A stretch of 64,000 nt of DNA, taken from positions 3,256,001 to 3,320,000 of the forward strand of contig NZ_CP084061.1 in NCBI RefSeq assembly GCF_020215665.1. The letters are read 5' to 3'. The position numbers and the translations under genes are program-made. The stretch is from Blautia parvula. Its GTDB lineage: Bacteria > Bacillota > Clostridia > Lachnospirales > Lachnospiraceae. The notes under the pieces are model-generated. The model was not told the origin of the DNA, made no database searches, and worked only from the letters and a program-made list of their open reading frames with translations. Positions 1-64,000 of this stretch are shown piece after piece. Within the stretch, counting starts at the first letter, position 1, and each line of letters opens with the position of its first letter.

Positions 1-131
1 CGGAAAACAGCGACAACAAAGCCATACTGTACTGCCAGCCGCCGGCATCTGTACACAGCCGCAGATTTTGCAGCGACAGAATGGCCGCCTGTTAAGATGC
101 CCATCAGACCGGGCAGCAGAAAGGAGAAGAT
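1..131. other. Left window edge, no confident gene
   Basis: The first 131 bases lie upstream of the transporter gene. Two forward frames stay open from the left edge: one closes near base 93, the other runs into the transporter gene. One of them may be the 3' end of a preceding gene, but neither is long enough to recognise. A good ribosome binding site (AGAAAGGAGAAG) sits just before base 132. Nothing else is supported. Confidence 0.4.
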
Positions 132-1553
132 ATGGGGGATTCAGATGGAGGGAAGAAACGAAACGGAATCAGCAGATCCCTGAAAAGATTTTTTGGTGTG
201 GGGGACTTTGGCTTTTCCTTTATGACCAATATTGAAACGTATTATTTTACTTATTTCCTGACAAATATTGCAGAATTTTCACTCCCGATCGTTACCATGA
301 TCACAACCATAGCCAGTGTAGTGGATGCTGCACTGTCCTGGATATACGGAGTTATTCTGGACACATTTAAGCCTATGAAATGGGGGCGCTACCGCTCCTG
401 GCTGGTGGTCATCCCATGGCTGGTGCCATTTCTTTACGCATTCCAGTTCGTACGCGTGGGAAGCGGAACCGCAGCCGTGGTGATCATCATCGCAGCCACG
501 ATCACAAGCCATATTGCATGGAACATTCCATTCGTAGCCAACATTTCCATGATCAACATGGCTTCCAAGACCCCGGAGGACCGCATGGCTCTGTCCTCAT
601 CAAGAGCTATCTGGCAGTCTCTGGGCAGGGTATTTTATTCCTATGTAGGCCCGGCAGTGGTAGCTGTCATGGCCGGTATTGTTGGAGAAAAGAATTCCTA
701 CGGCGCCACAGCCTTTGCCTTTGCCGCACTGATGGCAGCCGGTTACTTCGCGCATTTTAAAATGTTTGAAGGCTACGAGGAAACCGGTGCCCAGGAAATT
801 GAGAGGATGCGGCGTGAACTTGCGGAGAAGAAAGCCCGCGGCCGCCAGGATAAGGGAAACGGCCTTCTGAAGTGCCTCACCACCAATCCCTACCTCTTAG
901 GGCTGACCGTAGCCGACCTGGCAAAATATATCTACAGTTTTGTCGCCAGCGGCATTGCCGTATATTATTTCACCTATGTTGCGCACAACAAGGACCTGAC
1001 TGCTACATTCATCCTTATCTCCAGCCTACTGGGAGTTGCAGCTTCTTATCTTTCCAAAACAGCAGCCAAAAAGTTCTCTGCCAGAAACACTGTCATCTAC
1101 GCCTATCTTGCCATGGCAGTTGTGCTTGTGCTGGGATTTCTCTTCTATCGGCAGCCCTGGGCAGTGATCATCCTGGTCAGCCTGGCTCAGTTCTTCTGCA
1201 CCATGACAAACGCGTGCGGTCCCGCTCTCTATGCGGACTGTGCCATTTACAGCGAATACAAAACCGGAAAAAATGCCACCGGACTGATCATGGGACTCAG
1301 CAACATCCCACTGAAGATTGGCGTGGTGAGCCGCGGCATTTTGATCAGCGCCTGTCTCGCCATCGCAGGCTTCAATCTGGAAACTGTGGAAAAAGGGATC
1401 ACGTCCCCGCAGTTAGAGCGCGGAATCAGCATGGGCTTTACGATCATTCCCGCCATTGCCGTAGCTCTGGGTGCTGTCATCATGATTTTCGGTTTCCGCC
1501 TCACAAGGGACAAAATAGAAAAATATTCTGCAGAACTGGAAAAACGGAAATAG
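132..1553 (+). CDS. GPH/MFS-type sugar-cation symporter-like transporter
   Basis: A 473-residue polytopic membrane protein, probably 12 membrane segments, of the glycoside-pentoside-hexuronide (MelB-like) branch of the major facilitator superfamily. Near residues 75-95 it has a KPMKWGRYRSWL stretch, matching the loop 2-3 signature of GPH carriers (D..R.G..RPW). A charged cytoplasmic loop rich in E, R and K (about residues 215-240) separates the two six-helix halves. The ATG at 132 follows AGAAAGGAG at good spacing. The next gene, a UroD-like protein, begins about 30 bases downstream on the same strand, so the two are probably co-transcribed. The substrate cannot be read from sequence; a sugar, glycoside or uronide taken up with a cation is the family expectation. 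Confidence 0.75.
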   Translation: MGDSDGGKKRNGISRSLKRFFGVGDFGFSFMTNIETYYFTYFLTNIAEFSLPIVTMITTIASVVDAALSWIYGVILDTFKPMKWGRYRSWLVVIPWLVPFLYAFQFVRVGSGTAAVVIIIAATITSHIAWNIPFVANISMINMASKTPEDRMALSSSRAIWQSLGRVFYSYVGPAVVAVMAGIVGEKNSYGATAFAFAALMAAGYFAHFKMFEGYEETGAQEIERMRRELAEKKARGRQDKGNGLLKCLTTNPYLLGLTVADLAKYIYSFVASGIAVYYFTYVAHNKDLTATFILISSLLGVAASYLSKTAAKKFSARNTVIYAYLAMAVVLVLGFLFYRQPWAVIILVSLAQFFCTMTNACGPALYADCAIYSEYKTGKNATGLIMGLSNIPLKIGVVSRGILISACLAIAGFNLETVEKGITSPQLERGISMGFTIIPAIAVALGAVIMIFGFRLTRDKIEKYSAELEKRK

Positions 1554-1583
1554 TATGTGAATAAGAAAAGGAGGAATAATATT

Positions 1584-2573
1584 ATGTTAACCAAACGTCA
1601 AAACCTTATGGAGACGATCAGAGGCGGCAGTCCTGACCGCTTTGTCAATCAGTATGAGGCCTTCCGGCTCATTCAGAATCCTCTTGGCGGACACAATCCC
1701 AACCCCAAATACGGGGAGATGAATGTAAAGAATGCCTGGGGTATCACACGTTCCTGGCCCAAGGGCACACCGGGCGCTTTCCCTGTACACACGCCTGAAA
1801 AGGTGGTGATCAAGGATATCCGGCATTGGAGGGATTATGTACATGCACCCAGTGTCAAATTCTCTGACGCGGAGTGGGAGCCTTTTATCAAACAGGCAGA
1901 GGAGACAGACCGCAGGGAATCTTTTGTTATGCCTTTTGTAGCCCCGGGCCTTTTTGAACAGTGTCACCATCTGGGGGAAATCCAGACCACCCTCATCAAT
2001 CTGTACGAGGAACCGGAAGCCATGCATGAACTGATCGATTACCTCACGGATTTTGAACTGCAGCTTGCAGAGGAGATCTGCACACACCTGAAACCGGACG
2101 GCCTGTTCCACCACGATGACTGGGGCAGCCAGACCTCCACCTTTATGTCCCCGGCCATGTTTGAGGAGTTCTATCTGCCGGGCTATAAAAAGATCTACGG
2201 ATACTATAAATCCCATGGTGTGGAACTGATCGTACACCACTCGGATTCCTATGCAGCTACCTTTGTGCCCTATATGATCGATATGGGCGTGGACATCTGG
2301 CAGGGCGTCATGACCACCAACCGGATACCGGAACTGATTGAAAAGTACGGCGGCAAAATTTCTTTCATGGGCGGGATTGACAGTGCCAAAGTGGATTATG
2401 AAGGATGGTCCAGAAATGTCATTGCAAGAGAAGTCAAAAGAGCCTGCGATGAAAACGGAAAATACTATTTCATCCCCAACGCATCCATCGGCCTCCCCAC
2501 AAGTACCTATGAGGGGGTATATGATGTGATAACCCAGGAGATTGACAAGTACAGCAGGGAAGTCTTCAGATAA
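1584..2573 (+). CDS. Uroporphyrinogen decarboxylase (UroD)-like family protein
   Basis: A 329-residue protein of the UroD/MtaA superfamily, a TIM-barrel fold shared by heme-pathway decarboxylases and methyltransferases that act on corrinoid proteins or thiols. The characteristic C-terminal part is present: a GLFHHDDWGSQ stretch, an FYLPGYKK helix, VHHSD and GGID. The N-terminal arginine signature of true HemE (R.PVW.MRQAGR) is absent, so a role in heme synthesis is unlikely; a methyl-transfer or demethylation role is more in keeping with the subgroup. An in-frame GTG at 1557 would add nine residues, but the ATG at 1584 is preferred because AAAGGAGG lies nine bases upstream. It follows the transporter directly, and the pair may form an uptake-and-processing unit. 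Confidence 0.7.
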   Translation: MLTKRQNLMETIRGGSPDRFVNQYEAFRLIQNPLGGHNPNPKYGEMNVKNAWGITRSWPKGTPGAFPVHTPEKVVIKDIRHWRDYVHAPSVKFSDAEWEPFIKQAEETDRRESFVMPFVAPGLFEQCHHLGEIQTTLINLYEEPEAMHELIDYLTDFELQLAEEICTHLKPDGLFHHDDWGSQTSTFMSPAMFEEFYLPGYKKIYGYYKSHGVELIVHHSDSYAATFVPYMIDMGVDIWQGVMTTNRIPELIEKYGGKISFMGGIDSAKVDYEGWSRNVIAREVKRACDENGKYYFIPNASIGLPTSTYEGVYDVITQEIDKYSREVFR

Positions 2574-2587
2574 AAAAAAATAAAAAA

Positions 2588-2619
2588 CTGCCGGACACGG
2601 GTATTTCCCGGTCCGGCAG
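2588..2619. terminator. Bidirectional intrinsic terminator
   Basis: The arms CTGCCGGAC and GTCCGGCAG, extended by CGGG/CCCG around a TATTT loop, form a GC-rich hairpin between two converging genes. On the minus strand it is followed by a long T run (complement of the A tract at 2574-2587), so it mainly serves glyA and may also stop the UroD-like transcript. Confidence 0.85.
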
Positions 2620-2630
2620 TGCTGTATTTC

Positions 2631-3869
2631 TTATGCATTCAGCGGATATTTATCTGTCAGTTCCTTCACAATAGCCTTGGCCTGCTCTTTCTTCTCCGGT
2701 TCTTTCACCATAATGGCAATAGCCTCTGCGATCTTATCCATGTCTTCCTCATTCATTCCCCTGGATGTCACTGCTGCTGTTCCCAGACGCACACCGCTTG
2801 TCACAAACGGGGATTCCGGGTCATTGGGAATGGCATTTTTATTGCAGGTGATGTTTGCTTCATCCAGCAGGTTTTCCATGGCTTTGCCTGTCACCCCTGT
2901 GCCTCTTAGATCCACCAGCATCAGATGGTTCTCTGTGGTTCCTGACACAATGTTGATACCGCGTTTCAGAAGGCCGTCGCAAAGCGCTTTGGCATTCTTC
3001 ACAATGTTTTTCTGGTACTCTTTATATTCAGGCTGCAGCGCCTCTTTTAAGCAGACTGCCTTGGCAGCTACCACGTGCATCAGCGGGCCGCCCTGGATTC
3101 CCGGGAATACGGCTTTGTTGAAATTGAATTTTTTCGCGATCTCAGCGCTGCACATAATCATACCGCCCCTTGGGCCTCTCAGTGTCTTGTGGGTTGTGGT
3201 GGTGGTCACATGCGCATACGGGATGGGGCTTGGGTGTACGCCTGCTGCCACCAGACCTGCGATATGGGCAATATCTACCATCAGGTAAGCACCTGCCTCG
3301 TCGGCAATCTCCCTGAATTTCTTGAAATCAATGATTCTGCAGTAGGCACTGGCGCCGGCCACGATCAGCTTTGGTTTTGACTCCAGCGCAATTTTGCGGA
3401 CTTCCTCATAATCGATCACACCCTCATCATTTACTCCGTAAGGCACAATGTTAAAGTACGCGCCGGAGAAGTTAGCCGGGCTTCCGTGTGAAAGGTGTCC
3501 GCCGTGGGCCAGATTCATGCCCATAACCGTATCACCTGGCTTCAGCATGGCAAAGAACACAGCCATATTTGCCTGCGCACCGGAATGGGGCTGTACATTC
3601 ACATATTCACAATCAAACAGTTCTTTTGCGCGTTCTACAGCGAGACGTTCCACTTCATCCACACATTCGCAGCCGCCGTAGTAGCGTTTTCCCGGATATC
3701 CCTCCGCATATTTGTTTGTCAGCGGGCTTCCCATAGCAGCCATGACTGCCTTGCTTACCCAGTTTTCTGATGCGATCAGCTCGATGTGGGAGTTCTGACG
3801 CTCAACCTCATCATTAATACACTTCGCTATTTCCGGATCTGTTGCCTGAATTTCTTCCAATGAATACAT
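2631..3869 (-). CDS. glyA: Serine hydroxymethyltransferase
   Basis: A 412-residue pyridoxal-phosphate enzyme that interconverts serine plus tetrahydrofolate with glycine plus methylene-tetrahydrofolate, the main one-carbon entry point in the cytosol. Family marks are clear: ELIASENW near the N-terminus, the [11 protein letters not shown] substrate loop, [12 protein letters not shown], and the PLP-lysine motif [14 protein letters not shown]. The length is normal for bacterial GlyA. A TTG three codons upstream (3878) is in frame, but it lies only two bases from AAAGGTGAGG; the ATG at 3869 has normal spacing and is preferred. It is transcribed alone, ending at a strong hairpin with a T run. Confidence 0.96.
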
Positions 3870-3992
3870 GTTTTCCAATCCTCACCTTTCTTATAATTAA
3901 CCTTAGAATCCGCTGTGCGGATACTTTACCGACAATATCTTTCTTATAAAGATATTTGTTTTCCACCGAAAGACATTTGCCGTGTAAAAAAA

Positions 3993-4065
<73 letters not shown>

Positions 4066-4230
4066 ATGTATGGGAATACGATAACAATACACCGTTTTCT
4101 CAAACAACACTGCAATATTATCATATTCCCTTTCATATTTCAATAGTTTTTTTCATTTTTTTACATTAATCTGGTAAATTGTTACTATTCACAAATCTAT
4201 GAACTTCAGCGGGCTCTGCCCTGTACACAA

Positions 4231-5125
4231 TTACACAATTGTGTTCCTGATACATCCAATACCTTCAATTCCGCACTCCACAACATCCCCGGGATTCAGG
4301 AATCTTGGGGGAATCATCCCCATTCCCACCCCTGCCGGTGTTCCCATGGCAATGATGGTGCCGGGCTTTAATGTCATGCCCGCAGATAATTCCGCGATCA
4401 CATGGGGAATATCAAAAATGAACATATCCGTACTGCTGTTCTGCCGCAGTACCTCATTGACCCTGCTCTTGATGGCCAGCTTCGGCGGTCTCGGAACATC
4501 GTCCTCTGTGACGATAAATGGTCCCATGGGGGTGAATCCATCCAGGCTCTTTCCAAAATACCACTGCTTATGGCGTGTCTGCACATTTCTGGCACTCACA
4601 TCATTGATCACCGTATAGCCGAATACATAGTCAAACGGCGTCTTCCTTCTTTACATTCTTCGCTTCTTTCCCTATGATAACTGCCAGCTCCGCTTCGTAG
4701 TCCAGGCTGTCCACCAGCCCGGGATAGGAGGGAATGGTACCTCCGTCAGGTGTTGCCTCATTCACGCGTTTGGAAAAATACACTGCGTAAGGACGTTCCT
4801 GATCGAATTGCTCTTTTTTAAAACGGCTGGACTCCACTGCATGCTCCCTGAAGTTCATGCCCAGACAGATCATATCCTGTCTCGGATGGGGAATCGGGGC
4901 ACACTGGACAACATCTTCATAACGCAGAAGCCTTCTGTCCGGCTGGTCACAGGCCTGTTCCATAATCTTCCTCTGTTCCGGGGTTATATTCTCGATCAGA
5001 TCATTCATATCCCTGAAATGAATCCCCAGATCTTCAATAGGGATAAAACGATGGAATGCAAAGGAGCACATCAATCCCAGCCGTTCCTTATCATCACCCT
5101 GCAGTTTATATGTAAGTAATTTCAT
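4231..5125 (-). pseudogene. Fumarylacetoacetate hydrolase family gene, frameshifted
   Basis: Two adjacent reading frames make up one FAH-family protein of about 297 residues. The first part (5125 to 4631) begins MKLLTYKLQGDDK, carries a CLGMNFREHA stretch and the metal-site region DYEAELAVIIGKEAK, and stops after KKEDAV. The second (4611 down to 4231) resumes with VINDVSARN, QWYFGKSLDG and MGTPAGVG, all core FAH motifs. Around 4631-4637 one extra G shifts the frame: removing it gives a continuous DAFDYVFGYTVINDVSA junction, as expected for the family. Enzymes of this family hydrolyse or decarboxylate acylpyruvate-type 2-oxoacids. A good RBS (GAGGAGG) precedes the ATG at 5125. It may be a recent pseudogene or a sequencing indel; the rest of the frame is otherwise intact, which argues for a young event. 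Confidence 0.85.
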
Positions 5126-5175
5126 GTTTTTTCCTCCTCATGCAAAACACCCGTCAAAGATTTCAGCACGTTACA

Positions 5176-5249
5176 ACATAAAATTTCGTTATACATAATA
5201 GTATCACAGTTTTCCGGTGTTTTCCACTAAAATCTCATAAAATTTTATG
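5176..5249 (-). promoter_or_regulatory. Promoter region of the FAH-family gene with paired palindromes
   Basis: A perfect 14-bp palindrome CATAAAATTTTATG lies at 5236-5249, and a close relative, CATAAAATTTCGTTAT, lies around 5177-5192. Between them is an extended -10 (TGATACTAT on the minus strand, hexamer at 5198-5203). AT-rich palindromes at about -50 and just past the start fit binding by the Lrp-type regulator encoded immediately upstream. The operator assignment is inference. Confidence 0.45.
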
Positions 5250-5271
5250 TTATTTGCATAAATATTATTCC

Positions 5272-5703
5272 TTATTCCGGCAATTCCTTCTTAGAGAATT
5301 TTGACGAGAGGATCACCGATGACACGGTATTACCGAACTTTCCCAATTCTCCCAGGAGTCCCTCGAACTGCCCGGTATCCGGGACAAAGACCTTCATGGT
5401 GGCTCCGTAAACGCCGATGGTGTGGTACAGCTCAAGCACATAAGGGGAATCTTCACAATATCTGGCCAGTTTCTGCCAGCTGCTGCTCGGTATCTCCATG
5501 TTGATGAACGCTGCCATTCCTTTCTGGATCCTTCCTCTTTTTATAATGGTCCTGTATCCTTCAATGATCCCCTCTTCCTCCAGGCGCCGCACCCGTTCAG
5601 TGACCGCCGGGGAGGTGAGACCCACCAGGGTACCCAGCTCCTTCATGGAGATTCTGGCATTTCCCTGAAGGATATTCAGGATCTTTTTATCCGTACTGTC
5701 CAT
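5272..5703 (-). CDS. Lrp/AsnC-family transcriptional regulator
   Basis: A 143-residue DNA-binding regulator. The N-terminal winged helix (MDSTDKKILNILQGNARIS, then LVGLTSPAVTERVRRLEEEGII) is typical Lrp/AsnC. It is followed by a RAM-type effector domain with the characteristic G-x-Y-x-A-x-M stretch near residue 105 (GVYGATMKV). Such proteins sense amino acids and form octamers. An ATG eight codons upstream (5727) is in frame but has no Shine-Dalgarno and lies almost on the predicted start of transcription; the ATG at 5703 has GGAGG 12 bases upstream. It sits between the FAH-family gene and the divergent ureohydrolase gene, and probably controls one or both. Confidence 0.88.
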   Translation of the reverse strand: MDSTDKKILNILQGNARISMKELGTLVGLTSPAVTERVRRLEEEGIIEGYRTIIKRGRIQKGMAAFINMEIPSSSWQKLARYCEDSPYVLELYHTIGVYGATMKVFVPDTGQFEGLLGELGKFGNTVSSVILSSKFSKKELPE

Positions 5704-5738
5704 ACGCCTCTGCCGCCTCCTGTCCATTCACTTTGTCC

Positions 5739-5767
5739 ATTATAAGTCTTTCCCCACACCTTGTCCA
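5739..5767 (-). promoter_or_regulatory. Promoter of the Lrp-family gene
   Basis: On the minus strand TGGACA (5762-5767), a 17-base spacer, then TATAAT (5739-5744). The start would fall just before the ATG at 5727, supporting the downstream ATG at 5703 as the true start codon. Confidence 0.6.
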
Positions 5768-5935
5768 TCTATTTTCCCGCCTGTATACTACTTTTCATTT
5801 TTAAGAAAATCCATGAAAATACTTTAAATGTATAAGTCAGATGCCCCATATACCTTTTTCCCTCCATGTTCTTAATGACCAGTGCCTGCTACAATATAGA
5901 CAGTTACAAAAATAGTTTTTCAGGAGGTATCCATC

Positions 5936-6871
5936 ATGGAAAATATCAACTTACCCATTACAGGAATCTGTTCCTTTGCCAAATATCCTATCTGTACCGA
6001 CATGGACACCCTGGACGCCGATATAGCGGTCCTGGGCGTGCCATATGACCAGGGCGCAGCCTGGTACGGAGGCCAGAGACTGGCGCCCCGGGCCATCCGA
6101 AACATATCCACTGCCTATGCCAGAGGTGAGACCGGCTTCTACGACCCTGAGGAGGATGCCTGTCTTTTGGCCTCCCCCATCAAAGTTGTGGACTGCGGGG
6201 ATGCGGATATGCTCCACGGTGACCGCGAATACTGTTTCTCTTCTATAGAAGAAAGTGTGCGCAGGATCATAAAGCGGGGTGCCGCCCCGGCCGTTATGGG
6301 CGGTGACCACTCCATCTCCATCCCCGTGGCAAAAGCACTTGATGAAATCGGGGAAACCATCAACATCGTACAGTTTGATGCTCATTTGGATTTTGCCATG
6401 TCCCGTGGCCCCCAGAAATACGGAAACGGCAGCCCCATCCGCAGAATGCGTGAAATGCCCCACATCGGCAGTATTGTCCAGATCGGCATGCGGGGCCTGG
6501 GCAGCAGTTCCCGCCGGGACTGGGAGGAAGCCAGGGCAGCCAACACCGTCATAACTGCCAAAGATTTTCACCGTCTTGGTGTGGAAAAAGTGCTGGCTCA
6601 GATACCGGCGGGCAAGACCTTCATCACCTTCGATATTGACGCCTACGACATTTCCCTCATGCCCGCCACAGCCGCGCCTTCTCCCGGGGGGCTGCTCTAT
6701 GATGAGACCTGCGAACTGCTCAGCGGCATCTGCGCAAAAACGGACATCATAGGTTTCGATCTGGTGGAAACCGCGCCGTCCTACGACACTCCCGCCACTA
6801 CCGGCTGCCGTCTGGCTGCACTGACCATGCTGCATATCATGGGGCAGATCACGAAAAAAACACTGGCATAA
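5936..6871 (+). CDS. Agmatinase/arginase-family ureohydrolase
   Basis: A 311-residue binuclear-manganese hydrolase that releases urea from a guanidino compound, most often agmatine (giving putrescine) in bacterial relatives. All metal-ligand motifs are visible: GGDHS (about residue 122), DAHLD (about 146) and DIDAYD (about 235). The usual DP after the last motif is replaced by DIS, so the substrate may differ from agmatine. The ATG follows CAGGAGG; an extended -10 (TGCTACAAT, hexamer at 5890-5895) lies upstream. The gene is divergent from an Lrp-type regulator, which fits amino-acid or polyamine control. Guanidinobutyrase or formimidoylglutamase-like activity cannot be excluded. Confidence 0.85.
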   Translation: MENINLPITGICSFAKYPICTDMDTLDADIAVLGVPYDQGAAWYGGQRLAPRAIRNISTAYARGETGFYDPEEDACLLASPIKVVDCGDADMLHGDREYCFSSIEESVRRIIKRGAAPAVMGGDHSISIPVAKALDEIGETINIVQFDAHLDFAMSRGPQKYGNGSPIRRMREMPHIGSIVQIGMRGLGSSSRRDWEEARAANTVITAKDFHRLGVEKVLAQIPAGKTFITFDIDAYDISLMPATAAPSPGGLLYDETCELLSGICAKTDIIGFDLVETAPSYDTPATTGCRLAALTMLHIMGQITKKTLA

Positions 6872-6934
6872 TTTTCCTTCATTGATTATAATGGTTCAAA
6901 ACGAACACATTATATAAGATTGGAGGAAATGCTT

Positions 6935-7621
6935 ATGCTTCGTTCCAGTTATTATCTTCAACAGCTCCGTGATATTTTGTATATTGCCCCTGTGGTGCTC
7001 ATAGCGATCATGGGCCACGAATTTGCCCACGGCTGGGTCTCTGACCGGCTGGGTGATCCGACTCCCAGAATGGACGGCAGACTGACGCTGAATCCGCTGA
7101 AACACCTGGATCCTTTCGGCACTTTGTGTCTGATTTTTTTCAGAATGGGATGGGCAAAACCCGTGAGGATCAACACCCGGTATTATAAGAACCGAAAATC
7201 AGGCATCATCATGGTTTCCCTGGCCGGTCCTTTCATGAATTTTATCCTTGCCTTTCTGTCCCTGCTTCTCTATGGCCTTCTTGGAAAATACGGAAGCGCT
7301 GACTCCGTGTCCGTCACCGTATTTATCCGGCTGCTGTATTATTCGGCAGTTATGAACATCGGCCTGGGGGTATTTAACCTGATTCCGATTCCGCCGCTGG
7401 ACGGTTCCAACGTGCTGGCCGAATTATGGCCCGGAGTCTCTGTCTTTTACCAGCGCATCCGCCCTTACCGCACCTGGATTCTGGTCATTCTGCTGGCAAG
7501 CGGTGCTCTGAGCCGGCCTCTGGGAACAGCAAATGCCCATATTTTCAACACCCTCTGGGGATTTGTGAAACTGCTGCTGAATCTGACTCCCCATATACCA
7601 CAGACAAGTCCGTTCATATAA
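6935..7621 (+). CDS. M50 (site-2 protease-like) membrane metallopeptidase
   Basis: A 228-residue membrane protein of the short rhomboid-like S2P branch of family M50. The zinc motif HEFAH lies in the first membrane helix region (about residue 23), followed by the family's NPLKHLDPFG segment, and the third zinc ligand region NLIPIPPLDGSN lies near residue 150. Four to five hydrophobic segments are visible and there is no PDZ domain. Such proteins cleave membrane-embedded substrates; the target is unknown here. The ATG at 6935 is chosen because GGAGG lies eight bases upstream; an in-frame TTG at 6920 and an ATG at 6929 are less well placed. It stands alone between the ureohydrolase and a converging gene. 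Confidence 0.85.
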   Translation: MLRSSYYLQQLRDILYIAPVVLIAIMGHEFAHGWVSDRLGDPTPRMDGRLTLNPLKHLDPFGTLCLIFFRMGWAKPVRINTRYYKNRKSGIIMVSLAGPFMNFILAFLSLLLYGLLGKYGSADSVSVTVFIRLLYYSAVMNIGLGVFNLIPIPPLDGSNVLAELWPGVSVFYQRIRPYRTWILVILLASGALSRPLGTANAHIFNTLWGFVKLLLNLTPHIPQTSPFI

Positions 7622-7628
7622 TGCCAAA

Positions 7629-7656
7629 GCGGGAGTCCGGTTTACCGGGCTCCCGC
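7629..7656. terminator. Hairpin between converging genes
   Basis: A 12-bp near-perfect stem (GCGGGAGTCCGG with CCGGGCTCCCGC around TTTA) overlaps the 3' end of the DUF2798 gene and follows the M50 gene. The T run is weak on both sides, so termination is likely but not certain. Confidence 0.55.
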
Positions 7657-8139
7657 TGCCGCTTCCCCGGCACACGCCTCCTTATCCTTAAACAAATGTC
7701 TGAAAATCCATCTCACAAACGGCCCCGCAAAAAATATCTGCCAGCAGAATGCCATGGGAAAGTTCAAAACCGTTGTCTGAAGCCATTTTGCGACAACCTG
7801 GGAATCCACCCCTTTAAAAAGAAGCGTAGCGATAAGACTCATCAGAGGACACATGATACACACCGTCATGGCTGACACCACAAGGATTACAACAATCTGC
7901 CTGTCTTTCCCCGGATCTGCTATGGAAAACGCCAGCTTCTTTGCCAGCGGCCCCGCAAGGAACATTTCCAGCAAAAACGCCGCGATTCCCATGATCACCA
8001 GTTCCCCAAAGGCCATTACAAACACCTCATTGGTAAGTCCTCCTCTGTCCAATGAAATGTTGTACACCACCAGTGCATAGACCATCACCACCACCATGAG
8101 AAGTGTAAAGATAACATCCTGAAATTTTGTTTTCGGCAT
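7642..8139 (-). CDS. DUF2798 family membrane protein
   Basis: A 165-residue protein with four membrane helices arranged as two similar halves. Each half has the family's pattern of a helix ending near FxxAGP (MFLAGPLAKKLA in the first, IFFAGPFVRWIF in the second). DUF2798 proteins are small, uncharacterised bacterial membrane proteins; no biochemical role is known to me. The ATG at 8139 is preceded by GAAGGAGGAA. The gene is monocistronic, converging on the M50 peptidase. The 240 bases upstream (8140-8379) hold its promoter region and nothing else recognisable apart from a weak ATATGAC/GTCATAT inverted repeat. Confidence 0.75.
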   Translation of the reverse strand: MPKTKFQDVIFTLLMVVVMVYALVVYNISLDRGGLTNEVFVMAFGELVIMGIAAFLLEMFLAGPLAKKLAFSIADPGKDRQIVVILVVSAMTVCIMCPLMSLIATLLFKGVDSQVVAKWLQTTVLNFPMAFCWQIFFAGPFVRWIFRHLFKDKEACAGEAAAGAR

Positions 8140-8379
8140 AATAAATTCCTCCTTCTTCCGGCATCAAAAAAGGCAGCAAGATATATGACTCGTAACTTTC
8201 GCTGCGATCATGTCATATAATCTCACTACCATTTTCATCTGATACCATTATTTATTTTTTTCTGCTATCCTATGGTAACAGAATTTTTTTCCCTGTGTAA
8301 GCACTTTTTTTAATTTCAGCACTTCGCCCTCAGGACCTGTTCTCATCTGTACGGCATTCGTCAGATTCCCCTGTTACTC

Positions 8380-9687
8380 TTATCTTTGTTTTCTTACAAA
8401 TAACTCATTAAACAAAATCGTAACGATTGTAACAGCCGCCCCTATCCCTACCAGAATCCATAGATTATTTACGGCGATAACAGGCCAAATTGCTACGAAC
8501 ACAGAAGTACAAGGTACAAAACAGCCCTGCGCCACACCAAATGCCTCCCAGCTTTCCGTCTTTACATCCGGGTCAACACAGCGGGCCAGCGCCAGGCCGC
8601 TGGGTGTAGAACCACAGCCTGCCCCGAAAAACATCAGTGCCAGAGGAAACCAGTCCTTTCCAAACCAACGGCGCATAAATACCATACACAACAGTGACAT
8701 TAAAAGGATTATGATAACCATATGTATCAGAATCGGCGCAAGATATGTTGCAAAGAATGATAAATTTAATGTTGCTGTTGCCGAGCAGATACAAATTTCC
8801 AGCGCCACACCGCCGATATTATCCACGGCCGCCTTATCCGCGTATTTATCCAGATGTGTTCTTGTCAGGAAAAACCATACGATGATCGCGCCAACTATGC
8901 CGTACAGCAGAGAGGGAATATTCTGCGCTGCCGGGATCACTTTTGCAATTCCTCCGAATATAACGCTTCCAAGCCACATACTCAGAAATACAAAACACAT
9001 CTGAAGTGCCAGGCCGTTAATGGAATCAGACGCAATGGTGGCTCTTCCCAGGGATTTCTGTTCTTCCGGCAAAACATAGTCATTTTTTCTTTCCCTGCTG
9101 TTTCCCCCTTTATCCAGTGCTCTTGCCCAGCCCCTGCGGACCCCCACATTAACCCAGAACATTCCCGCTACCATGGCAACGATCAGACCTAAGGTTGCCA
9201 GGATGAGGCCAATACTCAGCATCCCCTCTACACCTAATTCCTCGAACAGCGTGCCGGATGATGTAGCCGCACCATGACCGCCCCAATAGGTAAATACGGT
9301 CATAACACCCCAGCTTTCAGGCAGCCCTTTCCAAATCTTTTGCAGTCCTACGCCTGCAAGAATACCAACCAGCATCTGTGAAAAATACGACAGCATATTA
9401 CTGCTGATGGCACCTGCATAGGATTTCATTTTTGATTTATTGATCGCGATACCGAATAATGTAGTAGTCAGTACAATATTGATCATTGGTGACGCCATGC
9501 TTGACCAGGTATCGGGCATTGCAAACAGGTTCAAGACCTGCGGCCCCATGATCAGTGCAGCGGCACCCCCGATCAGTCCCGAAGGAAGATACAGCTTGCG
9601 CAGAGGCTTTATAATCTGCCGAAGCACCACTCCTATCATTAAAAATAAAAATAGTAACATCAAATCATTGACTGCTGTTGTATACAT
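8380..9687 (-). CDS. GltS-like sodium/carboxylate symporter
   Basis: A 435-residue polytopic membrane protein with ten or more hydrophobic segments. It matches the sodium/glutamate symporter (GltS) family: LPSGLIGG near residue 35, a re-entrant GGHGAA loop near residue 137, and a second, mirrored G-rich loop (FGAGCGSTPSG) in the C-terminal half. GltS proteins take up glutamate with sodium, but this is a divergent member. Its place as last gene after a 2-hydroxyacid dehydrogenase and an RraA-like aldolase (10-base gap) suggests that it imports the hydroxy- or oxo-carboxylate degraded by those enzymes. RBS GGAGGAAAATT precedes the ATG. Confidence 0.8.
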   Translation of the reverse strand: MYTTAVNDLMLLFLFLMIGVVLRQIIKPLRKLYLPSGLIGGAAALIMGPQVLNLFAMPDTWSSMASPMINIVLTTTLFGIAINKSKMKSYAGAISSNMLSYFSQMLVGILAGVGLQKIWKGLPESWGVMTVFTYWGGHGAATSSGTLFEELGVEGMLSIGLILATLGLIVAMVAGMFWVNVGVRRGWARALDKGGNSRERKNDYVLPEEQKSLGRATIASDSINGLALQMCFVFLSMWLGSVIFGGIAKVIPAAQNIPSLLYGIVGAIIVWFFLTRTHLDKYADKAAVDNIGGVALEICICSATATLNLSFFATYLAPILIHMVIIILLMSLLCMVFMRRWFGKDWFPLALMFFGAGCGSTPSGLALARCVDPDVKTESWEAFGVAQGCFVPCTSVFVAIWPVIAVNNLWILVGIGAAVTIVTILFNELFVRKQR

Positions 9688-9697
9688 AATTTTCCTC

Positions 9698-10399
9698 CTA
9701 ACACTTCGTGTAATCCATATAGTCCGTGTATTCCACTCCCAGCGCCCGCAATTTTTCCTCGACCCAGGGACGTATGTAAGTTCCTTCCTTTTTCATGGTA
9801 TCCAATATTTTTCTCTCATTTTCCTGTATTTTTCGTACCTTGTCCAACAATTCCGGGGCTTCCTCAGGCCTGATAAAAATCACGCCATCCTCATCTCCCA
9901 GAACGATATCTCCGGGATTGACCACTCTTCCTCCACACACTACAGTGGTATTGATCTCCCCCGGCCCGTTTTTATAAGGCCCATCCGGTGTCACGCCTCT
10001 GGCATAGACAGCAAAATCCTCCATTTTAGACATTGCATCCACATCCCTGACTGCTCCGTCCACAACAATCCCTCTGATTCCTTTCATCCTGCAGTAAGTT
10101 ACCATCAACTCTCCAAAGACAGACCTTCTTGTGTCCCCTCCGGCATCAATGACAATGACATCCCCCGGCTTTGCCAGATCCATCGCTGCATGAAACATCA
10201 GATTATCCCCTTCCGGAACCTTTACGGTAAAAGCCGTGCCCAGCAGTCTTGTTTTATTTACAGGGACAATATCCTCATGCACTGCAGACATCCGCCCCAT
10301 ACAGTCATCCAGGTTTGCTACGGCAACTCCTGCAAACTGGTCTACCAGTGTTTTTTCCGGTCTCTTTATATCCTTTACGATCCTGCATCCTGTTTTCAT
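9698..10399 (-). CDS. RraA-like protein (HMG/CHA aldolase or oxaloacetate decarboxylase type)
   Basis: A 233-residue protein of the RraA-like fold. It carries VIDAGGDTRRSVFGELM and GIVVDGAVRD, the segments supplying the substrate arginine and the metal-binding aspartate in 4-hydroxy-4-methyl-2-oxoglutarate aldolases. Relatives split 4-hydroxy-2-oxo dicarboxylates to pyruvate or decarboxylate oxaloacetate; the RNase E inhibitor role applies to proteobacterial RraA and is not expected here. A TTG at 10408 is in frame but crowds the RBS; the ATG at 10399 with AAAGGG ten bases upstream is preferred. It is the middle gene of a three-gene operon with the dehydrogenase upstream and the carrier downstream. 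Confidence 0.82.
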   Translation of the reverse strand: MKTGCRIVKDIKRPEKTLVDQFAGVAVANLDDCMGRMSAVHEDIVPVNKTRLLGTAFTVKVPEGDNLMFHAAMDLAKPGDVIVIDAGGDTRRSVFGELMVTYCRMKGIRGIVVDGAVRDVDAMSKMEDFAVYARGVTPDGPYKNGPGEINTTVVCGGRVVNPGDIVLGDEDGVIFIRPEEAPELLDKVRKIQENERKILDTMKKEGTYIRPWVEEKLRALGVEYTDYMDYTKC

Positions 10400-10460
10400 A
10401 TTTTCCAATCCCTTTCCGCTTTCTTTTATGGTTTTCTTTTATGGTTTTTTCCCATGCCTG

Positions 10461-11384
10461 CTATATTACTCTATGCTTCGGTTCCTTCCCTTCCAGAACG
10501 CTGAGGACCTCCTCCACGACCTCCATTCCCATGCGGTAGAGGGCCTCCTCTGTATTCGCCCCTATGTGGGGTGTTGCGCAGAAATTCTCCAGTGTCATCA
10601 GCTTATTGCTTCCATCAGGCGGCTCACTGACAAACGCGTCACAGGCAGCCGCTTTTATTCTTTTCTCTTTCAGAGCCTTATATAAGTCCTCTTCATTGAC
10701 GATCCCGCCCCTTGCTGCATTTATTAAAATGGCATTCTTTTTAAAATACTGAAATTCCGGCTCTGCGATCATATTTTCAGTTGATTTCGTAAGCGGCACA
10801 CTGATATTCACAATATCCGAAACCATAAGCAGATCCTTCAGCTCCGTGTACTTTTTTATCCCCCAGGCTTTCGCCTGCTCCTCCGTACAATAGGGATCAT
10901 ATCCCGCGAGCACTGCCGAAAAGCCATTTTTCAGTATCTCTCCTACACGCCGTGCAATATTTCCCATGCCGACTAACCCTACCGTCTTATTTGTCAGCTC
11001 AATACCTGTCATCTCCGGAGGGGCGATCCTTTCAAATCCTTCTTCTCTGCATTTTGCATCACATACGGATATTTTTCTGCTGACCGTCAGCATTAAGCCC
11101 ACAATCAGTTCTGCCACAGAATTTGTGTTGGCTGACGGGGTGTTGAGCACAGTAATTCCGTATTCCCCGGCAGCTTCAAGGTCTATCGTATTACAGCCAA
11201 CGCCATGTTTTCCTATTACCTTCAAGTGCTTTGCTCTCGCCATAATTTCCCTGCTTACCTCTGCAGTCCGCAGGATAACCGCATCAATATCCTCCGCATG
11301 CTCAAAAGAGTCCACTACCTCTGCTCTTTTCCTGAGTAAAGCCTCTGCATCCGGATGAATGTATTCACTTAAGTATACAACCAT
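10461..11384 (-). CDS. D-2-hydroxyacid dehydrogenase (SerA-like)
   Basis: A 307-residue NAD-dependent dehydrogenase of the D-isomer-specific family. The Rossmann motif GLVGMGNIARRVG lies near residue 135. The catalytic triad regions are present: NAARGGIV (Arg), DAFVSEPP (Glu) and ATPHIGANT (His). It lacks the C-terminal ACT domain of classical phosphoglycerate dehydrogenases, and its neighbours point to catabolism rather than serine synthesis. An ORF start 33 bases upstream is less likely than the ATG at 11384, which follows GGGAG. First gene of the operon with the RraA-like aldolase and GltS-like carrier; probably oxidises a 2-hydroxy-dicarboxylate to the 2-oxo acid that RraA then cleaves (inference). 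Confidence 0.85.
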   Translation of the reverse strand: MVVYLSEYIHPDAEALLRKRAEVVDSFEHAEDIDAVILRTAEVSREIMARAKHLKVIGKHGVGCNTIDLEAAGEYGITVLNTPSANTNSVAELIVGLMLTVSRKISVCDAKCREEGFERIAPPEMTGIELTNKTVGLVGMGNIARRVGEILKNGFSAVLAGYDPYCTEEQAKAWGIKKYTELKDLLMVSDIVNISVPLTKSTENMIAEPEFQYFKKNAILINAARGGIVNEEDLYKALKEKRIKAAACDAFVSEPPDGSNKLMTLENFCATPHIGANTEEALYRMGMEVVEEVLSVLEGKEPKHRVI

Positions 11385-11423
11385 ATTTTTTCTCCCTGTT
11401 CTATTCCTTGAGATCATGTTATC

Positions 11424-11458
11424 GTAACGGCCGTTACCTGCTTTATGCTTCTATTATA
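11424..11458 (-). promoter_or_regulatory. Promoter and palindromic operator of the dehydrogenase-aldolase-carrier operon
   Basis: On the minus strand a perfect -10 TATAAT (11453-11458) is followed by a perfect 14-bp palindrome GTAACGGCCGTTAC (11424-11437), placed about +9 to +22 of the transcript. No good -35 is seen. The position fits repressor binding, and the neighbouring RpiR-family protein is the obvious candidate. Confidence 0.6.
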
Positions 11459-11625
11459 TTTACAACATTCACTACATTCCATTGATGCTTCACACAAGAG
11501 TTTTCCTGATATTTTATATACTTTACACTACGAATTTTGTTATTTTGTTATATTTTCTTATGATTCAAAAATTTTCACTACATTTTTGTAACAGGGCATC
11601 TCTATCCTTATATCTCTGCATAAAA

Positions 11626-11652
11626 ATAAGGCGCACGGTTTCTGCGCCTTAT
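11626..11652 (-). terminator. Terminator of the RpiR-family gene
   Basis: Ten-base-pair arms ATAAGGCGCA and TGCGCCTTAT lie just after the stop codon and are followed on the minus strand by TTTTTA. Confidence 0.8.
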
Positions 11653-11665
11653 CCTGTCCGTATAA

Positions 11666-12529
11666 TTATTGGGTCAGTCTATACTCATCTAAGACTTTAT
11701 CCCTTTCTATCAGTTTCTGGCGGAATGTCTGCGGCTCCTTCCAGCACATGAGAATCAGCAGATATTCCAAAACACCTTCCACTCCTATCATGGAATGAAA
11801 AAAACCGCAGTGTTCTGTTTCCACCAGCAGCACCTCGTCTGCGTATTTCACAACCGGAGACTCCATGCTGTCTGTGATCAGACAGCAGTACACGTTTCTC
11901 TCCGACAAAATTTCACCTATTTTTTCGTCTATCTTGTAATAACGGGGAAAATTGAGGAAAATGGCAGCATCTGACTCATCTAATTCCGTGAGTTTCGCAA
12001 GCTGGTCATGGCTCTCCTCTGTTACCGCGCTCACTTTATCGGTAAGATGTCCCAACAATCTTGAAAACTGGACCGCGCACCCTTTACCGCCGCGTAAACC
12101 AATGATCACCTTCTTGTCTGCCTTCAAAAGTCTGTCTGCCGCATCTTCATACCGTTCTTCGCTGTTCTGCCGCAAAGAGGTATCCAGATTGATTCCCATT
12201 AACTGAATCACTTCGTTTATGGAATCCTTGCTTTTTATATATTTATGGGTCTGCATGGTAAAACGGTCATATAAGGAATGTTTCCCTATTTTCTCTCTGT
12301 CCTTTGCAAGCTCATGCTGGATATACTCTTTCATGTCAGAAAAACCATCAAACCCTATCGTTCTTGCAAACCGAATGACAGAAGCATCACTGACGCCAAT
12401 CTCCTTACCGATCTCTTTTGCCGTCATGCCAAGAACCCTCTTTTCATTTTTCAATATATAATCTGCAATCTTTCCCTGCCCCTTTGTCAAAGAATATTCC
12501 ATAATCCGGTTCATCAACGTTGTATCCAT
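11666..12529 (-). CDS. RpiR/MurR-family transcriptional regulator
   Basis: A 287-residue regulator with an N-terminal helix-turn-helix of the HTH_6 type (GKIADYILKNEKRVLGMTA, then EIGVSDASVIRFARTIGFDGF) and a C-terminal SIS sugar-phosphate-binding domain (KKVIIGLRGGKGCA, residues about 130-260). Such proteins usually sense a phosphosugar or a related small metabolite. It lies directly upstream of, and in the same direction as, the hydroxyacid dehydrogenase operon, but the two are separated by a terminator and a new promoter. It is therefore likely to control that operon from a separate transcript, through the 14-bp palindrome at 11424. Confidence 0.88.
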   Translation of the reverse strand: MDTTLMNRIMEYSLTKGQGKIADYILKNEKRVLGMTAKEIGKEIGVSDASVIRFARTIGFDGFSDMKEYIQHELAKDREKIGKHSLYDRFTMQTHKYIKSKDSINEVIQLMGINLDTSLRQNSEERYEDAADRLLKADKKVIIGLRGGKGCAVQFSRLLGHLTDKVSAVTEESHDQLAKLTELDESDAAIFLNFPRYYKIDEKIGEILSERNVYCCLITDSMESPVVKYADEVLLVETEHCGFFHSMIGVEGVLEYLLILMCWKEPQTFRQKLIERDKVLDEYRLTQ

Positions 12530-12582
12530 ATGCTATGCTCCTTCTCTTTGCTGCGGTCATCATAGCCATCCGCTTTCCCATG

Positions 12583-12610
12583 TAAAAAAGCCCCTGCAGA
12601 TACAGGGACT
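12583..12610 (-). terminator. Terminator of the tRNA-Gly transcript
   Basis: On the minus strand AGTCCCTG and CAGGGGCT pair around TATCTG and are followed by six T residues. It lies directly downstream of the second tRNA-Gly. Confidence 0.8.
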
Positions 12611-12619
12611 ATAAAAAAG

Positions 12620-12692
12620 AGCGCGAGACGGGACTCGAACCCGCGGCCTCGACCTTGGCAAGGTCGCGCTCCACCAACTGAGCCACTCGCGC
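12620..12692 (-). tRNA. tRNA-Gly (GCC)
   Basis: Minus-strand cloverleaf: acceptor GCGCGAG/CTCGCGC with discriminator T, D arm GCTC/GAGC, anticodon stem CGACC/GGTCG around TTGCCAA (anticodon GCC), T arm GCGGG TTCGAGT CCCGT. The CCA is not encoded. It follows tRNA-Gly(TCC) by five bases in the same transcript. Confidence 0.96.
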
Positions 12693-12697
12693 ATAAG

Positions 12698-12768
12698 AGC
12701 GGGTGATGGGAATCGAACCCACATATCCAGCTTGGAAGGCTGGTGTTCTACCACTGAACTACACCCGC
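12698..12768 (-). tRNA. tRNA-Gly (TCC)
   Basis: Minus-strand cloverleaf of 71 bases: acceptor GCGGGTG/CACCCGC with discriminator T, D arm GTTC/GAAC, anticodon stem CCAGC/GCTGG around CTTCCAA (anticodon TCC), T arm GTGGG TTCGATT CCCAT. With the GCC gene it covers all glycine codons. Confidence 0.96.
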
Positions 12769-12812
12769 AGGTTATTCTGTTGTGTTGTGTATCTGTCCTT
12801 AGGACGTTATTT

Positions 12813-12841
12813 ATAATATAATAAATTGTTCCAATTGTCAA
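12813..12841 (-). promoter_or_regulatory. Promoter of the tRNA-Gly pair
   Basis: Consensus -35 TTGACA (12836-12841), 17-base spacer and -10 TATTAT (12813-12818) on the minus strand, about 40 bases before the first tRNA. Confidence 0.88.
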
Positions 12842-12930
12842 GACATTTTTTACAATTTTTTTCAGGGAATTTTGAACGGTTATCTGTGTACCGCCAAACG
12901 TGCTGCCCGGCACGGGGTGAACGGTAATAT

Positions 12931-12959
12931 TTGAACTTCTTTTCAATCTATGTTATGCT
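12931..12959 (+). promoter_or_regulatory. Promoter of the DtxR-family gene
   Basis: TTGAAC (12931-12936), a 17-base spacer, then TATGCT (12954-12959), about 100 bases before the start codon. The rest of 12842-13056 shows no gene. Confidence 0.55.
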
Positions 12960-13056
12960 GTTAATATCTATGTGTGCAGAGGAGTTTTTTATACCTTTGG
13001 CATACAAAAACGGAGGATTTACTGACCTCTATTAACGAAAAGGAAGGATGTTGATT

Positions 13057-13431
13057 TTGAAAATACAAGAATCCGCAGAAAACTATTTGGAAACCATTCT
13101 CATGATCGGAAAAAGAAAGTCCCATGTGCGTTCCATTGATATTGCCAATGAACTGGAATTCTCCAAACCCAGTGTCAGTGTTGCAATGAAAAATCTCAGA
13201 ATCAACGGCTACATTGAAGTTGATGCCGAGGGTTTTATCACGCTCACACCGGAAGGCCGGAAAATAGCAGAAAAAATATATGAGCGTCACCAGCTCCTCT
13301 CCGGATGGCTGATCCGCCTTGGCGTTGACCCCAAAACAGCCGCGGAGGATGCCTGCCGCATGGAACATGTCATAAGCGCGGAGAGCTTTGAGGCCATCAA
13401 AAAGCATACACACCGTACTATTACAGAATAG
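13057..13431 (+). CDS. DtxR/MntR-family metal-dependent regulator
   Basis: A 124-residue metalloregulator. It has the family's N-terminal winged helix (ESAENYLETILMIG, then IDIANELEFSKPSVSVAMKNL) and metal-binding/dimerisation helices with the H-x-L and C-x-x-E-H segments (ERHQLLSGWL, CRMEHVIS). There is no C-terminal SH3/FeoA domain, so it is MntR-sized. An ATG at 13048 lies only one base after AAGGAAGG; the TTG at 13057 has nine-base spacing and gives a start (KIQESAENYLETIL) typical of the family, so it is preferred. It lies 17 bases before the glycosyltransferase gene and may be co-transcribed with it. Metal specificity (iron or manganese) is open. Confidence 0.88.
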   Translation: MKIQESAENYLETILMIGKRKSHVRSIDIANELEFSKPSVSVAMKNLRINGYIEVDAEGFITLTPEGRKIAEKIYERHQLLSGWLIRLGVDPKTAAEDACRMEHVISAESFEAIKKHTHRTITE

Positions 13432-13448
13432 AAAGCGTTTTATTTATC

Positions 13449-14648
13449 ATGAAAATATTATTAGTAACGGAACAGTTCTGTCTTGCAAACAACGGCATGA
13501 CGATTTCCAGCCAGCGTTTTGCCCGAATCCTGCGGGAACACGGGCATGAGGTCCGTATGATGGGATACAGCAGAGAACCCGTGGATGCGGATGGAGAATA
13601 CGCCTATGCCATGAAAAAGCTCACCATCCCTGTTTTTGACAATCTGATCACATCCCAGGGAATGATATTTGCAAAAGTGAACAGAAAAATCATCCGGGAT
13701 GCCCTTGTATGGGCTGACCTGGTGCACATCCTTTCTCCTTTTGCCCTTTCCCACGTAACCATTAAAATGGCCCGGCTTTACGGTGTGCCCTTTACAGGTG
13801 CCTTCCATGTACAGCCTGAGAATATAACATCCTCCATCCATTTGAGCAGAGCAGATTTAGTCAATGATGCCATATATCACTGGTTTCATTTTTATATTTA
13901 TCGTTACTGCCGTCATATTCACTGTCCCAGCAATTTTATCGCCGGAGAACTCCGCATGCGGGGCTACCATTCACAGCTCCATGTAATTTCCAATGGTATT
14001 GATCCTGATTTTGTATACCGAAAATCCCCAAAGATCAAAGCTCTGGAAGGAAAATTTGTAGTGCTGATGGTGGGACGGCTTTCCATTGAAAAAAGACAGG
14101 ATGTGCTGATCAGGGCTGTGGCCCGCTCCAGATACGCCGACCGGATTCAACTGGTCCTGGCAGGAAAAGGGCCGCGGAAAGAAGCGCTGCTCCGGCTTGC
14201 GGAAAAAGAACATCTTGCCAATCCCTTACAGATTCACTTCTTTCCGAAAAAACATCTGCTGGAATTGATCTCCATGAGTGATCTGTACGTGCACGCAGCG
14301 GATGTGGAGATAGAAGCCATGTCCTGCATGGAAGCATTTGCCGGCGGCCTGGTGCCTGTCATTGCCGACAGCCGCAAATCCGCCACGCCACAGTTCGCCC
14401 TGGATCAACGAAGCCTCTTTCAGGCAGGCGACAGCAATGACCTGGCTGCAAAAATAGACTACTGGATCGAGCATGAGACGGAACGAAAGGCTATGGAGTA
14501 CAAATACAGTGCTCTCGGCAAAAAATATGCTCTTGAAAACTGTGTCCGCCAGGCAGAGGAAATGTTTCGGCAGGAGTTGGAGGAGCATGCAGGAAAAAGG
14601 AGGCGTTTTATTTGCCGGAGAAGAAAACAGAGTCAAAAGGATTCCTGA
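13449..14648 (+). CDS. GT4-type glycosyltransferase
   Basis: A 399-residue GT-B glycosyltransferase. It starts with the typical MKILLVTEQF Rossmann strand, has the VISNGIDP linker motif near residue 180, and the donor-site segment with the E-x7-E pattern (EIEAMSCME) near residue 285. Similarity in layout to diacylglycerol glucosyltransferases and PimB-like enzymes suggests transfer of a sugar to a lipid or cell-envelope acceptor. The next gene, an acyltransferase, overlaps its 3' end by 37 bases, so the two are translationally close and probably act in one glycolipid pathway. The C-terminal 15 residues are very basic (RRRFICRRRK), perhaps for membrane contact. Confidence 0.82.
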   Translation: MKILLVTEQFCLANNGMTISSQRFARILREHGHEVRMMGYSREPVDADGEYAYAMKKLTIPVFDNLITSQGMIFAKVNRKIIRDALVWADLVHILSPFALSHVTIKMARLYGVPFTGAFHVQPENITSSIHLSRADLVNDAIYHWFHFYIYRYCRHIHCPSNFIAGELRMRGYHSQLHVISNGIDPDFVYRKSPKIKALEGKFVVLMVGRLSIEKRQDVLIRAVARSRYADRIQLVLAGKGPRKEALLRLAEKEHLANPLQIHFFPKKHLLELISMSDLYVHAADVEIEAMSCMEAFAGGLVPVIADSRKSATPQFALDQRSLFQAGDSNDLAAKIDYWIEHETERKAMEYKYSALGKKYALENCVRQAEEMFRQELEEHAGKRRRFICRRRKQSQKDS

Positions 14649-15370
14649 AAGAGGATGAACATGTGATCCACATGTGGCAGCCTTTTTCTTTTGAGGTAAA
14701 AAAGGGATACGATTACCGGCGCGCCAACCCGCTCTCCCGCCTTACCTCCTCCCTCCTAAAAACAGTGGCAGTGCCTGTCCTGACAGTATTTGACCGTGTT
14801 GTACTGGGATCCCGCATTGACGGCTGGAAAAATCTGCGCAAGCTCAGAAATACCGGCGCAGTCACCGTCTGCAATCATGTCCATATGCTGGACTGTACCC
14901 TGGTGGAACAGGCACTCTTTAAAGAGCGCACGTATTTCATCACCCTGGCATCCAATTTTAAAATTCCCCTTGTCCGGCATCTGATCCGCATTCTGGGCGG
15001 CGTACCTCTCTCCGCCGATGTGCAGACCACTGCTGAACTTTTTTCAGAGATGGGAAAGGCCCTGAAAAAGGGCGCCTGTGTACAGATATACCCCGAGGGA
15101 GTCCTGCTCCCCTACTGCCGGGAACTCCGCCCCTTCAGAAGAGGTGCCTTCTATCTGGCGGAAGAGAACCAGGTCCCCGTTCTTCCCATGGTGATCACCT
15201 TCCATACCCCCACAGGCATCCGCCGCATATACAAAAGAAAGCCCTGCCTGCGTCTTCACATCCTGCCGCCCCTCTGGCCGGACAGCACTCTGCCTAAAAG
15301 GCAGCAGATAAAAGATCTGCAGGATCGCTGTTTTTCTTCTATGTATAAAAAAATCACGGAAACCCGCTGA
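14612..15370 (+). CDS. PlsC-type 1-acyl-glycerol-phosphate acyltransferase
   Basis: A 252-residue acyltransferase of the PlsC/LPLAT family. The catalytic HX4D box is HVHMLD (in NHVHMLD, about residue 88), the glycerol-phosphate pocket segment is YPEG (about residue 157), and further PlsC features follow (FRRGAFYLAEE, VLPMVI). It transfers an acyl chain to a lysolipid or glycolipid at the inner membrane face. The start is an uncommon TTG at 14612, supported by AAAGGAGG eight bases upstream and located inside the preceding glycosyltransferase gene. The gene ends inside a 16-bp terminator stem. Confidence 0.85.
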   Translation: MPEKKTESKGFLKEDEHVIHMWQPFSFEVKKGYDYRRANPLSRLTSSLLKTVAVPVLTVFDRVVLGSRIDGWKNLRKLRNTGAVTVCNHVHMLDCTLVEQALFKERTYFITLASNFKIPLVRHLIRILGGVPLSADVQTTAELFSEMGKALKKGACVQIYPEGVLLPYCRELRPFRRGAFYLAEENQVPVLPMVITFHTPTGIRRIYKRKPCLRLHILPPLWPDSTLPKRQQIKDLQDRCFSSMYKKITETR

Positions 15371-15393
15371 ACGCTCTGCGGTTTCCCGTGATT
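15352..15393. terminator. Bidirectional intrinsic terminator
   Basis: Sixteen-base-pair stem (AATCACGGAAACCCGC with GCGGTTTCCCGTGATT, ten-base loop) followed by T runs on both strands; it serves the plsC-like gene and the converging YhgE/Pip gene. Confidence 0.92.
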
Positions 15394-15399
15394 TTTTTG

Positions 15400-18300
15400 T
15401 TATGCCAGACCCTTTTCTTCCAGCCAGTCTGCCAGAATATGTTTGCCGGCTTTGATCTTCCTCGCCCTGAGCTGGAATTCTATCAGGGTAAGCCCCGTAA
15501 ATACCACGCACAGGATGATCATAAATACAACCGCGCCCTGGATACTCTCTCCACCCGAGATCGTGCTTCTGAACGCTTCCACAGAATATGTGAACGGCAC
15601 CCACTCATGAAGATAAGGCACAAAAGAACCTGAGATCTCCAGCGGATAAGTCCCCACAGACCCTGCTAACTGAACCACCATAAATACAAGCATCAGGAAG
15701 CTTCCCACTTTGCCGATAAAATTGGTAAAGAAATACATCACTGACATAAATGCCACACTGGCCAGACATGCAAATCCAATGGTCCGCCCCATCTCCATAG
15801 GACTGAACCCGTCAAATACGTGGAGAAGCAGCACCATGGCAACTGCCTGCAAAACAGCAATGGCATAGAGCACAGATGCCTTGCTGAGCCACCAGGAAAA
15901 GCCTGATTTTAATTTTCCCTTATATTTTGTCAGCGGATACATCAGGCTGAATGCAATACATCCCACCCAAAGCCCCACACTCATCATATACGGTGCCATG
16001 GCGTGCCCGTTATTTTCCACGGTCGTTATCATGGTCTCTCTCGTCTCCACCGGACCGGCGAACATTTCCACCGTGTCATCCGTGGTTTTTGTATCCTTCA
16101 CCTGTTCTGCACCGTCCAGCAGGCTGCTGCTGAGTGTATCGGACCCGTCAGCCGCCTGGCTGATGCCGTCTCCCAGCTCTTTACTGCCATCCTTAAGTTT
16201 CCCGGCACCTTCCTGAATCAGTCCGGCCCCCTCGCTTAACCGGGATGCCCCATCCAGAAGTGTGCTGTTGTTGGCGGTAAGCTCGCCGGTCCCGGAAACC
16301 AGGGACCCGGTTCCGTCCTTCAGCCTGGATGCACCGTCATAGAGCTGGCTGCTGCCCTGAAGAAGTGCTTTCGCACCGCTGTCCAGCCGTTTTGCTCCGT
16401 CCGCCAGGGTGCCGGCACCATCATCCAGACTGCCTGCGCCATCATTTAACTGACGGATTCCTGTCTCCAGTTCCGGTACCTTCCCCTGCAGCGTACCGGC
16501 TCCATCCTTCACCTGTACAGCTCCGCTGCCCACACCGGTAATACCGCTCAAAAGACTTTCTGCACCGTCCTGAAGCGGTTTCATAGCCTCTTCCCGGAAC
16601 TGCTGTCCCCCTGCTGCCGCCTGTTCTATGCCGGCTTTCAGAAGCGGGGATTTCTGATCCAGCTCATTTGTTCCTGCCTCCAGCTGCTCCGCTCCTGCCT
16701 TTGTCTGGCTGGCACCTGCGTTAAGAGCCGCGGCCCCGGTCTCCAGCCCGGACATTTTATCCGTCACCAGTTTCACACCGTCCGTATACGCAACAGTTTT
16801 ATCTGCAAGGACCTCACTGCTGTCCCGCAGTTTCCCTACTACATTTACCACCTGTTCCATCATCTGGGCCTCTGTGCCCGAACCCTGACGGCTTTCCACA
16901 GAAGTTACGGTCTGTCCGCTGACGCCTGCAAGACCGTTCTCTGCCGCATCCGCTGCTGCCGATACAGCCTCCCCGGCCCCTCTTAAGGCACTGCCACCCT
17001 CCTTAAGCAGAGAAGCCGCGCCTTCTAAACGTCCGTTTGCCTTATACACTGCACGCTCATTTTCCTGTGCTGCGGCAACCGCCTGACCGGCTGCCTCTAT
17101 AATCTGGCTGATATCACCGGAAGCCACAGCTGCATCAAGCGCCTCAGCCAGGCCGTCTGCAGAAACAGCATTTACACTTGCAATTCCATCCGCAGAAGCT
17201 TCCAGCTCCCCGGCCTTTCCCTGCAGTTCGTCTGCCTGCCCGTGCAGGGGTTCCAAAGCCGCCTCTGCCTCTGTGACATCCACGTCTGTCTGAACGGTTG
17301 TCACTTCCTCAGCACCCTGCGCACTGCCGTTTCCGCCTGCTGTCAGCATGGCATATAACTGTTCCAGCCCCTGATGCAGCGCGGAAACGCCGTCTGCCAA
17401 CTGTGCAGAACTTGCTCCCTCTGCCCCGTTGACAGCTTCCATACCTGCCCTCAGCTGTTCTATTCCTGTCTTCAGATTCCCACTTCCGGCCTCCAGTGCT
17501 CCCGTTCCCTGAACAAGAGCCTCTGCACCCTCATGAATCTGCTTTGCGGAATCCGGCAGCGTCTCCGTGCTCTGCCGAAGCACTTCCAGCCCCTTACACA
17601 GTTCTGCCATTGCCGCGTCTGCATTCGATACCCCCACTTTTAAAGCTGTACCTCCGGCTTCCAGCTGGGCGGCTCCGTCTGCCAGTGCTCCTGTCCCCTG
17701 TGCAAGCTGATCCACCCCGTCCTTCAGTGCCGGCACCTGCCCATCCAGTTGTGAAAGTCCGGTATGCAGCGCTCCTGCACCGCTCTTTAATTCCTCAGCT
17801 CCCGAAACCAGCGTACCGGTGCCATCCGAGAGTTCACTCACTCCCGCTCCTGCAGCCGTCACACCGTCCTTTAGTTCAGCCGCTCCCGAATCCAACTGAT
17901 CGGCTCCGTCCTTTACCGTGCTCACGCCGTCCACATAAATTTTCAGCCCCACGCGCAGCGTATCACTCCCTTCCCGAAACGTAAGGGAGCTGTCCGCCAG
18001 AGTCTCCAGATTATCCGTTATGGTCCTGTTTCCGTCCGATATCTTGCTCACACCGTCCTTCAGGTCCCTGGACCCATCAGCAGCCTCCTGCATCCCGTCC
18101 CCAACCTCAGCGATCTGATCAAACACAGCCTGGGTATACGTCTTCGTCACTTCCTCCGCCACACTGTTTTTCACCTTCTCCATAGCTGTCTCACTCATCT
18201 TGGACGCAATATAATTCGTCCCCGGATTGGTCTGATAGGCAAGTTCCATCTTCTTTGGCTTCTCATCCATCACCGTAGACGCATTCTCGGAAAAATCCTC

Positions 18301-18621
18301 CGGAATCGTGATCACCATATAATAAGTACCATTTCTAAGCCCTCTTTCGGCGGTCTCCGCATCCACAAAATTAAAACAAAGCGATTCCTCCTCCCGGAGC
18401 TTCTCAACCAGTTCCTCCCCCACATTCAGCTCCCTGTCATTATAAGCAACCGCCTTATCTTCATTCACCACCGCCACCGGCAGCTTATCCAGATTCCCAT
18501 AAGGGTCCCACATAGACCCCAAAAACAGTGTAGTATAAATCGTAGGAATCAAAACAATCGCCACAACCACCACCAAAAGCAGTTTATTATGGACCAGTCC
18601 CTTCCATTCCTTTCTCAGCAA
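15400..18621 (-). CDS. YhgE/Pip-family membrane protein with a giant coiled stalk
   Basis: A 1073-residue protein. Residues about 14-35 form one membrane helix (LLLVVVVAIVLIPTIYTTLF), followed by the YhgE/Pip N-terminal domain with PVAVVNEDKA. Residues about 180-880 are a long extracellular repeat region built from G-A-x-x-L-x-x-G units (for example DGAAQLEAG), predicted to form an extended coil. The C-terminus has five to six membrane helices of the ABC-2/YhgE type. Family members include phage infection protein Pip and EsaA-like parts of type VIIb secretion; no ESX gene is present nearby, so the role is unknown. It is divergent from a TetR regulator with a promoter and operator-like palindrome upstream, and it ends at a shared terminator. 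Confidence 0.85.
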   Translation of the reverse strand: MLRKEWKGLVHNKLLLVVVVAIVLIPTIYTTLFLGSMWDPYGNLDKLPVAVVNEDKAVAYNDRELNVGEELVEKLREEESLCFNFVDAETAERGLRNGTYYMVITIPEDFSENASTVMDEKPKKMELAYQTNPGTNYIASKMSETAMEKVKNSVAEEVTKTYTQAVFDQIAEVGDGMQEAADGSRDLKDGVSKISDGNRTITDNLETLADSSLTFREGSDTLRVGLKIYVDGVSTVKDGADQLDSGAAELKDGVTAAGAGVSELSDGTGTLVSGAEELKSGAGALHTGLSQLDGQVPALKDGVDQLAQGTGALADGAAQLEAGGTALKVGVSNADAAMAELCKGLEVLRQSTETLPDSAKQIHEGAEALVQGTGALEAGSGNLKTGIEQLRAGMEAVNGAEGASSAQLADGVSALHQGLEQLYAMLTAGGNGSAQGAEEVTTVQTDVDVTEAEAALEPLHGQADELQGKAGELEASADGIASVNAVSADGLAEALDAAVASGDISQIIEAAGQAVAAAQENERAVYKANGRLEGAASLLKEGGSALRGAGEAVSAAADAAENGLAGVSGQTVTSVESRQGSGTEAQMMEQVVNVVGKLRDSSEVLADKTVAYTDGVKLVTDKMSGLETGAAALNAGASQTKAGAEQLEAGTNELDQKSPLLKAGIEQAAAGGQQFREEAMKPLQDGAESLLSGITGVGSGAVQVKDGAGTLQGKVPELETGIRQLNDGAGSLDDGAGTLADGAKRLDSGAKALLQGSSQLYDGASRLKDGTGSLVSGTGELTANNSTLLDGASRLSEGAGLIQEGAGKLKDGSKELGDGISQAADGSDTLSSSLLDGAEQVKDTKTTDDTVEMFAGPVETRETMITTVENNGHAMAPYMMSVGLWVGCIAFSLMYPLTKYKGKLKSGFSWWLSKASVLYAIAVLQAVAMVLLLHVFDGFSPMEMGRTIGFACLASVAFMSVMYFFTNFIGKVGSFLMLVFMVVQLAGSVGTYPLEISGSFVPYLHEWVPFTYSVEAFRSTISGGESIQGAVVFMIILCVVFTGLTLIEFQLRARKIKAGKHILADWLEEKGLA

Positions 18622-18728
18622 ATCACATTCCCCTTTCTGTCACCATTATTCCCAACACGCCATCCACCAACCCCTTCTACCATTCTATGCCCCACTTTCA
18701 CATTAGCACACTCCAAATCCATTAATAG

Positions 18729-18786
18729 ATACCGTGTTGATTTTCAAAGCAACCTGTATTATACTAAAACCATCCCACCCCCACAA
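18729..18786 (-). promoter_or_regulatory. Promoter and candidate TetR operator of the YhgE/Pip gene
   Basis: On the minus strand TTGTGG (18781-18786), a 17-base spacer and TATAAT (18758-18763). Overlapping and following the -10 is an imperfect palindrome, ATACAGGTTG ... CAACACGGTAT (18729-18759), the size and place expected of a TetR-type operator. Confidence 0.55.
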
Positions 18787-18877
18787 CCATCAATCCCCCC
18801 TCACCCCATCCATTACTAGACACCCCGCCCCAAATATGTCTCATTTTATACTTTTTTAACATTTCCCCACCCCAGTA

Positions 18878-19080
18878 CTCTCAACCACCCGCACTTGATA
18901 ACCAACCGCCCCACACCTTCACTCTCAGCCACCCGCACTTGATAACCAACCGCCCCACACCTTCACTCTCAGCCACCCGCCCTTAATAACCAACCGCCCC
19001 ACACCTTCACTCTCAACCACCCGCACTTAATAACCAACCGCCCCACACCTTCACTCTCAGCCACCCGCACTTGATAACCA
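18878..19080. repeat. 44-bp tandem repeat, about 4.6 copies
   Basis: Copies begin at 18878, 18922, 18966, 19010 and 19054, exactly 44 bases apart, each starting CTCTCA(A/G)CCACCCGC and carrying AACCGCCCCACACC. The copies differ at only a few positions (A/G and C/A changes). The sequence is pyrimidine-rich on the plus strand and has no coding character. There is no spacer sequence, so it is not a CRISPR array. Confidence 0.95.
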
Positions 19081-19289
19081 GGTGAAGTCACAGCGGCAGG
19101 GCCGGGAGGGCGGGGTGTCAGGTGAGGGATGTCTCAGAGGAGCGCCAGGGAGATCCACCTGCCCCAGTTACTTAATGAAGAGGCCATTGCCGATGAATTT
19201 AGTAACTGGGAGCAGGTTAGCTCCCTGGCAGCGGAACGCTTCCCTCACCTGACACCCCGCCCTCCCGGCCCTGCCGCTGTGACTTCACC
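19081..19289. repeat. 209-bp hairpin element with 49-bp perfect inverted repeats
   Basis: The left arm 19081-19129 (GGTGAAGTCACAGCGG...) is the exact reverse complement of 19241-19289. Inside, further arms pair: GCCAGGGAG (19144-19152) with CTCCCTGGC (19221-19229), and ACCTGCCCCAGTTACT (19157-19172) with AGTAACTGGGAGCAGGT (19201-19217), leaving an apical loop of 28 bases. The whole element can fold as one long hairpin with small bulges. It starts right after the 44-bp repeats and ends 34 bases before the TetR gene. No clear target-site duplication flanks it. It could be a non-autonomous mobile hairpin, a structured leader or a cruciform; the function is unknown. Confidence 0.92.
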
Positions 19290-19323
19290 GTCCCCATAAT
19301 CAAAGAAAGGAGCCCCAAAAATC

Positions 19324-19902
19324 ATGCCAAAAAAACCCGACCGCCGCATAAGAAAAACCAAATCCCAACTCCGCGCCGGCCTCTCCAAACTCATGCAGCA
19401 CAAAAGCATCAAAGAAATCACCGTAAAAGAACTGGTAGAAGAAGTCGACATCAACCGTTCCACCTTCTACCTCCACTACACAGACATCTACAACATGCTG
19501 GAAACCATAGAAAACGACCTGCAGGAAGAAATCCTGAAAATCATCCAGGAACACCCTGTCAGCCCCTTCAATGAAGCCAGCTTCCCCTTCATAGAGGACA
19601 TCTTCCTGATCCTCTGGGAAAACAAAGACATCTGCAGCGCCCTTTTAGGCCCCAACGGCGACATGTCCTTTGTCAGCCGCATAGAGAGCATTATCTCCGA
19701 GCACAGTCTGAAGGTCCTGAAAGCCACCTTCCCGGAAAACATGGACAGCCTGAAATACTCCTATTCCTTCTGCCTCACAGGATGCATCGGCCTGATCAAA
19801 ACCTGGCTGGACTCCGACACAGGCGAATCCCCCCAGCACATGGCTGACCTGACCTTCCGCCTGATCATGAACGCCCTGAAAGACATTTACCCCAAACCAT
19901 AA
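19324..19902 (+). CDS. TetR/AcrR-family transcriptional regulator
   Basis: A 192-residue repressor-type protein. The N-terminal HTH (IRKTKSQLRAGLSKLMQ, then ITVKELVEEVDINRSTFYLHY) is classical TetR, and the C-terminal helical domain resembles the DhaS/FAP1-like type common in Firmicutes, where the ligand is usually unknown. The ATG follows AAAGGAGCC. It is divergent from the YhgE/Pip gene across a 700-base interval holding tandem repeats, a large hairpin and an operator-like palindrome, so it probably represses that gene. The 209-bp hairpin lies immediately upstream of its RBS and could affect its own expression if transcribed. Confidence 0.88.
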   Translation: MPKKPDRRIRKTKSQLRAGLSKLMQHKSIKEITVKELVEEVDINRSTFYLHYTDIYNMLETIENDLQEEILKIIQEHPVSPFNEASFPFIEDIFLILWENKDICSALLGPNGDMSFVSRIESIISEHSLKVLKATFPENMDSLKYSYSFCLTGCIGLIKTWLDSDTGESPQHMADLTFRLIMNALKDIYPKP

Positions 19903-19974
19903 CCCGCCGCAGCCTGCCCCAAGCACTTTCAGACTGCACAGGGAAAAACGAACAACTTTTCTGCACAACAAAAA

Positions 19975-20053
19975 ACCGGCCTGCCGTCCTCCATACGAAT
20001 CACCATGCAGTCCAAACTGCATCATACATCCATATAGAATCCGGCAGGCCGGT
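19975..20053. terminator. Compound hairpin / terminator
   Basis: Outer 12-bp arms ACCGGCCTGCCG (19975-19986) and CGGCAGGCCGGT (20042-20053) enclose a second hairpin ATGCAG/CTGCAT. On the minus strand a T run follows the outer stem (complement of the A tract at 19969-19974), so it terminates the DUF975 gene; it also lies downstream of the TetR gene. Confidence 0.75.
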
Positions 20054-20085
20054 CCTGTCAGCTCATTCAAACACAGGAAAAACCA

Positions 20086-20808
20086 TCAGCTCCTGGCAGT
20101 CTTGCCAAACCAGTCCTCCCTGAGTGCCACATAAAGCTCCGCATTGGTGGCATCCACATAGGGCTTCACATAAAAAATCCCAGCTACTCCGCATGTGATT
20201 CCACCAACTATCAGCCACCCGAAAAAAGAAAGGTCCAGAATAAATGCTTCCCACTTCTGCCCATACATCATCTCCTTGCTGATGCGAAGAGCCTCCCTGT
20301 AATCAATATCCGGCTGTTCCGCCAGAATATAGGGAACCATTCGGTAAGCATAACTCATCACAATTCCCGGAATCACAAGCAGCAGCGTCCACAGAGCCAC
20401 AAACAGATTTTTCATGAACATAACCAGCACAGAGTTTCCGTAATACCCGCTCTTAAACCCAAACAACAGCTTAGAAACCGGCGCATTATAATCCCTGTTC
20501 TCCACATAAAATCTGCAGGCCCCCATCAGCAGCATCTGAAACACAAAAATATCAAGTAAGATCACTGCCAGGGAAACAGCTCCCGCACTGTAAGCGCTTC
20601 CTCCCCAGTTAAAAAACGAATGGCTCCAGTCAAATTTCAAATGCAGTCCGGAAAACTCAAGGAACGATCCCGAAGGGCCGTCACTGCTATAGCTGCGCCC
20701 ATATTTTGTCGCCACAAGAGCCGATATCAGGGATACCAATACTGCCGGTCCGTAATTTTTCAGGAAATTTGCCTTACCGTTCATTTTCAGGTCAATTCTG
20801 TTCCACAT
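20086..20808 (-). CDS. DUF975 family integral membrane protein
   Basis: A protein of about 240 residues with five to six membrane segments, matching DUF975 proteins of Firmicutes: an amphipathic N-terminus (NRIDLKMNGKANFLKNYGPA) leading into the first helix, a central LWTLLLVIPGIVMSYAYRMVPYILAE segment and a C-terminal YVDATNAELY stretch. Function unknown. The open frame extends upstream to 20901, but those residues do not look like the family; the ATG at 20808, preceded by GGGGGATG, gives the usual MWxR start, so it is preferred (an ATG at 20823 is also possible). Monocistronic. Confidence 0.78.
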   Translation of the reverse strand: MWNRIDLKMNGKANFLKNYGPAVLVSLISALVATKYGRSYSSDGPSGSFLEFSGLHLKFDWSHSFFNWGGSAYSAGAVSLAVILLDIFVFQMLLMGACRFYVENRDYNAPVSKLLFGFKSGYYGNSVLVMFMKNLFVALWTLLLVIPGIVMSYAYRMVPYILAEQPDIDYREALRISKEMMYGQKWEAFILDLSFFGWLIVGGITCGVAGIFYVKPYVDATNAELYVALREDWFGKTARS

Positions 20809-20955
20809 AACTTCATCCCCCATTCTCCGGAACCAGTGCCTGTCAGAAAATTCATTCCGACCAACTGTGACACACAGCCTCCCGAAACCATTTTCAAACA
20901 CGCTCCGATGAATATATATCCGGATAATTTTTCACTGTTCCATATTACCATACTT

Positions 20956-21903
20956 TCATGGAGAATGATACTTCTTTACCACATTTTCTACCTGAACAAT
21001 ATTGTCAATTCCTTCCGCAGCTCCCAGTTTCTGCACTGCCAGCGCACCGCATGCGTTTGCGTATGCCGCTGCTGTCTGCAGGTCCATTTTCTCTGATAAT
21101 GCGTACACGAAACCTGCCGCAAAACTGTCGCCGGCTCCTGTGGTATCCACACACGGTACACCGGGAACGGCAGGGCTTGTAAAAAACATTTCCCTGTTTT
21201 TCACAAAACATCCCTTATCCCCGCATTTGATCACCACATTGCCCACACCGCAGTCCAGAAATGTATCTGCGATCTCATGCAGTTCTCTTTTCCCGGTAAC
21301 CAGCACTGCCTCCTCATAATTCGGAAAAAGATAATCCACATAGGCCAGCGCCCCGCGGATATCCTCCGCGGTTTCTCCGTTCTTCCTCTTTGTCATGTCC
21401 GCACACACCAGCACGCCCTGTTTTTTCGCCCGCTGAAACAGCCGCTCCATCTCCGCATTTCCAAGCCTCGGAAAGACAAAGATACTGGCAAAACACAGGA
21501 TCTTTACATCCCGGAAAAGTTCTCCCTCCAGATGTTCCCCGGAAAGAACGCGCAGTGTGCCGTGAGGATTTGTCAGGAAACTCCGTTCCCCGTTCTCCTT
21601 CACCAGAACCACATTGATGCCTGTATCCACACCCGGCTCTGTCCTGGCAAGTTCAAGTCCAATCCCATATTTCCGGCAGTGGCCCCTGATGATCTCTGAA
21701 GCCGGGTCGCTGCCCAGCACGGTCAGAAGCCGGACATTCCTCCCCAGTTTTGCCAGAACTGTCGCTTCGTTCAGAGCATCCCCTCCTGTCCTCATGGTGA
21801 TGGCATCTGCCGGGCTTGAACCGGTCTCAAAAACATGTTCGTCGGCCGGCTCTGCCAGCACATCCAATATGGCCGCACCCACAACTAAAATCTTTTCCTT
21901 CAT
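20956..21903 (-). CDS. PfkB/ribokinase-family sugar kinase
   Basis: A 315-residue kinase of the ribokinase family. It starts KEKILVVGAAILDVLAEP, contains the substrate-binding GGDALNEATVLAKLG (PfkB signature 1) and the catalytic/anion-hole signature DTTGAGDSFAAGF near residue 260. It phosphorylates a sugar or nucleoside with ATP; the substrate (fructose, ribose, ketogluconate or a nucleoside) cannot be decided. The ATG at 21903 follows AAAGGAG; a frame extension to 21927 is less likely. It lies 77 bases downstream of an XRE regulator on the same strand, but no transporter is nearby. Confidence 0.86.
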   Translation of the reverse strand: MKEKILVVGAAILDVLAEPADEHVFETGSSPADAITMRTGGDALNEATVLAKLGRNVRLLTVLGSDPASEIIRGHCRKYGIGLELARTEPGVDTGINVVLVKENGERSFLTNPHGTLRVLSGEHLEGELFRDVKILCFASIFVFPRLGNAEMERLFQRAKKQGVLVCADMTKRKNGETAEDIRGALAYVDYLFPNYEEAVLVTGKRELHEIADTFLDCGVGNVVIKCGDKGCFVKNREMFFTSPAVPGVPCVDTTGAGDSFAAGFVYALSEKMDLQTAAAYANACGALAVQKLGAAEGIDNIVQVENVVKKYHSP

Positions 21904-21980
21904 ATCCGTACTCCTTTGCTCTGCCATTTATCAGCAAATGACTGCACAGCCTCCGCCGCACATTCTCCGGCCGGTCATCT

Positions 21981-23063
21981 TCAGGCCGGTCCGCCGTCTT
22001 CCCGGAACTTTTCAATCAATTCCGTAAACTCCTGCCTGTCCCTTACAAACGCAAACTCCTCACTCTTTTCCAGCTCCGTTAATAACCCGGTTCGCATACG
22101 CTTAAATATTTCCGTCTGCTGCCCGCTGTTCTCCTTCTGCTCAGCCAGTTTATAATACAGCCTGCTCTTACTCAGTTCCCATGGCTCGCCCATAGTCTCC
22201 AAAATCTTCCCGAGCAGCTCCAGCGTTCTGTCCGCGTCTTTTTCTGCAACCGCCATCTCGTAATCTGCCATATACTTTCCGTATTGCCACAGATCCAGCA
22301 GTTCCACCACATCTCTGCATTTACCTGCATAATATTCCATGTTCTCCCAGTCACTCTGCTTCTTATAAATTTCCATAAGCGTGATCAGGCAGTTCTGCAC
22401 ATCGCCCGCTGCCTGGAGAAGCTTTTGCTGTGTCATTTTCACTGCCTCCTCAACTTTCCCCTGTTTTCTGTACAGAAGTGTGAGCATTGGCCTTTTATCC
22501 ACCCCAGGCTCCGGCATCTGCGCCAGCAGCTCCTCCGCTCTGCTGTAATCCTCCGCTGTAATATAATCAGACACCAGCATATTCAGAGCACTGCCCCTTA
22601 TCCCCCAGTCAGTCTCGCTGTTCTTTGCCACCCTTTCAAATAATTCCCGGATTTCCTCCTCATACTTTGCCTTATCTTCATCCGGAACCGGAAACATGAG
22701 CAGCGTACCCTTCAGAAAACCGGCCAGATTATAAATCAGACTGTCACTGTTTGGAAACTCCCGGATCTTCTTCATTGCCAGTTCATATCCTTCCTTATAC
22801 CCGCTCTCCTTCAGCACGGAAAAGACCTCATTGCAGAAATGATTTATCTCCTCCCCCGTCAGATCATCCTCAAAGGACAGCAGGGTATTCAAATCCACCT
22901 TCAAAAGCCTTGCCAGCGGCGGAAGCAGCGTGATATCCGGATAGCTCACCCCTTTTTCCCATTTGTTGACAGCCGGCGCCGATATTCCCAGATATTCTGC
23001 CGCCTGTTCCTGGGTCAGCTTCAGTTCTTTTCTTCTTGTTCTGATAATTTCATTGATTTTCAT
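21981..23063 (-). CDS. XRE-family regulator with TPR-like C-terminal region
   Basis: A 360-residue protein. The first 60 residues are a Cro/C1-type HTH (KLTQEQAAEYLGISAPAVNKWEKGVSYPDITLLPPLARLLKVD). The remaining 300 residues are all-helical with repeated A-E-E-L-L and Y-x-x-x-x-x-W patterns, like TPR-type sensing domains of related Firmicute regulators. Target and ligand are unknown. The ATG at 23063 has GGAGG eight bases upstream, better than the alternative at 23078. Its promoter region has a -10 inside an inverted repeat (23113-23135) and a 14-bp GC palindrome in the leader, both possible autoregulatory sites. Confidence 0.82.
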   Translation of the reverse strand: MKINEIIRTRRKELKLTQEQAAEYLGISAPAVNKWEKGVSYPDITLLPPLARLLKVDLNTLLSFEDDLTGEEINHFCNEVFSVLKESGYKEGYELAMKKIREFPNSDSLIYNLAGFLKGTLLMFPVPDEDKAKYEEEIRELFERVAKNSETDWGIRGSALNMLVSDYITAEDYSRAEELLAQMPEPGVDKRPMLTLLYRKQGKVEEAVKMTQQKLLQAAGDVQNCLITLMEIYKKQSDWENMEYYAGKCRDVVELLDLWQYGKYMADYEMAVAEKDADRTLELLGKILETMGEPWELSKSRLYYKLAEQKENSGQQTEIFKRMRTGLLTELEKSEEFAFVRDRQEFTELIEKFREDGGPA

Positions 23064-23091
23064 AACATTGTCCTCCATCCTACAGAGGGAC

Positions 23092-23135
23092 AGCCGGCGC
23101 CGGCTTTCGTTCTCTGTTATAGCTATTATAACAGA
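23092..23135 (-). promoter_or_regulatory. Candidate operators of the XRE-family gene
   Basis: TCTGTTATA/TATAACAGA (23113-23135, five-base loop) contains a minus-strand TATAAT (23125-23130). Just downstream in the leader is a perfect palindrome AGCCGGCGCCGGCT (23092-23105). No good -35 is visible. Confidence 0.5.
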
Positions 23136-23258
23136 TGTACCTTTTGGGCACTATTGATTCCTTTTTAATTTTCATTCAAATATTTTAACCACCGGTTATG
23201 CCCAATGGATCCAATCCGTAAACTATAGTCACACACGACCGGAGTCATAATTTTACCA

Positions 23259-23308
23259 TTGTTGAAACCATCGTACCGTGCTATAATCTAAGTTGCAGGA
23301 TACCTGCA
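23259..23308 (+). promoter_or_regulatory. Ferritin promoter with extended -10
   Basis: TTGTTG (23259-23264), a 17-base spacer, then an extended -10 TGCTATAAT (hexamer at 23282-23287). Right after the predicted start is TGCAGG-ATA-CCTGCA (23294-23308), a possible operator or leader hairpin. Confidence 0.6.
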
Positions 23309-23339
23309 TAAAATAGTCCAATTTAAGGAGGTTTTTACA

Positions 23340-23852
23340 ATGTTAGACAAAAATGTATCTGAACTGCTGAACACGCAGATCAACAAAGAATTCTACTCCG
23401 CCTATTTATATCTGGATTTTGCCAATTACTATAAAGACCAGGGACTCGACGGTTTTGCCAACTGGTACAACGTTCAGGCCCAGGAGGAGCGCGACCACGC
23501 CATGCTCTTCATCCAGTATCTGCAGAATAACAGTGAAAAGATATCACTGGAATCCATAGACAAGCCGGACAAGGTATTCGATGCCTTTGACCAGCCCCTG
23601 CATGCCAGCCTGGAACATGAGCGGTATGTAACCAGCCTGATCCACAATATCTACGACGCTGCGTACACGGTAAAAGATTTCCGCACCATGCAGTTTCTTG
23701 ACTGGTTTGTAAAAGAACAGGGCGAGGAGGAAAAAAATGCGGAGGACCTGATCCGTAAGTTCGAGCTTTTCGGACATGACTCCAAGAGCCTCTATATGCT
23801 GGATTCCGAACTGGCAGCCAGAGTATACACTGCCCCTTCCCTGGTGCTTTGA
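23340..23852 (+). CDS. ftnA: Ferritin
   Basis: A 170-residue non-heme ferritin storing iron as a mineral in a 24-subunit shell. Ferroxidase-centre residues are in place: Glu17 in NKEFYSAYLYL, the Glu and His of AQEERDHA (about residues 49-53), Glu94 region (SLEHERY) and the QGEEEKN helix (Gln127). The length is normal for the FtnA type. The ATG follows AAGGAGG. A small Bfd-like protein starts two bases after its stop codon with no Shine-Dalgarno of its own, which suggests translational coupling and a shared role in iron release. Control is likely by iron or peroxide, but no certain Fur/PerR box was found. Confidence 0.94.
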   Translation: MLDKNVSELLNTQINKEFYSAYLYLDFANYYKDQGLDGFANWYNVQAQEERDHAMLFIQYLQNNSEKISLESIDKPDKVFDAFDQPLHASLEHERYVTSLIHNIYDAAYTVKDFRTMQFLDWFVKEQGEEEKNAEDLIRKFELFGHDSKSLYMLDSELAARVYTAPSLVL

Positions 23853-23853
23853 T

Positions 23854-24042
23854 ATGAGCGGGGAGAAATATCTGTGTCCCTGTTTTAAGGTCACAAAAAA
23901 AGATATCAAGGAGGCCATAAAGGATGGTGCCTCCTCCTTCAAAGAAGTGCGGAAAATGACCAAAGCCGGAAAAGGCTGCGGCCACTGCCAGTGCAAGGTA
24001 AAAAAGTACGCAAAGAAACAGCTGAAAAAACACGCGTCCTGA
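23854..24042 (+). CDS. Bfd-like [2Fe-2S] ferredoxin (bacterioferritin-associated type)
   Basis: A 62-residue protein with the BFD [2Fe-2S] motif: CPC at residues 9-11 and CGHC about 34 residues later (GKGCGHCQC), matching the CXC-X31-35-CXXC pattern. The C-terminus is very lysine-rich (KVKKYAKKQLKKH), suited to docking on an acidic surface such as ferritin. Bacterioferritin-associated ferredoxins donate electrons to free iron from the core. A longer frame beginning at 23776 lies inside the ferritin gene and is not credible; the ATG at 23854 begins one base after the ferritin stop. One extra cysteine follows CGHC (CQC). Confidence 0.88.
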   Translation: MSGEKYLCPCFKVTKKDIKEAIKDGASSFKEVRKMTKAGKGCGHCQCKVKKYAKKQLKKHAS

Positions 24043-24060
24043 ATACTGACGCGCATACAA

Positions 24061-24107
24061 AATGCCTGCCGGGTCAAGACAATTCGTCTGTCGCCCCGGC
24101 AGGCATT
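24061..24107. terminator. Terminator between ferritin-bfd and yeiH
   Basis: Thirteen-base arms AATGCCTGCCGGG and CCCGGCAGGCATT with a small GAC/GTC hairpin in the loop lie between two converging genes. T content after the stem is moderate. Confidence 0.8.
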
Positions 24108-24111
24108 CTTC

Positions 24112-25143
24112 TTACCATATTCCTAGTATTTTCTGCATAACCAGACTCACACATGTGATCCCGGCCCAGCAGCAGGCGCCCATGAAGATTGGCTTTCCGC
24201 CTGTTTTTATAAGTTTCACCACATTGGTGTTCAGTCCGATTGCACCCATTGCCATGACAATGAAAAATTTGCTCAGCGTCTTCAGAGGACTGAAGATCCC
24301 CGCCGGGACACCAAAGTACACAGCGACCGTGGTGATAACAGAAGCTGCTACAAAGTAAAGGATAAAGAAAGGAAATATTTTTCTTAATTCAACACTGTTC
24401 CCTTCCTCCTCTTCCAAATTCTTTGTACGTATTACTGCCAGCACCAGGGTAATGGGAATGATGGCAAGGGTTCTTGTCAGCTTCACGGTCACAGCCTTGT
24501 CAAGCGTGGCATTACCCAGATTATAAAGGGAATCCCAGGTAGATGCAGCGGCTGTTACAGAAGAAGTATCATTGACAGCCGTCCCCGCGAAAATTCCGAA
24601 AGCTTCCCCGCTGTGCGTATCAAATCCGATCAAAGCTCCAAACGCAGGAAAGAGAACTGCCGCCAGAATATTGAATAGGAAGATAACGGAGATGGCCTGG
24701 GCCACTTCCTCGTCATCCGCGTCAATAACAGGCGCTGTAGCAGCAATGGCTGAACCGCCGCATATGGATGAACCAACCCCTACTAAAGTGGAAATTTTTC
24801 CGGGAATTTTCATAACCCTGTGCAGCACATAAGCGATAACCAGCGATGTGGTAATGGTGGATAAGATAATAGGAAGAGATTGTTTCCCCGTCTTCAGAAC
24901 AACTGTGAGATTCATCCCAAATCCCAGAAGGATCACTGCATACTGCAGAATTTTTTTTGATGTAAAGGTAATACCGGGCTGCAAATCCGTCTTATCCTTC
25001 AGAAAGTGTGTTACTACCATTCCCAACAAAATGGCACAAACCGGACCGCCCACCACAGGGACCAGTTTTCCCAGATACCAGCCTGCTGCTGCAATGACCA
25101 GACAGAGCAGCAGGCCTTTCCAATTCTTTTTCACAAAATTCAT
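24112..25143 (-). CDS. yeiH: YeiH/UPF0324 family putative sulfate/sulfite exporter
   Basis: A 343-residue membrane protein with about ten helices. It matches the YeiH (PSE, putative sulfate exporter) family: an N-terminal [15 protein letters not shown] helix, [15 protein letters not shown], and the conserved [17 protein letters not shown] loop near residue 130, followed by [12 protein letters not shown]. Members have been linked to export of sulfate/sulfite or taurine-derived sulfur, but direct proof is limited. It is divergent from a LysR regulator, the usual arrangement for yeiH. Since asrABC sulfite reductase lies 20 kb away, sulfite handling is a plausible theme. Confidence 0.85.
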
Positions 25144-25280
25144 ACTTCCTTTCTCCTTTTAGCATTTTCTTTGGTATATCTTACCATGTTCTTATGATAA
25201 ATAAAAATTATTTATATTTATTTTTCTATAAAAATACTTTATACTATAACCAGAATATATTTTTAGAGGGGGATAAGAAA

Positions 25281-26156
25281 ATGCAGGATTTTCGTATGGA
25301 AACGTTTTTAACCGTATGCGAAGAATTGAATTATACACGTGCAGCCCATAAGCTTGGTCTGACACAGCCGGCTGTTTCTCAGCACATCCATTTTCTGGAA
25401 GAGTCCTACGGAACACACCTTTTCACCATACAGGGCCGGAAATTATATCTGACGGAGGCCGGAAAGCTTCTCCACGCCTCTGCCCAGACCATGAAAAACG
25501 ATGAATCTCATCTCCGCCGCAGGCTCAGAAATGCGCAGCAGCCCAAAAAAGAATACCATTTCGGCGCCACTCTCACCGTAGCCGAATATATCCTTCCCGA
25601 GAAGATAACGAAAATCTTAAGCGATGACAAGGGCTGCCGCATGAAGATCACGGTCCAGAATACAAGAGAGCTGCTGCGCCAGATCGATACAGGGGTCATT
25701 GACTTCGCCGTGGTGGAAGGCTCTTTTCCCAAGGAAGAATACGACTTCCTGCCCTACAGCAAAGAGCCTTATATTGCTGTATGCGCCGCGGACTTTCCCC
25801 TTCCCAAGTGTCCCTGCGTTTTAGAGGACCTGCTGCCCTACACCCTGATCACCCGGGAAAAAGGTTCCGGCAGCAGGGATATCCTGGAGTCCATCCTGGC
25901 ACAGCAGAACTTAAGGCTCGCTGACTTTGCCCGCGTGGTGGAATACGGCAGCATCGGCGCCATCAAGCGTCTGACCGCTTCCGGGTGCGGCATCACTTTT
26001 CTGTACAAAAAAGCCGCGGAACATGAGCTCCGCAGCCGAAAATTAAAAGAGATCAAATTACAGGAATTCCACCTGCTGCACGGACTTAACTTTGTGTTCC
26101 GCAAAGATACCATTTTCCGGGAGGAATACGCCCAGCTCTATTCCCTCCTGAAATGA
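25281..26156 (+). CDS. LysR-family regulator (CysL/YeiE-like)
   Basis: A 291-residue LysR-type regulator. N-terminal HTH: METFLTVCEELNYTRAAHKLGLTQPAVSQHI; the C-terminal part is a periplasmic-binding-protein-like effector domain (residues about 90-290) with ATLTVAEYILP at its start, as in CysL/YeiE. The ATG at 25281 follows GAGGGGGATAAG; the open frame upstream is AT-rich non-coding DNA. It is divergent from yeiH across 137 bases, so it most likely activates yeiH in response to a sulfur compound. The gene ends 11 bases from the converging FUSC gene with no terminator between. Confidence 0.88.
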   Translation: MQDFRMETFLTVCEELNYTRAAHKLGLTQPAVSQHIHFLEESYGTHLFTIQGRKLYLTEAGKLLHASAQTMKNDESHLRRRLRNAQQPKKEYHFGATLTVAEYILPEKITKILSDDKGCRMKITVQNTRELLRQIDTGVIDFAVVEGSFPKEEYDFLPYSKEPYIAVCAADFPLPKCPCVLEDLLPYTLITREKGSGSRDILESILAQQNLRLADFARVVEYGSIGAIKRLTASGCGITFLYKKAAEHELRSRKLKEIKLQEFHLLHGLNFVFRKDTIFREEYAQLYSLLK

Positions 26157-26167
26157 GAAGAACACAC

Positions 26168-27241
26168 TTATGCCGCATCCGCGGATTCCGTTCCCCGGGA
26201 GATACGTTCCGCCGCACAGCATACCTTTTCAAACACAAAATCAAACACCAGACCATATACCACGCCGAACAGGTTATTTGCCAGCCTCAGCGCCATGGAC
26301 CCTGTCATGCCGAACATTCCCGTAGCCATGGCAAGGGCCCCGAAGGAGTTGAACACTGTCTGCCACAGATAGGTTGCCGAGAATCCCACACCAACGCCGC
26401 CCAGCATACCGATACAGCCGTAAAAGCTCTCCGGCAGCACCGCGCACAGCCCGAAAAACAGAACACACCCAATGGCATTTCCCGGAAAACGGTATTTGAA
26501 CCGATCGAGCAGATCCTTCCGGAAAGGCTGGATAATGGACATCATGGCAAATCCCGCCCACATCACTCTCGGAAGATGCAGGAGCTGCGCAAAAAACATG
26601 CCGGAGGAGATGCCAAGGGCCATGCGGAGCTGCCATTTCGTCCTGGCTGATGAAAGGGCAAATTCCCCCAGCAGATCCCTCAGTCCCCTCTTATAGGTAA
26701 TCTCCCTGTGGTTTCTGTAAAAGACAAGCGCAGTCAGCAGTGCGCCCAATGCCAGCGCAAGGACCCGCATGAAATACGCATGTCCGGACACATCATTTCC
26801 CTGAAGCAGCAGATACCCCAGAACCCAGGTAGCGTGATTGGCCATGATAATGTTGTGGCATCCCAGCGTAAGGAGCAGAAGCAAAAAGACAAAATCCAGT
26901 AAAAACGCCCATCCCGCCGGCACCATATGGGTCAGCCTCGGCCCCACGGCCAGAACGGCAAACAAAATGACAATAACCCCCATACCGTGAGAGGCTTTGA
27001 TTCCCAGATCCGCGGACCGGAACACCATCACGGTAAGCAGCACTACCACCCCGGCCACACTGTTGTCCTCCCCGAATATCTTTGTATAAGCTGTGACAAA
27101 TGCCATGCAGAATGCAAGCGTCAGAAATACTTTGAAAACATAGATGAGAAGATGCCTTCTCTTTTCCCTGCTGTCTTTACTGTTCCGGATCAGTGCCTTT
27201 GAACCGGCCTGATTCAACTGTAGTTCCTGATAAATACTCAA
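26168..27241 (-). CDS. FUSC-family membrane protein (aromatic acid/efflux type)
   Basis: A 357-residue protein with two blocks of hydrophobic helices (residues about 35-170 and 215-340), the pattern of the FUSC/fusaric-acid-resistance-like family, including a central RMALGISSGMFFAQLL and a VMWAGFAMMSIIQP segment. The family covers AaeB-type efflux of aromatic acids and several uncharacterised transporters. It is the second gene after a MarR regulator (30-base gap), the usual arrangement for drug or phenolic-acid export under MarR control. Substrate unknown. Confidence 0.78.
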   Translation of the reverse strand: MSIYQELQLNQAGSKALIRNSKDSREKRRHLLIYVFKVFLTLAFCMAFVTAYTKIFGEDNSVAGVVVLLTVMVFRSADLGIKASHGMGVIVILFAVLAVGPRLTHMVPAGWAFLLDFVFLLLLLTLGCHNIIMANHATWVLGYLLLQGNDVSGHAYFMRVLALALGALLTALVFYRNHREITYKRGLRDLLGEFALSSARTKWQLRMALGISSGMFFAQLLHLPRVMWAGFAMMSIIQPFRKDLLDRFKYRFPGNAIGCVLFFGLCAVLPESFYGCIGMLGGVGVGFSATYLWQTVFNSFGALAMATGMFGMTGSMALRLANNLFGVVYGLVFDFVFEKVCCAAERISRGTESADAA

Positions 27242-27271
27242 ATGATCAACTCCCTGAATGATTGATTTCTG

Positions 27272-27718
27272 TTATTGTTTCATTTCCCCGGATTCCCCTG
27301 CCTGATGGTTCACCAGGCGGATCAGCTCCATAAGCCGGGCAAAGTTCTCCTCCCCGGCCCTGCGCCTCATGGAATACAGGGGTTCCAGATAATACTTATA
27401 TGTGTGATCCAGCTCCTCCCGCCCTTTCTCTGTGATACACAGATAATAACTGCGGTGGTCTGCTGCACACGCCTCTTTCTCCAGAAATTCCTTTCTGCAG
27501 AGGCTATCCACCAGACGGCTGACTACCGGCTTGCTGATACCCATCCCTGCGCAGAGCATATGGGATGTAAGTTTCTCCCCGGAGAGCGCCACCCTGGAGA
27601 GCAGATCCAGTTCCTGTGCAGAGGAGATCCCGCCTTTTTTTGCCCGCCTTACATGCAGACTGCAAAAAAGCCTGATATCCTGCATTCTCTCCATCATTTC
27701 TATCCAGTCGTATTCCAT
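27272..27718 (-). CDS. MarR-family transcriptional regulator
   Basis: A 148-residue winged-helix protein: LDLLSRVALSGEKLTSHMLCAGMGISKPVVSRLVDSLCRKEFL is the MarR HTH, followed by the wing DHRSYYLCITEKGREELD with the family's D-x-R-x-x-x-x-x-x-T. The ATG follows AGGAGAG. Two related inverted repeats overlap its promoter, so it probably represses itself and the downstream FUSC exporter and is released by a phenolic or toxic ligand. Confidence 0.9.
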   Translation of the reverse strand: MEYDWIEMMERMQDIRLFCSLHVRRAKKGGISSAQELDLLSRVALSGEKLTSHMLCAGMGISKPVVSRLVDSLCRKEFLEKEACAADHRSYYLCITEKGREELDHTYKYYLEPLYSMRRRAGEENFARLMELIRLVNHQAGESGEMKQ

Positions 27719-27767
27719 TTTTCTCTCTCCTGTATACGAATTTGTGAAATGTCCCTGTGGTTCTATT

Positions 27768-27828
27768 TAGTTAACATTATTAACTATCCAGATATACTAC
27801 GCCAAATAGTTCATTTTGTCAACTATTT
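27768..27828 (-). promoter_or_regulatory. marR promoter with two operator-like inverted repeats
   Basis: On the minus strand a consensus -35 TTGACA (27817-27822), 17-base spacer and -10 TAGTAT (27794-27799). AAATAGTT/AACTATTT (27804-27828) covers the -35 and spacer, and TAGTTAA/TTAACTA (27768-27786) covers the start region. Both share a TAGTT half-site, consistent with autorepression. Confidence 0.75.
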
Positions 27829-27842
27829 CCAGACATTTTATA

Positions 27843-28712
27843 TTACAGCGTCACCTGCATATCCTTAAATTCCTTTGGCGATATCCCATACTCTTTCTTA
27901 AATGCCCGGTAAAAGCTGGAGTAATCCCCGAACCCGAACATGGGATACACCTCACTGATCCCCACATCCCCCAGTATGGCATCCCTGCAGGCGGACAACC
28001 TTTTTTTGGTGATATACTGGTGGATGGACAGTCCCGTACTGTCCTTAAACACATGGGCTATATGGTACTTGCTCACATAAAACTGCTTCGCCAGATTCTC
28101 CAGGGACAAATCCCCATCCAGATTTTCTTCTATATAATCAGCCAGCCCCTGATACAGGTTCAGCTCCTCCCGCTCACTCTTCGGATAATTCTGTTCATGG
28201 ACGATTCTGTTCAAGTGCAGGATCAGGTCATTGACACACAGGGATATCTTCGCCTCCCTGCCAAACCGTTTGGAGCGCATTTCATCAATAAGCCCGAAGA
28301 CTTTAGAGCGGATGGTATTGAAAATCACCACATCCGTATGAAAAATGTAATTCTTCGTCACCTTTACATGCTGCATCAGATAGGCATAATCCGATGAAAT
28401 TTCCATAAGACTGTTGCAGTATTCTTCCGTGATCCAGAATACAAAACGGCGGTATGGAAGCTCCTGGTCCCGAATCACAGCGTGGTGCCGCGCTTTCGGA
28501 GGTATCAGTACAATATCCCCCTGCCTCATGGAATACTCCTTCCCCTCGATGATCATACCCACATTCCCCTCCAGGAAAAAATAAAATTCATAGTAGTCAT
28601 GCGCATGGTCCTTTACCTGGGACAGATAAAAATCACTGTAATAATAGACCTCAAAATCTTTGGAAAGCATATACTGCCTGGTGCTGAACGCTGTCTGCAG
28701 ATTTTTTTTCAC
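27843..28712 (-). CDS. AraC-family regulator with cupin sensor
   Basis: A 289-residue regulator: an N-terminal cupin (HDYYEFYFFLEG, then GDIVLIPPKARHHA) that binds a sugar-type ligand and a C-terminal pair of AraC HTH motifs (SLENLAKQFYVSKYHIAHVFK and ISEVYPMFGFGDYSSFYRAFKKEYG, with SPKEF). A GTG at 28712 with GGAGG eight bases upstream is the preferred start; the in-frame ATG at 28730 has no ribosome binding site. It is divergent from uxuA and its partner dehydrogenase, and is the likely activator of that hexuronate operon. Confidence 0.88.
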   Translation of the reverse strand: MKKNLQTAFSTRQYMLSKDFEVYYYSDFYLSQVKDHAHDYYEFYFFLEGNVGMIIEGKEYSMRQGDIVLIPPKARHHAVIRDQELPYRRFVFWITEEYCNSLMEISSDYAYLMQHVKVTKNYIFHTDVVIFNTIRSKVFGLIDEMRSKRFGREAKISLCVNDLILHLNRIVHEQNYPKSEREELNLYQGLADYIEENLDGDLSLENLAKQFYVSKYHIAHVFKDSTGLSIHQYITKKRLSACRDAILGDVGISEVYPMFGFGDYSSFYRAFKKEYGISPKEFKDMQVTL

Positions 28713-28787
28713 ACCTGTCACCTCCGTCATTTTTTATAGATTATCACGAAACCGCAACTTTTGCAATGTAAACAACAAATCAGTCAA

Positions 28788-28815
28788 TTGGCTTTTTCTC
28801 TGCAGTAATTATAAT
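28788..28815 (+). promoter_or_regulatory. Promoter of the uxuA operon
   Basis: TTGGCT (28788-28793), 16-base spacer, TATAAT (28810-28815), about 55 bases before the uxuA start. The weak -35 suits control by an activator such as the divergent AraC protein. Confidence 0.6.
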
Positions 28816-28870
28816 AATAGATAACAAAGTAAATGAATCCCAAGCGGAAAAGAGAAAGGATACAAAAACT

Positions 28871-29938
28871 ATGGAAATGACATTAAGATGGTATGGTTCT
28901 AAATTTGACACAGTGACTCTGAAACAGATTCGCCAGATCCCAGGTGTGACAGGGGTTATCACCACTCTTTACGACACACAGCCGGGCGAAGTATGGAGCA
29001 GGGAACGCATCGCTGCCCTGAAAGAGGAAGTTGCCGCATCAGGCCTTCACATTTCCGGTATCGAGAGCGTCAACATCCATGATGCCATCAAGACAGGCTC
29101 TCCGGAGAGAGACATGTACATTGACAACTATATCGAAACTCTGGAAAACCTGGGAAAAGAAGATATCCATCTGGTATGCTACAACTTCATGCCTGTCTTT
29201 GACTGGACCAGAACAGAGCTGGCACGTGTAAGACCGGACGGCTCCACAGTTCTTGCGTACACACAGGAAGCGGTTGACGCCCTTGACCCGGAGAACATGT
29301 TTGAATCCATCGCAGGCGACACCAACGGCACGATCATGCCGGGCTGGGAGCCGGAGCGTATGGCTAAGATCAAAGAGCTGTTCGACATGTACAAAGACAT
29401 TGACGACGAAAAATTATTCGAGAACCTGAAATACTTCCTGGAGCGCATCATGCCGGTCTGCAACAAATACGACATCAATATGGCAATCCATCCCGATGAT
29501 CCTGCATGGAGCGTATTCGGCCTTCCGCGTATCATCATCAACAAAGCCAACATCCTGCGCATGATGGCAATGGTGGATGACCCGCACAACGGCGTTACCT
29601 TCTGCTCCGGTTCCTACGGCACCAACCTGGAAAATGACCTGCCGGATATGATCCGTTCCTTAAAAGGCAGAATCCATTTTGCACATGTGCGTAACCTGAA
29701 ATTCAACTCTCCTACAGATTTTGAGGAGGCTGCCCATCTTTCCACAGACGGAACCTTTGATATGTATGAGATCATGAAAGCACTCTACGACATCGGATTT
29801 GAAGGACCTGTCCGCCCTGACCATGGCCGCATGATCTGGGACGAAGTGGCAATGCCGGGTTACGGCCTCTATGACAGAGCACTGGGCGCTACTTACTTAA
29901 ACGGACTCTGGGAAGCAATCGTGAAAGGAGCAAGATAG
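28871..29938 (+). CDS. uxuA: Mannonate dehydratase
   Basis: A 355-residue TIM-barrel enzyme converting D-mannonate to 2-keto-3-deoxygluconate in hexuronate breakdown. It begins MTLRWYGSKFDTVTLKQIRQIPGVTGVITTLYD, typical of UxuA, and carries the metal-ligand segments AIHPDDPAW, FCSGSYG, IHFAHVRN and RPDHGR (with Mn/Fe-binding His, Cys and Asp). The length is close to the family norm. The ATG follows AAAGGAT. Codon use and expression signals look strong. The partner dehydrogenase starts two bases after the stop, so the two form a UxuAB pair under the divergent AraC regulator. Confidence 0.95.
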   Translation: MEMTLRWYGSKFDTVTLKQIRQIPGVTGVITTLYDTQPGEVWSRERIAALKEEVAASGLHISGIESVNIHDAIKTGSPERDMYIDNYIETLENLGKEDIHLVCYNFMPVFDWTRTELARVRPDGSTVLAYTQEAVDALDPENMFESIAGDTNGTIMPGWEPERMAKIKELFDMYKDIDDEKLFENLKYFLERIMPVCNKYDINMAIHPDDPAWSVFGLPRIIINKANILRMMAMVDDPHNGVTFCSGSYGTNLENDLPDMIRSLKGRIHFAHVRNLKFNSPTDFEEAAHLSTDGTFDMYEIMKALYDIGFEGPVRPDHGRMIWDEVAMPGYGLYDRALGATYLNGLWEAIVKGAR

Positions 29939-29940
29939 TC

Positions 29941-31551
29941 ATGCAGGTAAATGAACTGGGTTTAAAAAACAGAGAACAGTGGGAATGTAAAGGCTATTCC
30001 CTTCCGAAATTCGACAGAGCAGCCGTAACGGAAAAGACCATGGAAAATCCGTTCTGGGTCCACTTCGGCGCCGGCAACATTTTCCGCGCCTTTCAGGCAA
30101 ATGTGGTGCAGAACCTTTTAAATGAAGGCGTTCTGGACCGCGGCCTGGTAGTTGCAGAGGGATTTGACTATGAGATCATAGAGAAAATGAACCGTCCCCA
30201 CGACGGCTACAATATCCTTGTGACTTTAAAAGCAAACGGCTCTGTAGAGAAAACCGTTGTGGGCAGTGTTGTGGAATCTCTCACCGTTGACTCCGAGAAT
30301 GACACGGACTTCAACCGTCTGCGTGAGATCTTCAAAAAAGACTCCCTGCAGATGGCCAGCTTCACCATCACAGAGAAAGGTTACAGCCTTGTTAACGGAA
30401 AAGGTGAGATGCTCCCCTCTGTTGTGGCTGACATGGAAAAAGGCCCGGAAAAACCGGAGAGCTACATCGGCAAAGTGGTAAGCCTTCTGTACACCAGATT
30501 CCAGGCAGGCGAAAAGCCTATCGCTATGGTGAGCATGGACAACTGCTCCCACAACGGAAGCAAACTCCACGACGCAGTCTTCGCATTTGCTGATAAATGG
30601 TCAAAGACGGGCCTGACAGACAAAGCCTTTGTGGACTATATCGAGAACCCGGCTAAAGTCTCCTTCCCCTGGTCCATGATCGACAAGATCACTCCCAGAC
30701 CTGACCCGTCCGTGGAAGAGATCCTGAAAAAAGACGGCGTGGAAGAATTAGAGCCGGTGGTAACCTCTAAGAACACCTATGTGGCTCCCTTCGTAAACGC
30801 AGAGGAATGCCAGTACCTGGTCATCGAGGATGCCTTCCCCAACGGAAGACCCGAGCTTGAAAAAGGCGGCCTGATCTTCACCACCCGTGAGACCGTTGAC
30901 AAGGTGGAGAAGATGAAAGTCTGCACCTGCTTAAATCCTCTGCACACCGCCCTTGCCGTATTCGGCTGCATTCTGGGATATGACCTGATCTCCAAAGAGA
31001 TGAAGGACGAGACCCTGAAGAAGCTGGTAGAGGGCATCGGCTACGCAGAAGGCCTGCCGGTTGTTATAAACCCGGGCATTCTGGACCCCAAAGAGTTCAT
31101 TGACACGGTACTTGGTGTCCGTATCCCGAACCCGTTCATGCCGGATACCCCGCAGCGTATTGCCACAGATACTTCCCAGAAGCTGGCGATCCGTTTCGGT
31201 GAGACCATCAAGGCATATCAGGCCTCCCCCAAGCTGCATGTATCAGACCTGAAGCTGATCCCCCTTGTATTCGCAGGATGGTTCCGCTATCTGATGGGTG
31301 TGGATGACAACGGCAATGCTTTTGAATTAAGTCCGGACCCGCTTCTGGATACCGTACGCCCCTACGTTGCAGACGTAAAACTGGGCGAGGCCGTGGATGC
31401 GGAAAAACTGCTGAAACCGGTTCTGGAAAATGAAAAGATCTTCGGTGTGAACCTCTATGATGTGGGCATGGCTGACACTGTATGCAGTTACTTCTCACAG
31501 ATGACAGCCGGTACAGGCGCTGTCCGCAGCACACTGGAAAAATACGTTTAA
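29941..31551 (+). CDS. uxuB: Fructuronate reductase-type mannitol dehydrogenase family protein
   Basis: A 536-residue member of the polyol-specific long-chain dehydrogenase family (mannitol dehydrogenase, UxuB, UxaB). The N-terminal Rossmann region has HFGAGNIFRAFQ, and the catalytic region has KVCTCLNPLHTALAVFG with the family lysine-asparagine-histidine set. In this position it most likely reduces D-fructuronate to D-mannonate with NADH, feeding UxuA, although mannitol-type activity cannot be excluded. It is immediately downstream of uxuA and ends at a strong terminator. Confidence 0.88.
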   Translation: MQVNELGLKNREQWECKGYSLPKFDRAAVTEKTMENPFWVHFGAGNIFRAFQANVVQNLLNEGVLDRGLVVAEGFDYEIIEKMNRPHDGYNILVTLKANGSVEKTVVGSVVESLTVDSENDTDFNRLREIFKKDSLQMASFTITEKGYSLVNGKGEMLPSVVADMEKGPEKPESYIGKVVSLLYTRFQAGEKPIAMVSMDNCSHNGSKLHDAVFAFADKWSKTGLTDKAFVDYIENPAKVSFPWSMIDKITPRPDPSVEEILKKDGVEELEPVVTSKNTYVAPFVNAEECQYLVIEDAFPNGRPELEKGGLIFTTRETVDKVEKMKVCTCLNPLHTALAVFGCILGYDLISKEMKDETLKKLVEGIGYAEGLPVVINPGILDPKEFIDTVLGVRIPNPFMPDTPQRIATDTSQKLAIRFGETIKAYQASPKLHVSDLKLIPLVFAGWFRYLMGVDDNGNAFELSPDPLLDTVRPYVADVKLGEAVDAEKLLKPVLENEKIFGVNLYDVGMADTVCSYFSQMTAGTGAVRSTLEKYV

Positions 31552-31558
31552 AACCCTT

Positions 31559-31593
31559 CGGGGCTGCACGAATCCTCCGCTCGTGCAGCCCCG
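31559..31593 (+). terminator. Terminator of the uxu operon
   Basis: Thirteen-base arms CGGGGCTGCACGA and TCGTGCAGCCCCG around a nine-base loop, followed by ATTTTTTCTTTT. Confidence 0.95.
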
Positions 31594-31607
31594 ATTTTTT
31601 CTTTTAT

Positions 31608-31967
31608 TTAGTATACTTCCGCTCCAAACGGCATAAGTGCCAGCTTGGCGATTTTAAAATGCTGCATTCCAAAAGGAATACCTACCACTGTGACACAGAG
31701 CAAAAAGCCGATCAGCAGAGATTCCAGAGCCAGGGGGATTCCTGTCACTATCATCCAGATGACATTGAGAAGCAGGGAGCCTGCCCCTCCGCCGTACTGC
31801 ACTTCCTTCCCAAAAGGAAAAAAAGCCAGTGCAGCAAACTTAAAACACTGCATTCCCACAGGAATACCTACTATCGTGACACACCACAAAAGCCCTGCCA
31901 GACACCAGCTCAGCCCGCTGATACAGCCGCCGAACACAAACCACAGTACATTTCCAAGACATCCCAT
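31608..31967 (-). CDS. YccF-family membrane protein
   Basis: A 119-residue membrane protein made of two repeats of the YccF (DUF307) unit: in each, a hydrophobic helix is followed by C-V-T-(I/V)-V-G-I-P-(V/F)-G-M-Q and a PFG(K/A)EV end (WCVTIVGIPVGMQ and LCVTVVGIPFGMQ). Function is unknown; members are inner-membrane proteins of about this size. The ATG follows GGAGGGAATT. It is the second gene of an operon whose leader holds a yybP-ykoY-type manganese riboswitch, so a role in metal homeostasis or envelope adaptation is suggested (inference). Confidence 0.85.
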   Translation of the reverse strand: MGCLGNVLWFVFGGCISGLSWCLAGLLWCVTIVGIPVGMQCFKFAALAFFPFGKEVQYGGGAGSLLLNVIWMIVTGIPLALESLLIGFLLCVTVVGIPFGMQHFKIAKLALMPFGAEVY

Positions 31968-31988
31968 ATAATTCCCTCCTATTCTATC

Positions 31989-32417
31989 TTATTCATTCAA
32001 CAGGTCTCTCAGCTCCCCGAGAATCGCTCTCACCCGCATGATCGCGTCATCCACCTGCTCTCTGGCATCATTGATCTTCTTCTGCACCAGATAGTCAGCC
32101 ACGATCCCATCAAAGAAGAAATCAGCAAAATTCAAAAATGAGCTGATGTCCATGCGCAGGTCAAGGGGAACCTGGACATCCCTAAGTTCTCTCTGGAAAA
32201 CAAGGAGCTGACTTTTTGCATCCTCCATATAAGCTGTGGCATCCGACATTTTTGAATGTTTTACCATGTCTGTGAAAAACCCGCCTCCCAGCATATCGAA
32301 GATTCCCCAGTTCTTTGCTCCCTGAAGCTTTTCTCTTGCATTTTCCAGGCTGTAAAGAGCCTTCTCACCTGCCGCTGCTGCTTCCTCAATCTCTCTTCTT
32401 CTCACTTCGTCTCTCAT
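31989..32417 (-). CDS. Conserved helical protein under a manganese-type riboswitch
   Basis: A 142-residue protein I cannot assign to a named family. It is almost all helical: a coiled N-terminus (EEAAAAGEKALYSLENAREKLQGA), a short glycine-rich stretch with a small aromatic core (NWGIFDMLGGGF), then TDMVKHSKMSDATAYMEDAK and a long C-terminal coil with acidic and basic heptads. No signal peptide or membrane helix is visible. The ATG follows GGAGGAAAAG. It lies 21 bases upstream of the YccF gene and directly behind the riboswitch and its terminator, making it the first gene controlled by that switch. Confidence 0.75.
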   Translation of the reverse strand: MRDEVRRREIEEAAAAGEKALYSLENAREKLQGAKNWGIFDMLGGGFFTDMVKHSKMSDATAYMEDAKSQLLVFQRELRDVQVPLDLRMDISSFLNFADFFFDGIVADYLVQKKINDAREQVDDAIMRVRAILGELRDLLNE

Positions 32418-32492
32418 TTTTCTTTTCCTCCATTTTTTCAGCCGGCTTTCCTGCGGCGGATATCTGGAAGGTGTGCTGAAAATAGATGGAAC

Positions 32493-32535
32493 TAAAAAAA
32501 GACCTCTATTATGACATCCGCCACAATAAAAGTCT
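32493..32535 (-). terminator. Riboswitch expression-platform terminator
   Basis: On the minus strand AGACTTTTATT pairs along its full length (with G-U pairs) with AATAGAGGTCT around a 14-base loop and is followed by seven T residues. Its 5' arm is the 3' strand of the aptamer's closing helix, the usual design of a transcriptional ON switch. Confidence 0.82.
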
Positions 32536-32626
32536 TGCTATCTCATTTGATACGGACACCTCTCGGTATCGGTTGACGATTTCAAACCCGTTCATCTCTG
32601 AACGTTCAGCTACTCCCTTTCGATTG
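32524..32626 (-). ncRNA. yybP-ykoY-type (manganese) riboswitch aptamer
   Basis: Read on the minus strand, the leader has the family's landmark segments in order: AAAGGGAGTAGC (canonical GGGGAGUA loop), an internal helical region with ATCGTCAACC, ACCGATACCGAGAGG, and the closing GAGATAGCAAGAC followed by TTTTATTG that pairs back to the 5' CAAT/AAAG side. This is the arrangement of RF00080 riboswitches, which bind Mn2+ and turn expression on. It lies between a consensus promoter and the gene at 32417, and overlaps the terminator described at 32493. A covariance-model search was not possible here. Confidence 0.82.
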
Positions 32627-32635
32627 CTTGTATAG

Positions 32636-32664
32636 AATATAGCACAGAGCACACAACTTGTCAA
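32636..32664 (-). promoter_or_regulatory. Promoter of the riboswitch operon
   Basis: Consensus -35 TTGACA (32659-32664), 17-base spacer and -10 TATATT (32636-32641) on the minus strand, starting transcription a few bases before the aptamer. Confidence 0.88.
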
Positions 32665-32688
32665 TATATTCCTTTATAAAAGCAGAGT

Positions 32689-32719
32689 TGCGGGACATCT
32701 TTCCGCAAGATGCCCCGCA
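32689..32719 (-). terminator. Terminator of the large GGDEF/EAL gene
   Basis: TGCGGGGCATCTT and AAAGATGTCCCGCA form a long stem just after the stop codon; a TTTT follows a few bases later on the minus strand. Confidence 0.7.
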
Positions 32720-32734
32720 TTCTCCTGTTTTCAC

Positions 32735-35700
32735 TCAGCTTTTCTGATCCTTGCCCTTTTGACTTCCCGCTTTCTGGTACTGCCTGTCAAATTCCGGCCT
32801 GGGAAGAGGTTTGTTGAAATAATACCCCTGAATATAGAAGCATTCCAGATTCTTCAGCACTTCAAGCTGTTCTCTGTTCTCCACCCCCTCAGCCACCACT
32901 TCCATCTGCAGCTCCTGGCAGAGCGCCAGGATGTTCTTCACAATGATACGCGCGTTTTCATTGGTAAGAAGATTATTGACCAGCCCCTTGTCCAGCTTCA
33001 GGTGATTGAAACGGATTGCGGACAGGAAGGAAAGGTTGCTGTATTTGGCTCCGAAATCATCCAGAGCTATATGGTAACCTGCCTGGCAGATCTGCTTTCC
33101 GATCTGGGCCACTGTGTTGCGCTCCACCTCCCCCATACTCTCCGTGATCTCTATCTCCACGTACCGTTTGTCCACGCCATAGCGGAAAATGATCTCCTCC
33201 ATCCGCTCTATAAGCTGCTCCTCCAGCAGGGTTGCCCTGGAAAAATTAAGGGAGACGGGAATCAGCTCCACACCTCTGCGCTCCCACTCTTTCAGGATTC
33301 TGCACACTTCTTCAAAGACAAAGAAATCTATATAATGTATCAGGCCCGCTGTCTCCAGATAAGGGATGAACTTCCCGGGCGGCACGATTCCCTTCTCCGG
33401 GTCCTGGTAGCGCACCAATGCCTCTGCACCGCAGAGTTTGTTATTATATGTATCAATCTTAGGCTGGAGATAGACTGTAAACCTTCCCTCTGCGATCTCC
33501 TTTAACAGCGCCTTCAATACCCCTGCGTTTCTGTGGACTTCTGCGTAAGGATGCTCACTGTAGTAATCCTGTTTTGCTATCATTCTGCGCTCGTCCGCAC
33601 TGGCGATGAGAAAATCCAGGCTGATATCCGTATCCGACCAGGCACTTCCCACAGAAATGCCTGCCACATCCCGCATCCTCTCCCTCATTTTCTTCAGACG
33701 TTTTATGAAAGAGTCGTGGGATATATTTTCGCTGACCAGCAGAAACTCGTCACCGGTAAAACGGTAGATCCTTGCCGCCGGAAATTCTTCCTGCATGATA
33801 CCCGCAGTAAATTGTACCACATTGTCACCGTATGCATTTCCATATACCCTGTTGATATCCTTTAACCCGTTAATGTCCAGGGAAACGACGCCAAGTGAGA
33901 TCAGGCTCTCCTCCTTAAGACCGGAACAATACTCTTTATAACTGTTCCGGTTGAGCACGCCTGTCAGCTCATCGTGATGCATGAGAAATTCCTGCTTTTC
34001 CTGCAGCCTGCGCTTTGTCAGTTCATTTGCCATAAAATACTGCATGGTACTCAGAACTGCCGTATGCTCTGTGTTTCTTGTGGGATTGTCAACGCCCATG
34101 TAGCCAATCAGCTTATCCCCTTCCTCAAGCCCTGCCGTAAAGCAGGACTCAATACCCAGGCTCTTCATAGCTTTATACAGCCCCCGGCGCTTCTCCCTCC
34201 ACGGTTCCACATCACGAATGTACTGAAGCTGCCTTAATTCCTCCCATCTCCAGCCGCCCGGGCCTCCCGGGTACAGATAAGGCCTCATGCCGGAACAGAT
34301 GGAAGACGCTCCCTCCTTCTTCCACTCATAGACATCCCTGACACCTCTGCTCTCCGGTTCACATTCGATCACATACGCCCGGTCCGCGCCGTAATAGACA
34401 GCCAGGGATTCCAGCACCTGTTCCAGCGAATGCCCAAAATCCATCGCGCCGGTCAGCGCAAACATACTCTGCAGCACCACCTTTTCTCCCTCACTGTCAT
34501 GCTCTGTATGGGGCATACACTGCCCGGTTCCCCTTATGCCGGGATTATCCGGCTTATATTTCTTCAACTGCTCGCTGTAGACAAAGACACCGCTCCTGCC
34601 CATGGATACGCCTGTCTCCAAGGCTGCCCTTGCCTTCTGGTACAGTCCCTGAAAAATATTGTCGGACCTGCTGTCAAAAATAATACCGCAGGACACATTG
34701 ACCGCCCGGCTGATATTGGGAAACATATAGGGAAGTGCAATCGCCCTGACAACCTCCTCCGCGCACTGCCGTACAAATTCCATCCTGGGATTGTTATACA
34801 CAAAGACTACAAACTCATCCCCGTAGAATCTGCCAATAATGGCGTCCTCTATAAACCTCATTTTTAACTGGTTGCTTATCTCCTTCAGCACATCATCCGC
34901 AGCCACATAGCCGATTTCATGTACCAGCTTTGTGAAAAAGTCCACATTGAATACCAGCAGCGCATAGGACTGTCTTCTGCCGTGGTTTTTCAGCAGTGCA
35001 TCACCTATCATCTGTATGGCGGTATCTTTGTTGTACACACCTGTCTGCACATCATATTCCGCCCGGAATTTCAGGGCAAGCTCCAGATTTTTCTTCTCGT
35101 TGATATCCTCCAGTGTACCATAGACATAGAGGTCTCCGTTCTGTACATCCCGCACCAGACGGGCCACGGCATTGACCCAGGACAGCCTGCCGCTGCCTTC
35201 TTTTCTGCGGTATTCAAAATTAATGGTTGTATTTCCCTCTTTATAGGCTCTGCAAAGCGCCTCACGGTTCATGAGTTTCAGCAGACGCAGTTTGTCTTCC
35301 TCGTTGGCTATACTTTCATTGTGAAGCACCATCAGCTCCTCATATGTCATTCCCGGAGAATACTCCCTCCGGACTTTTCCGTCTACATACTCTACACAGT
35401 TCTGATCAAGATTACACCGGAAGCTGGCGATCACACCGCCGTCATAGGTCAGCCTGAGCTGCATCTCCTGCTGGCAGATCATCTCTGCTTTTTTCTGTTT
35501 TGTGATATCCTCCCCCACAGCAACTGCGCTGCAGGGCACATGCTCCCCGTCATAGAGCATGGCATAGGTGACCCGTTCCCACCACCAGTAACTTCCGTCT
35601 GCTGAGCGGGTGAGAATATCCGCCTGCACATGGCTCTGCCCCTTCTCCAGCCTGCGGTACAGGTCAAGCAGATCCTGACGGCTCCGCGGATGTATATACC

Positions 35701-37195
35701 CCTCCTTAAGCAAGGCTTCCGGCGCATTGGCCATCTGCCGAAAGCCATGGCTCTCCTGTGCTCCCTCTGTCAAAAACAGCGTACGGGTCTTCAGATCATA
35801 TTCCCATACATTGATGCAGGCTTCCTTAAGCGCTGTCCGGTAAACCATCTCCTTATGGGAGGACTCCTTCATTGGAAGCAGGGCGGGGACTTTTAGTTCC
35901 TCTGCTTCTTCTGCCGTGTTCGCCCTTCGTTCTCCATATATACTGTACTGTCCCTTGCCGTTTTTCTTTGCCTGGTACATGGCAGCATCCGCTTTTGCGA
36001 ACAGGGACATAAAATCCGTGCCGTGTTCCGGGTAAAAGCTGACTCCGATGCTGCATCCGATACTGCAGATAGTCTCCCCGTTGGTGTAATAGTCAAAGAT
36101 ATTGCGTATGGCATTTACTTTGCTGTCAATCACATTGTTCCTCTGCAGATTGGTCATAAATACCACAAATTCATCCCCACCGATCCGTGCCGCAATGTCC
36201 TCATGTCTGAAAATGGCCCTGAGGCTTCCCGCGGTTTCCCTCAGCACCCTGTCACCGAACAGATGCCCATAGGTATCATTGATCTGTTTGAAATTATCCA
36301 CATCAATGAGAAGCATCGCCGCGGGATTATGCCCCTGCTGCATATAACGCTCCACTCTGGCCTCACATTCCCTCCGGTTCAGAAGTCCGGTGAGAGGATC
36401 TAAGGCCGCCGCTTTCTGGGCTCTTATGATCTCCTTTTTTCTCTGGTCAATATCTGAGATAATGCCCAGGATTTTCAAAAGCTTCCCGTCCCTGTCCCGA
36501 AGCGCAGTCGCATGGACATCCACCCAGAGATAAGAGTTGTCCTTTGCTTTGAGACGGTACTCACATTCCATCTTGTCATTCCCCTTTAAAATGGCCTGAA
36601 ATCCGCTCCGAAGTCCTGCCTTATCCGCCTCATACACAATATCTGTGGCAAACATGGAATCCGGGAAACCATCTGATGGAATCTGATACCCGAATTTTTT
36701 CTCAAAATTAGGGGAGTAATATATTTCATAGGTGACACAGTCCAGCTCAAAAATAATATCCTGCATCTGGGAGAGCACGATCTCATACCGCTTCTCACTG
36801 ATAGCGAGCTGTCTCTGTGCCTCCTTCTCCCTGCTGATATCATGAAAGATACAGTGGAACCAGTCTCCCTGTTCCTTATCTTCTATAAGCTCTGCACTGA
36901 TCCAGGCCCAGCAGATCGTGCCTCCTTTTTGGACCAGACGGTTTTCGTACATGAAAACCTTGCTGTTCTTCAACTGTCTGTGTATCTCCTCCATGACCAT
37001 TTTCCGGTCACCCTCATAGACGGTGTCCAGAATATGGTCGTGAAACAGCTCCGAAAATTCTTCCCTGGTATATCCTAAAAACTCAAACAGATAATCATCT
37101 GCATCGATCAGGGTGAAATACCTGTCATACCGGCAGTTAAATACGCCTCCGCCGATCTCCTCCATCCCGTCAGAACTGTTCTCTTTTTCATTCAT
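32735..37195 (-). CDS. Multidomain PAS/GGDEF/GAF-like/EAL c-di-GMP protein
   Basis: A cytoplasmic protein of 1486 residues with no membrane helix. Approximate order: PAS (15-125), PAS with PAC (130-255), GGDEF 1 (265-425, intact GGDEF at 339-343), PAS (450-570), PAS (580-705), GGDEF 2 (710-875, degenerate YGDEF near 791), a GAF-like sensor (905-1065), GGDEF 3 (1073-1195, FTGDEF near 1147) and a C-terminal EAL (1220-1475). The EAL has its catalytic set: EALVR, SLNFS, EITES, DDFGA, KLDK, AEGVE and QGYY. It could make and break c-di-GMP; the EAL looks active, and only the first GGDEF has the exact motif. The ATG at 37195 follows AAGGAGG; the frame extends to 37240 without a better start. Confidence 0.9.
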   Translation of the reverse strand: MNEKENSSDGMEEIGGGVFNCRYDRYFTLIDADDYLFEFLGYTREEFSELFHDHILDTVYEGDRKMVMEEIHRQLKNSKVFMYENRLVQKGGTICWAWISAELIEDKEQGDWFHCIFHDISREKEAQRQLAISEKRYEIVLSQMQDIIFELDCVTYEIYYSPNFEKKFGYQIPSDGFPDSMFATDIVYEADKAGLRSGFQAILKGNDKMECEYRLKAKDNSYLWVDVHATALRDRDGKLLKILGIISDIDQRKKEIIRAQKAAALDPLTGLLNRRECEARVERYMQQGHNPAAMLLIDVDNFKQINDTYGHLFGDRVLRETAGSLRAIFRHEDIAARIGGDEFVVFMTNLQRNNVIDSKVNAIRNIFDYYTNGETICSIGCSIGVSFYPEHGTDFMSLFAKADAAMYQAKKNGKGQYSIYGERRANTAEEAEELKVPALLPMKESSHKEMVYRTALKEACINVWEYDLKTRTLFLTEGAQESHGFRQMANAPEALLKEGYIHPRSRQDLLDLYRRLEKGQSHVQADILTRSADGSYWWWERVTYAMLYDGEHVPCSAVAVGEDITKQKKAEMICQQEMQLRLTYDGGVIASFRCNLDQNCVEYVDGKVRREYSPGMTYEELMVLHNESIANEEDKLRLLKLMNREALCRAYKEGNTTINFEYRRKEGSGRLSWVNAVARLVRDVQNGDLYVYGTLEDINEKKNLELALKFRAEYDVQTGVYNKDTAIQMIGDALLKNHGRRQSYALLVFNVDFFTKLVHEIGYVAADDVLKEISNQLKMRFIEDAIIGRFYGDEFVVFVYNNPRMEFVRQCAEEVVRAIALPYMFPNISRAVNVSCGIIFDSRSDNIFQGLYQKARAALETGVSMGRSGVFVYSEQLKKYKPDNPGIRGTGQCMPHTEHDSEGEKVVLQSMFALTGAMDFGHSLEQVLESLAVYYGADRAYVIECEPESRGVRDVYEWKKEGASSICSGMRPYLYPGGPGGWRWEELRQLQYIRDVEPWREKRRGLYKAMKSLGIESCFTAGLEEGDKLIGYMGVDNPTRNTEHTAVLSTMQYFMANELTKRRLQEKQEFLMHHDELTGVLNRNSYKEYCSGLKEESLISLGVVSLDINGLKDINRVYGNAYGDNVVQFTAGIMQEEFPAARIYRFTGDEFLLVSENISHDSFIKRLKKMRERMRDVAGISVGSAWSDTDISLDFLIASADERRMIAKQDYYSEHPYAEVHRNAGVLKALLKEIAEGRFTVYLQPKIDTYNNKLCGAEALVRYQDPEKGIVPPGKFIPYLETAGLIHYIDFFVFEEVCRILKEWERRGVELIPVSLNFSRATLLEEQLIERMEEIIFRYGVDKRYVEIEITESMGEVERNTVAQIGKQICQAGYHIALDDFGAKYSNLSFLSAIRFNHLKLDKGLVNNLLTNENARIIVKNILALCQELQMEVVAEGVENREQLEVLKNLECFYIQGYYFNKPLPRPEFDRQYQKAGSQKGKDQKS

Positions 37196-37365
37196 CCTCA
37201 ATCGGCCTCCTTCTGTCTTCTGCTCCCTTTCCTCCCACACCCGTTTATATAACTCCTATTGTATTACAACTTTGACGGTTTTTAAACTTTTCCGGGTAAA
37301 ATTGTAATTTTTTTCCATATATCCGGGCAGAGTGCAGGCAACTTGCAGCAGTACAGAACAGAAAA

Positions 37366-37386
37366 GACCTGCCGCAAAGGCAGGCC
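37366..37386 (-). terminator. Terminator of the MerR-family gene
   Basis: GGCCTGCC and GGCAGGTC pair around TTTGC and are followed by TTTTC on the minus strand, directly at the stop codon. Confidence 0.75.
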
Positions 37387-38213
37387 TAACTATCCGGCTC
37401 CGTCAGGATCGTCACCTGGGTGACATATTGTTCTATATCCGAGACTGCTATTTCATTCATTCCGATTTCATAGGCATATCCTGTGATCCGTAAGCCGTGC
37501 TCTTCCGCAAAAGCCAGCATCCGGCTGTAAAGTCCGGGCAGTCTGTCCCAGCTTCCTGTACAGATGCCCCGCAGATAAGTACCTTCCGGCTTTCTGTAAA
37601 ATCCCTCCACCCGCACAGGACTCTCTAACTGGGTATATAATCCGTCATAGATTTCAAATTCGCCCTGCCGGATTTTTTCCACAGACAGTATGCTGCCGCA
37701 GCTTGTCTTATATTTGCTCAGATCCCAGGTCTTCTGCAGATGCTCCAGCAGAGTGGGCATATCCACGAATTCTCCCTGCTGTGCCTCAGAGGACAGTGGT
37801 GTTATAAAAACATACTCCTCCTCACAGTTGATCAAATCAATCTGCCCGTCCTCCACCTCCATACAGAGCCGCAGCATATCCTGTTTCTTCTTCAGAACGT
37901 TTTGCAGGTTCTCCAGATTGCGGATGGTATCTTCAATCTCCCCTATCTTTTTCTCTGAAAGAGATATAAATCCCTGGGCTGTGGGCTTGTTCAGATATTC
38001 TTTGATCTCCCCGATGGACATATTCAGCTCCCGGAGCGCCAATATACTTTCCAGTTCCGCACTCTGCCGGTATGTATAGTAGCGATATCCGTTCTTTCCC
38101 TTGTATGCAGGAGAAAAAAGGCCGATGTCATCATAGTAATGCAGTGTCCGCTTGTTTAAATGATGCAGCCTGGCAAACTGCCCTGCTGTAAAAAGTATGG
38201 AATTCTGAAACAT
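37386..38213 (-). CDS. MerR-family regulator with GyrI-like effector domain
   Basis: A 275-residue BmrR-like regulator. N-terminal winged HTH: TAGQFARLHHLNKRTLHYYDDIGLFSP and NGYRYYTYRQSAELESILALRELNMSI; a coiled dimer helix follows (residues about 80-115), then a GyrI-like ligand-binding domain (residues about 125-270). Such proteins sense bulky hydrophobic or cationic compounds. It lies between two genes for c-di-GMP proteins on the same strand and could belong with either. No transporter partner is present. The ATG has a weak RBS (GTAGGAC). Confidence 0.86.
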   Translation of the reverse strand: MFQNSILFTAGQFARLHHLNKRTLHYYDDIGLFSPAYKGKNGYRYYTYRQSAELESILALRELNMSIGEIKEYLNKPTAQGFISLSEKKIGEIEDTIRNLENLQNVLKKKQDMLRLCMEVEDGQIDLINCEEEYVFITPLSSEAQQGEFVDMPTLLEHLQKTWDLSKYKTSCGSILSVEKIRQGEFEIYDGLYTQLESPVRVEGFYRKPEGTYLRGICTGSWDRLPGLYSRMLAFAEEHGLRITGYAYEIGMNEIAVSDIEQYVTQVTILTEPDS

Positions 38214-38248
38214 GTCCTACCCCCTTGCGTTTTATCCTCTGTACACTC

Positions 38249-40555
38249 TCAGACCATTATACCACGCACATATTTTTCTTCAAATGCATCAGCCGGCATC
38301 GGCCTTGCATAGACATACCCCTGTATCATATCACAATTTACCTGCCGCAGATACTCCACCTGCTCCGGTTCCTCTATTCCCTCCGCCACGGTCTTCACAT
38401 TCAGCTTCTTTGCCAGCTCCATCAGACATGCGATCACATCTCTTGCCTTCTCACTGTGCATATCCAGAAAGAAGAGACGGTCCAGCTTCAGAGCATCCAC
38501 ATCAAATTCTTTTAAAAGGCCCAGGGAGGAAAATCCGGAACCAAAGTCATCCAGAGAACAGGTAAATCCCAGTGCGTGCATCCGATGTATACTGTCCTTT
38601 ACCACATCAATCTGCTCCTCATCCAAAAATATGGATTCTGTCAGCTCAAATTCCAGCATCTCTGTCCTGACACGGTACTGTTTCGCGATACCGGAAAACT
38701 CCTCCAGAAAGCCCGGTTCCCTGAAATGCTGTCTTGACAGGTTGACAGAGACAGGAATCAGCCTTTTTCCCATTCGCTCCCACTTTGCCATGAGAGCGCA
38801 CACCTCCCGGAACACATATACATCCAGCCTGCATATCTTTCCGTTTCTCTCAAACAGCGGGATAAAATCCGATGGACAGATCACGCCCCGCTCCGGGTGC
38901 TGCCAGCGCACCAGCGCTTCCGCCCCCTCTGCCTCACCGGTCCTGGGGCTGACCTTTGGCTGCAGATATACCCGGAAATGACGGCTGCGGAGGGATTCCT
39001 CAAACAGCTCGTTCATCTCCTCCTCCCATTTCAGGCGCTTTACAAAACTCTCATCATAGAAGACACATTCCTCCCCAGCCTTTTTCTCCACACTCTGCTC
39101 CGCCAGGCGCGCATGATCCTGCAGAATGGTGATCTCCTCGCCTGGGTGTTCAATGATACAGGCTCCCTGACGGAATGCCACAGGATGGCGGGGAGCTTCG
39201 GATCCCGAAAATGCATTCACTTCTGTAATAATGTCCCTGAGCCTTGCCCGGATACGCGCAGGCTCCGCATCCCGAAGACACAGGAAAAAATTGTCCGATT
39301 CATTTCTGGCGGCAAATTCATCGTCAGATGGTTTGATATGACGCTGCAATACCCGGTGGATATGGCGCAGCATCTCATTGCCTCCTTCAATGCCGAATCT
39401 CTCGTTGACCATTTTAAAGCCTTTTACATTCATCATGACAATACAGTTGGAGGAGGGGGCCATTTTACAGGCCAGCTCCTCATATTTCAGGCAGAAAGCC
39501 GCCTGGTTCATGCCTCCGGTCACATGGTCCTCAAACGCATAGCGCTCCAGTTCCCTTCTTCCTGTGCTGAAAAATCGGTACACCTTTATAAGGAAGATAA
39601 AAAATACGGCCATGACAAATATGAGGATCAGAAAAAATCTCCATATACTCCCCTCTGAGCTGCCTGCGATCAGGTCCGAAGGTATGATGGTCAGCAGAAC
39701 CCAGTCATTTACTCCCAGCGCGTCATAGGACAGATAGAGTTCATCCTGATGCGTGGATGTAAATGCCAGGATTCCGCCTGTGCCCCTCCGCATATTTTTC
39801 CGCATCTCATCAATCTCAGATACAACTTTCCCGTCTTTGCTCTTCTTGAAAATATCATCCAGCTGCAGAAATGGCTTTAAATCCGTGGGGGAGAGAATCA
39901 CCTTCCCGCTGCTGTCTATGATACAGCTCAGGCTTTGTCCGTCAAAGCTCTTGGACGCGATCATATCCTGCATTTTTTCCTTGCTGCGGATGCCGACCAT
40001 GACATATTCCACGGATTTCTCCCCATCGCCGCCATAAACCGGCACGGAATAGATGATTTCCTGACCCCCGAGATAGCTGGTTCCTGTTCTCCCCTTAAAG
40101 GCTGCCCTGACACAGTCCAGTTCTGCCATTCCCTTCAGTTCCGCCTTGCCAATGGTCTCCGGCACCTCTGTATGCACCATTTTTCCCTGCCTGTCTATAA
40201 CCGTCAGAAAATTAAACTCCAGCACTCCGGCCTTCTCTTCCAGAAAATTTTGAAGCTCTGCCGTATCCTCTCCCGACCCAAAGGAATCCGGCAGATACCC
40301 CGCGGCAAACTCTGATATCATTGCCAGGTCCTCGGATTTGTGATGCATGGTATTGCCAATCTCCCCTGCCATACGCATTGTCACATCATTTAAATATTCC
40401 TCCGTGCTGTGATCCAGCACCTTCCGGAGGTCAATGGCATTCCAGGCGGAAATGAGCAGCGTGATCAGGATGACCACCCCGATGATCCCCACCTGCATTC
40501 CGCTTATCAAAAAAGGCCCCTGATATGCGGAGCCTTTTCCCACCCTTCGTCTCAT
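38249..40555 (-). CDS. Membrane Cache-type sensor with degenerate GGDEF and EAL domain
   Basis: A 768-residue inner-membrane protein: membrane helix near residues 15-40, an extracellular Cache-like sensor (about 45-290), a second helix (about 305-325), a GGDEF-like domain (about 340-490) and an EAL domain (about 510-765). The GGDEF site reads RNESDNFF, so cyclase activity is lost. The EAL retains EALVRW, VNLSRQ, ELTES, DDFGSGFSS, KLDRLF, AEGIE and QGYVYA, so it should hydrolyse c-di-GMP in response to an outside signal. The ATG at 40555 with CAGGAG eight bases upstream is preferred to the ATG at 40573. The divergent neighbour is a GntR regulator. Confidence 0.9.
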   Translation of the reverse strand: MRRRVGKGSAYQGPFLISGMQVGIIGVVILITLLISAWNAIDLRKVLDHSTEEYLNDVTMRMAGEIGNTMHHKSEDLAMISEFAAGYLPDSFGSGEDTAELQNFLEEKAGVLEFNFLTVIDRQGKMVHTEVPETIGKAELKGMAELDCVRAAFKGRTGTSYLGGQEIIYSVPVYGGDGEKSVEYVMVGIRSKEKMQDMIASKSFDGQSLSCIIDSSGKVILSPTDLKPFLQLDDIFKKSKDGKVVSEIDEMRKNMRRGTGGILAFTSTHQDELYLSYDALGVNDWVLLTIIPSDLIAGSSEGSIWRFFLILIFVMAVFFIFLIKVYRFFSTGRRELERYAFEDHVTGGMNQAAFCLKYEELACKMAPSSNCIVMMNVKGFKMVNERFGIEGGNEMLRHIHRVLQRHIKPSDDEFAARNESDNFFLCLRDAEPARIRARLRDIITEVNAFSGSEAPRHPVAFRQGACIIEHPGEEITILQDHARLAEQSVEKKAGEECVFYDESFVKRLKWEEEMNELFEESLRSRHFRVYLQPKVSPRTGEAEGAEALVRWQHPERGVICPSDFIPLFERNGKICRLDVYVFREVCALMAKWERMGKRLIPVSVNLSRQHFREPGFLEEFSGIAKQYRVRTEMLEFELTESIFLDEEQIDVVKDSIHRMHALGFTCSLDDFGSGFSSLGLLKEFDVDALKLDRLFFLDMHSEKARDVIACLMELAKKLNVKTVAEGIEEPEQVEYLRQVNCDMIQGYVYARPMPADAFEEKYVRGIMV

Positions 40556-40712
40556 GTTCCATACTCCTGCCATAATACGATTCTGTTTTTCCTATTTTTT
40601 CTCTTTAGAATATTTTACACTGAATTTATTTTGAAGCGCAATCTTATATTTGTGTACATATACATATAGTATTATAATAGAGATATACTATCAGCATAAG
40701 GGAGGCTGCACC

Positions 40713-42194
40713 ATGGAACAGAAGAACAGATTATTTGATTTTTTATACCAAAGTCTGAGGGAACAGATTGAGACCGGACTTCTTCCTTACGGAAGTGCGC
40801 TCCCCTCCATGAGCCAACTCTGCGAAATATACCATGTGGGAATGCGCACAGTCCGGGAGGTACTGAAAGCCCTGGCAAAGGAAGGTCTCATCCAAACAGC
40901 CGAGCGGAAACCCTCCCGCGTCATATACCGCCCTTCGGGGAACCACTCTCCTGAGGAACCGTCCGTGCGCACAGTCCTGGAGCACAGAGACTCTATCCTG
41001 TCTGTGTATGAGACCATGACTATCCTGATGCCTCCTCTCTTTTCCTTCTCTGCCCTGGTCTGCGGGGAGGAAAAGATGCAGCACTGCCTCTGGATTCTGG
41101 CGCATGAGAAAAAAGTGCGCAGGAATAAGTGGCAGACCTATTCCATGTTCCTGCATGAAATTCTCTCCGCCTCCGGCAGTCTGCTGTTCCGTGACCTGTA
41201 TATCAGCCTGGAACTTTATGCCCAGATTCCCTTTTTCTGGGAGCGCAGAGGTTCCATTGTAAGACCCGGGGAAAATGTAATAAGTCATAACACTTTCTGG
41301 GACACCGGACTGCTGAAGCCGGAAAACGCCGAGGAGGCTCTGCACTATTTTACCGCGCTTTATCGTTTTACAACAGATATCATACAGGAACATCTGAAAA
41401 TACTTGTCTCAGAAAACCCACAGGTAAAGGCAGCCGGTAAAAACGTCTACTCCTGGAACGCCGACCTGGGACGTGATCATTATTATATGCAGATTGTACG
41501 GGATATTATTGACAAGATCGGAATGGGCCTCTATAAGGACAGGGAATTTCTGCCTCCGGAGGGAATACTCGCCGGACAGTACCAGGTCTCTGTCTCCACG
41601 GTGCGCAAGGCGCTCTCTGACCTGAACCGTCTGGGCTTCTGCAGAACCTACAATGTCAAGGGAACACAAGTCACCCTCTTTAATGACGAGGCAACCTTTG
41701 TCTGTATGAAGGACAGAACCTATAAAAAAGACACGCTGCTGTACTTAAGCGGCCTGCAGTTCATGGCGCTTGCCGTCCCCCCTGCTGTCAGGCTGACCTT
41801 TGACCGGATAACGGATGAGATCCTGGATTCCCTGGCGCAGAGATTCCGAGAACCCAATGCTATTCCCCTTGATTTGATCATGGACTGTATCATAGAGCAG
41901 ATGCCTCTGTACCCTTTTCGTATCATTCTTAAGGAAGTGAGAAAGACACTGCACTGGGGATATTATTTCTCTTTCTATGCGGAAGGCAATCAGATGTCCA
42001 ATATCATTAACCAGATGGGGCTGCAGGCTTTTGAATATCTCTGCAGGAGAGACCGGGCTGCCTTCACGGAGCAGCTCAGTGCATGCTACTGCCATATCCT
42101 GACTTTTGTCCGCAACTTCATGACCGGCTGCGGCCTTCCCGAAGCTTCCGATATCGCGGCACCGGATATGTCCTTTATCCGCCTGTATATCTGA
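40713..42194 (+). CDS. GntR-family regulator with two winged-helix domains
   Basis: A 493-residue protein with an apparent internal duplication. The first GntR-type winged helix is residues 1-72 (LREQIETGLLPYGSALPSMS, GMRTVREVLKALAKEGLI); a second is at about 258-322 (KIGMGLYKDREFLPPEG, SVSTVRKALSDLNRLGF). Each is followed by 160-180 residues of helical sequence that may be an effector or dimerisation part. Two DNA-binding domains in one chain are unusual for this family. The ATG follows GGGAGG; the frame upstream is AT-rich promoter DNA. It is divergent from the membrane EAL protein, with 150 bases between. Confidence 0.82.
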   Translation: MEQKNRLFDFLYQSLREQIETGLLPYGSALPSMSQLCEIYHVGMRTVREVLKALAKEGLIQTAERKPSRVIYRPSGNHSPEEPSVRTVLEHRDSILSVYETMTILMPPLFSFSALVCGEEKMQHCLWILAHEKKVRRNKWQTYSMFLHEILSASGSLLFRDLYISLELYAQIPFFWERRGSIVRPGENVISHNTFWDTGLLKPENAEEALHYFTALYRFTTDIIQEHLKILVSENPQVKAAGKNVYSWNADLGRDHYYMQIVRDIIDKIGMGLYKDREFLPPEGILAGQYQVSVSTVRKALSDLNRLGFCRTYNVKGTQVTLFNDEATFVCMKDRTYKKDTLLYLSGLQFMALAVPPAVRLTFDRITDEILDSLAQRFREPNAIPLDLIMDCIIEQMPLYPFRIILKEVRKTLHWGYYFSFYAEGNQMSNIINQMGLQAFEYLCRRDRAAFTEQLSACYCHILTFVRNFMTGCGLPEASDIAAPDMSFIRLYI

Positions 42195-42205
42195 ACAAAA
42201 AGAAA

Positions 42206-42233
42206 CCCTTGTAAAATTTTCATTCTACAAGGG
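42206..42233 (-). terminator. Terminator of tRNA-Arg
   Basis: CCCTTGTA and TACAAGGG flank a 12-base loop between the GntR gene and tRNA-Arg; the minus strand continues with TTTCTTTTTG. Confidence 0.82.
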
Positions 42234-42239
42234 CCTTGA

Positions 42240-42313
42240 CGTGCGCGAGAGGATTCGAACCCCCGACCTTCTGGTCCGTAGCCAGACGCTCTATCCAGCT
42301 GAGCTACGCGCAC
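42240..42313 (-). tRNA. tRNA-Arg (ACG)
   Basis: Minus-strand cloverleaf of 74 bases: acceptor GTGCGCG/CGCGCAC with discriminator G, D arm GCTC/GAGC, anticodon stem TCTGG/CCAGA around CTACGGA (anticodon ACG, normally read as ICG after deamination), T arm GGGGG TTCGAAT CCTCT. CCA is not encoded. Confidence 0.96.
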
Positions 42314-42364
42314 ATCCAATAATTGGATAGATATTAATTTGTTATTGCCTCAGCAACGAAATTT

Positions 42365-42393
42365 ATTATATCCTATGGTGCGAAAAATGTCAA
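42365..42393 (-). promoter_or_regulatory. Promoter of tRNA-Arg
   Basis: Perfect consensus on the minus strand: TTGACA (42388-42393), 17-base spacer, TATAAT (42365-42370). Confidence 0.92.
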
Positions 42394-42470
42394 TAGGTTT
42401 TTGAAACTTTTTTTAATCACTCTTTTACCGTCATACTTAACAGATGACTGCCGGAAGCAAACAGTTACAC

Positions 42471-42499
42471 TTGCCATTTTTCAGCGGATTGTTTATAGT
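42471..42499 (+). promoter_or_regulatory. Promoter of the ABC-class ATPase gene
   Basis: TTGCCA (42471-42476), 17-base spacer and TATAGT (42494-42499), about 50 bases before the start codon. Confidence 0.7.
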
Positions 42500-42546
42500 A
42501 AAGGGTAAGCGCAGTCTGCTTATTTATATAAAGGAGTGACAAGAAT

Positions 42547-44292
42547 ATGAAATCATCATCAGATCTTAAGACCATGCTGGCCTCCATCCACCGGAAAAGC
42601 TATCCTGCCTACAAGGATTTGCGGGGTATCTACTCCTTCGGTGACTATACATTATCTATCAATCATGTGCAGGGAGACCCCTTTGCGGCGCCCTCCAGTC
42701 TGAGTGTGAAAATCCCCCTGAAGACCGCCGGTTTTCCTGCCCATTATTATAAGGAAAGGCATACCAGAATCGCCCTTCAGGACTATCTGAACAGACAGTT
42801 TGAACAGCAGGTATACCATTTCAGCTTCAGGGCCAAAGGCTCGGGAAAGAGCGGACTCATCTCCGTCAGCCGCTGCGGGCAGGAAATCCTGGACCGCACT
42901 GCCTGTGAGATCACCGATACCGACGTGACCGCCCGCTTCACTGTGGGCTTTCCGGCAAACGGCAGGACCATCAACGCTCCTGAGCTGGAAAAAATCCTGT
43001 TTGAATTTCTGCCTGTATGCGTGCGGAAATCTTTCCTGTATAAAAACCAAAACGCAAAAACTGTGGAAAATGTGTTTTTTCTGGCAGAGGACCAGCAGTT
43101 CATCCGGGAGGAACTGAAAAAGCGTAAGCTGGCTGCCTTCGTGGCTGACAACGCCATCCTCCCAAGACAGAGCGGTGTATCGGACAAGCCGCTTTCCGAC
43201 TGTGTCCCCTTCATCTCCCCGGACTCCATGCGCACTGAGCTGACTCTTCCCCACAAAGGGAAGATCACCGGCATGGGCATCCCGGTGGGCATCACCCTCA
43301 TTGTAGGCGGCGGCTACCACGGAAAATCCACTTTGCTGAATGCCCTGGAATCCGGTGTATACAACCACATCGCCGGGGACGGCAGGGAGTATGTTATCGC
43401 GGACGACACAGCAGTGAAGCTGCGCTCCGAGGACGGACGTTTTGTAAAGGATGTGGATATTTCCATGTTCATCAATGACCTTCCCAATAAAAAGGACACC
43501 CGCTGCTTCTCCACCCCGGACGCCAGCGGAAGTACGTCCCAGGCTGCCGCTATTGTGGAGAGCATGGAGGCAGGTTCCCATCTGTTTTTCATAGATGAAG
43601 ACACTTCTGCCACCAACTTTATGGTCCGCGATACCTTTATGCAGCATGTGATCAGCCGCCATAAGGAGCCGATCACTCCGTTTTTGGAGCGCGCCCGGGA
43701 TCTGTACACCGAGGCCGGTATCTCCACCATCTTAGTGGCAGGCAGCAGCGGTGCCTTTTTCCACATTGCAGACACCATTATCCAGATGGACTGCTACCGC
43801 CCTGTGGACATAACACATGCCGTGAAGGAACTCTGCAGAGACTTTCCGCTGCCCCCGGCAGACACGCCTGCCTTTGCGCTGCCTCAAAGCCGCAGAATCA
43901 TGACCACACCTGATTTTCGTGAGCCCCAGGGACGGTCAAGGGGCCGCAGACCGGAGGAACACAGCCACGGACAGAGAGAAAACAGAGGTCTGAAGACCAA
44001 GACACATGACCGCTATACCTTCTCCATCGGCAAAGAATCCGTGGACCTGCGGTATGTGGAACAGCTTGCGGACTACGAACAGACGGCAGCTCTTGCCTCC
44101 ATCCTGCGCTATGCATGTGAGAACCTCATCGACGGCAGAAAGACCCTGGACCAGGTAGTGAAGCTGCTTCTGCACCAGCTTGAGACAAAGGGACTGTCCT
44201 CTGTCTGCGGAACCTCCTACACGCCCTGCGGGCTGGCCATGCCCAGGCCTCAGGAGATTTACGCCTGCTTTAACCGGTTCAGAAGGCAGTAA
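42547..44292 (+). CDS. Predicted ATPase of the ABC class (COG3044 type)
   Basis: A 581-residue soluble P-loop protein. The Walker A motif is GGGYHGKST (about residue 258), there is a Walker B with LFFIDEDTSATNFM (about residue 345), and the family's SGSTSQAAAIVE segment stands where the ABC signature would be. The N-terminal 200 residues (IYSFGDYTLSINHVQGDPFA) and the C-terminal RNA-binding-like region with a basic, R/H/G-rich linker (RSRGRRPEEHSHGQRENRG) are typical of this uncharacterised family. No membrane partner is present, so it is not a transporter ATPase. It is followed by asrABC but separated by a hairpin. Confidence 0.85.
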   Translation: MKSSSDLKTMLASIHRKSYPAYKDLRGIYSFGDYTLSINHVQGDPFAAPSSLSVKIPLKTAGFPAHYYKERHTRIALQDYLNRQFEQQVYHFSFRAKGSGKSGLISVSRCGQEILDRTACEITDTDVTARFTVGFPANGRTINAPELEKILFEFLPVCVRKSFLYKNQNAKTVENVFFLAEDQQFIREELKKRKLAAFVADNAILPRQSGVSDKPLSDCVPFISPDSMRTELTLPHKGKITGMGIPVGITLIVGGGYHGKSTLLNALESGVYNHIAGDGREYVIADDTAVKLRSEDGRFVKDVDISMFINDLPNKKDTRCFSTPDASGSTSQAAAIVESMEAGSHLFFIDEDTSATNFMVRDTFMQHVISRHKEPITPFLERARDLYTEAGISTILVAGSSGAFFHIADTIIQMDCYRPVDITHAVKELCRDFPLPPADTPAFALPQSRRIMTTPDFREPQGRSRGRRPEEHSHGQRENRGLKTKTHDRYTFSIGKESVDLRYVEQLADYEQTAALASILRYACENLIDGRKTLDQVVKLLLHQLETKGLSSVCGTSYTPCGLAMPRPQEIYACFNRFRRQ

Positions 44293-44342
44293 AGCACAAA
44301 AAACTTTATAAATCGTGAGAATTATCACGGCATTCCCAGACT

Positions 44343-44381
44343 GCTGCGGCTATACTTATCTGAAACGAGTGAAGCCGCAGC
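44343..44381 (+). terminator. Hairpin between the ATPase gene and asrA
   Basis: Nine-base arms GCTGCGGCT and AGCCGCAGC flank a 21-base loop, followed by TTTTCTG. It could end the ATPase transcript or act as a leader attenuator for asrABC, whose start codon is 40 bases further on. Confidence 0.6.
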
Positions 44382-44421
44382 TTTTCTGCGCCCTCACACC
44401 ATTTATGAAAGAGGTGAAATT

Positions 44422-45435
44422 ATGGGTTATTGTTACAAGACGCAGGATTTACAGCAAGTCTTTTCTGCTCTTACCGAAACTTATGACCTTTACGCTCCCA
44501 GACTTTTTCCGAATAAGGGAGCCTTTTCCGATACGGATCTGGTCCGCTATGACAGGATCACTTCCCCTGAGGAAATCGTACTTGACAGGAAGTCACGCTT
44601 CTCTCCCAAGGAAGTGCTGCTCCCCATTTCCCAGACCTTATTTTATTTCACAGAGGACAAGGTAACCGAACCGAATCCGCCAAAGAAGGATGCTGTCATC
44701 TTCCTGAGAAGCTGCGACCTTCACGCCATACGCCGTCTGGATTATATGTATCTGGAAAACGGCCCTGAGGATTCCTACTACAGGCAGCTCCGCGACCATG
44801 TAAAATTCGCGCTCCTGGGCTGTTCCTCCTGTTTTGACTCCTGCTTCTGCGTGGATATGGGAACCAATAAAAACACGGATTATGATTTCAGCCTGGACCT
44901 TACAGGCGATACCTGGAAAATAGATGTAAAATGGCAGGAGCAGGAAGAACTCTTCCGAAAATATGCCGTTTCCCAGGAAACCGTCTCCCCGGCTTTCGTG
45001 ACAGAGACAAAGACCCGCGTACATATTCCCGAAAACCTGACAGCCAAAGCCGCTAAAAGCTCTGTCTGGAAAGAATATGACAGCCGCTGCATCAACTGCG
45101 GACGCTGTAATTTTTCATGTCCGACCTGTACCTGCTTCACCATGCAGGATCTGTTCTATACAGACAACGGTAAGGTGGGCGAGCGCCGCAGAGTGTGGGC
45201 CTCCTGTATGGTGGACGGCTACACGGACGTGGCAGGCGGAGGAAGTTACCGTAAAACCAACGGGGAACGTATGCGCTTTAAAGTCATGCATAAGGCACTG
45301 GATTTCAAACAGAGAGCGGGCTATCAGATGTGTGTGGGCTGCGGACGCTGTGACGATGTCTGTCCGGAGTACATTTCCTTCTCACACTGCCTGAACCGCC
45401 TTTCTGATGCCATGAAGGAGGTGGAAGATTTATGA
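44422..45435 (+). CDS. asrA: Anaerobic sulfite reductase subunit A
   Basis: A 337-residue iron-sulfur subunit that passes electrons from AsrB to the siroheme subunit AsrC in NADH-dependent sulfite reduction to sulfide. The C-terminal half has two 4Fe-4S motifs: CINCGRCNFSCPTCTC (about residue 222) and CVGCGRCDDVCPEY (about 302). The N-terminal half has the family's FLRSCDLHAIRRLD and CSSCFDSCFC segments. The ATG follows AAAGAGGTG. Its stop overlaps the asrB start by four bases (ATGA), so the operon is translationally coupled. FlxB at 58438-59478 has the same architecture. Confidence 0.95.
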   Translation: MGYCYKTQDLQQVFSALTETYDLYAPRLFPNKGAFSDTDLVRYDRITSPEEIVLDRKSRFSPKEVLLPISQTLFYFTEDKVTEPNPPKKDAVIFLRSCDLHAIRRLDYMYLENGPEDSYYRQLRDHVKFALLGCSSCFDSCFCVDMGTNKNTDYDFSLDLTGDTWKIDVKWQEQEELFRKYAVSQETVSPAFVTETKTRVHIPENLTAKAAKSSVWKEYDSRCINCGRCNFSCPTCTCFTMQDLFYTDNGKVGERRRVWASCMVDGYTDVAGGGSYRKTNGERMRFKVMHKALDFKQRAGYQMCVGCGRCDDVCPEYISFSHCLNRLSDAMKEVEDL

Positions 45436-46226
45436 TAAAAAATGAATATATTCCTTTCCGATCAGAAATAAAAGAAGTAATTCGCCACACAGCAATTGAG
45501 TACACCTTCCGCATGGAATACACAGGTGATGTGAAACCGGGCCAGTTCTTTGAGGTATCCATCCCCAAATACGGCGAGGCTCCCATCTCTGTCAGCGGCA
45601 TCGGCGACGGCTGTATAGACCTGACCATACGCCGCGTTGGCAAGGTCACAAACGAAGTGTTTGAGCAGTATGAGGGGGACACCCTGCTGCTGCGCGGACC
45701 TTACGGAAACGGATTCGACCTGGAAAATTATAAAGATAAAGAGCTTGTTATTGTGGCAGGCGGCACCGGTGTTTCCCCTGTCCGCGGGGTGATCGACTAC
45801 TTTGCACGCAATCCCGGGGCGGCCAAAAGCGTCACCGTAATTGCAGGCTTCAAAACGCCGGATGACATTTTGTTCCGCCGGGATCTGAAGCTCTGGGAAG
45901 AGAATTTAAACCTGATCCTCACAGTGGACAGCAGGGAAGGTGACAAGTCTTACAGAGAGGGACTGGTAACTGCCTATATCCCTGACCTTGAATTTGGTAA
46001 TATGGATGACGCCTGCGCCATTGTTGTAGGCCCGCCCGCCATGATGCGCTTTTCCACCATGGCCCTTATGGACCGGGGCCTGAAAGAAGAACAGATCTGG
46101 ATTTCCCAGGAGCGCAAAATGTGCTGCGGCCTTGGAAAATGCGGCCACTGTAAGATCAATGATGTCTATGTATGTCTGGACGGCCCTGTCTTTAACTTTA
46201 CCAAAGGCCGCCAGCTGCTGGATTAG
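45432..46226 (+). CDS. asrB: Anaerobic sulfite reductase subunit B
   Basis: A 264-residue flavoprotein of the ferredoxin-NADP reductase type that takes electrons from NADH. It has an FAD-binding barrel (RGPYGNGF), the nucleotide-binding VIVAGGTGVSPVRGVI, VVGPPAMM and a C-terminal [2Fe-2S] cluster segment (MCCGLGKCGHCK, then YVCLDGPVF). Overlaps asrA by four bases and is followed by asrC. The same fold and cluster pattern occur in FlxA at 57584-58438. Confidence 0.95.
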   Translation: MIKNEYIPFRSEIKEVIRHTAIEYTFRMEYTGDVKPGQFFEVSIPKYGEAPISVSGIGDGCIDLTIRRVGKVTNEVFEQYEGDTLLLRGPYGNGFDLENYKDKELVIVAGGTGVSPVRGVIDYFARNPGAAKSVTVIAGFKTPDDILFRRDLKLWEENLNLILTVDSREGDKSYREGLVTAYIPDLEFGNMDDACAIVVGPPAMMRFSTMALMDRGLKEEQIWISQERKMCCGLGKCGHCKINDVYVCLDGPVFNFTKGRQLLD

Positions 46227-46238
46227 GAGGTGCAGGGA

Positions 46239-47207
46239 ATGGATGTCAATACAAAGGCTTTAAAGAAAAATGCATTCCGCGTCACAAAAGAGCGCGGCAA
46301 AACAGCCTCCCGTGTCCGTGTACCGGGCGGTCATATGGATGCCTGTTATCTGTCCATGATACAGGATATCGCTGAAAAGTACGGCAACGGAACCGTACAC
46401 ATTACCAACCGCCAGGGATTCGAGATTCCCGGCATTGACTATGCAGATATGCCCAAAGTCAACGAAATGCTGCAGCCCATCATTGAAGGACTGGACATAA
46501 ATCAGACGGACCCGGGCACAGGCTATCCGGCTTCCGGGACCAGAAACGTAAGCGCCTGCATCGGCAACCGCGTATGTCCTTACGCCTGCTACGATACCAC
46601 GGCATTTGCAAAACGGATCGAGAAGGCCATCTTCCCAAACGATCTGCATTTCAAGATTGCCCTGACCGGATGTCCCAATGACTGTGCCAAAGTCCGCATG
46701 CATGATTTCGGCATCATGGGAATGACGCTTCCCCGTCTGGACCCCAGCCGCTGTGTAAACTGCGGTGCCTGTGTCAAATACTGCCGCCGCAAATCCGTGG
46801 AGGCTCTGGAGACTGTAAACTACCGTCCAAAGAGAAATGAAGAGAAATGCATCGGCTGCGGTGAATGCGTTCTGAACTGTCCTGCCTCCGCATGGACCAG
46901 GGATGAAAAGAAATATTACCGTCTCACCCTTCTGGGACGTACAGGAAAGAGAAATCCGCGTCTTGGCGAGGATTTCATCAAATGGGTGGATGAGGACAGC
47001 ATCATCAAGATTATCCTGAACACCTATAAATATGTAGAACACTACATTGACCGTTCCGCTCCCGGCGGCAAGGAACACATCGGCTACATTGTGGACCGCA
47101 CCGGATTTGAAGAGTTTAAGAAATGGGCGCTTGAAGGCGTGGAACTGCCTGAAATTGCGGAAGTTACCACTCCTGTGTACTGGAAAGGTGTCCATTATAC
47201 AAAATAG
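46239..47207 (+). CDS. asrC: Anaerobic sulfite reductase subunit C (siroheme)
   Basis: A 322-residue catalytic subunit with siroheme and 4Fe-4S clusters, reducing sulfite to sulfide. The siroheme/4Fe-4S site is formed by the CIGNRVCPYAC region and TGCPNDCAK (about residue 150); two ferredoxin-type clusters follow (CVNCGACVKYCRRK and CIGCGECVLNCPAS). N-terminal HITNRQGFEI is the sulfite-reductase half domain. A GTG at 46230 is in frame, but the ATG at 46239 with AGGAGG eight bases upstream is preferred. Last gene of asrABC, followed by two hairpins. Confidence 0.95.
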   Translation: MDVNTKALKKNAFRVTKERGKTASRVRVPGGHMDACYLSMIQDIAEKYGNGTVHITNRQGFEIPGIDYADMPKVNEMLQPIIEGLDINQTDPGTGYPASGTRNVSACIGNRVCPYACYDTTAFAKRIEKAIFPNDLHFKIALTGCPNDCAKVRMHDFGIMGMTLPRLDPSRCVNCGACVKYCRRKSVEALETVNYRPKRNEEKCIGCGECVLNCPASAWTRDEKKYYRLTLLGRTGKRNPRLGEDFIKWVDEDSIIKIILNTYKYVEHYIDRSAPGGKEHIGYIVDRTGFEEFKKWALEGVELPEIAEVTTPVYWKGVHYTK

Positions 47208-47238
47208 AAAAGCCCGGTCTGACGGACTTACGCGTCGA

Positions 47239-47273
47239 AGCGCGCAGAGAACCTCCTCAATTCTCTGTGCGCT
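47239..47273 (+). terminator. Terminator of asrABC
   Basis: AGCGCGCAGAGAA pairs with TTCTCTGTGCGCT (one G-U pair) around a nine-base loop, followed by TTGCTTTT. Confidence 0.85.
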
Positions 47274-47289
47274 TTGCTTTTACCTCTTG

Positions 47290-47332
47290 AAAAGGACTCT
47301 TCCGGGTAAACCATACCCGGAAAAGCCCTTTT
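47290..47332. terminator. Second, bidirectional hairpin before the aldo/keto reductase gene
   Basis: TTCCGGGTA/TACCCGGAA (47300-47322) is flanked by AAAAGG and CCTTTTT, extending the stem and giving T runs on both strands. It serves the converging aldo/keto reductase gene and backs up the asr terminator. Confidence 0.75.
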
Positions 47333-47344
47333 TCTCTTATATCC

Positions 47345-48358
47345 CTATTTTGTGATCGTCCCATCCAAATCCCACAAATCTTCCCAGCTCTCTGCCCCCG
47401 GCCAGAGGAATACCTGGCCTTTTACCAAACGGCAGTTCTTATCTGCAAGGCGGATTTTTTCCATCTCCTCCTCTGTCAGCGGGTCTTCGGTGGTACATTT
47501 CAGATTGCTGATATACTGCGGTTCCTTTACGGAGAAAGGAATGGGCACCTGCCCCCGCTGTACTGCCCATTTCAGGCACACCACAGCCGGATGTATCTGA
47601 TGGGCTTTGGCAATCTCCAGAATCTCAGGTATCTGGGTGTCTGCAACGTCCTCAGAGGTTCTGTCACGCTCCGGGCGTGAGGGGGAACCAATGGGGCAGT
47701 AGCCGATGGGCACGATTCTGTGCTCCAGCGCGTACGCAAACAGCTCCGGCTGCTGGAAGCCCGGATGAAGCTCCATCTCAATGGCTGCGGGCTGTACTTT
47801 GCAGAGGGGAAGCACTGCTTCCAGCTTCGGTATGGTCATATTGGACATACCGATGTGGCGCACAAGACCTTCCTCTAAAAGCTGTTCGCACTGTCTCCAC
47901 ACACTCATGAACTCCTCTGTGGAAAAGGGTCTGGAATCCGGGTTCCTGGAATCCCCGTCACAGCCCGGCGCGTGGTAATTCGGAAACGGCCAGTGTACAA
48001 AGTACAGGTCCAGATAAGAAAGCCCCAAATCTGCAAGGCTCTGCTTACAGGAAGCTATAACCTCCCCTTCCCCGTGCATGTCATTCCACACTTTCCCTGT
48101 GATGAACAGCTCCTCTCTCTTTACAACTTTGTTTTCAAAGAGACGTCCGAGCACAGCACCGATCTCCTTTTCATTCTGATAGACGGATGCACAGTCAATG
48201 AGGCGGTATCCGTTTTCCACGGCACCGTAAACTGCATTTGACACCTGCTCTGCGGAATACTTGTCAGAGCCAAAGGTACCTATACCGATCGCCGGCATTC
48301 TGGCTCCTGTATATAAAGTTCTGTAAGGCACTTTTGCCGGGTCTACTCCTTTTGTCAT
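47345..48358 (-). CDS. Aldo/keto reductase
   Basis: A 337-residue NADPH-type aldo/keto reductase with the catalytic tetrad of the family: Asp in RLIDCASVYQNE (with the Tyr of VYQNE), Lys in FITGKVWND and His in YFVHWP. It reduces an aldehyde or ketone in the cytosol. A C-terminal WPGAESWEDLWDLDG extension is present. The ATG at 48358 follows AAAGGTAGG. It begins within eight bases of the alcohol dehydrogenase stop codon, so the two form an operon. The substrate is unknown; the pairing suggests interconversion of sugar alcohols or secondary alcohols. Confidence 0.88.
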   Translation of the reverse strand: MTKGVDPAKVPYRTLYTGARMPAIGIGTFGSDKYSAEQVSNAVYGAVENGYRLIDCASVYQNEKEIGAVLGRLFENKVVKREELFITGKVWNDMHGEGEVIASCKQSLADLGLSYLDLYFVHWPFPNYHAPGCDGDSRNPDSRPFSTEEFMSVWRQCEQLLEEGLVRHIGMSNMTIPKLEAVLPLCKVQPAAIEMELHPGFQQPELFAYALEHRIVPIGYCPIGSPSRPERDRTSEDVADTQIPEILEIAKAHQIHPAVVCLKWAVQRGQVPIPFSVKEPQYISNLKCTTEDPLTEEEMEKIRLADKNCRLVKGQVFLWPGAESWEDLWDLDGTITK

Positions 48359-48365
48359 CCTGTGC

Positions 48366-49448
48366 CTACCTTTCATCCTGGTCGCCGAAGACTACAGCTA
48401 CCTTGCCGCACTGTCCGCCGGCCATGAGTTTATATGCTTCGCCCGCTCTCTCGATGGGGAACTCGTCTGTGATCAGATCTTCCGGATGGATATTCCAGCG
48501 CACCAGCCTTTCCACCAGTTCTTCCATTCTCCACAGGCTTGTCACCCAGGAACCAAAGATTGTCTTCTGTCCGTGAATGATATCCGGGCTTGGGTTAAAT
48601 GTACAGGTTCCGCCTTCACCTACGAAGGCAATTTTGCCCCATTCTCTTGTGGCGCGGATGGCAAGCTGACGGCCAGCATCATTGGCGCTGGCATCAATCG
48701 CACGTTCAACGCCGTATCCTCCCGTCACTTCCAGTATCTCATCCACGGTATTCTCGCCCGGTTTGAAGACATGGTCCACAAGACCCAGTTTTTTAGCCAG
48801 TTCAATACGGTAGTCATTCATTTCCACACCGATCAGTTTATTCGCGCCCAGCGCTTTGGCAAGCATGAGGGCTGCCAGGCCTACAGGTCCAAGTCCCGTC
48901 ACCAGAACCGCATCATTTCCGCTGATGCCGATTTTCTCAATTGCCTCGTAAACCGTACCGAATCCGCAGGCAACCTGCGCACCGTCTTTGTAGGTGAGTT
49001 CATCGGGCAGGGCGATCAGGTCCTTCTCCTCCGCCAGAATGTACGGAGCCATGCCGCCGTTTCTCTGCCAGCCGTATGCCTGACGGAATTTGCTCTTACA
49101 GGAAATGTAATATCCTCTTCGGCAGTCATTGCACACACCGCATCCGGAAATGTGATATACGATCACTCTGTCACCCTTTTTAAACCTGCGGAGGCCTTCG
49201 CCCTCCTCCACGATCACGCCGCAGGGCTCATGACCTGCCACCATACCCGGAATATATCCTTCCGGTCCTTTTCCCACGTGTTCTCTGTAAATGCATCGGA
49301 TGTCACTGCCGCAGATCGTTGTTGCCTTTGTCTGGATCAATACCTGTCCGTGACCCGGCTTCGGAACATCGAACTCCTTCATTTCAACTGAGCTGTTGCC
49401 CGGAAGTATTGCACCTGCCATCTTTTTCGGAAGCATTTTTACTGCCAT
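48366..49448 (-). CDS. Zinc-dependent alcohol/polyol dehydrogenase (MDR family)
   Basis: A 360-residue medium-chain dehydrogenase. Catalytic zinc ligands: Cys in ATTICGSDIRC and the His-Glu of VAGHEPCG; structural-zinc cysteines lie in GCGVCNDCRRGYYISC. The Rossmann motif is VTGLGPVGLAALMLAK. Layout is like threonine/sorbitol dehydrogenases. The reading frame extends upstream to 49604, but the ATG at 49448 with GGGAGG nine bases upstream is clearly the start. A minus-strand TATAAT lies at 49507-49512. It is followed directly by the aldo/keto reductase. Confidence 0.9.
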   Translation of the reverse strand: MAVKMLPKKMAGAILPGNSSVEMKEFDVPKPGHGQVLIQTKATTICGSDIRCIYREHVGKGPEGYIPGMVAGHEPCGVIVEEGEGLRRFKKGDRVIVYHISGCGVCNDCRRGYYISCKSKFRQAYGWQRNGGMAPYILAEEKDLIALPDELTYKDGAQVACGFGTVYEAIEKIGISGNDAVLVTGLGPVGLAALMLAKALGANKLIGVEMNDYRIELAKKLGLVDHVFKPGENTVDEILEVTGGYGVERAIDASANDAGRQLAIRATREWGKIAFVGEGGTCTFNPSPDIIHGQKTIFGSWVTSLWRMEELVERLVRWNIHPEDLITDEFPIERAGEAYKLMAGGQCGKVAVVFGDQDER

Positions 49449-49752
49449 AACTGTTGTCCTCCCAACCGTAAATTCCAGCATTTTCTGCTGTTTTTTATTT
49501 GTCCTTATTATACCATTCTGCGCGGAGGTTATTAGAGATATCTGCGACACCTTGCTGTCTTTCATGTCGTGTTTTCGTATATTTTTTAAACTGCCTTCCG
49601 TCATGCAGGCCCTTCTGTATACTTACGGACATCCCCGCCAAAGGTGACAAAAATGTAATAAAAGTTCCGAATTTGTAAGGTAAATCGATGGCAGATATCC
49701 CTGTCATACCCTATAATCAACACTGTAAAACAAATATCACGGAGGGTTTGAA
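49449..49752. other. Intergenic region between divergent dehydrogenase and TraX-like genes
   Basis: About 300 bases without a gene. It holds a minus-strand -10 TATAAT at 49507-49512 for the dehydrogenase operon and a plus-strand TATAAT at 49712-49717 for the TraX-like gene, each without a clear -35. No repeats or RNA elements are recognisable. Confidence 0.5.
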
Positions 49753-50616
49753 ATGAACGAGATTGCAATACCAAATAAAACAGCCGCTGCCAGATCGGGG
49801 TTCACTTCCTATTCTTTGAAGGTTCTGGCGCTTCTGCTGATGACACTTGACCACATTTATTATTACCTGGGAGGCGGGATTCTGCCGGTCCCCCACATAT
49901 TTACTCTGCTGGGCCGGATCTCAGCACCCCTGTTTCTGTTTGCCATGGCGGAGGGCTTTTCCCATACACATGACCGGAAGGCGTATCTCAAACGGCTGTA
50001 TATCGCCTCTGTGCTTATGTCCGTGGGAAATGGCCTGGTCAACGCCTTCCTGCCGCATCCCGGCGGGGCTATGGTCATTAACGGTATGTTTGCCACTTTA
50101 TTTCTTGTGGGGCTTTACATCTGGGCTATTGAATTGCTCATTGAAGGCGGAAAAGAAAGAAAATGGAAAAAGGCAGGAGCCGCTTTGGTAATGCTGCTCG
50201 TACCCGTATTCTCGGGAATTGCGGTTATCCTGTTTATGGGAAATATGGCAGAGCTTTCACCTGTGGGCAGAATCGCCTTCCAGGCAATGTATACCCTGAT
50301 CCCCTCACCTGTTTTCGTGGAAGGCTCTGTCTTCTGGGTAGTCCTTGGAATCGGATTCTACTTTCTCAGAAATAAGAAAATCAGGCTTTCTGTCTTCTAT
50401 GTACTTATGTCCGGATTTTTCTTCTTCTCCGCGGCTGGTGCGGGACTGACCTATGAAAATCTGTTTATCCTGAATGACCAGTGGTTTATGATCTTATCGC
50501 TTCCTTTTATTCTGCTCTACAACGGTCAGCGGGGGCGAAAAATGAAATACTTCTTTTATGTTTATTATCCGCTGCATGTATATCTGCTTGTGATACTTGC
50601 CAGGATTGTGGCCTAA
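49753..50616 (+). CDS. TraX-family membrane protein (acetyltransferase-like)
   Basis: A 287-residue protein with about eight membrane helices. The family marks of TraX are present: LKVLALLLMTLDHIYYYLG near the N-terminus, GRISAPLFLFAMAEGFSHTHDRKAYLKRL, and a C-terminal YNGQRGRKMKYFFYVYYPLH. F-plasmid TraX N-acetylates pilin, and chromosomal TraX-like proteins of Firmicutes are thought to be membrane acyltransferases acting on surface polymers or proteins. No conjugation genes are nearby, so a conjugative role is unlikely. The ATG follows CGGAGGG. Monocistronic, ending at a long hairpin. Confidence 0.88.
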   Translation: MNEIAIPNKTAAARSGFTSYSLKVLALLLMTLDHIYYYLGGGILPVPHIFTLLGRISAPLFLFAMAEGFSHTHDRKAYLKRLYIASVLMSVGNGLVNAFLPHPGGAMVINGMFATLFLVGLYIWAIELLIEGGKERKWKKAGAALVMLLVPVFSGIAVILFMGNMAELSPVGRIAFQAMYTLIPSPVFVEGSVFWVVLGIGFYFLRNKKIRLSVFYVLMSGFFFFSAAGAGLTYENLFILNDQWFMILSLPFILLYNGQRGRKMKYFFYVYYPLHVYLLVILARIVA

Positions 50617-50641
50617 AGAAAGAACTATTATAAAATGTAAA

Positions 50642-50696
50642 AGAGACCTTATCAAAAGGACAGTATTGTTTCACTGCTCCCTTTTATAAGGTCTCT
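50642..50696. terminator. Long hairpin between converging genes
   Basis: AGAGACCTTAT/ATAAGGTCTCT with inner AAAAGG/CCTTTT arms follows the TraX-like gene; the minus strand continues TCTTTTAC toward the other side. A bidirectional terminator is likely. Confidence 0.75.
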
Positions 50697-50755
50697 GATC
50701 TTACAAAACAGATAAGTATTTATCGCCGCTTTTCCGAAGCACTGACCGTTGTCTG

Positions 50756-52072
50756 CTATCTTGTATGGGCATCTGCCGGCTGTTTTTCCGTATTGCCGCC
50801 TGTTGTCTTTTTTTCTTCCGCTGACTTCAGATATTCCAGAGCCTCCGGGTCTTTTATCTGCATTGCCCTGGACCACTCTTTTGTCGCATCGTCCCTTACC
50901 ACCTCTGACTGGTTCTTATACAGGAATTTGACCAGTTCATAGACATCCACCCAGATTTCATGATTTCCCTCTCTCTGGGATTCGTCAAAAATAAGCTGCA
51001 GGCCAAAATGCAGATGGGTTGTATCAATGTTATTCACATTTTCCTTTGCGCTGTACCCGGTGCGTCCCATATAGCCGATCACATCACCTGCCTGCACAAC
51101 GCTGCCCACTTCCAGGGATTTGCAGTAAGGGAAATTCTGACGCAGATGAGCGTAATAATAATATCGCCTGCCGTCAAAACTGCTGATTCCCAGACGCCAT
51201 CCGCCGTACTGGTTCCAGCCCATAGCTGACACATAACCGGACTCCACCGCCACAATGGGTGTACCTGTCTGCCCCATCATGTCGTGCCCCAGGTGTTCTC
51301 TCTTATAACCATAGCTCCTGGCCACACCGAAATCATCATAGTCATTATAGGGAAAACTTTTCGCAATCGGACTGAATCCTTTCAGTCCATACTTCTTTGT
51401 CCAGTTTACCGTCCCCGGGCTCTCCTGGTCATTCTGATCCTCTTTACGTCCCTGCTCCGCCTGGCTGTCCCGGTTCTGCACTTCCTGACTGTCCCGGCTC
51501 TGCACTTCCTGCCCTTCATTTTCTGCCTCTATTTCATACTCTCCCACCAAACCATCCAGGACTGCACCGTAGGCCTCACGGTAGTAGTCAAAAGACTTTA
51601 TCTCCGCAGACAGCTTTTCCACGGTAGTTTCCCCTTTTTGGAGCCTGTCGGCAATCTCATCCATATCTTTTGCCTTATACTGTTTAAAATCTCCGCCGTA
51701 TCTGGCTCCCAGATAGGCCAGCAGATCCACCCAGTTTAGATGACCTTCCTGCCCATATGTATCCACATCGTAGGCACATGCCTGACGCATGGCTTCACTG
51801 GTCACATGGAAATCCACCCATTTTATGTAGTCTTTTCCCGCACTGTCTGTGCCGGAATCCTTTCCACTGCCTGCGGCAGAACCCTCTTCGCCATTCGTGC
51901 CGGATTTTTCCTCACGCGTGGTGCCGGATTCCGGTACATTTGCTGCCGGGTCCGTGCTCCTTCCGGCAGTAAAGGCACCTTCTGAGACATCTTTCCAGCA
52001 AAGCACTGCCGTCAAAGTCAGCACAATAACTTCCGCTATAAAACCATATTTTTTCCATCTCTGTCTGTTCAT
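50756..52072 (-). CDS. M23-family (LytM) metallopeptidase, membrane-anchored
   Basis: A 438-residue extracytoplasmic protein with an N-terminal membrane anchor (about residues 9-26). Residues 35-80 are a low-complexity linker rich in G, S, E and T; residues about 82-180 form a separate domain (TSEAMRQACAYDVDTYGQ); a second linker has the tandem units QEVQSRDS/QEVQNRDS. The C-terminal M23 domain (about 240-370) has zinc-site residues in HLGHDMMG and the catalytic THLHFGLQ; its conserved VESGYVSAMGW and GYMGRTG are also present. Such enzymes cut peptidoglycan cross-bridges, and the intact HxH suggests activity. The RBS is weak. Function in wall remodelling or sporulation is likely. Confidence 0.87.
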   Translation of the reverse strand: MNRQRWKKYGFIAEVIVLTLTAVLCWKDVSEGAFTAGRSTDPAANVPESGTTREEKSGTNGEEGSAAGSGKDSGTDSAGKDYIKWVDFHVTSEAMRQACAYDVDTYGQEGHLNWVDLLAYLGARYGGDFKQYKAKDMDEIADRLQKGETTVEKLSAEIKSFDYYREAYGAVLDGLVGEYEIEAENEGQEVQSRDSQEVQNRDSQAEQGRKEDQNDQESPGTVNWTKKYGLKGFSPIAKSFPYNDYDDFGVARSYGYKREHLGHDMMGQTGTPIVAVESGYVSAMGWNQYGGWRLGISSFDGRRYYYYAHLRQNFPYCKSLEVGSVVQAGDVIGYMGRTGYSAKENVNNIDTTHLHFGLQLIFDESQREGNHEIWVDVYELVKFLYKNQSEVVRDDATKEWSRAMQIKDPEALEYLKSAEEKKTTGGNTEKQPADAHTR

Positions 52073-52251
52073 GTCCGGCCCCCGGTCACATTCTGTATCA
52101 ATTTATGTGAAGTGATAAAATTTTAGAACTCAGACTGTGGATCGGTGGTTAATGTTCATGCGCCACTGTCCTCCGAGATGTTTTAGACCGAAAGCATAAA
52201 AATCCGGAGGCAGACAGCACTATAGGAAGCAGAATGCTCCATTGGAACATT
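52073..52251. other. Intergenic region
   Basis: About 180 bases with no gene. A CCTCCG ... CGGAGG inverted repeat (arms near 52170 and 52205) might serve as a weak terminator of the small gene that follows on the minus strand. Nothing else is recognisable. Confidence 0.35.
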
Positions 52252-52500
52252 TTATAGATTTGGTGCCTTTTCTTTCATCTCCTCAAAATATCTTTCAGCA
52301 ATATACTCCGCCGATTCTGCCCAAAAAGCATTTTCAGTGTTTTGTAAGGTTTTATATGTCTGTGATTTATAGAAACGCATTACCGCCTCCTCAAAATCAA
52401 TTCCCAACTGCTCCTGCATTATATCTACAACAGCTCTGATCTGGATACAGACATTCATGGTTATATCTTTTCCATTAAAGGTATAAATTATATCACTCAT
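52252..52500 (-). CDS. Small companion protein of a DUF3990 locus
   Basis: An 82-residue protein. It begins MSDIIYTFNGKDITMNVCIQ and contains RFYKSQTYKTLQNTENAFWAES, a pattern (FYxSxTY..L....T..W..S..Y) that I associate with small genes accompanying DUF3990 proteins. Its start overlaps the end of the DUF3990 frame by eight bases and has GGGAGGG upstream. It may be an antitoxin-like or accessory partner; its function is unproven. Confidence 0.6.
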   Translation of the reverse strand: MSDIIYTFNGKDITMNVCIQIRAVVDIMQEQLGIDFEEAVMRFYKSQTYKTLQNTENAFWAESAEYIAERYFEEMKEKAPNL

Positions 52501-53164
52501 ACTTTTCCCTCCCTATGAATCGCAGGTAAGCCAGTGCTTTCTCCGTATGGAAAAACACCTGGTTGTTTACCTTACTATATCTTAAACGCTTAACAGCCTC
52601 TTCTGCGGTCAATATCCCCGATATATATAACTGCACAGTTTCCATCGTGTTATCATCCGCCACTGGTCCAATAACGATATCATAAGTATGCTGCGTTCCA
52701 CCTTGGGCTCTGTTCCTTTTAATGAATTCCAGCCACTCTTGGTTCAATGAGTCAAAGCGTTTTATTTTAAGCATTTCGTTGATATAGATAATAGCACTGC
52801 GCTTTTTCTCTCAGCGAAAGCCGGTACCCCCACTCGATTGCCTGTGTCTTCAAAATAGTTGTATAAAACCCTCTCCCAAAATCTCTCCGGTTACGAGACT
52901 TAGTCAATTCAATTGACTTAAAATCATAGGTAGTCCCGTGGTAAACAATGAGTTCCTTAGATTCTTCTCTAATAATTTTATCTACATATTCCACCGTTTC
53001 TTCAAAATCCACCTGATGGAGATATTCATGCTGAATCATAATTTTTCAAATACTTGACATTTATGAAACAATTCAGTGACATCCTCTCCGGACAAATGAT
53101 TGCGCTTTGCATATGTTTCCATTGCTCGTAAAGATAACATCTCAACATCTGTTTGAATACTCAT
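52493..53164 (-). pseudogene. DUF3791/DUF3990 locus broken by frameshifts
   Basis: Three consecutive minus-strand reading pieces look like parts of one or two family proteins. Piece 1 (53164-53036, 42 residues) has LSGEDVTELFHKCQVFEKL, the N-terminal half of DUF3791. Piece 2 (53039-52767) opens with YLHQVDFEETVEYVDKII, its C-terminal half, and continues into LIVYHGTTYDF and DFGRGFYTTILKTQAIEW, the start of DUF3990. Piece 3 (52774-52493) gives the rest of DUF3990 (KRFDSLNQEWLEFI, YDIVIGPVADD, LYISGILTAEEAVKRLRY). The frame changes fall near 53038 and within about 52775-52800, the latter probably with a small deletion. DUF3990 is related to ADP-ribosyltransferase-like toxins. The locus appears inactive, unless the pieces are made separately. 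Confidence 0.65.
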
Positions 53165-53243
53165 AGTTTTCCTTTCAGCCCCTCACACAGTAATATTGTC
53201 ACCTATAGTATATCCATCTTTTAATGCAAAATCAACAAAATAC

Positions 53244-53278
53244 AGCGGCAACCCCCTCAACTTGAGAGAATTGCCGCT
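53244..53278. terminator. Hairpin AGCGGCAA/TTGCCGCT
   Basis: Eight-base arms with an inner CTCAA/TTGAG pairing; the plus strand continues with ATTTTCG. It may be a terminator, but its gene is unclear. Confidence 0.45.
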
Positions 53279-53335
53279 ATTTTCGAGATACCGTACTGCG
53301 TGTTACTGATATTCATTTATTTGATTTCTAAACAT

Positions 53336-53381
53336 AGAAAAACCACCCATGAACTTTGACCAGTATCAGGGTGGTTTTTCT
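53336..53381 (-). terminator. Terminator of the small membrane protein gene
   Basis: Thirteen-base arms AGAAAAACCACCC and GGGTGGTTTTTCT around a 20-base loop. The stem itself ends in a T run on either strand; it lies 70 bases after the stop of the minus-strand gene. Confidence 0.75.
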
Positions 53382-53451
53382 AATCTACACAGGTCAATCC
53401 ACCTTGTGGGCGGTTGCTCCTTTTACATTCATAGCGCTTCAAATCGTAATC

Positions 53452-53766
53452 TCAGGCTTTTTCTCTTGCTTTATCCAGTTTTACATTTCTGAAATAGAGT
53501 GCCATGTCAATGGAAATCTCAACAATATTCAGTATGTAGAAGAACCATCCCAGATAAAACAGCCAGTCAAGAGAAGTTCCTGCTGATCCGGCTTCCATCC
53601 ACAGAATCACTTTGCGGGCAATACCGAACACGTAACCAATCCAGATAAAGAACTCAAAGAAAAGGCTCTTTCCTTTTGCTGTTCTGGAAATCCAGGATTT
53701 ACGGATTGAAATCGGCCACGACAGGCCGAAGCAGAGTATCATAAGTGCTTCTAATAAGTTTGTCAT
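53452..53766 (-). CDS. Small PQ-loop-like membrane protein
   Basis: A 104-residue protein with three to four membrane helices: LLEALMILCFGLSWPISI, then a cytoplasmic RKSWISRTAKGKSLFF, two further helices and a C-terminal YFRNVKLDKAREK tail. The SWP...SRTAKGKS pattern resembles PQ-loop (SemiSWEET-like) repeats where a proline follows a helix and an S/T-x-x-S stretch starts the next; a single repeat unit would act as an oligomer. Function unknown. The ATG at 53766 with GGAG upstream is preferred to the frame start at 53802. Confidence 0.6.
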   Translation of the reverse strand: MTNLLEALMILCFGLSWPISIRKSWISRTAKGKSLFFEFFIWIGYVFGIARKVILWMEAGSAGTSLDWLFYLGWFFYILNIVEISIDMALYFRNVKLDKAREKA

Positions 53767-53802
53767 TCTATTTTCTCCATTCCCTCTTTTAATGTGGTGC
53801 AA

Positions 53803-53832
53803 AGACCGCCTCTGTTCTTTCAGAAGCGGTCT
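53803..53832 (-). terminator. Hairpin at the end of the Hdr-Flx-Frd-Fum operon
   Basis: AGACCGC/GCGGTCT arms lie 24 bases after the fumarase beta stop, followed by only TTT on the minus strand. Termination may be partial. Confidence 0.55.
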
Positions 53833-53856
53833 GTCTTACGTCCTTCAGATTCTGTC

Positions 53857-54417
53857 TTACTCTTTATGCTGTGCCAGATAAGCGGCTCTGCCCTCTTCGT
53901 ACAGGTTCTTTCCTTCGCTGTCGATGATGACAAACAGAGGCATATCCTCCACATATAATTTTCTCAATGCCTCCGCGCCCAGATCTTCATACGCGATCAG
54001 TTCCGCTTTTTTTATACATTTTGCCAGCAGTGCGCCTGCTCCGCCGATCGCGCCGAAGTAAACGCCGCTGTATTTTTTCATAGCCTCAATGACTTCCGGA
54101 AGGCGGGCGCCTTTTCCGATCATACCTCTTGCACCTACGGACATCATAGTCGGTGCATAGGCATCCATACGTCCGCTGGTGGTAGGGCCTGCGGAGCCGA
54201 TGACCTGGCCCGGTTTCGCCGGTGTGGGGCCCACATAATAGATGGTAGCGTCAGTGGGGTCAAAGGGAAGTTCCTCACCTCTTGCCAGTGCTTCGCACAT
54301 GCGCTTGTGGCCTGCGTCACGTGAGGTGTAGATGGTTCCTGTTACATATACGGTATCTCCCGCATGAAGAGTTTTTGCCAGCTCTTCGGTAAGGGGCAGT
54401 GTAATATGTTTTTCCAT
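53857..54417 (-). CDS. fumB: Class I fumarate hydratase, beta subunit
   Basis: A 186-residue C-terminal-type subunit of an oxygen-sensitive 4Fe-4S fumarase (or tartrate dehydratase). Motifs TSRDAGHKR, YYVGPTPAKPGQ, GPTTSGRMD and GAIGGAGALLAKCIKK are typical of the substrate-binding beta chain. It starts right after the alpha subunit stop, with GGAGGTG upstream, and is the last gene of an 11-gene operon. Together with the alpha subunit it converts malate to fumarate, the substrate of the adjacent fumarate reductase. Confidence 0.93.
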   Translation of the reverse strand: MEKHITLPLTEELAKTLHAGDTVYVTGTIYTSRDAGHKRMCEALARGEELPFDPTDATIYYVGPTPAKPGQVIGSAGPTTSGRMDAYAPTMMSVGARGMIGKGARLPEVIEAMKKYSGVYFGAIGGAGALLAKCIKKAELIAYEDLGAEALRKLYVEDMPLFVIIDSEGKNLYEEGRAAYLAQHKE

Positions 54418-55260
54418 TTAAATCACCTCCGTTTTGTGGCGGGTCACGTGGCAGTTGATATTGATGGCACACGGCATACCTGCAATATGTGTGGGCATGG
54501 TCTCAATGTTCAGTCCGATGGCAGTGGTCTTACCCCCGAATCCCTGCGGTCCGATACCGAGCTTGTTGATCTTGTCCAGCATTTCCACTTCCAGATCCGC
54601 ATAGTACGGGTCCTCATTGGAGGAATCAATGGGCCGCATCAATGCTTTTTTCGCAAGAAGGGCAGCCTTGTCAAAAGTACCTCCGATGCCCACGCCCACA
54701 ACCATAGGCGGACATGGGTTCGGGCCTGCTGTCTCGACTGTCTCCAGGATGAAATCCTTGATTCCCTGCAGGCCTGCTGACGGTTTGAACATGCGGATAG
54801 CACTCATATTCTCACTTCCGAAGCCTTTCGGTCCCACTGTGATCTTGATCTGCTCACCCGGAACAATCTCGGTATAGATCATGGCCGGTGTGTTGTCGCC
54901 TGTGTTGCCTCTGCGCACCGGGTCTTTTACTACGGATTTTCTCAGGTATCCCTTATCGTATCCGCGGCGCACGCCTTCGTTCACAGCCTCGCTTAAATTA
55001 CCGCCTGTGATATGTACGTCCTGTCCGATTTCCAGGAATACGCATGCCATTCCTGTATCCTGGCAGATTGGTACATTCTGTTCGTCAGCGATCTCAAAGT
55101 TCTCAATAATATTGTCCAGAACGCCCTGTGCAATTTCCCAGTCTTCACATGCTCTGCAGTTTTTGATCGCACATTTCACATCCTCAGGCAGATGTTCATT
55201 GGCCTGGATGCAAAGGTTCTCAATGACATCTGTTATCTGGCTTGCCATTATTTCACGCAT
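54418..55260 (-). CDS. fumA: Class I fumarate hydratase, alpha subunit
   Basis: A 280-residue alpha chain carrying the catalytic 4Fe-4S cluster. Cluster cysteines are likely in VPICQDTGMA (about residue 66), PNPCPPMVVGVG (about 187) and a third near CAININCHV at the C-terminus. KPSAGLQGIKDF and GGTFDKAALLAKKAL are family segments. The start has AGGAGAG nine bases upstream. It is 14 bases downstream of the fumarate reductase flavoprotein gene and abuts fumB. Confidence 0.93.
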   Translation of the reverse strand: MREIMASQITDVIENLCIQANEHLPEDVKCAIKNCRACEDWEIAQGVLDNIIENFEIADEQNVPICQDTGMACVFLEIGQDVHITGGNLSEAVNEGVRRGYDKGYLRKSVVKDPVRRGNTGDNTPAMIYTEIVPGEQIKITVGPKGFGSENMSAIRMFKPSAGLQGIKDFILETVETAGPNPCPPMVVGVGIGGTFDKAALLAKKALMRPIDSSNEDPYYADLEVEMLDKINKLGIGPQGFGGKTTAIGLNIETMPTHIAGMPCAININCHVTRHKTEVI

Positions 55261-55274
55261 ATACGTTCACTCTC

Positions 55275-56876
55275 CTATCTCTCGTGGCGGGCATATTTAG
55301 GAAGCAGCAGCGGTGATACATCATCGGAAGCAATGCCTGCATTATTCAGTTCTTCCGCATATTTCTCAATATGCTCCAGTGTCATGGTGCCAAGCTCTGT
55401 CTCTTTTGCCCTGGCTGCTGCGGCCTTACCTGCGTTGCGGCCGAATACAATGATATCCAGAAGAGAGTTGCCCATCAGACGGTTTCTGCCGTGGATTCCG
55501 CCTACCGCCTCACCGGCTACCAGCAGATTGCTGATTTCCTTTGTAAATCCGTCTCCGCCGATCTCCAGACCGCCGTTCTGGTAATGAAGAGTCGGGTATA
55601 CAAGAATCGGCTGTTTTCTCATATCAATGTCATAGTTCATGTACATACGAAGCATGGCAGGGATACGTTTCTCAATAGTACCCTCTCCGCCGATTCTCTC
55701 GATCATGGGCGTATCCAGCCATACACCGCTGCCAAGAGGTGTTGCCACGCCTTTACCCCTGTCGCTGCACTCGCGGATAATGGAAGCTGCTGCCACGTCA
55801 CGTGTCTCCAGAGGATGCATAAATGCCTCTCCGTCAATATTTACAAGCATGGCTCCCAGAGAACGTACTTTCTCTGTAACAAGAGCACCGAAGATCTGTG
55901 CCGGATACGCAACACCTGTAGGATGATACTGAATGGTATCCTGGTATAAAAGCGGAGCACCTGCACGGTATCCCAGAACCAGACCGTCTGCGGTTGCACC
56001 ATAATGATTGGATGTGGGGAAATTCTGATAGTGGAGACGTCCTGCGCCGCCGGTCGCAATGATAACCGTCTTTGCTCTTGCCACCATATAGTCCTCTGTC
56101 TCCATGTTCTGAAGAACAGCACCTGCCACTTGACCTTTTTCGTCCTTGATCAGCTCCACTGCGGATGTAAATTCCACAACGGGGATCTGACGGTTTAAAA
56201 CCTCATCGCGCAGAGTACGCATGATCTCCGCACCGGAGTAATCCTTGCAGGCATGCATTCTCTTTCTGGAGGTACCGCCGCCGTGGGTGGTGACCATATT
56301 TCCCTCTGCGTCCTTGTCAAACATAACACCCAGCTTGTTCAGCCACTGAATCGCGTCCGGGGCTTCCATAACCAGTCTTCTCAGCAGTTCCGGCCTTGCT
56401 GCAAAATGTCCGCCGCCGAAAGCATCCAGATAGTGCTGTACCGGGGAGTCATTTTCCTTGTCTGCTGCCTGGATACCGCCCTCTGCCATCATGGTGTTGG
56501 CATCACCGATACGCAGTTTTGTGACGATCATAACGTCTGCGCCTGCCTCGTGAGCTTCGATCGCAGCGGAAGAACCTGCTCCGCCGCCGCCGATCACCAG
56601 CACGTCCACGTCATAATCCACTTTGTTCAAATCTATATCCACATTTAACAGACGGCTGTTGGAGTGGAGTAAATGTCCCAGCTCTGTGGGGGCTTTCTGG
56701 CCCTTGTTTGGTCCGATCTTGATCTCTGTAAAGCCGTCTTTTTTGTAGTCCGGATGATAAGCCTTCAAGAGGGCGTCTTTTTCATCAGCGGTCATACGCC
56801 TGGGTTCCATGCCCATACGTTCGTCTCTGGTCGCTTCCACCTTTTTAATGGACTCAAGCATTTCTGGTGTAAACAT
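55275..56876 (-). CDS. Fumarate reductase flavoprotein subunit (soluble, TfrA/FrdA type)
   Basis: A 533-residue FAD protein of the succinate dehydrogenase/fumarate reductase flavoprotein family. The dinucleotide motif VLVIGGGGAGSSAAIEA starts only near residue 92, after an unusual 90-residue N-terminal extension. Family segments follow: MMAEGGIQAA, THGGGTSRKRMH, ATGGAGRLHYQNFPTSN, IQYHPTGVAYP and the C-terminal GIHGRNRLMGNSLLD. No membrane anchor gene (FrdC/FrdD) is in the operon, so the enzyme should be cytosolic, as in thiol:fumarate reductase of methanogens. RBS GGAGGGATAGCC. It should reduce fumarate to succinate with electrons from the adjacent iron-sulfur subunit. Confidence 0.85.
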   Translation of the reverse strand: MFTPEMLESIKKVEATRDERMGMEPRRMTADEKDALLKAYHPDYKKDGFTEIKIGPNKGQKAPTELGHLLHSNSRLLNVDIDLNKVDYDVDVLVIGGGGAGSSAAIEAHEAGADVMIVTKLRIGDANTMMAEGGIQAADKENDSPVQHYLDAFGGGHFAARPELLRRLVMEAPDAIQWLNKLGVMFDKDAEGNMVTTHGGGTSRKRMHACKDYSGAEIMRTLRDEVLNRQIPVVEFTSAVELIKDEKGQVAGAVLQNMETEDYMVARAKTVIIATGGAGRLHYQNFPTSNHYGATADGLVLGYRAGAPLLYQDTIQYHPTGVAYPAQIFGALVTEKVRSLGAMLVNIDGEAFMHPLETRDVAAASIIRECSDRGKGVATPLGSGVWLDTPMIERIGGEGTIEKRIPAMLRMYMNYDIDMRKQPILVYPTLHYQNGGLEIGGDGFTKEISNLLVAGEAVGGIHGRNRLMGNSLLDIIVFGRNAGKAAAARAKETELGTMTLEHIEKYAEELNNAGIASDDVSPLLLPKYARHER

Positions 56877-56888
56877 GGCTATCCCTCC

Positions 56889-57563
56889 TTATTTCTCAAT
56901 CTCTCTTGTGTTGTAAAGTTCCTGCATTTCCGTAATGGGTTTCTGCATAACCTGCTCGATCAGTTCATCATAAGCACCCTTATGGATCTCCTCCACGCGG
57001 TTTTTCAGATGTTTTGTCTCAGGCGCGATATATTTTCCTGTGAGGCGCCTTGCAAGAAGACCAACCATAGGATGAGAAATGCCGGCCGGGCATCTTACGG
57101 AACAGCAGCCGCAGCTTACACAGTCAAAGGACTCCTCTGCGCATTTCTCAAATTCCCCTCTCTGTGCGTAAGCAATGTACTGCATAACGTTCAGATCCTG
57201 TGTACAGGCTTTTGTACAGGCATTACATCCGATACAGCTGTAGATCTCCGGATAGAGTTCCATCATGATCTGCTGAGTCGGTTTGATCTCCTCTATATCA
57301 TAAGTTCTCTTATCTGTGGGGAAGAAGGGGATGCTTGCCACATACATGCCTTCCTCCACCTGTGTCTGACAGGCAAGACAGGTCTTTAACTCGTTCTTTC
57401 CCTTGATTCTGTATATTGTAGCACATGCCCCGCAAAAGCCGTGACGGCAGCCGCATCCTCTTTTCAGGGTGTAACCGGCATATTCCATGGCTGTCATGAT
57501 CGTCAGATCTGCAGGCACGCTGTATTTCTTACCAAAGAAATATACATTTACCATTTTTTCCAT
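56889..57563 (-). CDS. Fumarate reductase iron-sulfur subunit (FrdB/TfrB N-terminal type)
   Basis: A 224-residue subunit with an N-terminal [2Fe-2S] ferredoxin domain (CGCRHGFCGAC, later CLAC) and a C-terminal helical domain with two cysteine clusters (CIGCNACTKACTQ and CVSCGCCSVRCPAG). It links an electron donor to the flavoprotein subunit. Methanogen TfrB has an additional HdrB-like CCG domain, which is absent here but present as the separate hdrB gene at the head of this operon. An upstream in-frame TTG (57575) lies one base from AAGGAAAGG; the ATG at 57563 is preferred. Gaps to its neighbours are 20 and 12 bases. Confidence 0.88.
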   Translation of the reverse strand: MEKMVNVYFFGKKYSVPADLTIMTAMEYAGYTLKRGCGCRHGFCGACATIYRIKGKNELKTCLACQTQVEEGMYVASIPFFPTDKRTYDIEEIKPTQQIMMELYPEIYSCIGCNACTKACTQDLNVMQYIAYAQRGEFEKCAEESFDCVSCGCCSVRCPAGISHPMVGLLARRLTGKYIAPETKHLKNRVEEIHKGAYDELIEQVMQKPITEMQELYNTREIEK

Positions 57564-57583
57564 TATAGGTACCAATCCTTTCC

Positions 57584-58438
57584 TTAATACTCATTCGGTA
57601 ATTCATCAATCTCATCACAGCGGAATACCGGTCCGTCTTTGCACACGTACTTGGAACCGATGTTGCAGCGTCCGCATTTGCCTACGCCGCATTTCATGCG
57701 CAGCTCCAGAGTTGTGTACACCTGCTCTTTGGAGAATCCCATCTCCTGCAGAGCTGCCAGCACGAACTTGATCATGATCGGCGGGCCGCAGACAAGGGCT
57801 GTCTTGTCCGTGGTAAAGCCCACTTCTTTCAGGTAGTTTGGTACGAATCCCACATGGCCGTCCCAGCCTTCCTGCTCCCGGTCGATGGTCAAATATACAT
57901 TCACGCCCTCTGTCTTCATCCAGACTTCCTGGATCTCTTTTAACTGGACCAGATCGTCTGCGGATCGGGAACCGTAAAGGATGTCCACAGTGCCGTAGTT
58001 CTCTCTGTTGTCCAGCACATAGTTGATCACGGAGCGCAGAGGCGCAAGGCCGATACCGCCTGCGATAAACAGCAGGTTTTTGCCTTTTAACTCAGTCTCT
58101 ACCGGGAAATGATTTCCGTATGGCCCTCTCACGGTGATCTCGTCGCCCACCTCAAGGCTGTGGAGATAATCGGTGAGGACACCGCATTTCTTGATGCTGA
58201 ATTCCTGGAATTCTTTGTTAGTCGGTGAGGAAGTAATGGAAAACATACCTTCACTGATGCCCGGTGCACACACCATGGCACACTGTCCGGGCATATGTTC
58301 AAAAAGCTTTCCGCCCTCCGGCGCGTTTACGCGGAAGGTCTTCACATCCGGTGTCTCCTGGCGGATATCCGTGATGACTCCCACCTGGGGGATCAGCGTA
58401 TCCAGTGTATAATTCTTATGACAGGTACATTCACTCAT
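57584..58438 (-). CDS. flxA: FlxA-type NAD(P)H:FAD oxidoreductase with [2Fe-2S] cluster
   Basis: A 284-residue flavoprotein of the ferredoxin-NADP reductase fold, the NADH entry subunit of Hdr-Flx complexes. FAD-binding barrel with FSITSSP and VRGPYGNHFP, pyridine nucleotide site LFIAGGIGLAPLRSVI and LVCGPPIMIK, and a C-terminal [2Fe-2S] cluster in MKCGVGKCGRCN ... YVCKDGPVF. It is plainly related to AsrB at 45432-46226. The ATG overlaps the flxB stop by one base (TAATG) with GGGAGGTG upstream, showing tight coupling. Expected partners: FlxB, FlxC and HdrABC. Confidence 0.88.
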   Translation of the reverse strand: MSECTCHKNYTLDTLIPQVGVITDIRQETPDVKTFRVNAPEGGKLFEHMPGQCAMVCAPGISEGMFSITSSPTNKEFQEFSIKKCGVLTDYLHSLEVGDEITVRGPYGNHFPVETELKGKNLLFIAGGIGLAPLRSVINYVLDNRENYGTVDILYGSRSADDLVQLKEIQEVWMKTEGVNVYLTIDREQEGWDGHVGFVPNYLKEVGFTTDKTALVCGPPIMIKFVLAALQEMGFSKEQVYTTLELRMKCGVGKCGRCNIGSKYVCKDGPVFRCDEIDELPNEY

Positions 58439-59478
58439 TATTTGTCACCTCCCTGGTTCTGAAAGGATTTGATAACCTTTACGATATTTAAGGAAGCCGG
58501 GCATTTTTCCACACATCTGCCGCAGCCTACACAGGAATACATCCCGTCGTTGTTTGCCGGGAAATATACCAGTTTATGCATAAATCTCTGACGGAAACGC
58601 TGCATCTGGCTCGTACGGTTGTTCCCGTGTGCCATCATGGTGAAATCCGAGTACATGCAGGAATCCCAGCAGCGGTATCTCTTGATTCCGTGGCCTGTGT
58701 CGTAGTCCTTGATGTCATAGCACTGGCAGGTTGGACATACAAAGGTACAGGTTCCGCACGCCAGACATGGCTTGTACAGTTCTTCCCAGAGTTCTGAATT
58801 GAATTTTTCGTTTAATGCCTCCCCGTTCCATCCTTCCAGGGAAAGATTGGAGTAAGGCAGCTTCTCAACGATTCCGCGGATGGATGCTTTCTCTTCCTCC
58901 ACTTTCTTCTCGTCCTCAGCGTCTGCCTCAGCAAGAAGGCTTTCTGCAGATTTCGTAAGGGCATCTCCCTTTTCTGTGAGGGATTTCCAGTAAAGCTCCT
59001 CGCCTGTCATCCACACAGCCACATCTGCCACCGGCTCTGCACAGTCTGCGCCAAACACTTTACAGAAGCAGGTCTCTTCCGGCTCATGGCATGCCATAGC
59101 CACAATAGTACCGTGCTCACGCCTTGCCGCATAGAAAGAGTCTACCGGGTCAGCTAAAAATACTTTATCTAAAACCTCCACACCTTTCACATCGCAGGCC
59201 TTCATTCCAAATACCACAAAATCCTGCTCTTTCAGTGCTTCCGGTTCAACTGTCAGCTTTTTTCCGTCCTTTCTGCAGGTATACAGATCCTCACTCTGGG
59301 GGAAGAACGCGTCTTTTGGAGATTTCACCGTCTTCAGTGTATCAAGATCCACCTCCGCGTCCTCGCTCCATGCTCTGAAGTTCACCTGTCCGCTCACTTT
59401 TACAGGAAGGTATAATTCCCGGGAGCCGGCGATCAACTGGAATAATGCCGCCAGATTTTCTTTTGCTATCTTATACAT
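58438..59478 (-). CDS. flxB: FlxB-type 4Fe-4S electron-transfer subunit (AsrA-like)
   Basis: A 346-residue protein with two C-terminal ferredoxin-type clusters (CLACGTCTFVCPTCQC about residue 238 and CVGCGRCVEKCPAS about 316) and an N-terminal AsrA-like domain (FVVFGMKACDVKGVEVLDKV, CHEPEETCFC). It has a 35-residue acidic helical insertion (LLAEADAEDEKKVEEEKAS) not seen in AsrA. It should pass electrons from FlxA toward HdrA. The RBS is AAGGGG; the gap to flxC is three bases. Confidence 0.86.
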   Translation of the reverse strand: MYKIAKENLAALFQLIAGSRELYLPVKVSGQVNFRAWSEDAEVDLDTLKTVKSPKDAFFPQSEDLYTCRKDGKKLTVEPEALKEQDFVVFGMKACDVKGVEVLDKVFLADPVDSFYAARREHGTIVAMACHEPEETCFCKVFGADCAEPVADVAVWMTGEELYWKSLTEKGDALTKSAESLLAEADAEDEKKVEEEKASIRGIVEKLPYSNLSLEGWNGEALNEKFNSELWEELYKPCLACGTCTFVCPTCQCYDIKDYDTGHGIKRYRCWDSCMYSDFTMMAHGNNRTSQMQRFRQRFMHKLVYFPANNDGMYSCVGCGRCVEKCPASLNIVKVIKSFQNQGGDK

Positions 59479-59481
59479 ACA

Positions 59482-60456
59482 TTATCCCCTTTCTGCCACA
59501 ATGCCTGGCTCTACGTCATCAAAGGTAAAGTCTGTCAGCGGTCCTCTGGAATCTGTGTCTTCACCGGCCTGATATTCTCCGTAGAACTCATTGATGTCCT
59601 TGATGAATTTCCGGTTGAACAGATGAAGGGGGATTCCCTGGGGACATACACGGCTGCACTCTCCGCAGTCTGTACAGCGTCCTGCCACATGGAAAGCACG
59701 GATGATGTGGAACATCTTCTCTTCAAAGGAGTCCACATTAGCTTTCTGGGAACTGTCAAACTTGTTGCTGTCAAATACACATTTTCTGCAGCTGCATGCA
59801 GGACATACGTTTCTGCAGGCATTGCAGCGGATACATTTGCTTAACTCCTTCTGGAAAAACGCAAATTTCTCCTCCGGGCTCATGGCCTCAATGGCAGCCA
59901 CACTGTCAAAACGCTCTGCGTCTTTTGTCTCTTTTGATTCTCCGATCAGCTCATCGTATATCTTATGCTCTTTGCCTTTGCATACATGGCATCTCTCCAG
60001 CATGGCATCTGCATAGGAACAGGTCTTCTCTCCGTAGAGGGTCTGTATGGTCAGGGTATCTGCCCCATCTGTGATCTCGGCGCCGGAAATACTCTCGATT
60101 CCCTTGATCCCCATACCTTTGATCTTTTCAATATCCAGCTTGCCTTTGCAGCCCACACCGATAATATAGGCTTTTTCCCTGTCCACCCTGTGCTCCTTGA
60201 TGAGCTGGTTAAAGCTGTAGGTATCACACGGTTTCAGGCATACCAGGGTCTTTCCCTCCAGTTTGGAGGCTTCAATCATATATTTGCTTAAATTGGCTCC
60301 GCAGAATCCGTTGTATACGAAATTCTCAAAGTCCTCTTCTTTTTCAAAATATGCCGGTTCCGGATTGTAAGGCAGGTCTCCCGCTTTCCAGCCGAGAACA
60401 CGGGCTACGGTACCGTCCGCTAACAGCTCTTTTGCACGGTTAATCAATTCCTGCAT
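59482..60456 (-). CDS. flxC: FlxC-type iron-sulfur subunit (FrhB/FdhB-like)
   Basis: A 324-residue iron-sulfur protein. N-terminal half resembles the FrhB/FdhB fold (LVCLKPCDTYSFNQLIKEH, AYIIGVGCKGK, ERCHVCKGKEH); the C-terminal half has two clusters (CIRCNACRNVCPACSCRKC and CTDCGECSRVCPQGIPLHLF). This matches FlxC of flavin-oxidoreductase modules associated with HdrABC. The ATG overlaps the mvhD-like gene by 13 bases and has GGAGGATTTG upstream. Confidence 0.84.
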   Translation of the reverse strand: MQELINRAKELLADGTVARVLGWKAGDLPYNPEPAYFEKEEDFENFVYNGFCGANLSKYMIEASKLEGKTLVCLKPCDTYSFNQLIKEHRVDREKAYIIGVGCKGKLDIEKIKGMGIKGIESISGAEITDGADTLTIQTLYGEKTCSYADAMLERCHVCKGKEHKIYDELIGESKETKDAERFDSVAAIEAMSPEEKFAFFQKELSKCIRCNACRNVCPACSCRKCVFDSNKFDSSQKANVDSFEEKMFHIIRAFHVAGRCTDCGECSRVCPQGIPLHLFNRKFIKDINEFYGEYQAGEDTDSRGPLTDFTFDDVEPGIVAERG

Positions 60457-60887
60457 CTCAAATCCTCCAATCTTACGTTTTTGCCCAGAGAGCGGACTTT
60501 TTCCACAAACTCATTCATGGTAGTGGAGAATTTGACACCCTCTGCGGCTGACACCCATTCCACACGGGTACGTCCGTTTTCCACGCCGATATAATCCAGC
60601 ATGGAGAATAAAAGTGTCATACGCCTTCTGGCATAGTAGTTTCCTGTGCTGTAGTGGCAGTCTCCCGGATGGCATCCGCAGAGGATCACACCGTCCGCAC
60701 CTTTCTCAAATGCTCTCAGGATGAACATGGGATTTACACGGCAGGAACATGGCACACGGATGATCTTCACATCTGCAGGATAGGAAAGGCGGCTGCTTCC
60801 GGCCAGATCCGCACCTGCATAACTGCACCAGTTACAGCAGAATGCCACAATTTTAGGTCTGAATTCTTCCTTTGTTTCTATCGACAT
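60444..60887 (-). CDS. mvhD: MvhD/FlxD-type [2Fe-2S] linker protein
   Basis: A 147-residue protein of the MvhD family that bridges HdrA to an electron-donating module. Cluster-ligand segments are visible: FCCNWCSYAGADLAG, RVPCSCRVNP and LCGCHPGDCHY. The start is the ATG at 60887, inside the 3' end of hdrA (10-base overlap), with GGAGGTGG upstream; the longer frame is not credible. It is followed by flxC with overlap. Confidence 0.92.
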   Translation of the reverse strand: MSIETKEEFRPKIVAFCCNWCSYAGADLAGSSRLSYPADVKIIRVPCSCRVNPMFILRAFEKGADGVILCGCHPGDCHYSTGNYYARRRMTLLFSMLDYIGVENGRTRVEWVSAAEGVKFSTTMNEFVEKVRSLGKNVRLEDLRCRN

Positions 60888-62866
60888 ATTGCATCCACCT
60901 CCGCTATGATCTGTCTGTTCGAGAATCCCTGTAAGTCCATGGCTCCTGACGGGCAGGCAACGGTACAGGCTCCGCATCCCTGGCAAAGCGCATTGTTCAC
61001 AACTGCGATACGGCGTGTCTCACGGATTCCGTGGTCATTCACCTCTTTGTCCTCGTAAGTGATGGCACCGTACGGGCACACATTTTCACAGGTGGAACAT
61101 CCGTTGCAGAGAAGTTCGTCGGATTTGGCTGTACATGGGTTTGTCATCAGCTTGTCTTTTGCAAGAAGCCCGATGGCTTTCACTGCCGCTGCTCCTGCCT
61201 GGGAAACAGTCTCAGGTATGTCCTTGGGTCCCTGGCATACGCCTGACAGGAAGATACCTGCCGTTGGGGATTCCACGGGACGAAGCTTGGGATGTGCCTC
61301 GGTCAGGAAGTTGTTGGTATCTATGCTGGCTGTGAGCATGGTGGCAATCTTCCTTACAGAAGGATCCGGTTCAATGGCTGTAGCCAGAACCACCATATCT
61401 GCCTCCATGAGGATCTGCTTGTTATCAATGAGGTCAACGCCCTGTACTAATAACTGTCCGTTTGGCTGGGGAGCGACTTTACCCACCTGGCCTTTGATGT
61501 AGTTCACACCGTATTCCTCCACGGCTCTTCTGTAGAACTCATCAAAGTTTTTGCCCGGGGTACGGACATCAATGTAAAATACAGTCACGTTCACATCCGG
61601 ATATTTATCGCGGATCAGCATGGCGTGTTTTGCTGTGTACATACAGCATATCTTGGAGCAGTAGCTCTTTCCTCTCTTGTCCGCGCAGCGGCTTCCCACA
61701 CACTGGATAAACACCATATTCTTCGGCGCCTTCCCATCGGACATGCGTTCCAGATGGCCTTTGGTAGGTCCTGCTGCGTTCATGATACGCTCCAGCTCCA
61801 GGGATGTGATCACATCCTTGCTCTGGTTGTACGCATACTCATCGTAATTATCCAGCTTGATGGTGTCAAAACCGGTGGCAACTACAATGGCACCGTACTT
61901 CTCTGTAAGGATCTCGTCCTTCTGCTCATAATCAATGGCACCTGCCTGGCATACCTTGGCGCAGACACCGCATTTTCCTGTCTTGAACTTAATACAGTTC
62001 TCTCTGTCAATAACAGGAACATTGGGGATTGCCTGGGCAAACGGTGTGTAGATGGCGCTTCTTGTATTCAGGCCCCTGTTGAACTCATTGGAATTCTTCT
62101 TGGACGGGCATTTCTCCTGGCATACGCCGCAGCCTGTACATTTGTCCATATCCACACTTCTTGCTTTCTTGCGGATATCCACTGTAAAATCACCTACAAA
62201 GCCGGAAACCTTTTCCACCTCGCTGTATGTATAGATGTTGATCTTCTCATGAGCGGATGCCTCCACCATCTTAGGTGTCAGGATACAGGCAGAACAGTCC
62301 AGTGTAGGGAAGGTCTTGTCAAGCTGTGACATTCTTCCGCCGATACTGGGTGTCTTCTCCACAATATCCACTTCGTAACCCGCCTCTGCAATGTCAAGTG
62401 CGGTCTGGATACCTGCAATACCGCCGCCGATCACCAGGGCACGTTTTGTGACAAGGCTCTCGCCCGGCTTCAAGGACGCGTTCAAATTCACTTTCGCGAT
62501 TGCCGCTCTTGCAAGGATGACTGCCTTCTTGGTAGCCTCCTCCATATCCTTGTGGATCCAGGAACAATGTTCACGAATATTGGCGACTTCCACCATGTAT
62601 GGGTTTAATCCGGCTCTCTCCGCTGCCTTGCGGAAAGTGGTCTCGTGCATACGCGGTGAACAGGAACATACCACAAGTCCTGTCAGTTTTTCATTTTTGA
62701 TAGCCTCTGCGATTTTGGACTGTCCGGCTTCGGAACACATATACTGATAATCTTCCGCATGGACAACTCCCGGCTCCATTTTAGCCATTTCCACTACTTT
62801 TTTTACATCTACCGTAGCAGCGATGTTGCTGCCGCAATGACAGACGAATACACCTATTCTCTGCAC
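60878..62866 (-). CDS. hdrA: Heterodisulfide reductase subunit A-like bifurcating flavoprotein
   Basis: A 662-residue iron-sulfur flavoprotein, the likely site of electron bifurcation. N-terminal IGVFVCHCGSNI and VCSCSPRMH, FAD motif LVIGGGIAGIQTALD (about residue 145), the HdrA-specific LDCSACILTPKM, inserted ferredoxin motifs (CTGCGVCQEKCPSK, CGVCAKVCQAGA), a cysteine segment YCSKICCMYTAKHA, and two C-terminal clusters (CNGCSTCENVCPYG, CQGCGACTVACPSG). The start is GTG at 62866 with AGGAGGTGAGG upstream. Full-length single HdrA, not fused to HdrB or HdrC. Confidence 0.94.
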   Translation of the reverse strand: MQRIGVFVCHCGSNIAATVDVKKVVEMAKMEPGVVHAEDYQYMCSEAGQSKIAEAIKNEKLTGLVVCSCSPRMHETTFRKAAERAGLNPYMVEVANIREHCSWIHKDMEEATKKAVILARAAIAKVNLNASLKPGESLVTKRALVIGGGIAGIQTALDIAEAGYEVDIVEKTPSIGGRMSQLDKTFPTLDCSACILTPKMVEASAHEKINIYTYSEVEKVSGFVGDFTVDIRKKARSVDMDKCTGCGVCQEKCPSKKNSNEFNRGLNTRSAIYTPFAQAIPNVPVIDRENCIKFKTGKCGVCAKVCQAGAIDYEQKDEILTEKYGAIVVATGFDTIKLDNYDEYAYNQSKDVITSLELERIMNAAGPTKGHLERMSDGKAPKNMVFIQCVGSRCADKRGKSYCSKICCMYTAKHAMLIRDKYPDVNVTVFYIDVRTPGKNFDEFYRRAVEEYGVNYIKGQVGKVAPQPNGQLLVQGVDLIDNKQILMEADMVVLATAIEPDPSVRKIATMLTASIDTNNFLTEAHPKLRPVESPTAGIFLSGVCQGPKDIPETVSQAGAAAVKAIGLLAKDKLMTNPCTAKSDELLCNGCSTCENVCPYGAITYEDKEVNDHGIRETRRIAVVNNALCQGCGACTVACPSGAMDLQGFSNRQIIAEVDAICR

Positions 62867-62872
62867 TTAACC

Positions 62873-63262
62873 TCACCTCCTGTATCTTCTGAATGCACTG
62901 ACTAAAAGCTGCTGCGGAAGTTCCGGGTCCAAAAGCTCAGGGATTTCATCAGCCATCAGGTAATCCCCGCCCTTCTCGCGGACCACAAGCTGTCTTGCCG
63001 CATCAATGAGTTTGCCCGGTTTTACATCCCTTGGGCAGCGCTCCACGCATGCAAAGCAGGAAAGGCATTTCCAGAGAGATTTTGAGTTCACCAAAGACTC
63101 GATATCTTCATTCTGCACATAAGATACAAACTGATGGGGTTTGATGTCCATTTCATTGTAGGATGGACAGGATGCAGAACATTTGCCGCATTTCATACAT
63201 TTCAGCGGATTGACACCGCTGATTTCCTTAATCATTTCAGCCTGTTTTTTTGGAGTATTCAT
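62873..63262 (-). CDS. hdrC: Heterodisulfide reductase subunit C-like ferredoxin
   Basis: A 129-residue soluble protein with two 4Fe-4S motifs: CMKCGKCSASCPSY (about residue 22) and CLSCFACVERCPRD (about 66), the standard HdrC pattern without a membrane domain. It carries electrons between HdrA and HdrB. The ATG at 63262 has GAGGAGG ten bases upstream and overlaps the hdrB stop by four bases (ATGA). Confidence 0.92.
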   Translation of the reverse strand: MNTPKKQAEMIKEISGVNPLKCMKCGKCSASCPSYNEMDIKPHQFVSYVQNEDIESLVNSKSLWKCLSCFACVERCPRDVKPGKLIDAARQLVVREKGGDYLMADEIPELLDPELPQQLLVSAFRRYRR

Positions 63263-64000
63263 GCTTTTGCTACCTCCTCTTTCACGCCGAGAGCTTCTGC
63301 CAGAAGTTCTGTAAAATAGTATACCGGAAGTCTGCTGCCGCAAGTGCTCTTATTCAGGTTATACAGGCATAATGGACAGGCTGTGATCAGCATGTCAGCT
63401 CCAAATCCGGATGCGCTGTCCATGATCTTATCACACATGGTTTTTGACATCTCTTTTTCCTTCAGGGATATGTAGCCGCCGCAGCACTCGTTTCTGTACG
63501 GATAGATCACCGGCTCTGCACCGATGGCCCGGATGAAGTCCTCGATGATGGACGGATTCTCCGGATCGTCGAATTCCAGAAGCCCGCTTGGGCGAAGAAG
63601 CAGGCATCCGTAGTAAGCGCCTATCTTTTTGCCGGTAAGCGGAGCTGTCACTTTCTCCTTTAACGTGTCGAAACCTATGCGGTCACGGAGTACCTCCAGA
63701 AAATGGAGCACTGTCGTCTCACCTGCATAGGGTTCTTCTAACTGCATATAATTATTTGCTCTGGTGCGAATATCGTCTGCGTTCTTCATATCATCATTGA
63801 CACGTTTTATCACATGATGACAGGCAGAACAGAGTGTTACCAGATCCTGGCCTTTTTCTTTGGCCTCATTGAGAGCACGGACGGAAGAAAGTTTTGTGGC
63901 GATCTCGTCAGTGCCCAGCGGATAAACTCCGCCGCAGCACTGCCAGTTTTCAATTTCTTCCAGTTCAAATCCCAGTGCCCTTGCAGAAGCTCTGGCATAA
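63259..64000 (-). CDS. hdrB: Heterodisulfide reductase subunit B-like protein (partial, runs off window)
   Basis: The visible 247 residues lack the N-terminus, which lies beyond base 64000. Both CCG domains of HdrB are represented: CCGGVYPLG with CSACHHV in the first and CCGGYISL with CPLC in the second, which bind non-cubane 4Fe-4S clusters in HdrB. An internal GTG at 63813 gives a shorter open frame but is not the start, since the same frame stays open to the window edge and carries the first CCG motif. First visible gene of the Hdr-Flx-Frd-Fum operon. Confidence 0.92.
   Translation of the reverse strand, partial: YARASARALGFELEEIENWQCCGGVYPLGTDEIATKLSSVRALNEAKEKGQDLVTLCSACHHVIKRVNDDMKNADDIRTRANNYMQLEEPYAGETTVLHFLEVLRDRIGFDTLKEKVTAPLTGKKIGAYYGCLLLRPSGLLEFDDPENPSIIEDFIRAIGAEPVIYPYRNECCGGYISLKEKEMSKTMCDKIMDSASGFGADMLITACPLCLYNLNKSTCGSRLPVYYFTELLAEALGVKEEVAKA

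Follow-up and report, generated by a model that had tools for sequence, protein, structure and literature searches.

A putative NADH-dependent electron-bifurcating fumarate reductase encoded by an hdr-flx-frd-fum gene cluster of Blautia parvula

Several known systems come close to the gene cluster considered here. The FlxABCD-HdrABC NADH dehydrogenase/heterodisulfide reductase was reportedly described by Ramos in 2015, and the methanogen thiol:fumarate reductase TfrAB is said to go back to Heim in 1998. In Pseudoclostridium thermosuccinogenes, a ‘succinate operon’ combines a fumarase, Flx-Hdr and a fumarate reductase; the available part of that report (PMC7282089, 2020) states the link between succinate formation and ferredoxin reduction as an assumption and cites a preprint (10.20944/preprints201912.0288.v1). 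According to the same part, this comparable operon is ∼4-fold up-regulated at low CO2, with significance not reached for every subunit, and of two redox treatments H2 fits the ferredoxin idea while Na2S has the opposite effect (PMC7282089). CRISPRi can be used in this species (PMC9044749). In tubeworm symbionts, tfrAB occurs with flxABCD-hdrABC (available text of PMC6315080), and in Endoriftia the expression of tfrAB did not track the rest of the cluster (available text of PMC11636981). No characterised enzyme of this composition was found in the open-access literature, as far as its available text goes. The statement of a first-pass annotation that it knew of none is uncontradicted there, but both the composition and the hypothesis had already been published (PMC7282089).

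The window analysed here is a stretch of 64,000 nt from Blautia parvula (NZ_CP084061.1, positions 3,256,001 to 3,320,000). Eleven genes, hdrBCA-flxDCBA-frdBA-fumAB, follow one another on the minus strand at 53857–64000 with overlaps or gaps of ≤20 bases; the run reported in the first-pass annotation is confirmed. The first of them, hdrB (two CCG domains), is truncated by the window end (3′ part, 63259..64000), and the complete gene extends to window position 64059 (G000:C1:3319259-3320059). In transcription order follow hdrC (62873..63262; a [4Fe-4S] dicluster protein with a Fer4 dicluster match; overlap of 4 bases with hdrB), hdrA (60878..62866; a FAD and Fe–S subunit with HdrA-type FAD/Fer4 domains and the expected bifurcation site; gap of 6 bases) and flxD, alias mvhD (60444..60887; MvhD/FlpD family, PF02662, E 7e-55; overlap of 10 bases). 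Next come two genes for Fe–S proteins at the flxC (59482..60456; overlap of 13 bases) and flxB positions (58438..59478; PF17179, E 1e-30; gap of 3 bases), which are named by gene order, and flxA (57584..58438; PF00175, PF00970 and PF10418; overlap of 1 base), which encodes the FAD/NAD(P)H-binding entry subunit. After 20 bases begins frdB (56889..57563), encoding a Fer2+Fer4 protein with a [2Fe-2S] domain and an HdrC-like two-[4Fe-4S] domain, followed after 12 bases by frdA for the TfrA-like flavoprotein subunit (55275..56876; FAD_binding_2). The class I fumarase genes end the run, with fumA (alpha subunit, 54418..55260; PRK06246, above its curated cut-off) 14 bases after frdA and fumB (beta subunit, 53857..54417; PRK06842 and TIGR00723, above their curated cut-offs) directly abutting. 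A gene for a small hydrophobic protein without a family match (53452..53766, minus strand), 90 bases after fumB, is possibly co-transcribed with the cluster. Downstream of it, a terminator-like hairpin of 18 pairs (53280-53242, minus strand) came from a terminator scan that performed at chance rate overall (10 found versus 11.5 expected) and whose sole other minus-strand match lies inside flxB.

The first gene of the cluster lies outside the window. It belongs to the LDH/MDH family (C1:3320085-3321032, 25 bases upstream of hdrB). At the site that sets substrate specificity, 43/43 copies have Arg. Arg replacing Gln in this loop is a sign of malate dehydrogenase; the NCBIfam label of the protein is L-LDH, over the cut-off, and its best PDB matches are LDHs. 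With a malate-type dehydrogenase at its head, the cluster would span the path from oxaloacetate to succinate.

This cluster probably encodes a soluble NADH-dependent electron-bifurcating fumarate reductase. The features of all Flx-Hdr subunits are present (FAD/NAD(P)H domains in FlxA, Fe–S in FlxB/C, and FlxD, HdrA, HdrB and HdrC), and HdrA matches methanogen HdrA over its full length (5odc_A, E 2.8e-202). NADH would enter at FlxA, and electrons would reach the HdrA FAD by way of FlxB/C and FlxD (MvhD); HdrA would split each pair, sending one electron to ferredoxin and the other to HdrC. The high-potential branch would then lead from HdrC to an Frd-dedicated HdrB, by direct contact to FrdB, and to FrdA, where fumarate would be reduced to succinate. 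The predicted net reaction is 2 NADH + fumarate + oxidised ferredoxin → 2 NAD+ + succinate + reduced ferredoxin. Within the cluster, malate-type dehydrogenase and fumarase could supply fumarate from oxaloacetate, and Rnf could convert reduced ferredoxin into an ion gradient; genes for RnfC and then for proteins reading as RnfD and RnfG lie elsewhere in the genome.

In FrdA, the catalytic residues His, Glu, Arg, His and Arg of the SdhA/FrdA family are kept in 50/50 aligned sequences and Thr in 49/50. Asn replaces His at the site of FAD attachment, and the FAD is predicted to be non-covalent. FrdB has two complete CxxCxxCxxxC sets in 51/51 rows. It lacks the marks of a quinone-linked SdhB/FrdB, namely a [3Fe-4S] third cluster and a membrane anchor, and the cluster contains no membrane anchor gene. 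The comparison of FrdB with the HdrC of the operon, based on shallow profiles, gives an hhalign probability of 96.8 (E 2e-10); the predicted structure of FrdB is too poor for use (mean pLDDT 50.1). The genome holds a single FrdA apart from a NadB-like protein, and a candidate second fumarate reductase at C1:1686 kb (70% DNA match) is actually a fumAB paralogue and not frd. This paralogue sits in a cluster reading as glutamate mutase-type.

The relation of these proteins to thiol:fumarate reductase bears on a two-enzyme alternative, in which Flx-Hdr uses NADH to reduce a disulfide, and the resulting thiol feeds fumarate reduction, as in methanogens. The best score of FrdA is that of the TfrA model, albeit below its cut-off, and both noncubane cluster motifs are kept in HdrB, with all 10 cluster cysteines present in 37/37 Frd-type rows, so that HdrB may still handle a disulfide. 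For the tubeworm case, the available text of PMC11636981 offers either direct transfer or a DsrC-like protein. Against a thiol carrier, FrdB (224 aa) is without a fused HdrB domain, aligning only to residues 19-178 of the 488-residue TfrB model, and the genome encodes one HdrB (at E 1e-30) and one full-length HdrA, the hdrA product; a single HdrB would therefore have to serve both enzymes. The HdrB of the operon aligns to residues 415-486 of the same model and a non-Frd HdrB (L152) to 263-471. As FrdB and HdrB match separate regions, TfrB resembles a naturally occurring fusion of FrdB with HdrB. A further argument against the carrier is a set of nearly fixed positions, most of them around cluster 1, that set Frd-type HdrBs apart from the rest. 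Overall, a thiol carrier is unlikely.

In a tree of 51 HdrB rows, to which long-branch warnings are attached, one clade (37/51 rows, support 100/100) unites the HdrBs of Frd loci with six that come from FrdB genomes but are unlinked. Its signature consists of P47, L48, V83 and H119, with T10 and R86 less strict; six of the nine differences lie near cluster 1 (p 0.003 in a post hoc enrichment test). The locus L114 is counted with the non-Frd rows in these residue comparisons, as its fetched stretch contained only the second HdrB of genome G281; L119 and L127 yielded no HdrB (contig ends), and L105 is a 3.8 kb contig. A residue check added later covered both HdrBs of G281 and five HdrBs scoring below the cut for Frd-type HdrB (222.8-231.7 bits), which are not the five directly beneath it. 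At positions 47, 48, 83 and 119, all five have non-Frd residues, as does the second HdrB of G281, the L114 row of the tree, whereas the first, which scores above the cut, carries the Frd set. Position 86 does not discriminate for L157, one of the five, which likewise has Arg, and Thr is present at position 10 of 1/14 earlier non-Frd rows. NCBIfam scores do not decide between an SdhE-like and an HdrB-like origin of this clade: the SdhE minus HdrB difference is +7 bits for the HdrB of the window, -13 to +13 for five other Frd-type rows and -24 to -6 for five non-Frd rows.

The first-pass annotation put forward the co-occurrence of frdAB with hdrABC-flxABCD as a check. Among 80 loci selected as the best of at least 580 by FrdA similarity, and thus not an unbiased sample, hdrBCA-flxDCBA-frdBA is colinear in 52/52 of those with at least 8.5 kb upstream. 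The operon also occurs in a culturable relative, Blautia glucerasea (L011). In a tool-drawn sample of 150 genomes of the family, taken to be Lachnospiraceae from what the FrdA relatives are called, FrdB occurs in 16, which are also the ones with HdrA at ≥1035 bits; in 14 of them the two share a contig. In a tool-drawn phylum sample of 398 genomes, HdrB at ≥245 bits is found in 28 genomes from 11 families, all within the 39 that encode FrdB; the cut was set after viewing the scores, which step from 245.4, the lowest kept, to 231.7. Of the 39 FrdB genomes, ten have frdBA but no Frd-type HdrB, and in an eleventh (G254) the contig is broken. Four of the ten (G067, G071, G296 and G380) give no HdrA match at E 1e-80, indicating that FrdBA can accept electrons from other donors. 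Part of the co-occurrence is due to shared ancestry.

These ten genomes, together with the 17/39 FrdB loci whose fetched stretch is free of Hdr genes, fit a looser arrangement, in which Flx-Hdr has its own acceptor and FrdBA is fed by, for example, ferredoxin or flavodoxin, the two being co-regulated but not wired together. This is quite unlikely in the face of an HdrB clade tied to FrdB, of the 7/28 genomes that keep a Frd-type HdrB although it is unlinked to frdBA, and of five hdrCB-frdBA loci (L099, L105, L112, L113 and L116) in which neither HdrA nor Flx is in view and where HdrBC would be the sole Hdr partner. Three of the latter (L112, L113 and L116) have fumAB in view. Operons arranged differently follow the same logic: four loci are of the type frdBA-hdrBCA-flxDCBA, two of them headed by aspartase, and in one locus (L114) HdrA carries a fused GltD-like NAD(P)H module. 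Partners of the Hdr-less frdBA include genes for malic enzyme/fumarase, pyruvate carboxylase, and a membrane Fe–S protein with an NrfH-like cytochrome. Whether dedicated HdrB/HdrC act as the standard adaptor between a soluble FrdBA core and interchangeable inputs (Flx-HdrA, a GltD-HdrA fusion or no HdrA) seems to us evenly balanced; the operon of the window would then be the NADH-bifurcating version of a modular family marked by HdrB P47/L48/V83/H119.

The same gene set is reversible in principle and could oxidise succinate with electron confurcation to NAD+, and frdBA loci linked to malic enzyme may work oxidatively. Potentials are -320 mV for NADH, +33 mV for fumarate/succinate and -420 to -500 mV for ferredoxin; the forward reaction would thus release roughly 33-49 kJ/mol, making the reverse unfavourable. 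The reductive direction also suits mdh and fumAB, and P. thermosuccinogenes, with its comparable operon, produces succinate (available part of PMC7282089). Reverse operation is very improbable. The NADH-driven, ferredoxin-coupled reading of the first-pass annotation is the best supported and gains strength from the HdrB clade with its residues and from the shared occurrence of FrdB with this HdrB and with HdrA, while staying at the level of prediction for a composition already in print. If it is true, these bacteria conserve energy during succinate formation although no membrane-bound, quinone-linked fumarate reductase takes part, the large drop from NADH to fumarate being banked as reduced ferredoxin, and fumarate joins the acceptors of HdrABC machines. 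The signature residues of HdrB and the naturally exchanged modules would offer handles on electron transfer from HdrB to a non-disulfide acceptor.

Compared with known systems, the cluster shares all seven subunits with FlxABCD-HdrABC and differs in the attached frdBA and fumAB; its HdrB falls in a clade separate from that of Flx-Hdr operons in FrdB-less genomes and has its own cluster 1 residues. With methanogen TfrAB it shares the TfrA model as the best for FrdA and the matches of FrdB and HdrB to different parts of TfrB, but here HdrB has a gene of its own and an NADH/HdrA module comes in addition. Tubeworm symbionts and Thioflavicoccus likewise have fumarate reductase genes beside Flx-Hdr, with direct transfer proposed, whereas their cluster belongs to the reductive TCA cycle and carbon fixation, with korABCD interspersed (available texts of PMC6315080 and PMC11636981). 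The gene run of the window fits the content of the P. thermosuccinogenes ‘succinate operon’, with fumarase, a seven-gene Flx-Hdr set and a two-gene fumarate reductase together and the same ferredoxin proposal; by the gene list in the available part of PMC7282089, fumarase comes first and a putative transporter last in that operon, whereas here mdh heads the cluster and fumAB ends it. Collectively, the cluster is a further member of a proposed, uncharacterised enzyme type, to which the comparative evidence is the new contribution.

All eleven minus-strand genes listed by the first-pass annotation, from hdrB to fumB, are present in the order and with the spacing given there. The window (G000:C1:3256001-3320000, from a single-contig assembly of 6.25 Mb) truncates hdrB, whose complete gene lies at C1:3319259-3320059 on the minus strand. 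Another gene, at C1:3320085-3321032 and 25 bases upstream of hdrB, belongs to the LDH/MDH family; NCBIfam names it L-lactate dehydrogenase, and the nearest solved structures to its product are LDHs. The substrate loop position that parts the two enzymes is Gln in LDH and Arg in MDH, and it is Arg in 43/43 copies (that of the window genome and 42 from related loci). From its sequence, we read this gene as a putative malate dehydrogenase of LDH ancestry (mdh). With mdh at its head, fumAB and frdBA, the cluster would span the route from oxaloacetate via malate and fumarate to succinate. After fumB, a small hydrophobic protein is encoded on the minus strand (window 53452-53766); a family search with it gave no match, and some relatives keep it after fumB as well (e.g. 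the fetched stretches L003, L014 and L081). A strong terminator-like hairpin follows fumB and this gene. Three short minus-strand ORFs that overlap one another (window 52252-53039) resemble, by reading, a split or broken gene set.

Conservation was compared in the best 80 of 580 loci by FrdA similarity. Of these 80, 52 extend 8.5 kb or more upstream; hdrBCA-flxDCBA-frdBA is kept in all 52, where mdh has at least 55% identity in 36, is a distant copy (36–37%) in three and was not seen in 13. Among the 66 of the 80 with 3 kb downstream, 57 carry fumAB and nine do not. The frdA–fumA gap exceeds 900 bases in 28 of the 57 and holds an AspT/YidE-type transporter in the four copies examined, found by family search in L008:11698-12972 and L015:11645-12808 and by reading in L013:11628-12791 and L016:11687-12952. 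This transporter, absent from the window operon, is a candidate succinate exporter of the relatives. Across 150 evenly sampled genomes of the family, 16 encode FrdB, and these are also the 16 with a high-scoring HdrA (at least 1035 bits). Both are encoded on one contig, a few kb apart, in 14 (in G495, HdrA is in two pieces) and on different contigs of draft assemblies in G441 and G454; FrdB is absent from two more genomes, whose HdrA is more distant (905 and 859 bits). The 80 loci compared for gene order are a selected set.

HdrA aligns in full with its methanogen counterpart (E 2.8e-202), HdrB of the window has two CCG domains, and FAD- and NAD-binding domains are present in FlxA. In FrdA, the residues by which succinate dehydrogenase-family enzymes catalyse their reaction are retained in 50/50 sequences (Thr in 49/50), and Asn replaces the FAD-linking His in all 50, so that the FAD is predicted to be non-covalent. 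In 51/51 sequences, FrdB carries one [2Fe-2S] set plus two [4Fe-4S] sets, both complete, which rules out the quinone-linked type with a [3Fe-4S] cluster. Its second half is homologous to HdrC of the same operon (prob 96.8, E 2e-10, with shallow profiles); its predicted structure is too low in confidence to be of use (mean pLDDT 50).

The host genome encodes one full-length HdrA, one HdrB at E 1e-30 and one FrdA, apart from a NadB-like protein of 31% identity. It also encodes RnfC, followed by genes reading as RnfD and RnfG, and a PEPCK-family protein above the cut-off (61 bits). A second fumAB pair, 58–59% identical (L084:7886-9315; C1 about 1685.9–1687.3 kb), sits in a cluster reading as the methylaspartate route of glutamate fermentation, with glutamate mutase, methylaspartate lyase and citrate/citramalate lyase-like genes (names by reading); its product is therefore probably mesaconate hydratase. 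Because HdrA and HdrB are each single, electrons would more likely pass directly from HdrB to FrdB than between two enzymes joined by a thiol. A thiol route may still operate, as the disulfide-type clusters of HdrB are intact: their ten cysteines are invariant in 37/37 rows of Frd-type HdrB (the type tied to FrdB) and likewise in 14/14 other rows. By the redox potentials involved, two NADH with fumarate and ferredoxin would release roughly 33–49 kJ/mol, which could pay for ferredoxin reduction.

A dedicated HdrB is apparent among FrdB genomes. In a tree of 51 rows, 37 form one clade with 100/100 support: those of Frd operons, together with six that lie apart from frdBA in genomes encoding FrdB; long-branch warnings concern L114 and L151. 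Of the 14 outside, 11 belong to Flx-Hdr operons in genomes that lack FrdB, two come from FrdB genomes in which frdBA has cytochrome-type genes nearby, and one is the second HdrB of G281. The HdrB profile finds matches at E 1e-30 in 156/398 phylum genomes; those of at least 245 bits, a cut set after the list was inspected, occur in 28 genomes of 11 families, all within the 39 FrdB genomes. In seven of the 28 (G010, G091, G185, G210, G235, G350 and G370), frdBA is elsewhere in the genome; six of these HdrB loci were fetched and read hdrB-hdrC-hdrA-flxDCBA (L148 stops at flxB). In G366, hdrB and frdBA lie on separate contigs, beside a contig end. G091 clusters with frdBA-hdrBCA-flxDCBA loci in the HdrB and FrdAB trees alike. 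Frd-type and other HdrBs carry different, nearly fixed residues at nine positions, six of them at most eight residues from cluster-1 ligands (post hoc p 0.003). At positions 47, 48, 83 and 119, five HdrBs below the cut and both HdrBs of G281 carry the residues expected of their group; one of the five departs from this at position 86. Both types occur together in G252 and G281.

FrdB is found in 39/398 phylum genomes, in 16 families. The order hdr-flx-frdBA occurs in two (G000 and G257, with hdrC and hdrB swapped in the latter) and frdBA-hdrBCA-flxDCBA in four, two of which have aspartase before frdB (one by family search, one by motif). Five have hdrCB-frdBA with HdrA and Flx not in view, one being a 3.8 kb contig, and 11 have hdrCB-hdrA-second HdrA-like protein-flxD-weak flxC-frdBA, two shortened by contig ends. 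The second HdrA-like protein of L114 has a GltD-like NAD(P)H domain; L114:11922-16391 and L160 encode a 1489-residue GltD-like NAD(P)H dehydrogenase–HdrA fusion, in a gene run that contains two HdrBs of different type and ends in frdBA. Many HdrAs of the phylum sample, excluding that of the window, contain one in-frame TGA (e.g. G098:C3:403517-405493), which could be selenocysteine. In the remaining 17 of the 39, no Hdr lies in the fetched stretch; partners, some assigned by family search, are malic enzyme/fumarase in six (motif and profile), pyruvate carboxylase in three and mdh in one. Six others have membrane Fe-S, FMN-binding or cytochrome-type proteins, and one has no recognised partner. 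Pyruvate carboxylase lies upstream of frdBA in L108 (family search), L109 and L110 (shared peptides), and HdrA gave no match at E 1e-80 in these three genomes, an example of this fumarate reductase in use without Hdr. Frd-type HdrB is missing from 11 of the 39 genomes, one of which (G254) has a contig break; ten dispense with it, and no HdrA appears at E 1e-80 in four of these (G067, G071, G296 and G380). FrdBA is therefore not bound to Hdr by nature.

Collectively, NADH-driven fumarate reduction coupled to ferredoxin reduction is likely. This reading of the first-pass annotation gains comparative support; it had already been proposed elsewhere. PMC7282089 describes in Pseudoclostridium thermosuccinogenes a 'succinate operon' that combines fumarase and fumarate reductase with Flx-Hdr and is raised ∼4-fold when CO2 is low (significance was not reached for all subunits), and assumes ferredoxin coupling, citing a 2019 preprint; one of its two redox treatments speaks against the ferredoxin idea. 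For tubeworm symbionts, direct electron transfer to thiol:fumarate reductase is suggested in PMC6315080; in Endoriftia, tfrAB expression was not in step with the rest of the cluster (PMC11636981), which counts against the present reading. Biochemical proof was not found in searches of an open-access collection from which most subscription journals are absent. Added here are a malate-type dehydrogenase at the start of the cluster, an HdrB clade dedicated to FrdB and marked by its own residues, and swaps of modules that render the wiring hypothesis testable. On a 488-residue model of TfrB from methanogen thiol:fumarate reductase, FrdB covers 19-178, HdrB 415-486 and a non-Frd HdrB 263-471. As FrdB and HdrB align to separate parts, TfrB looks like a natural FrdB–HdrB fusion.
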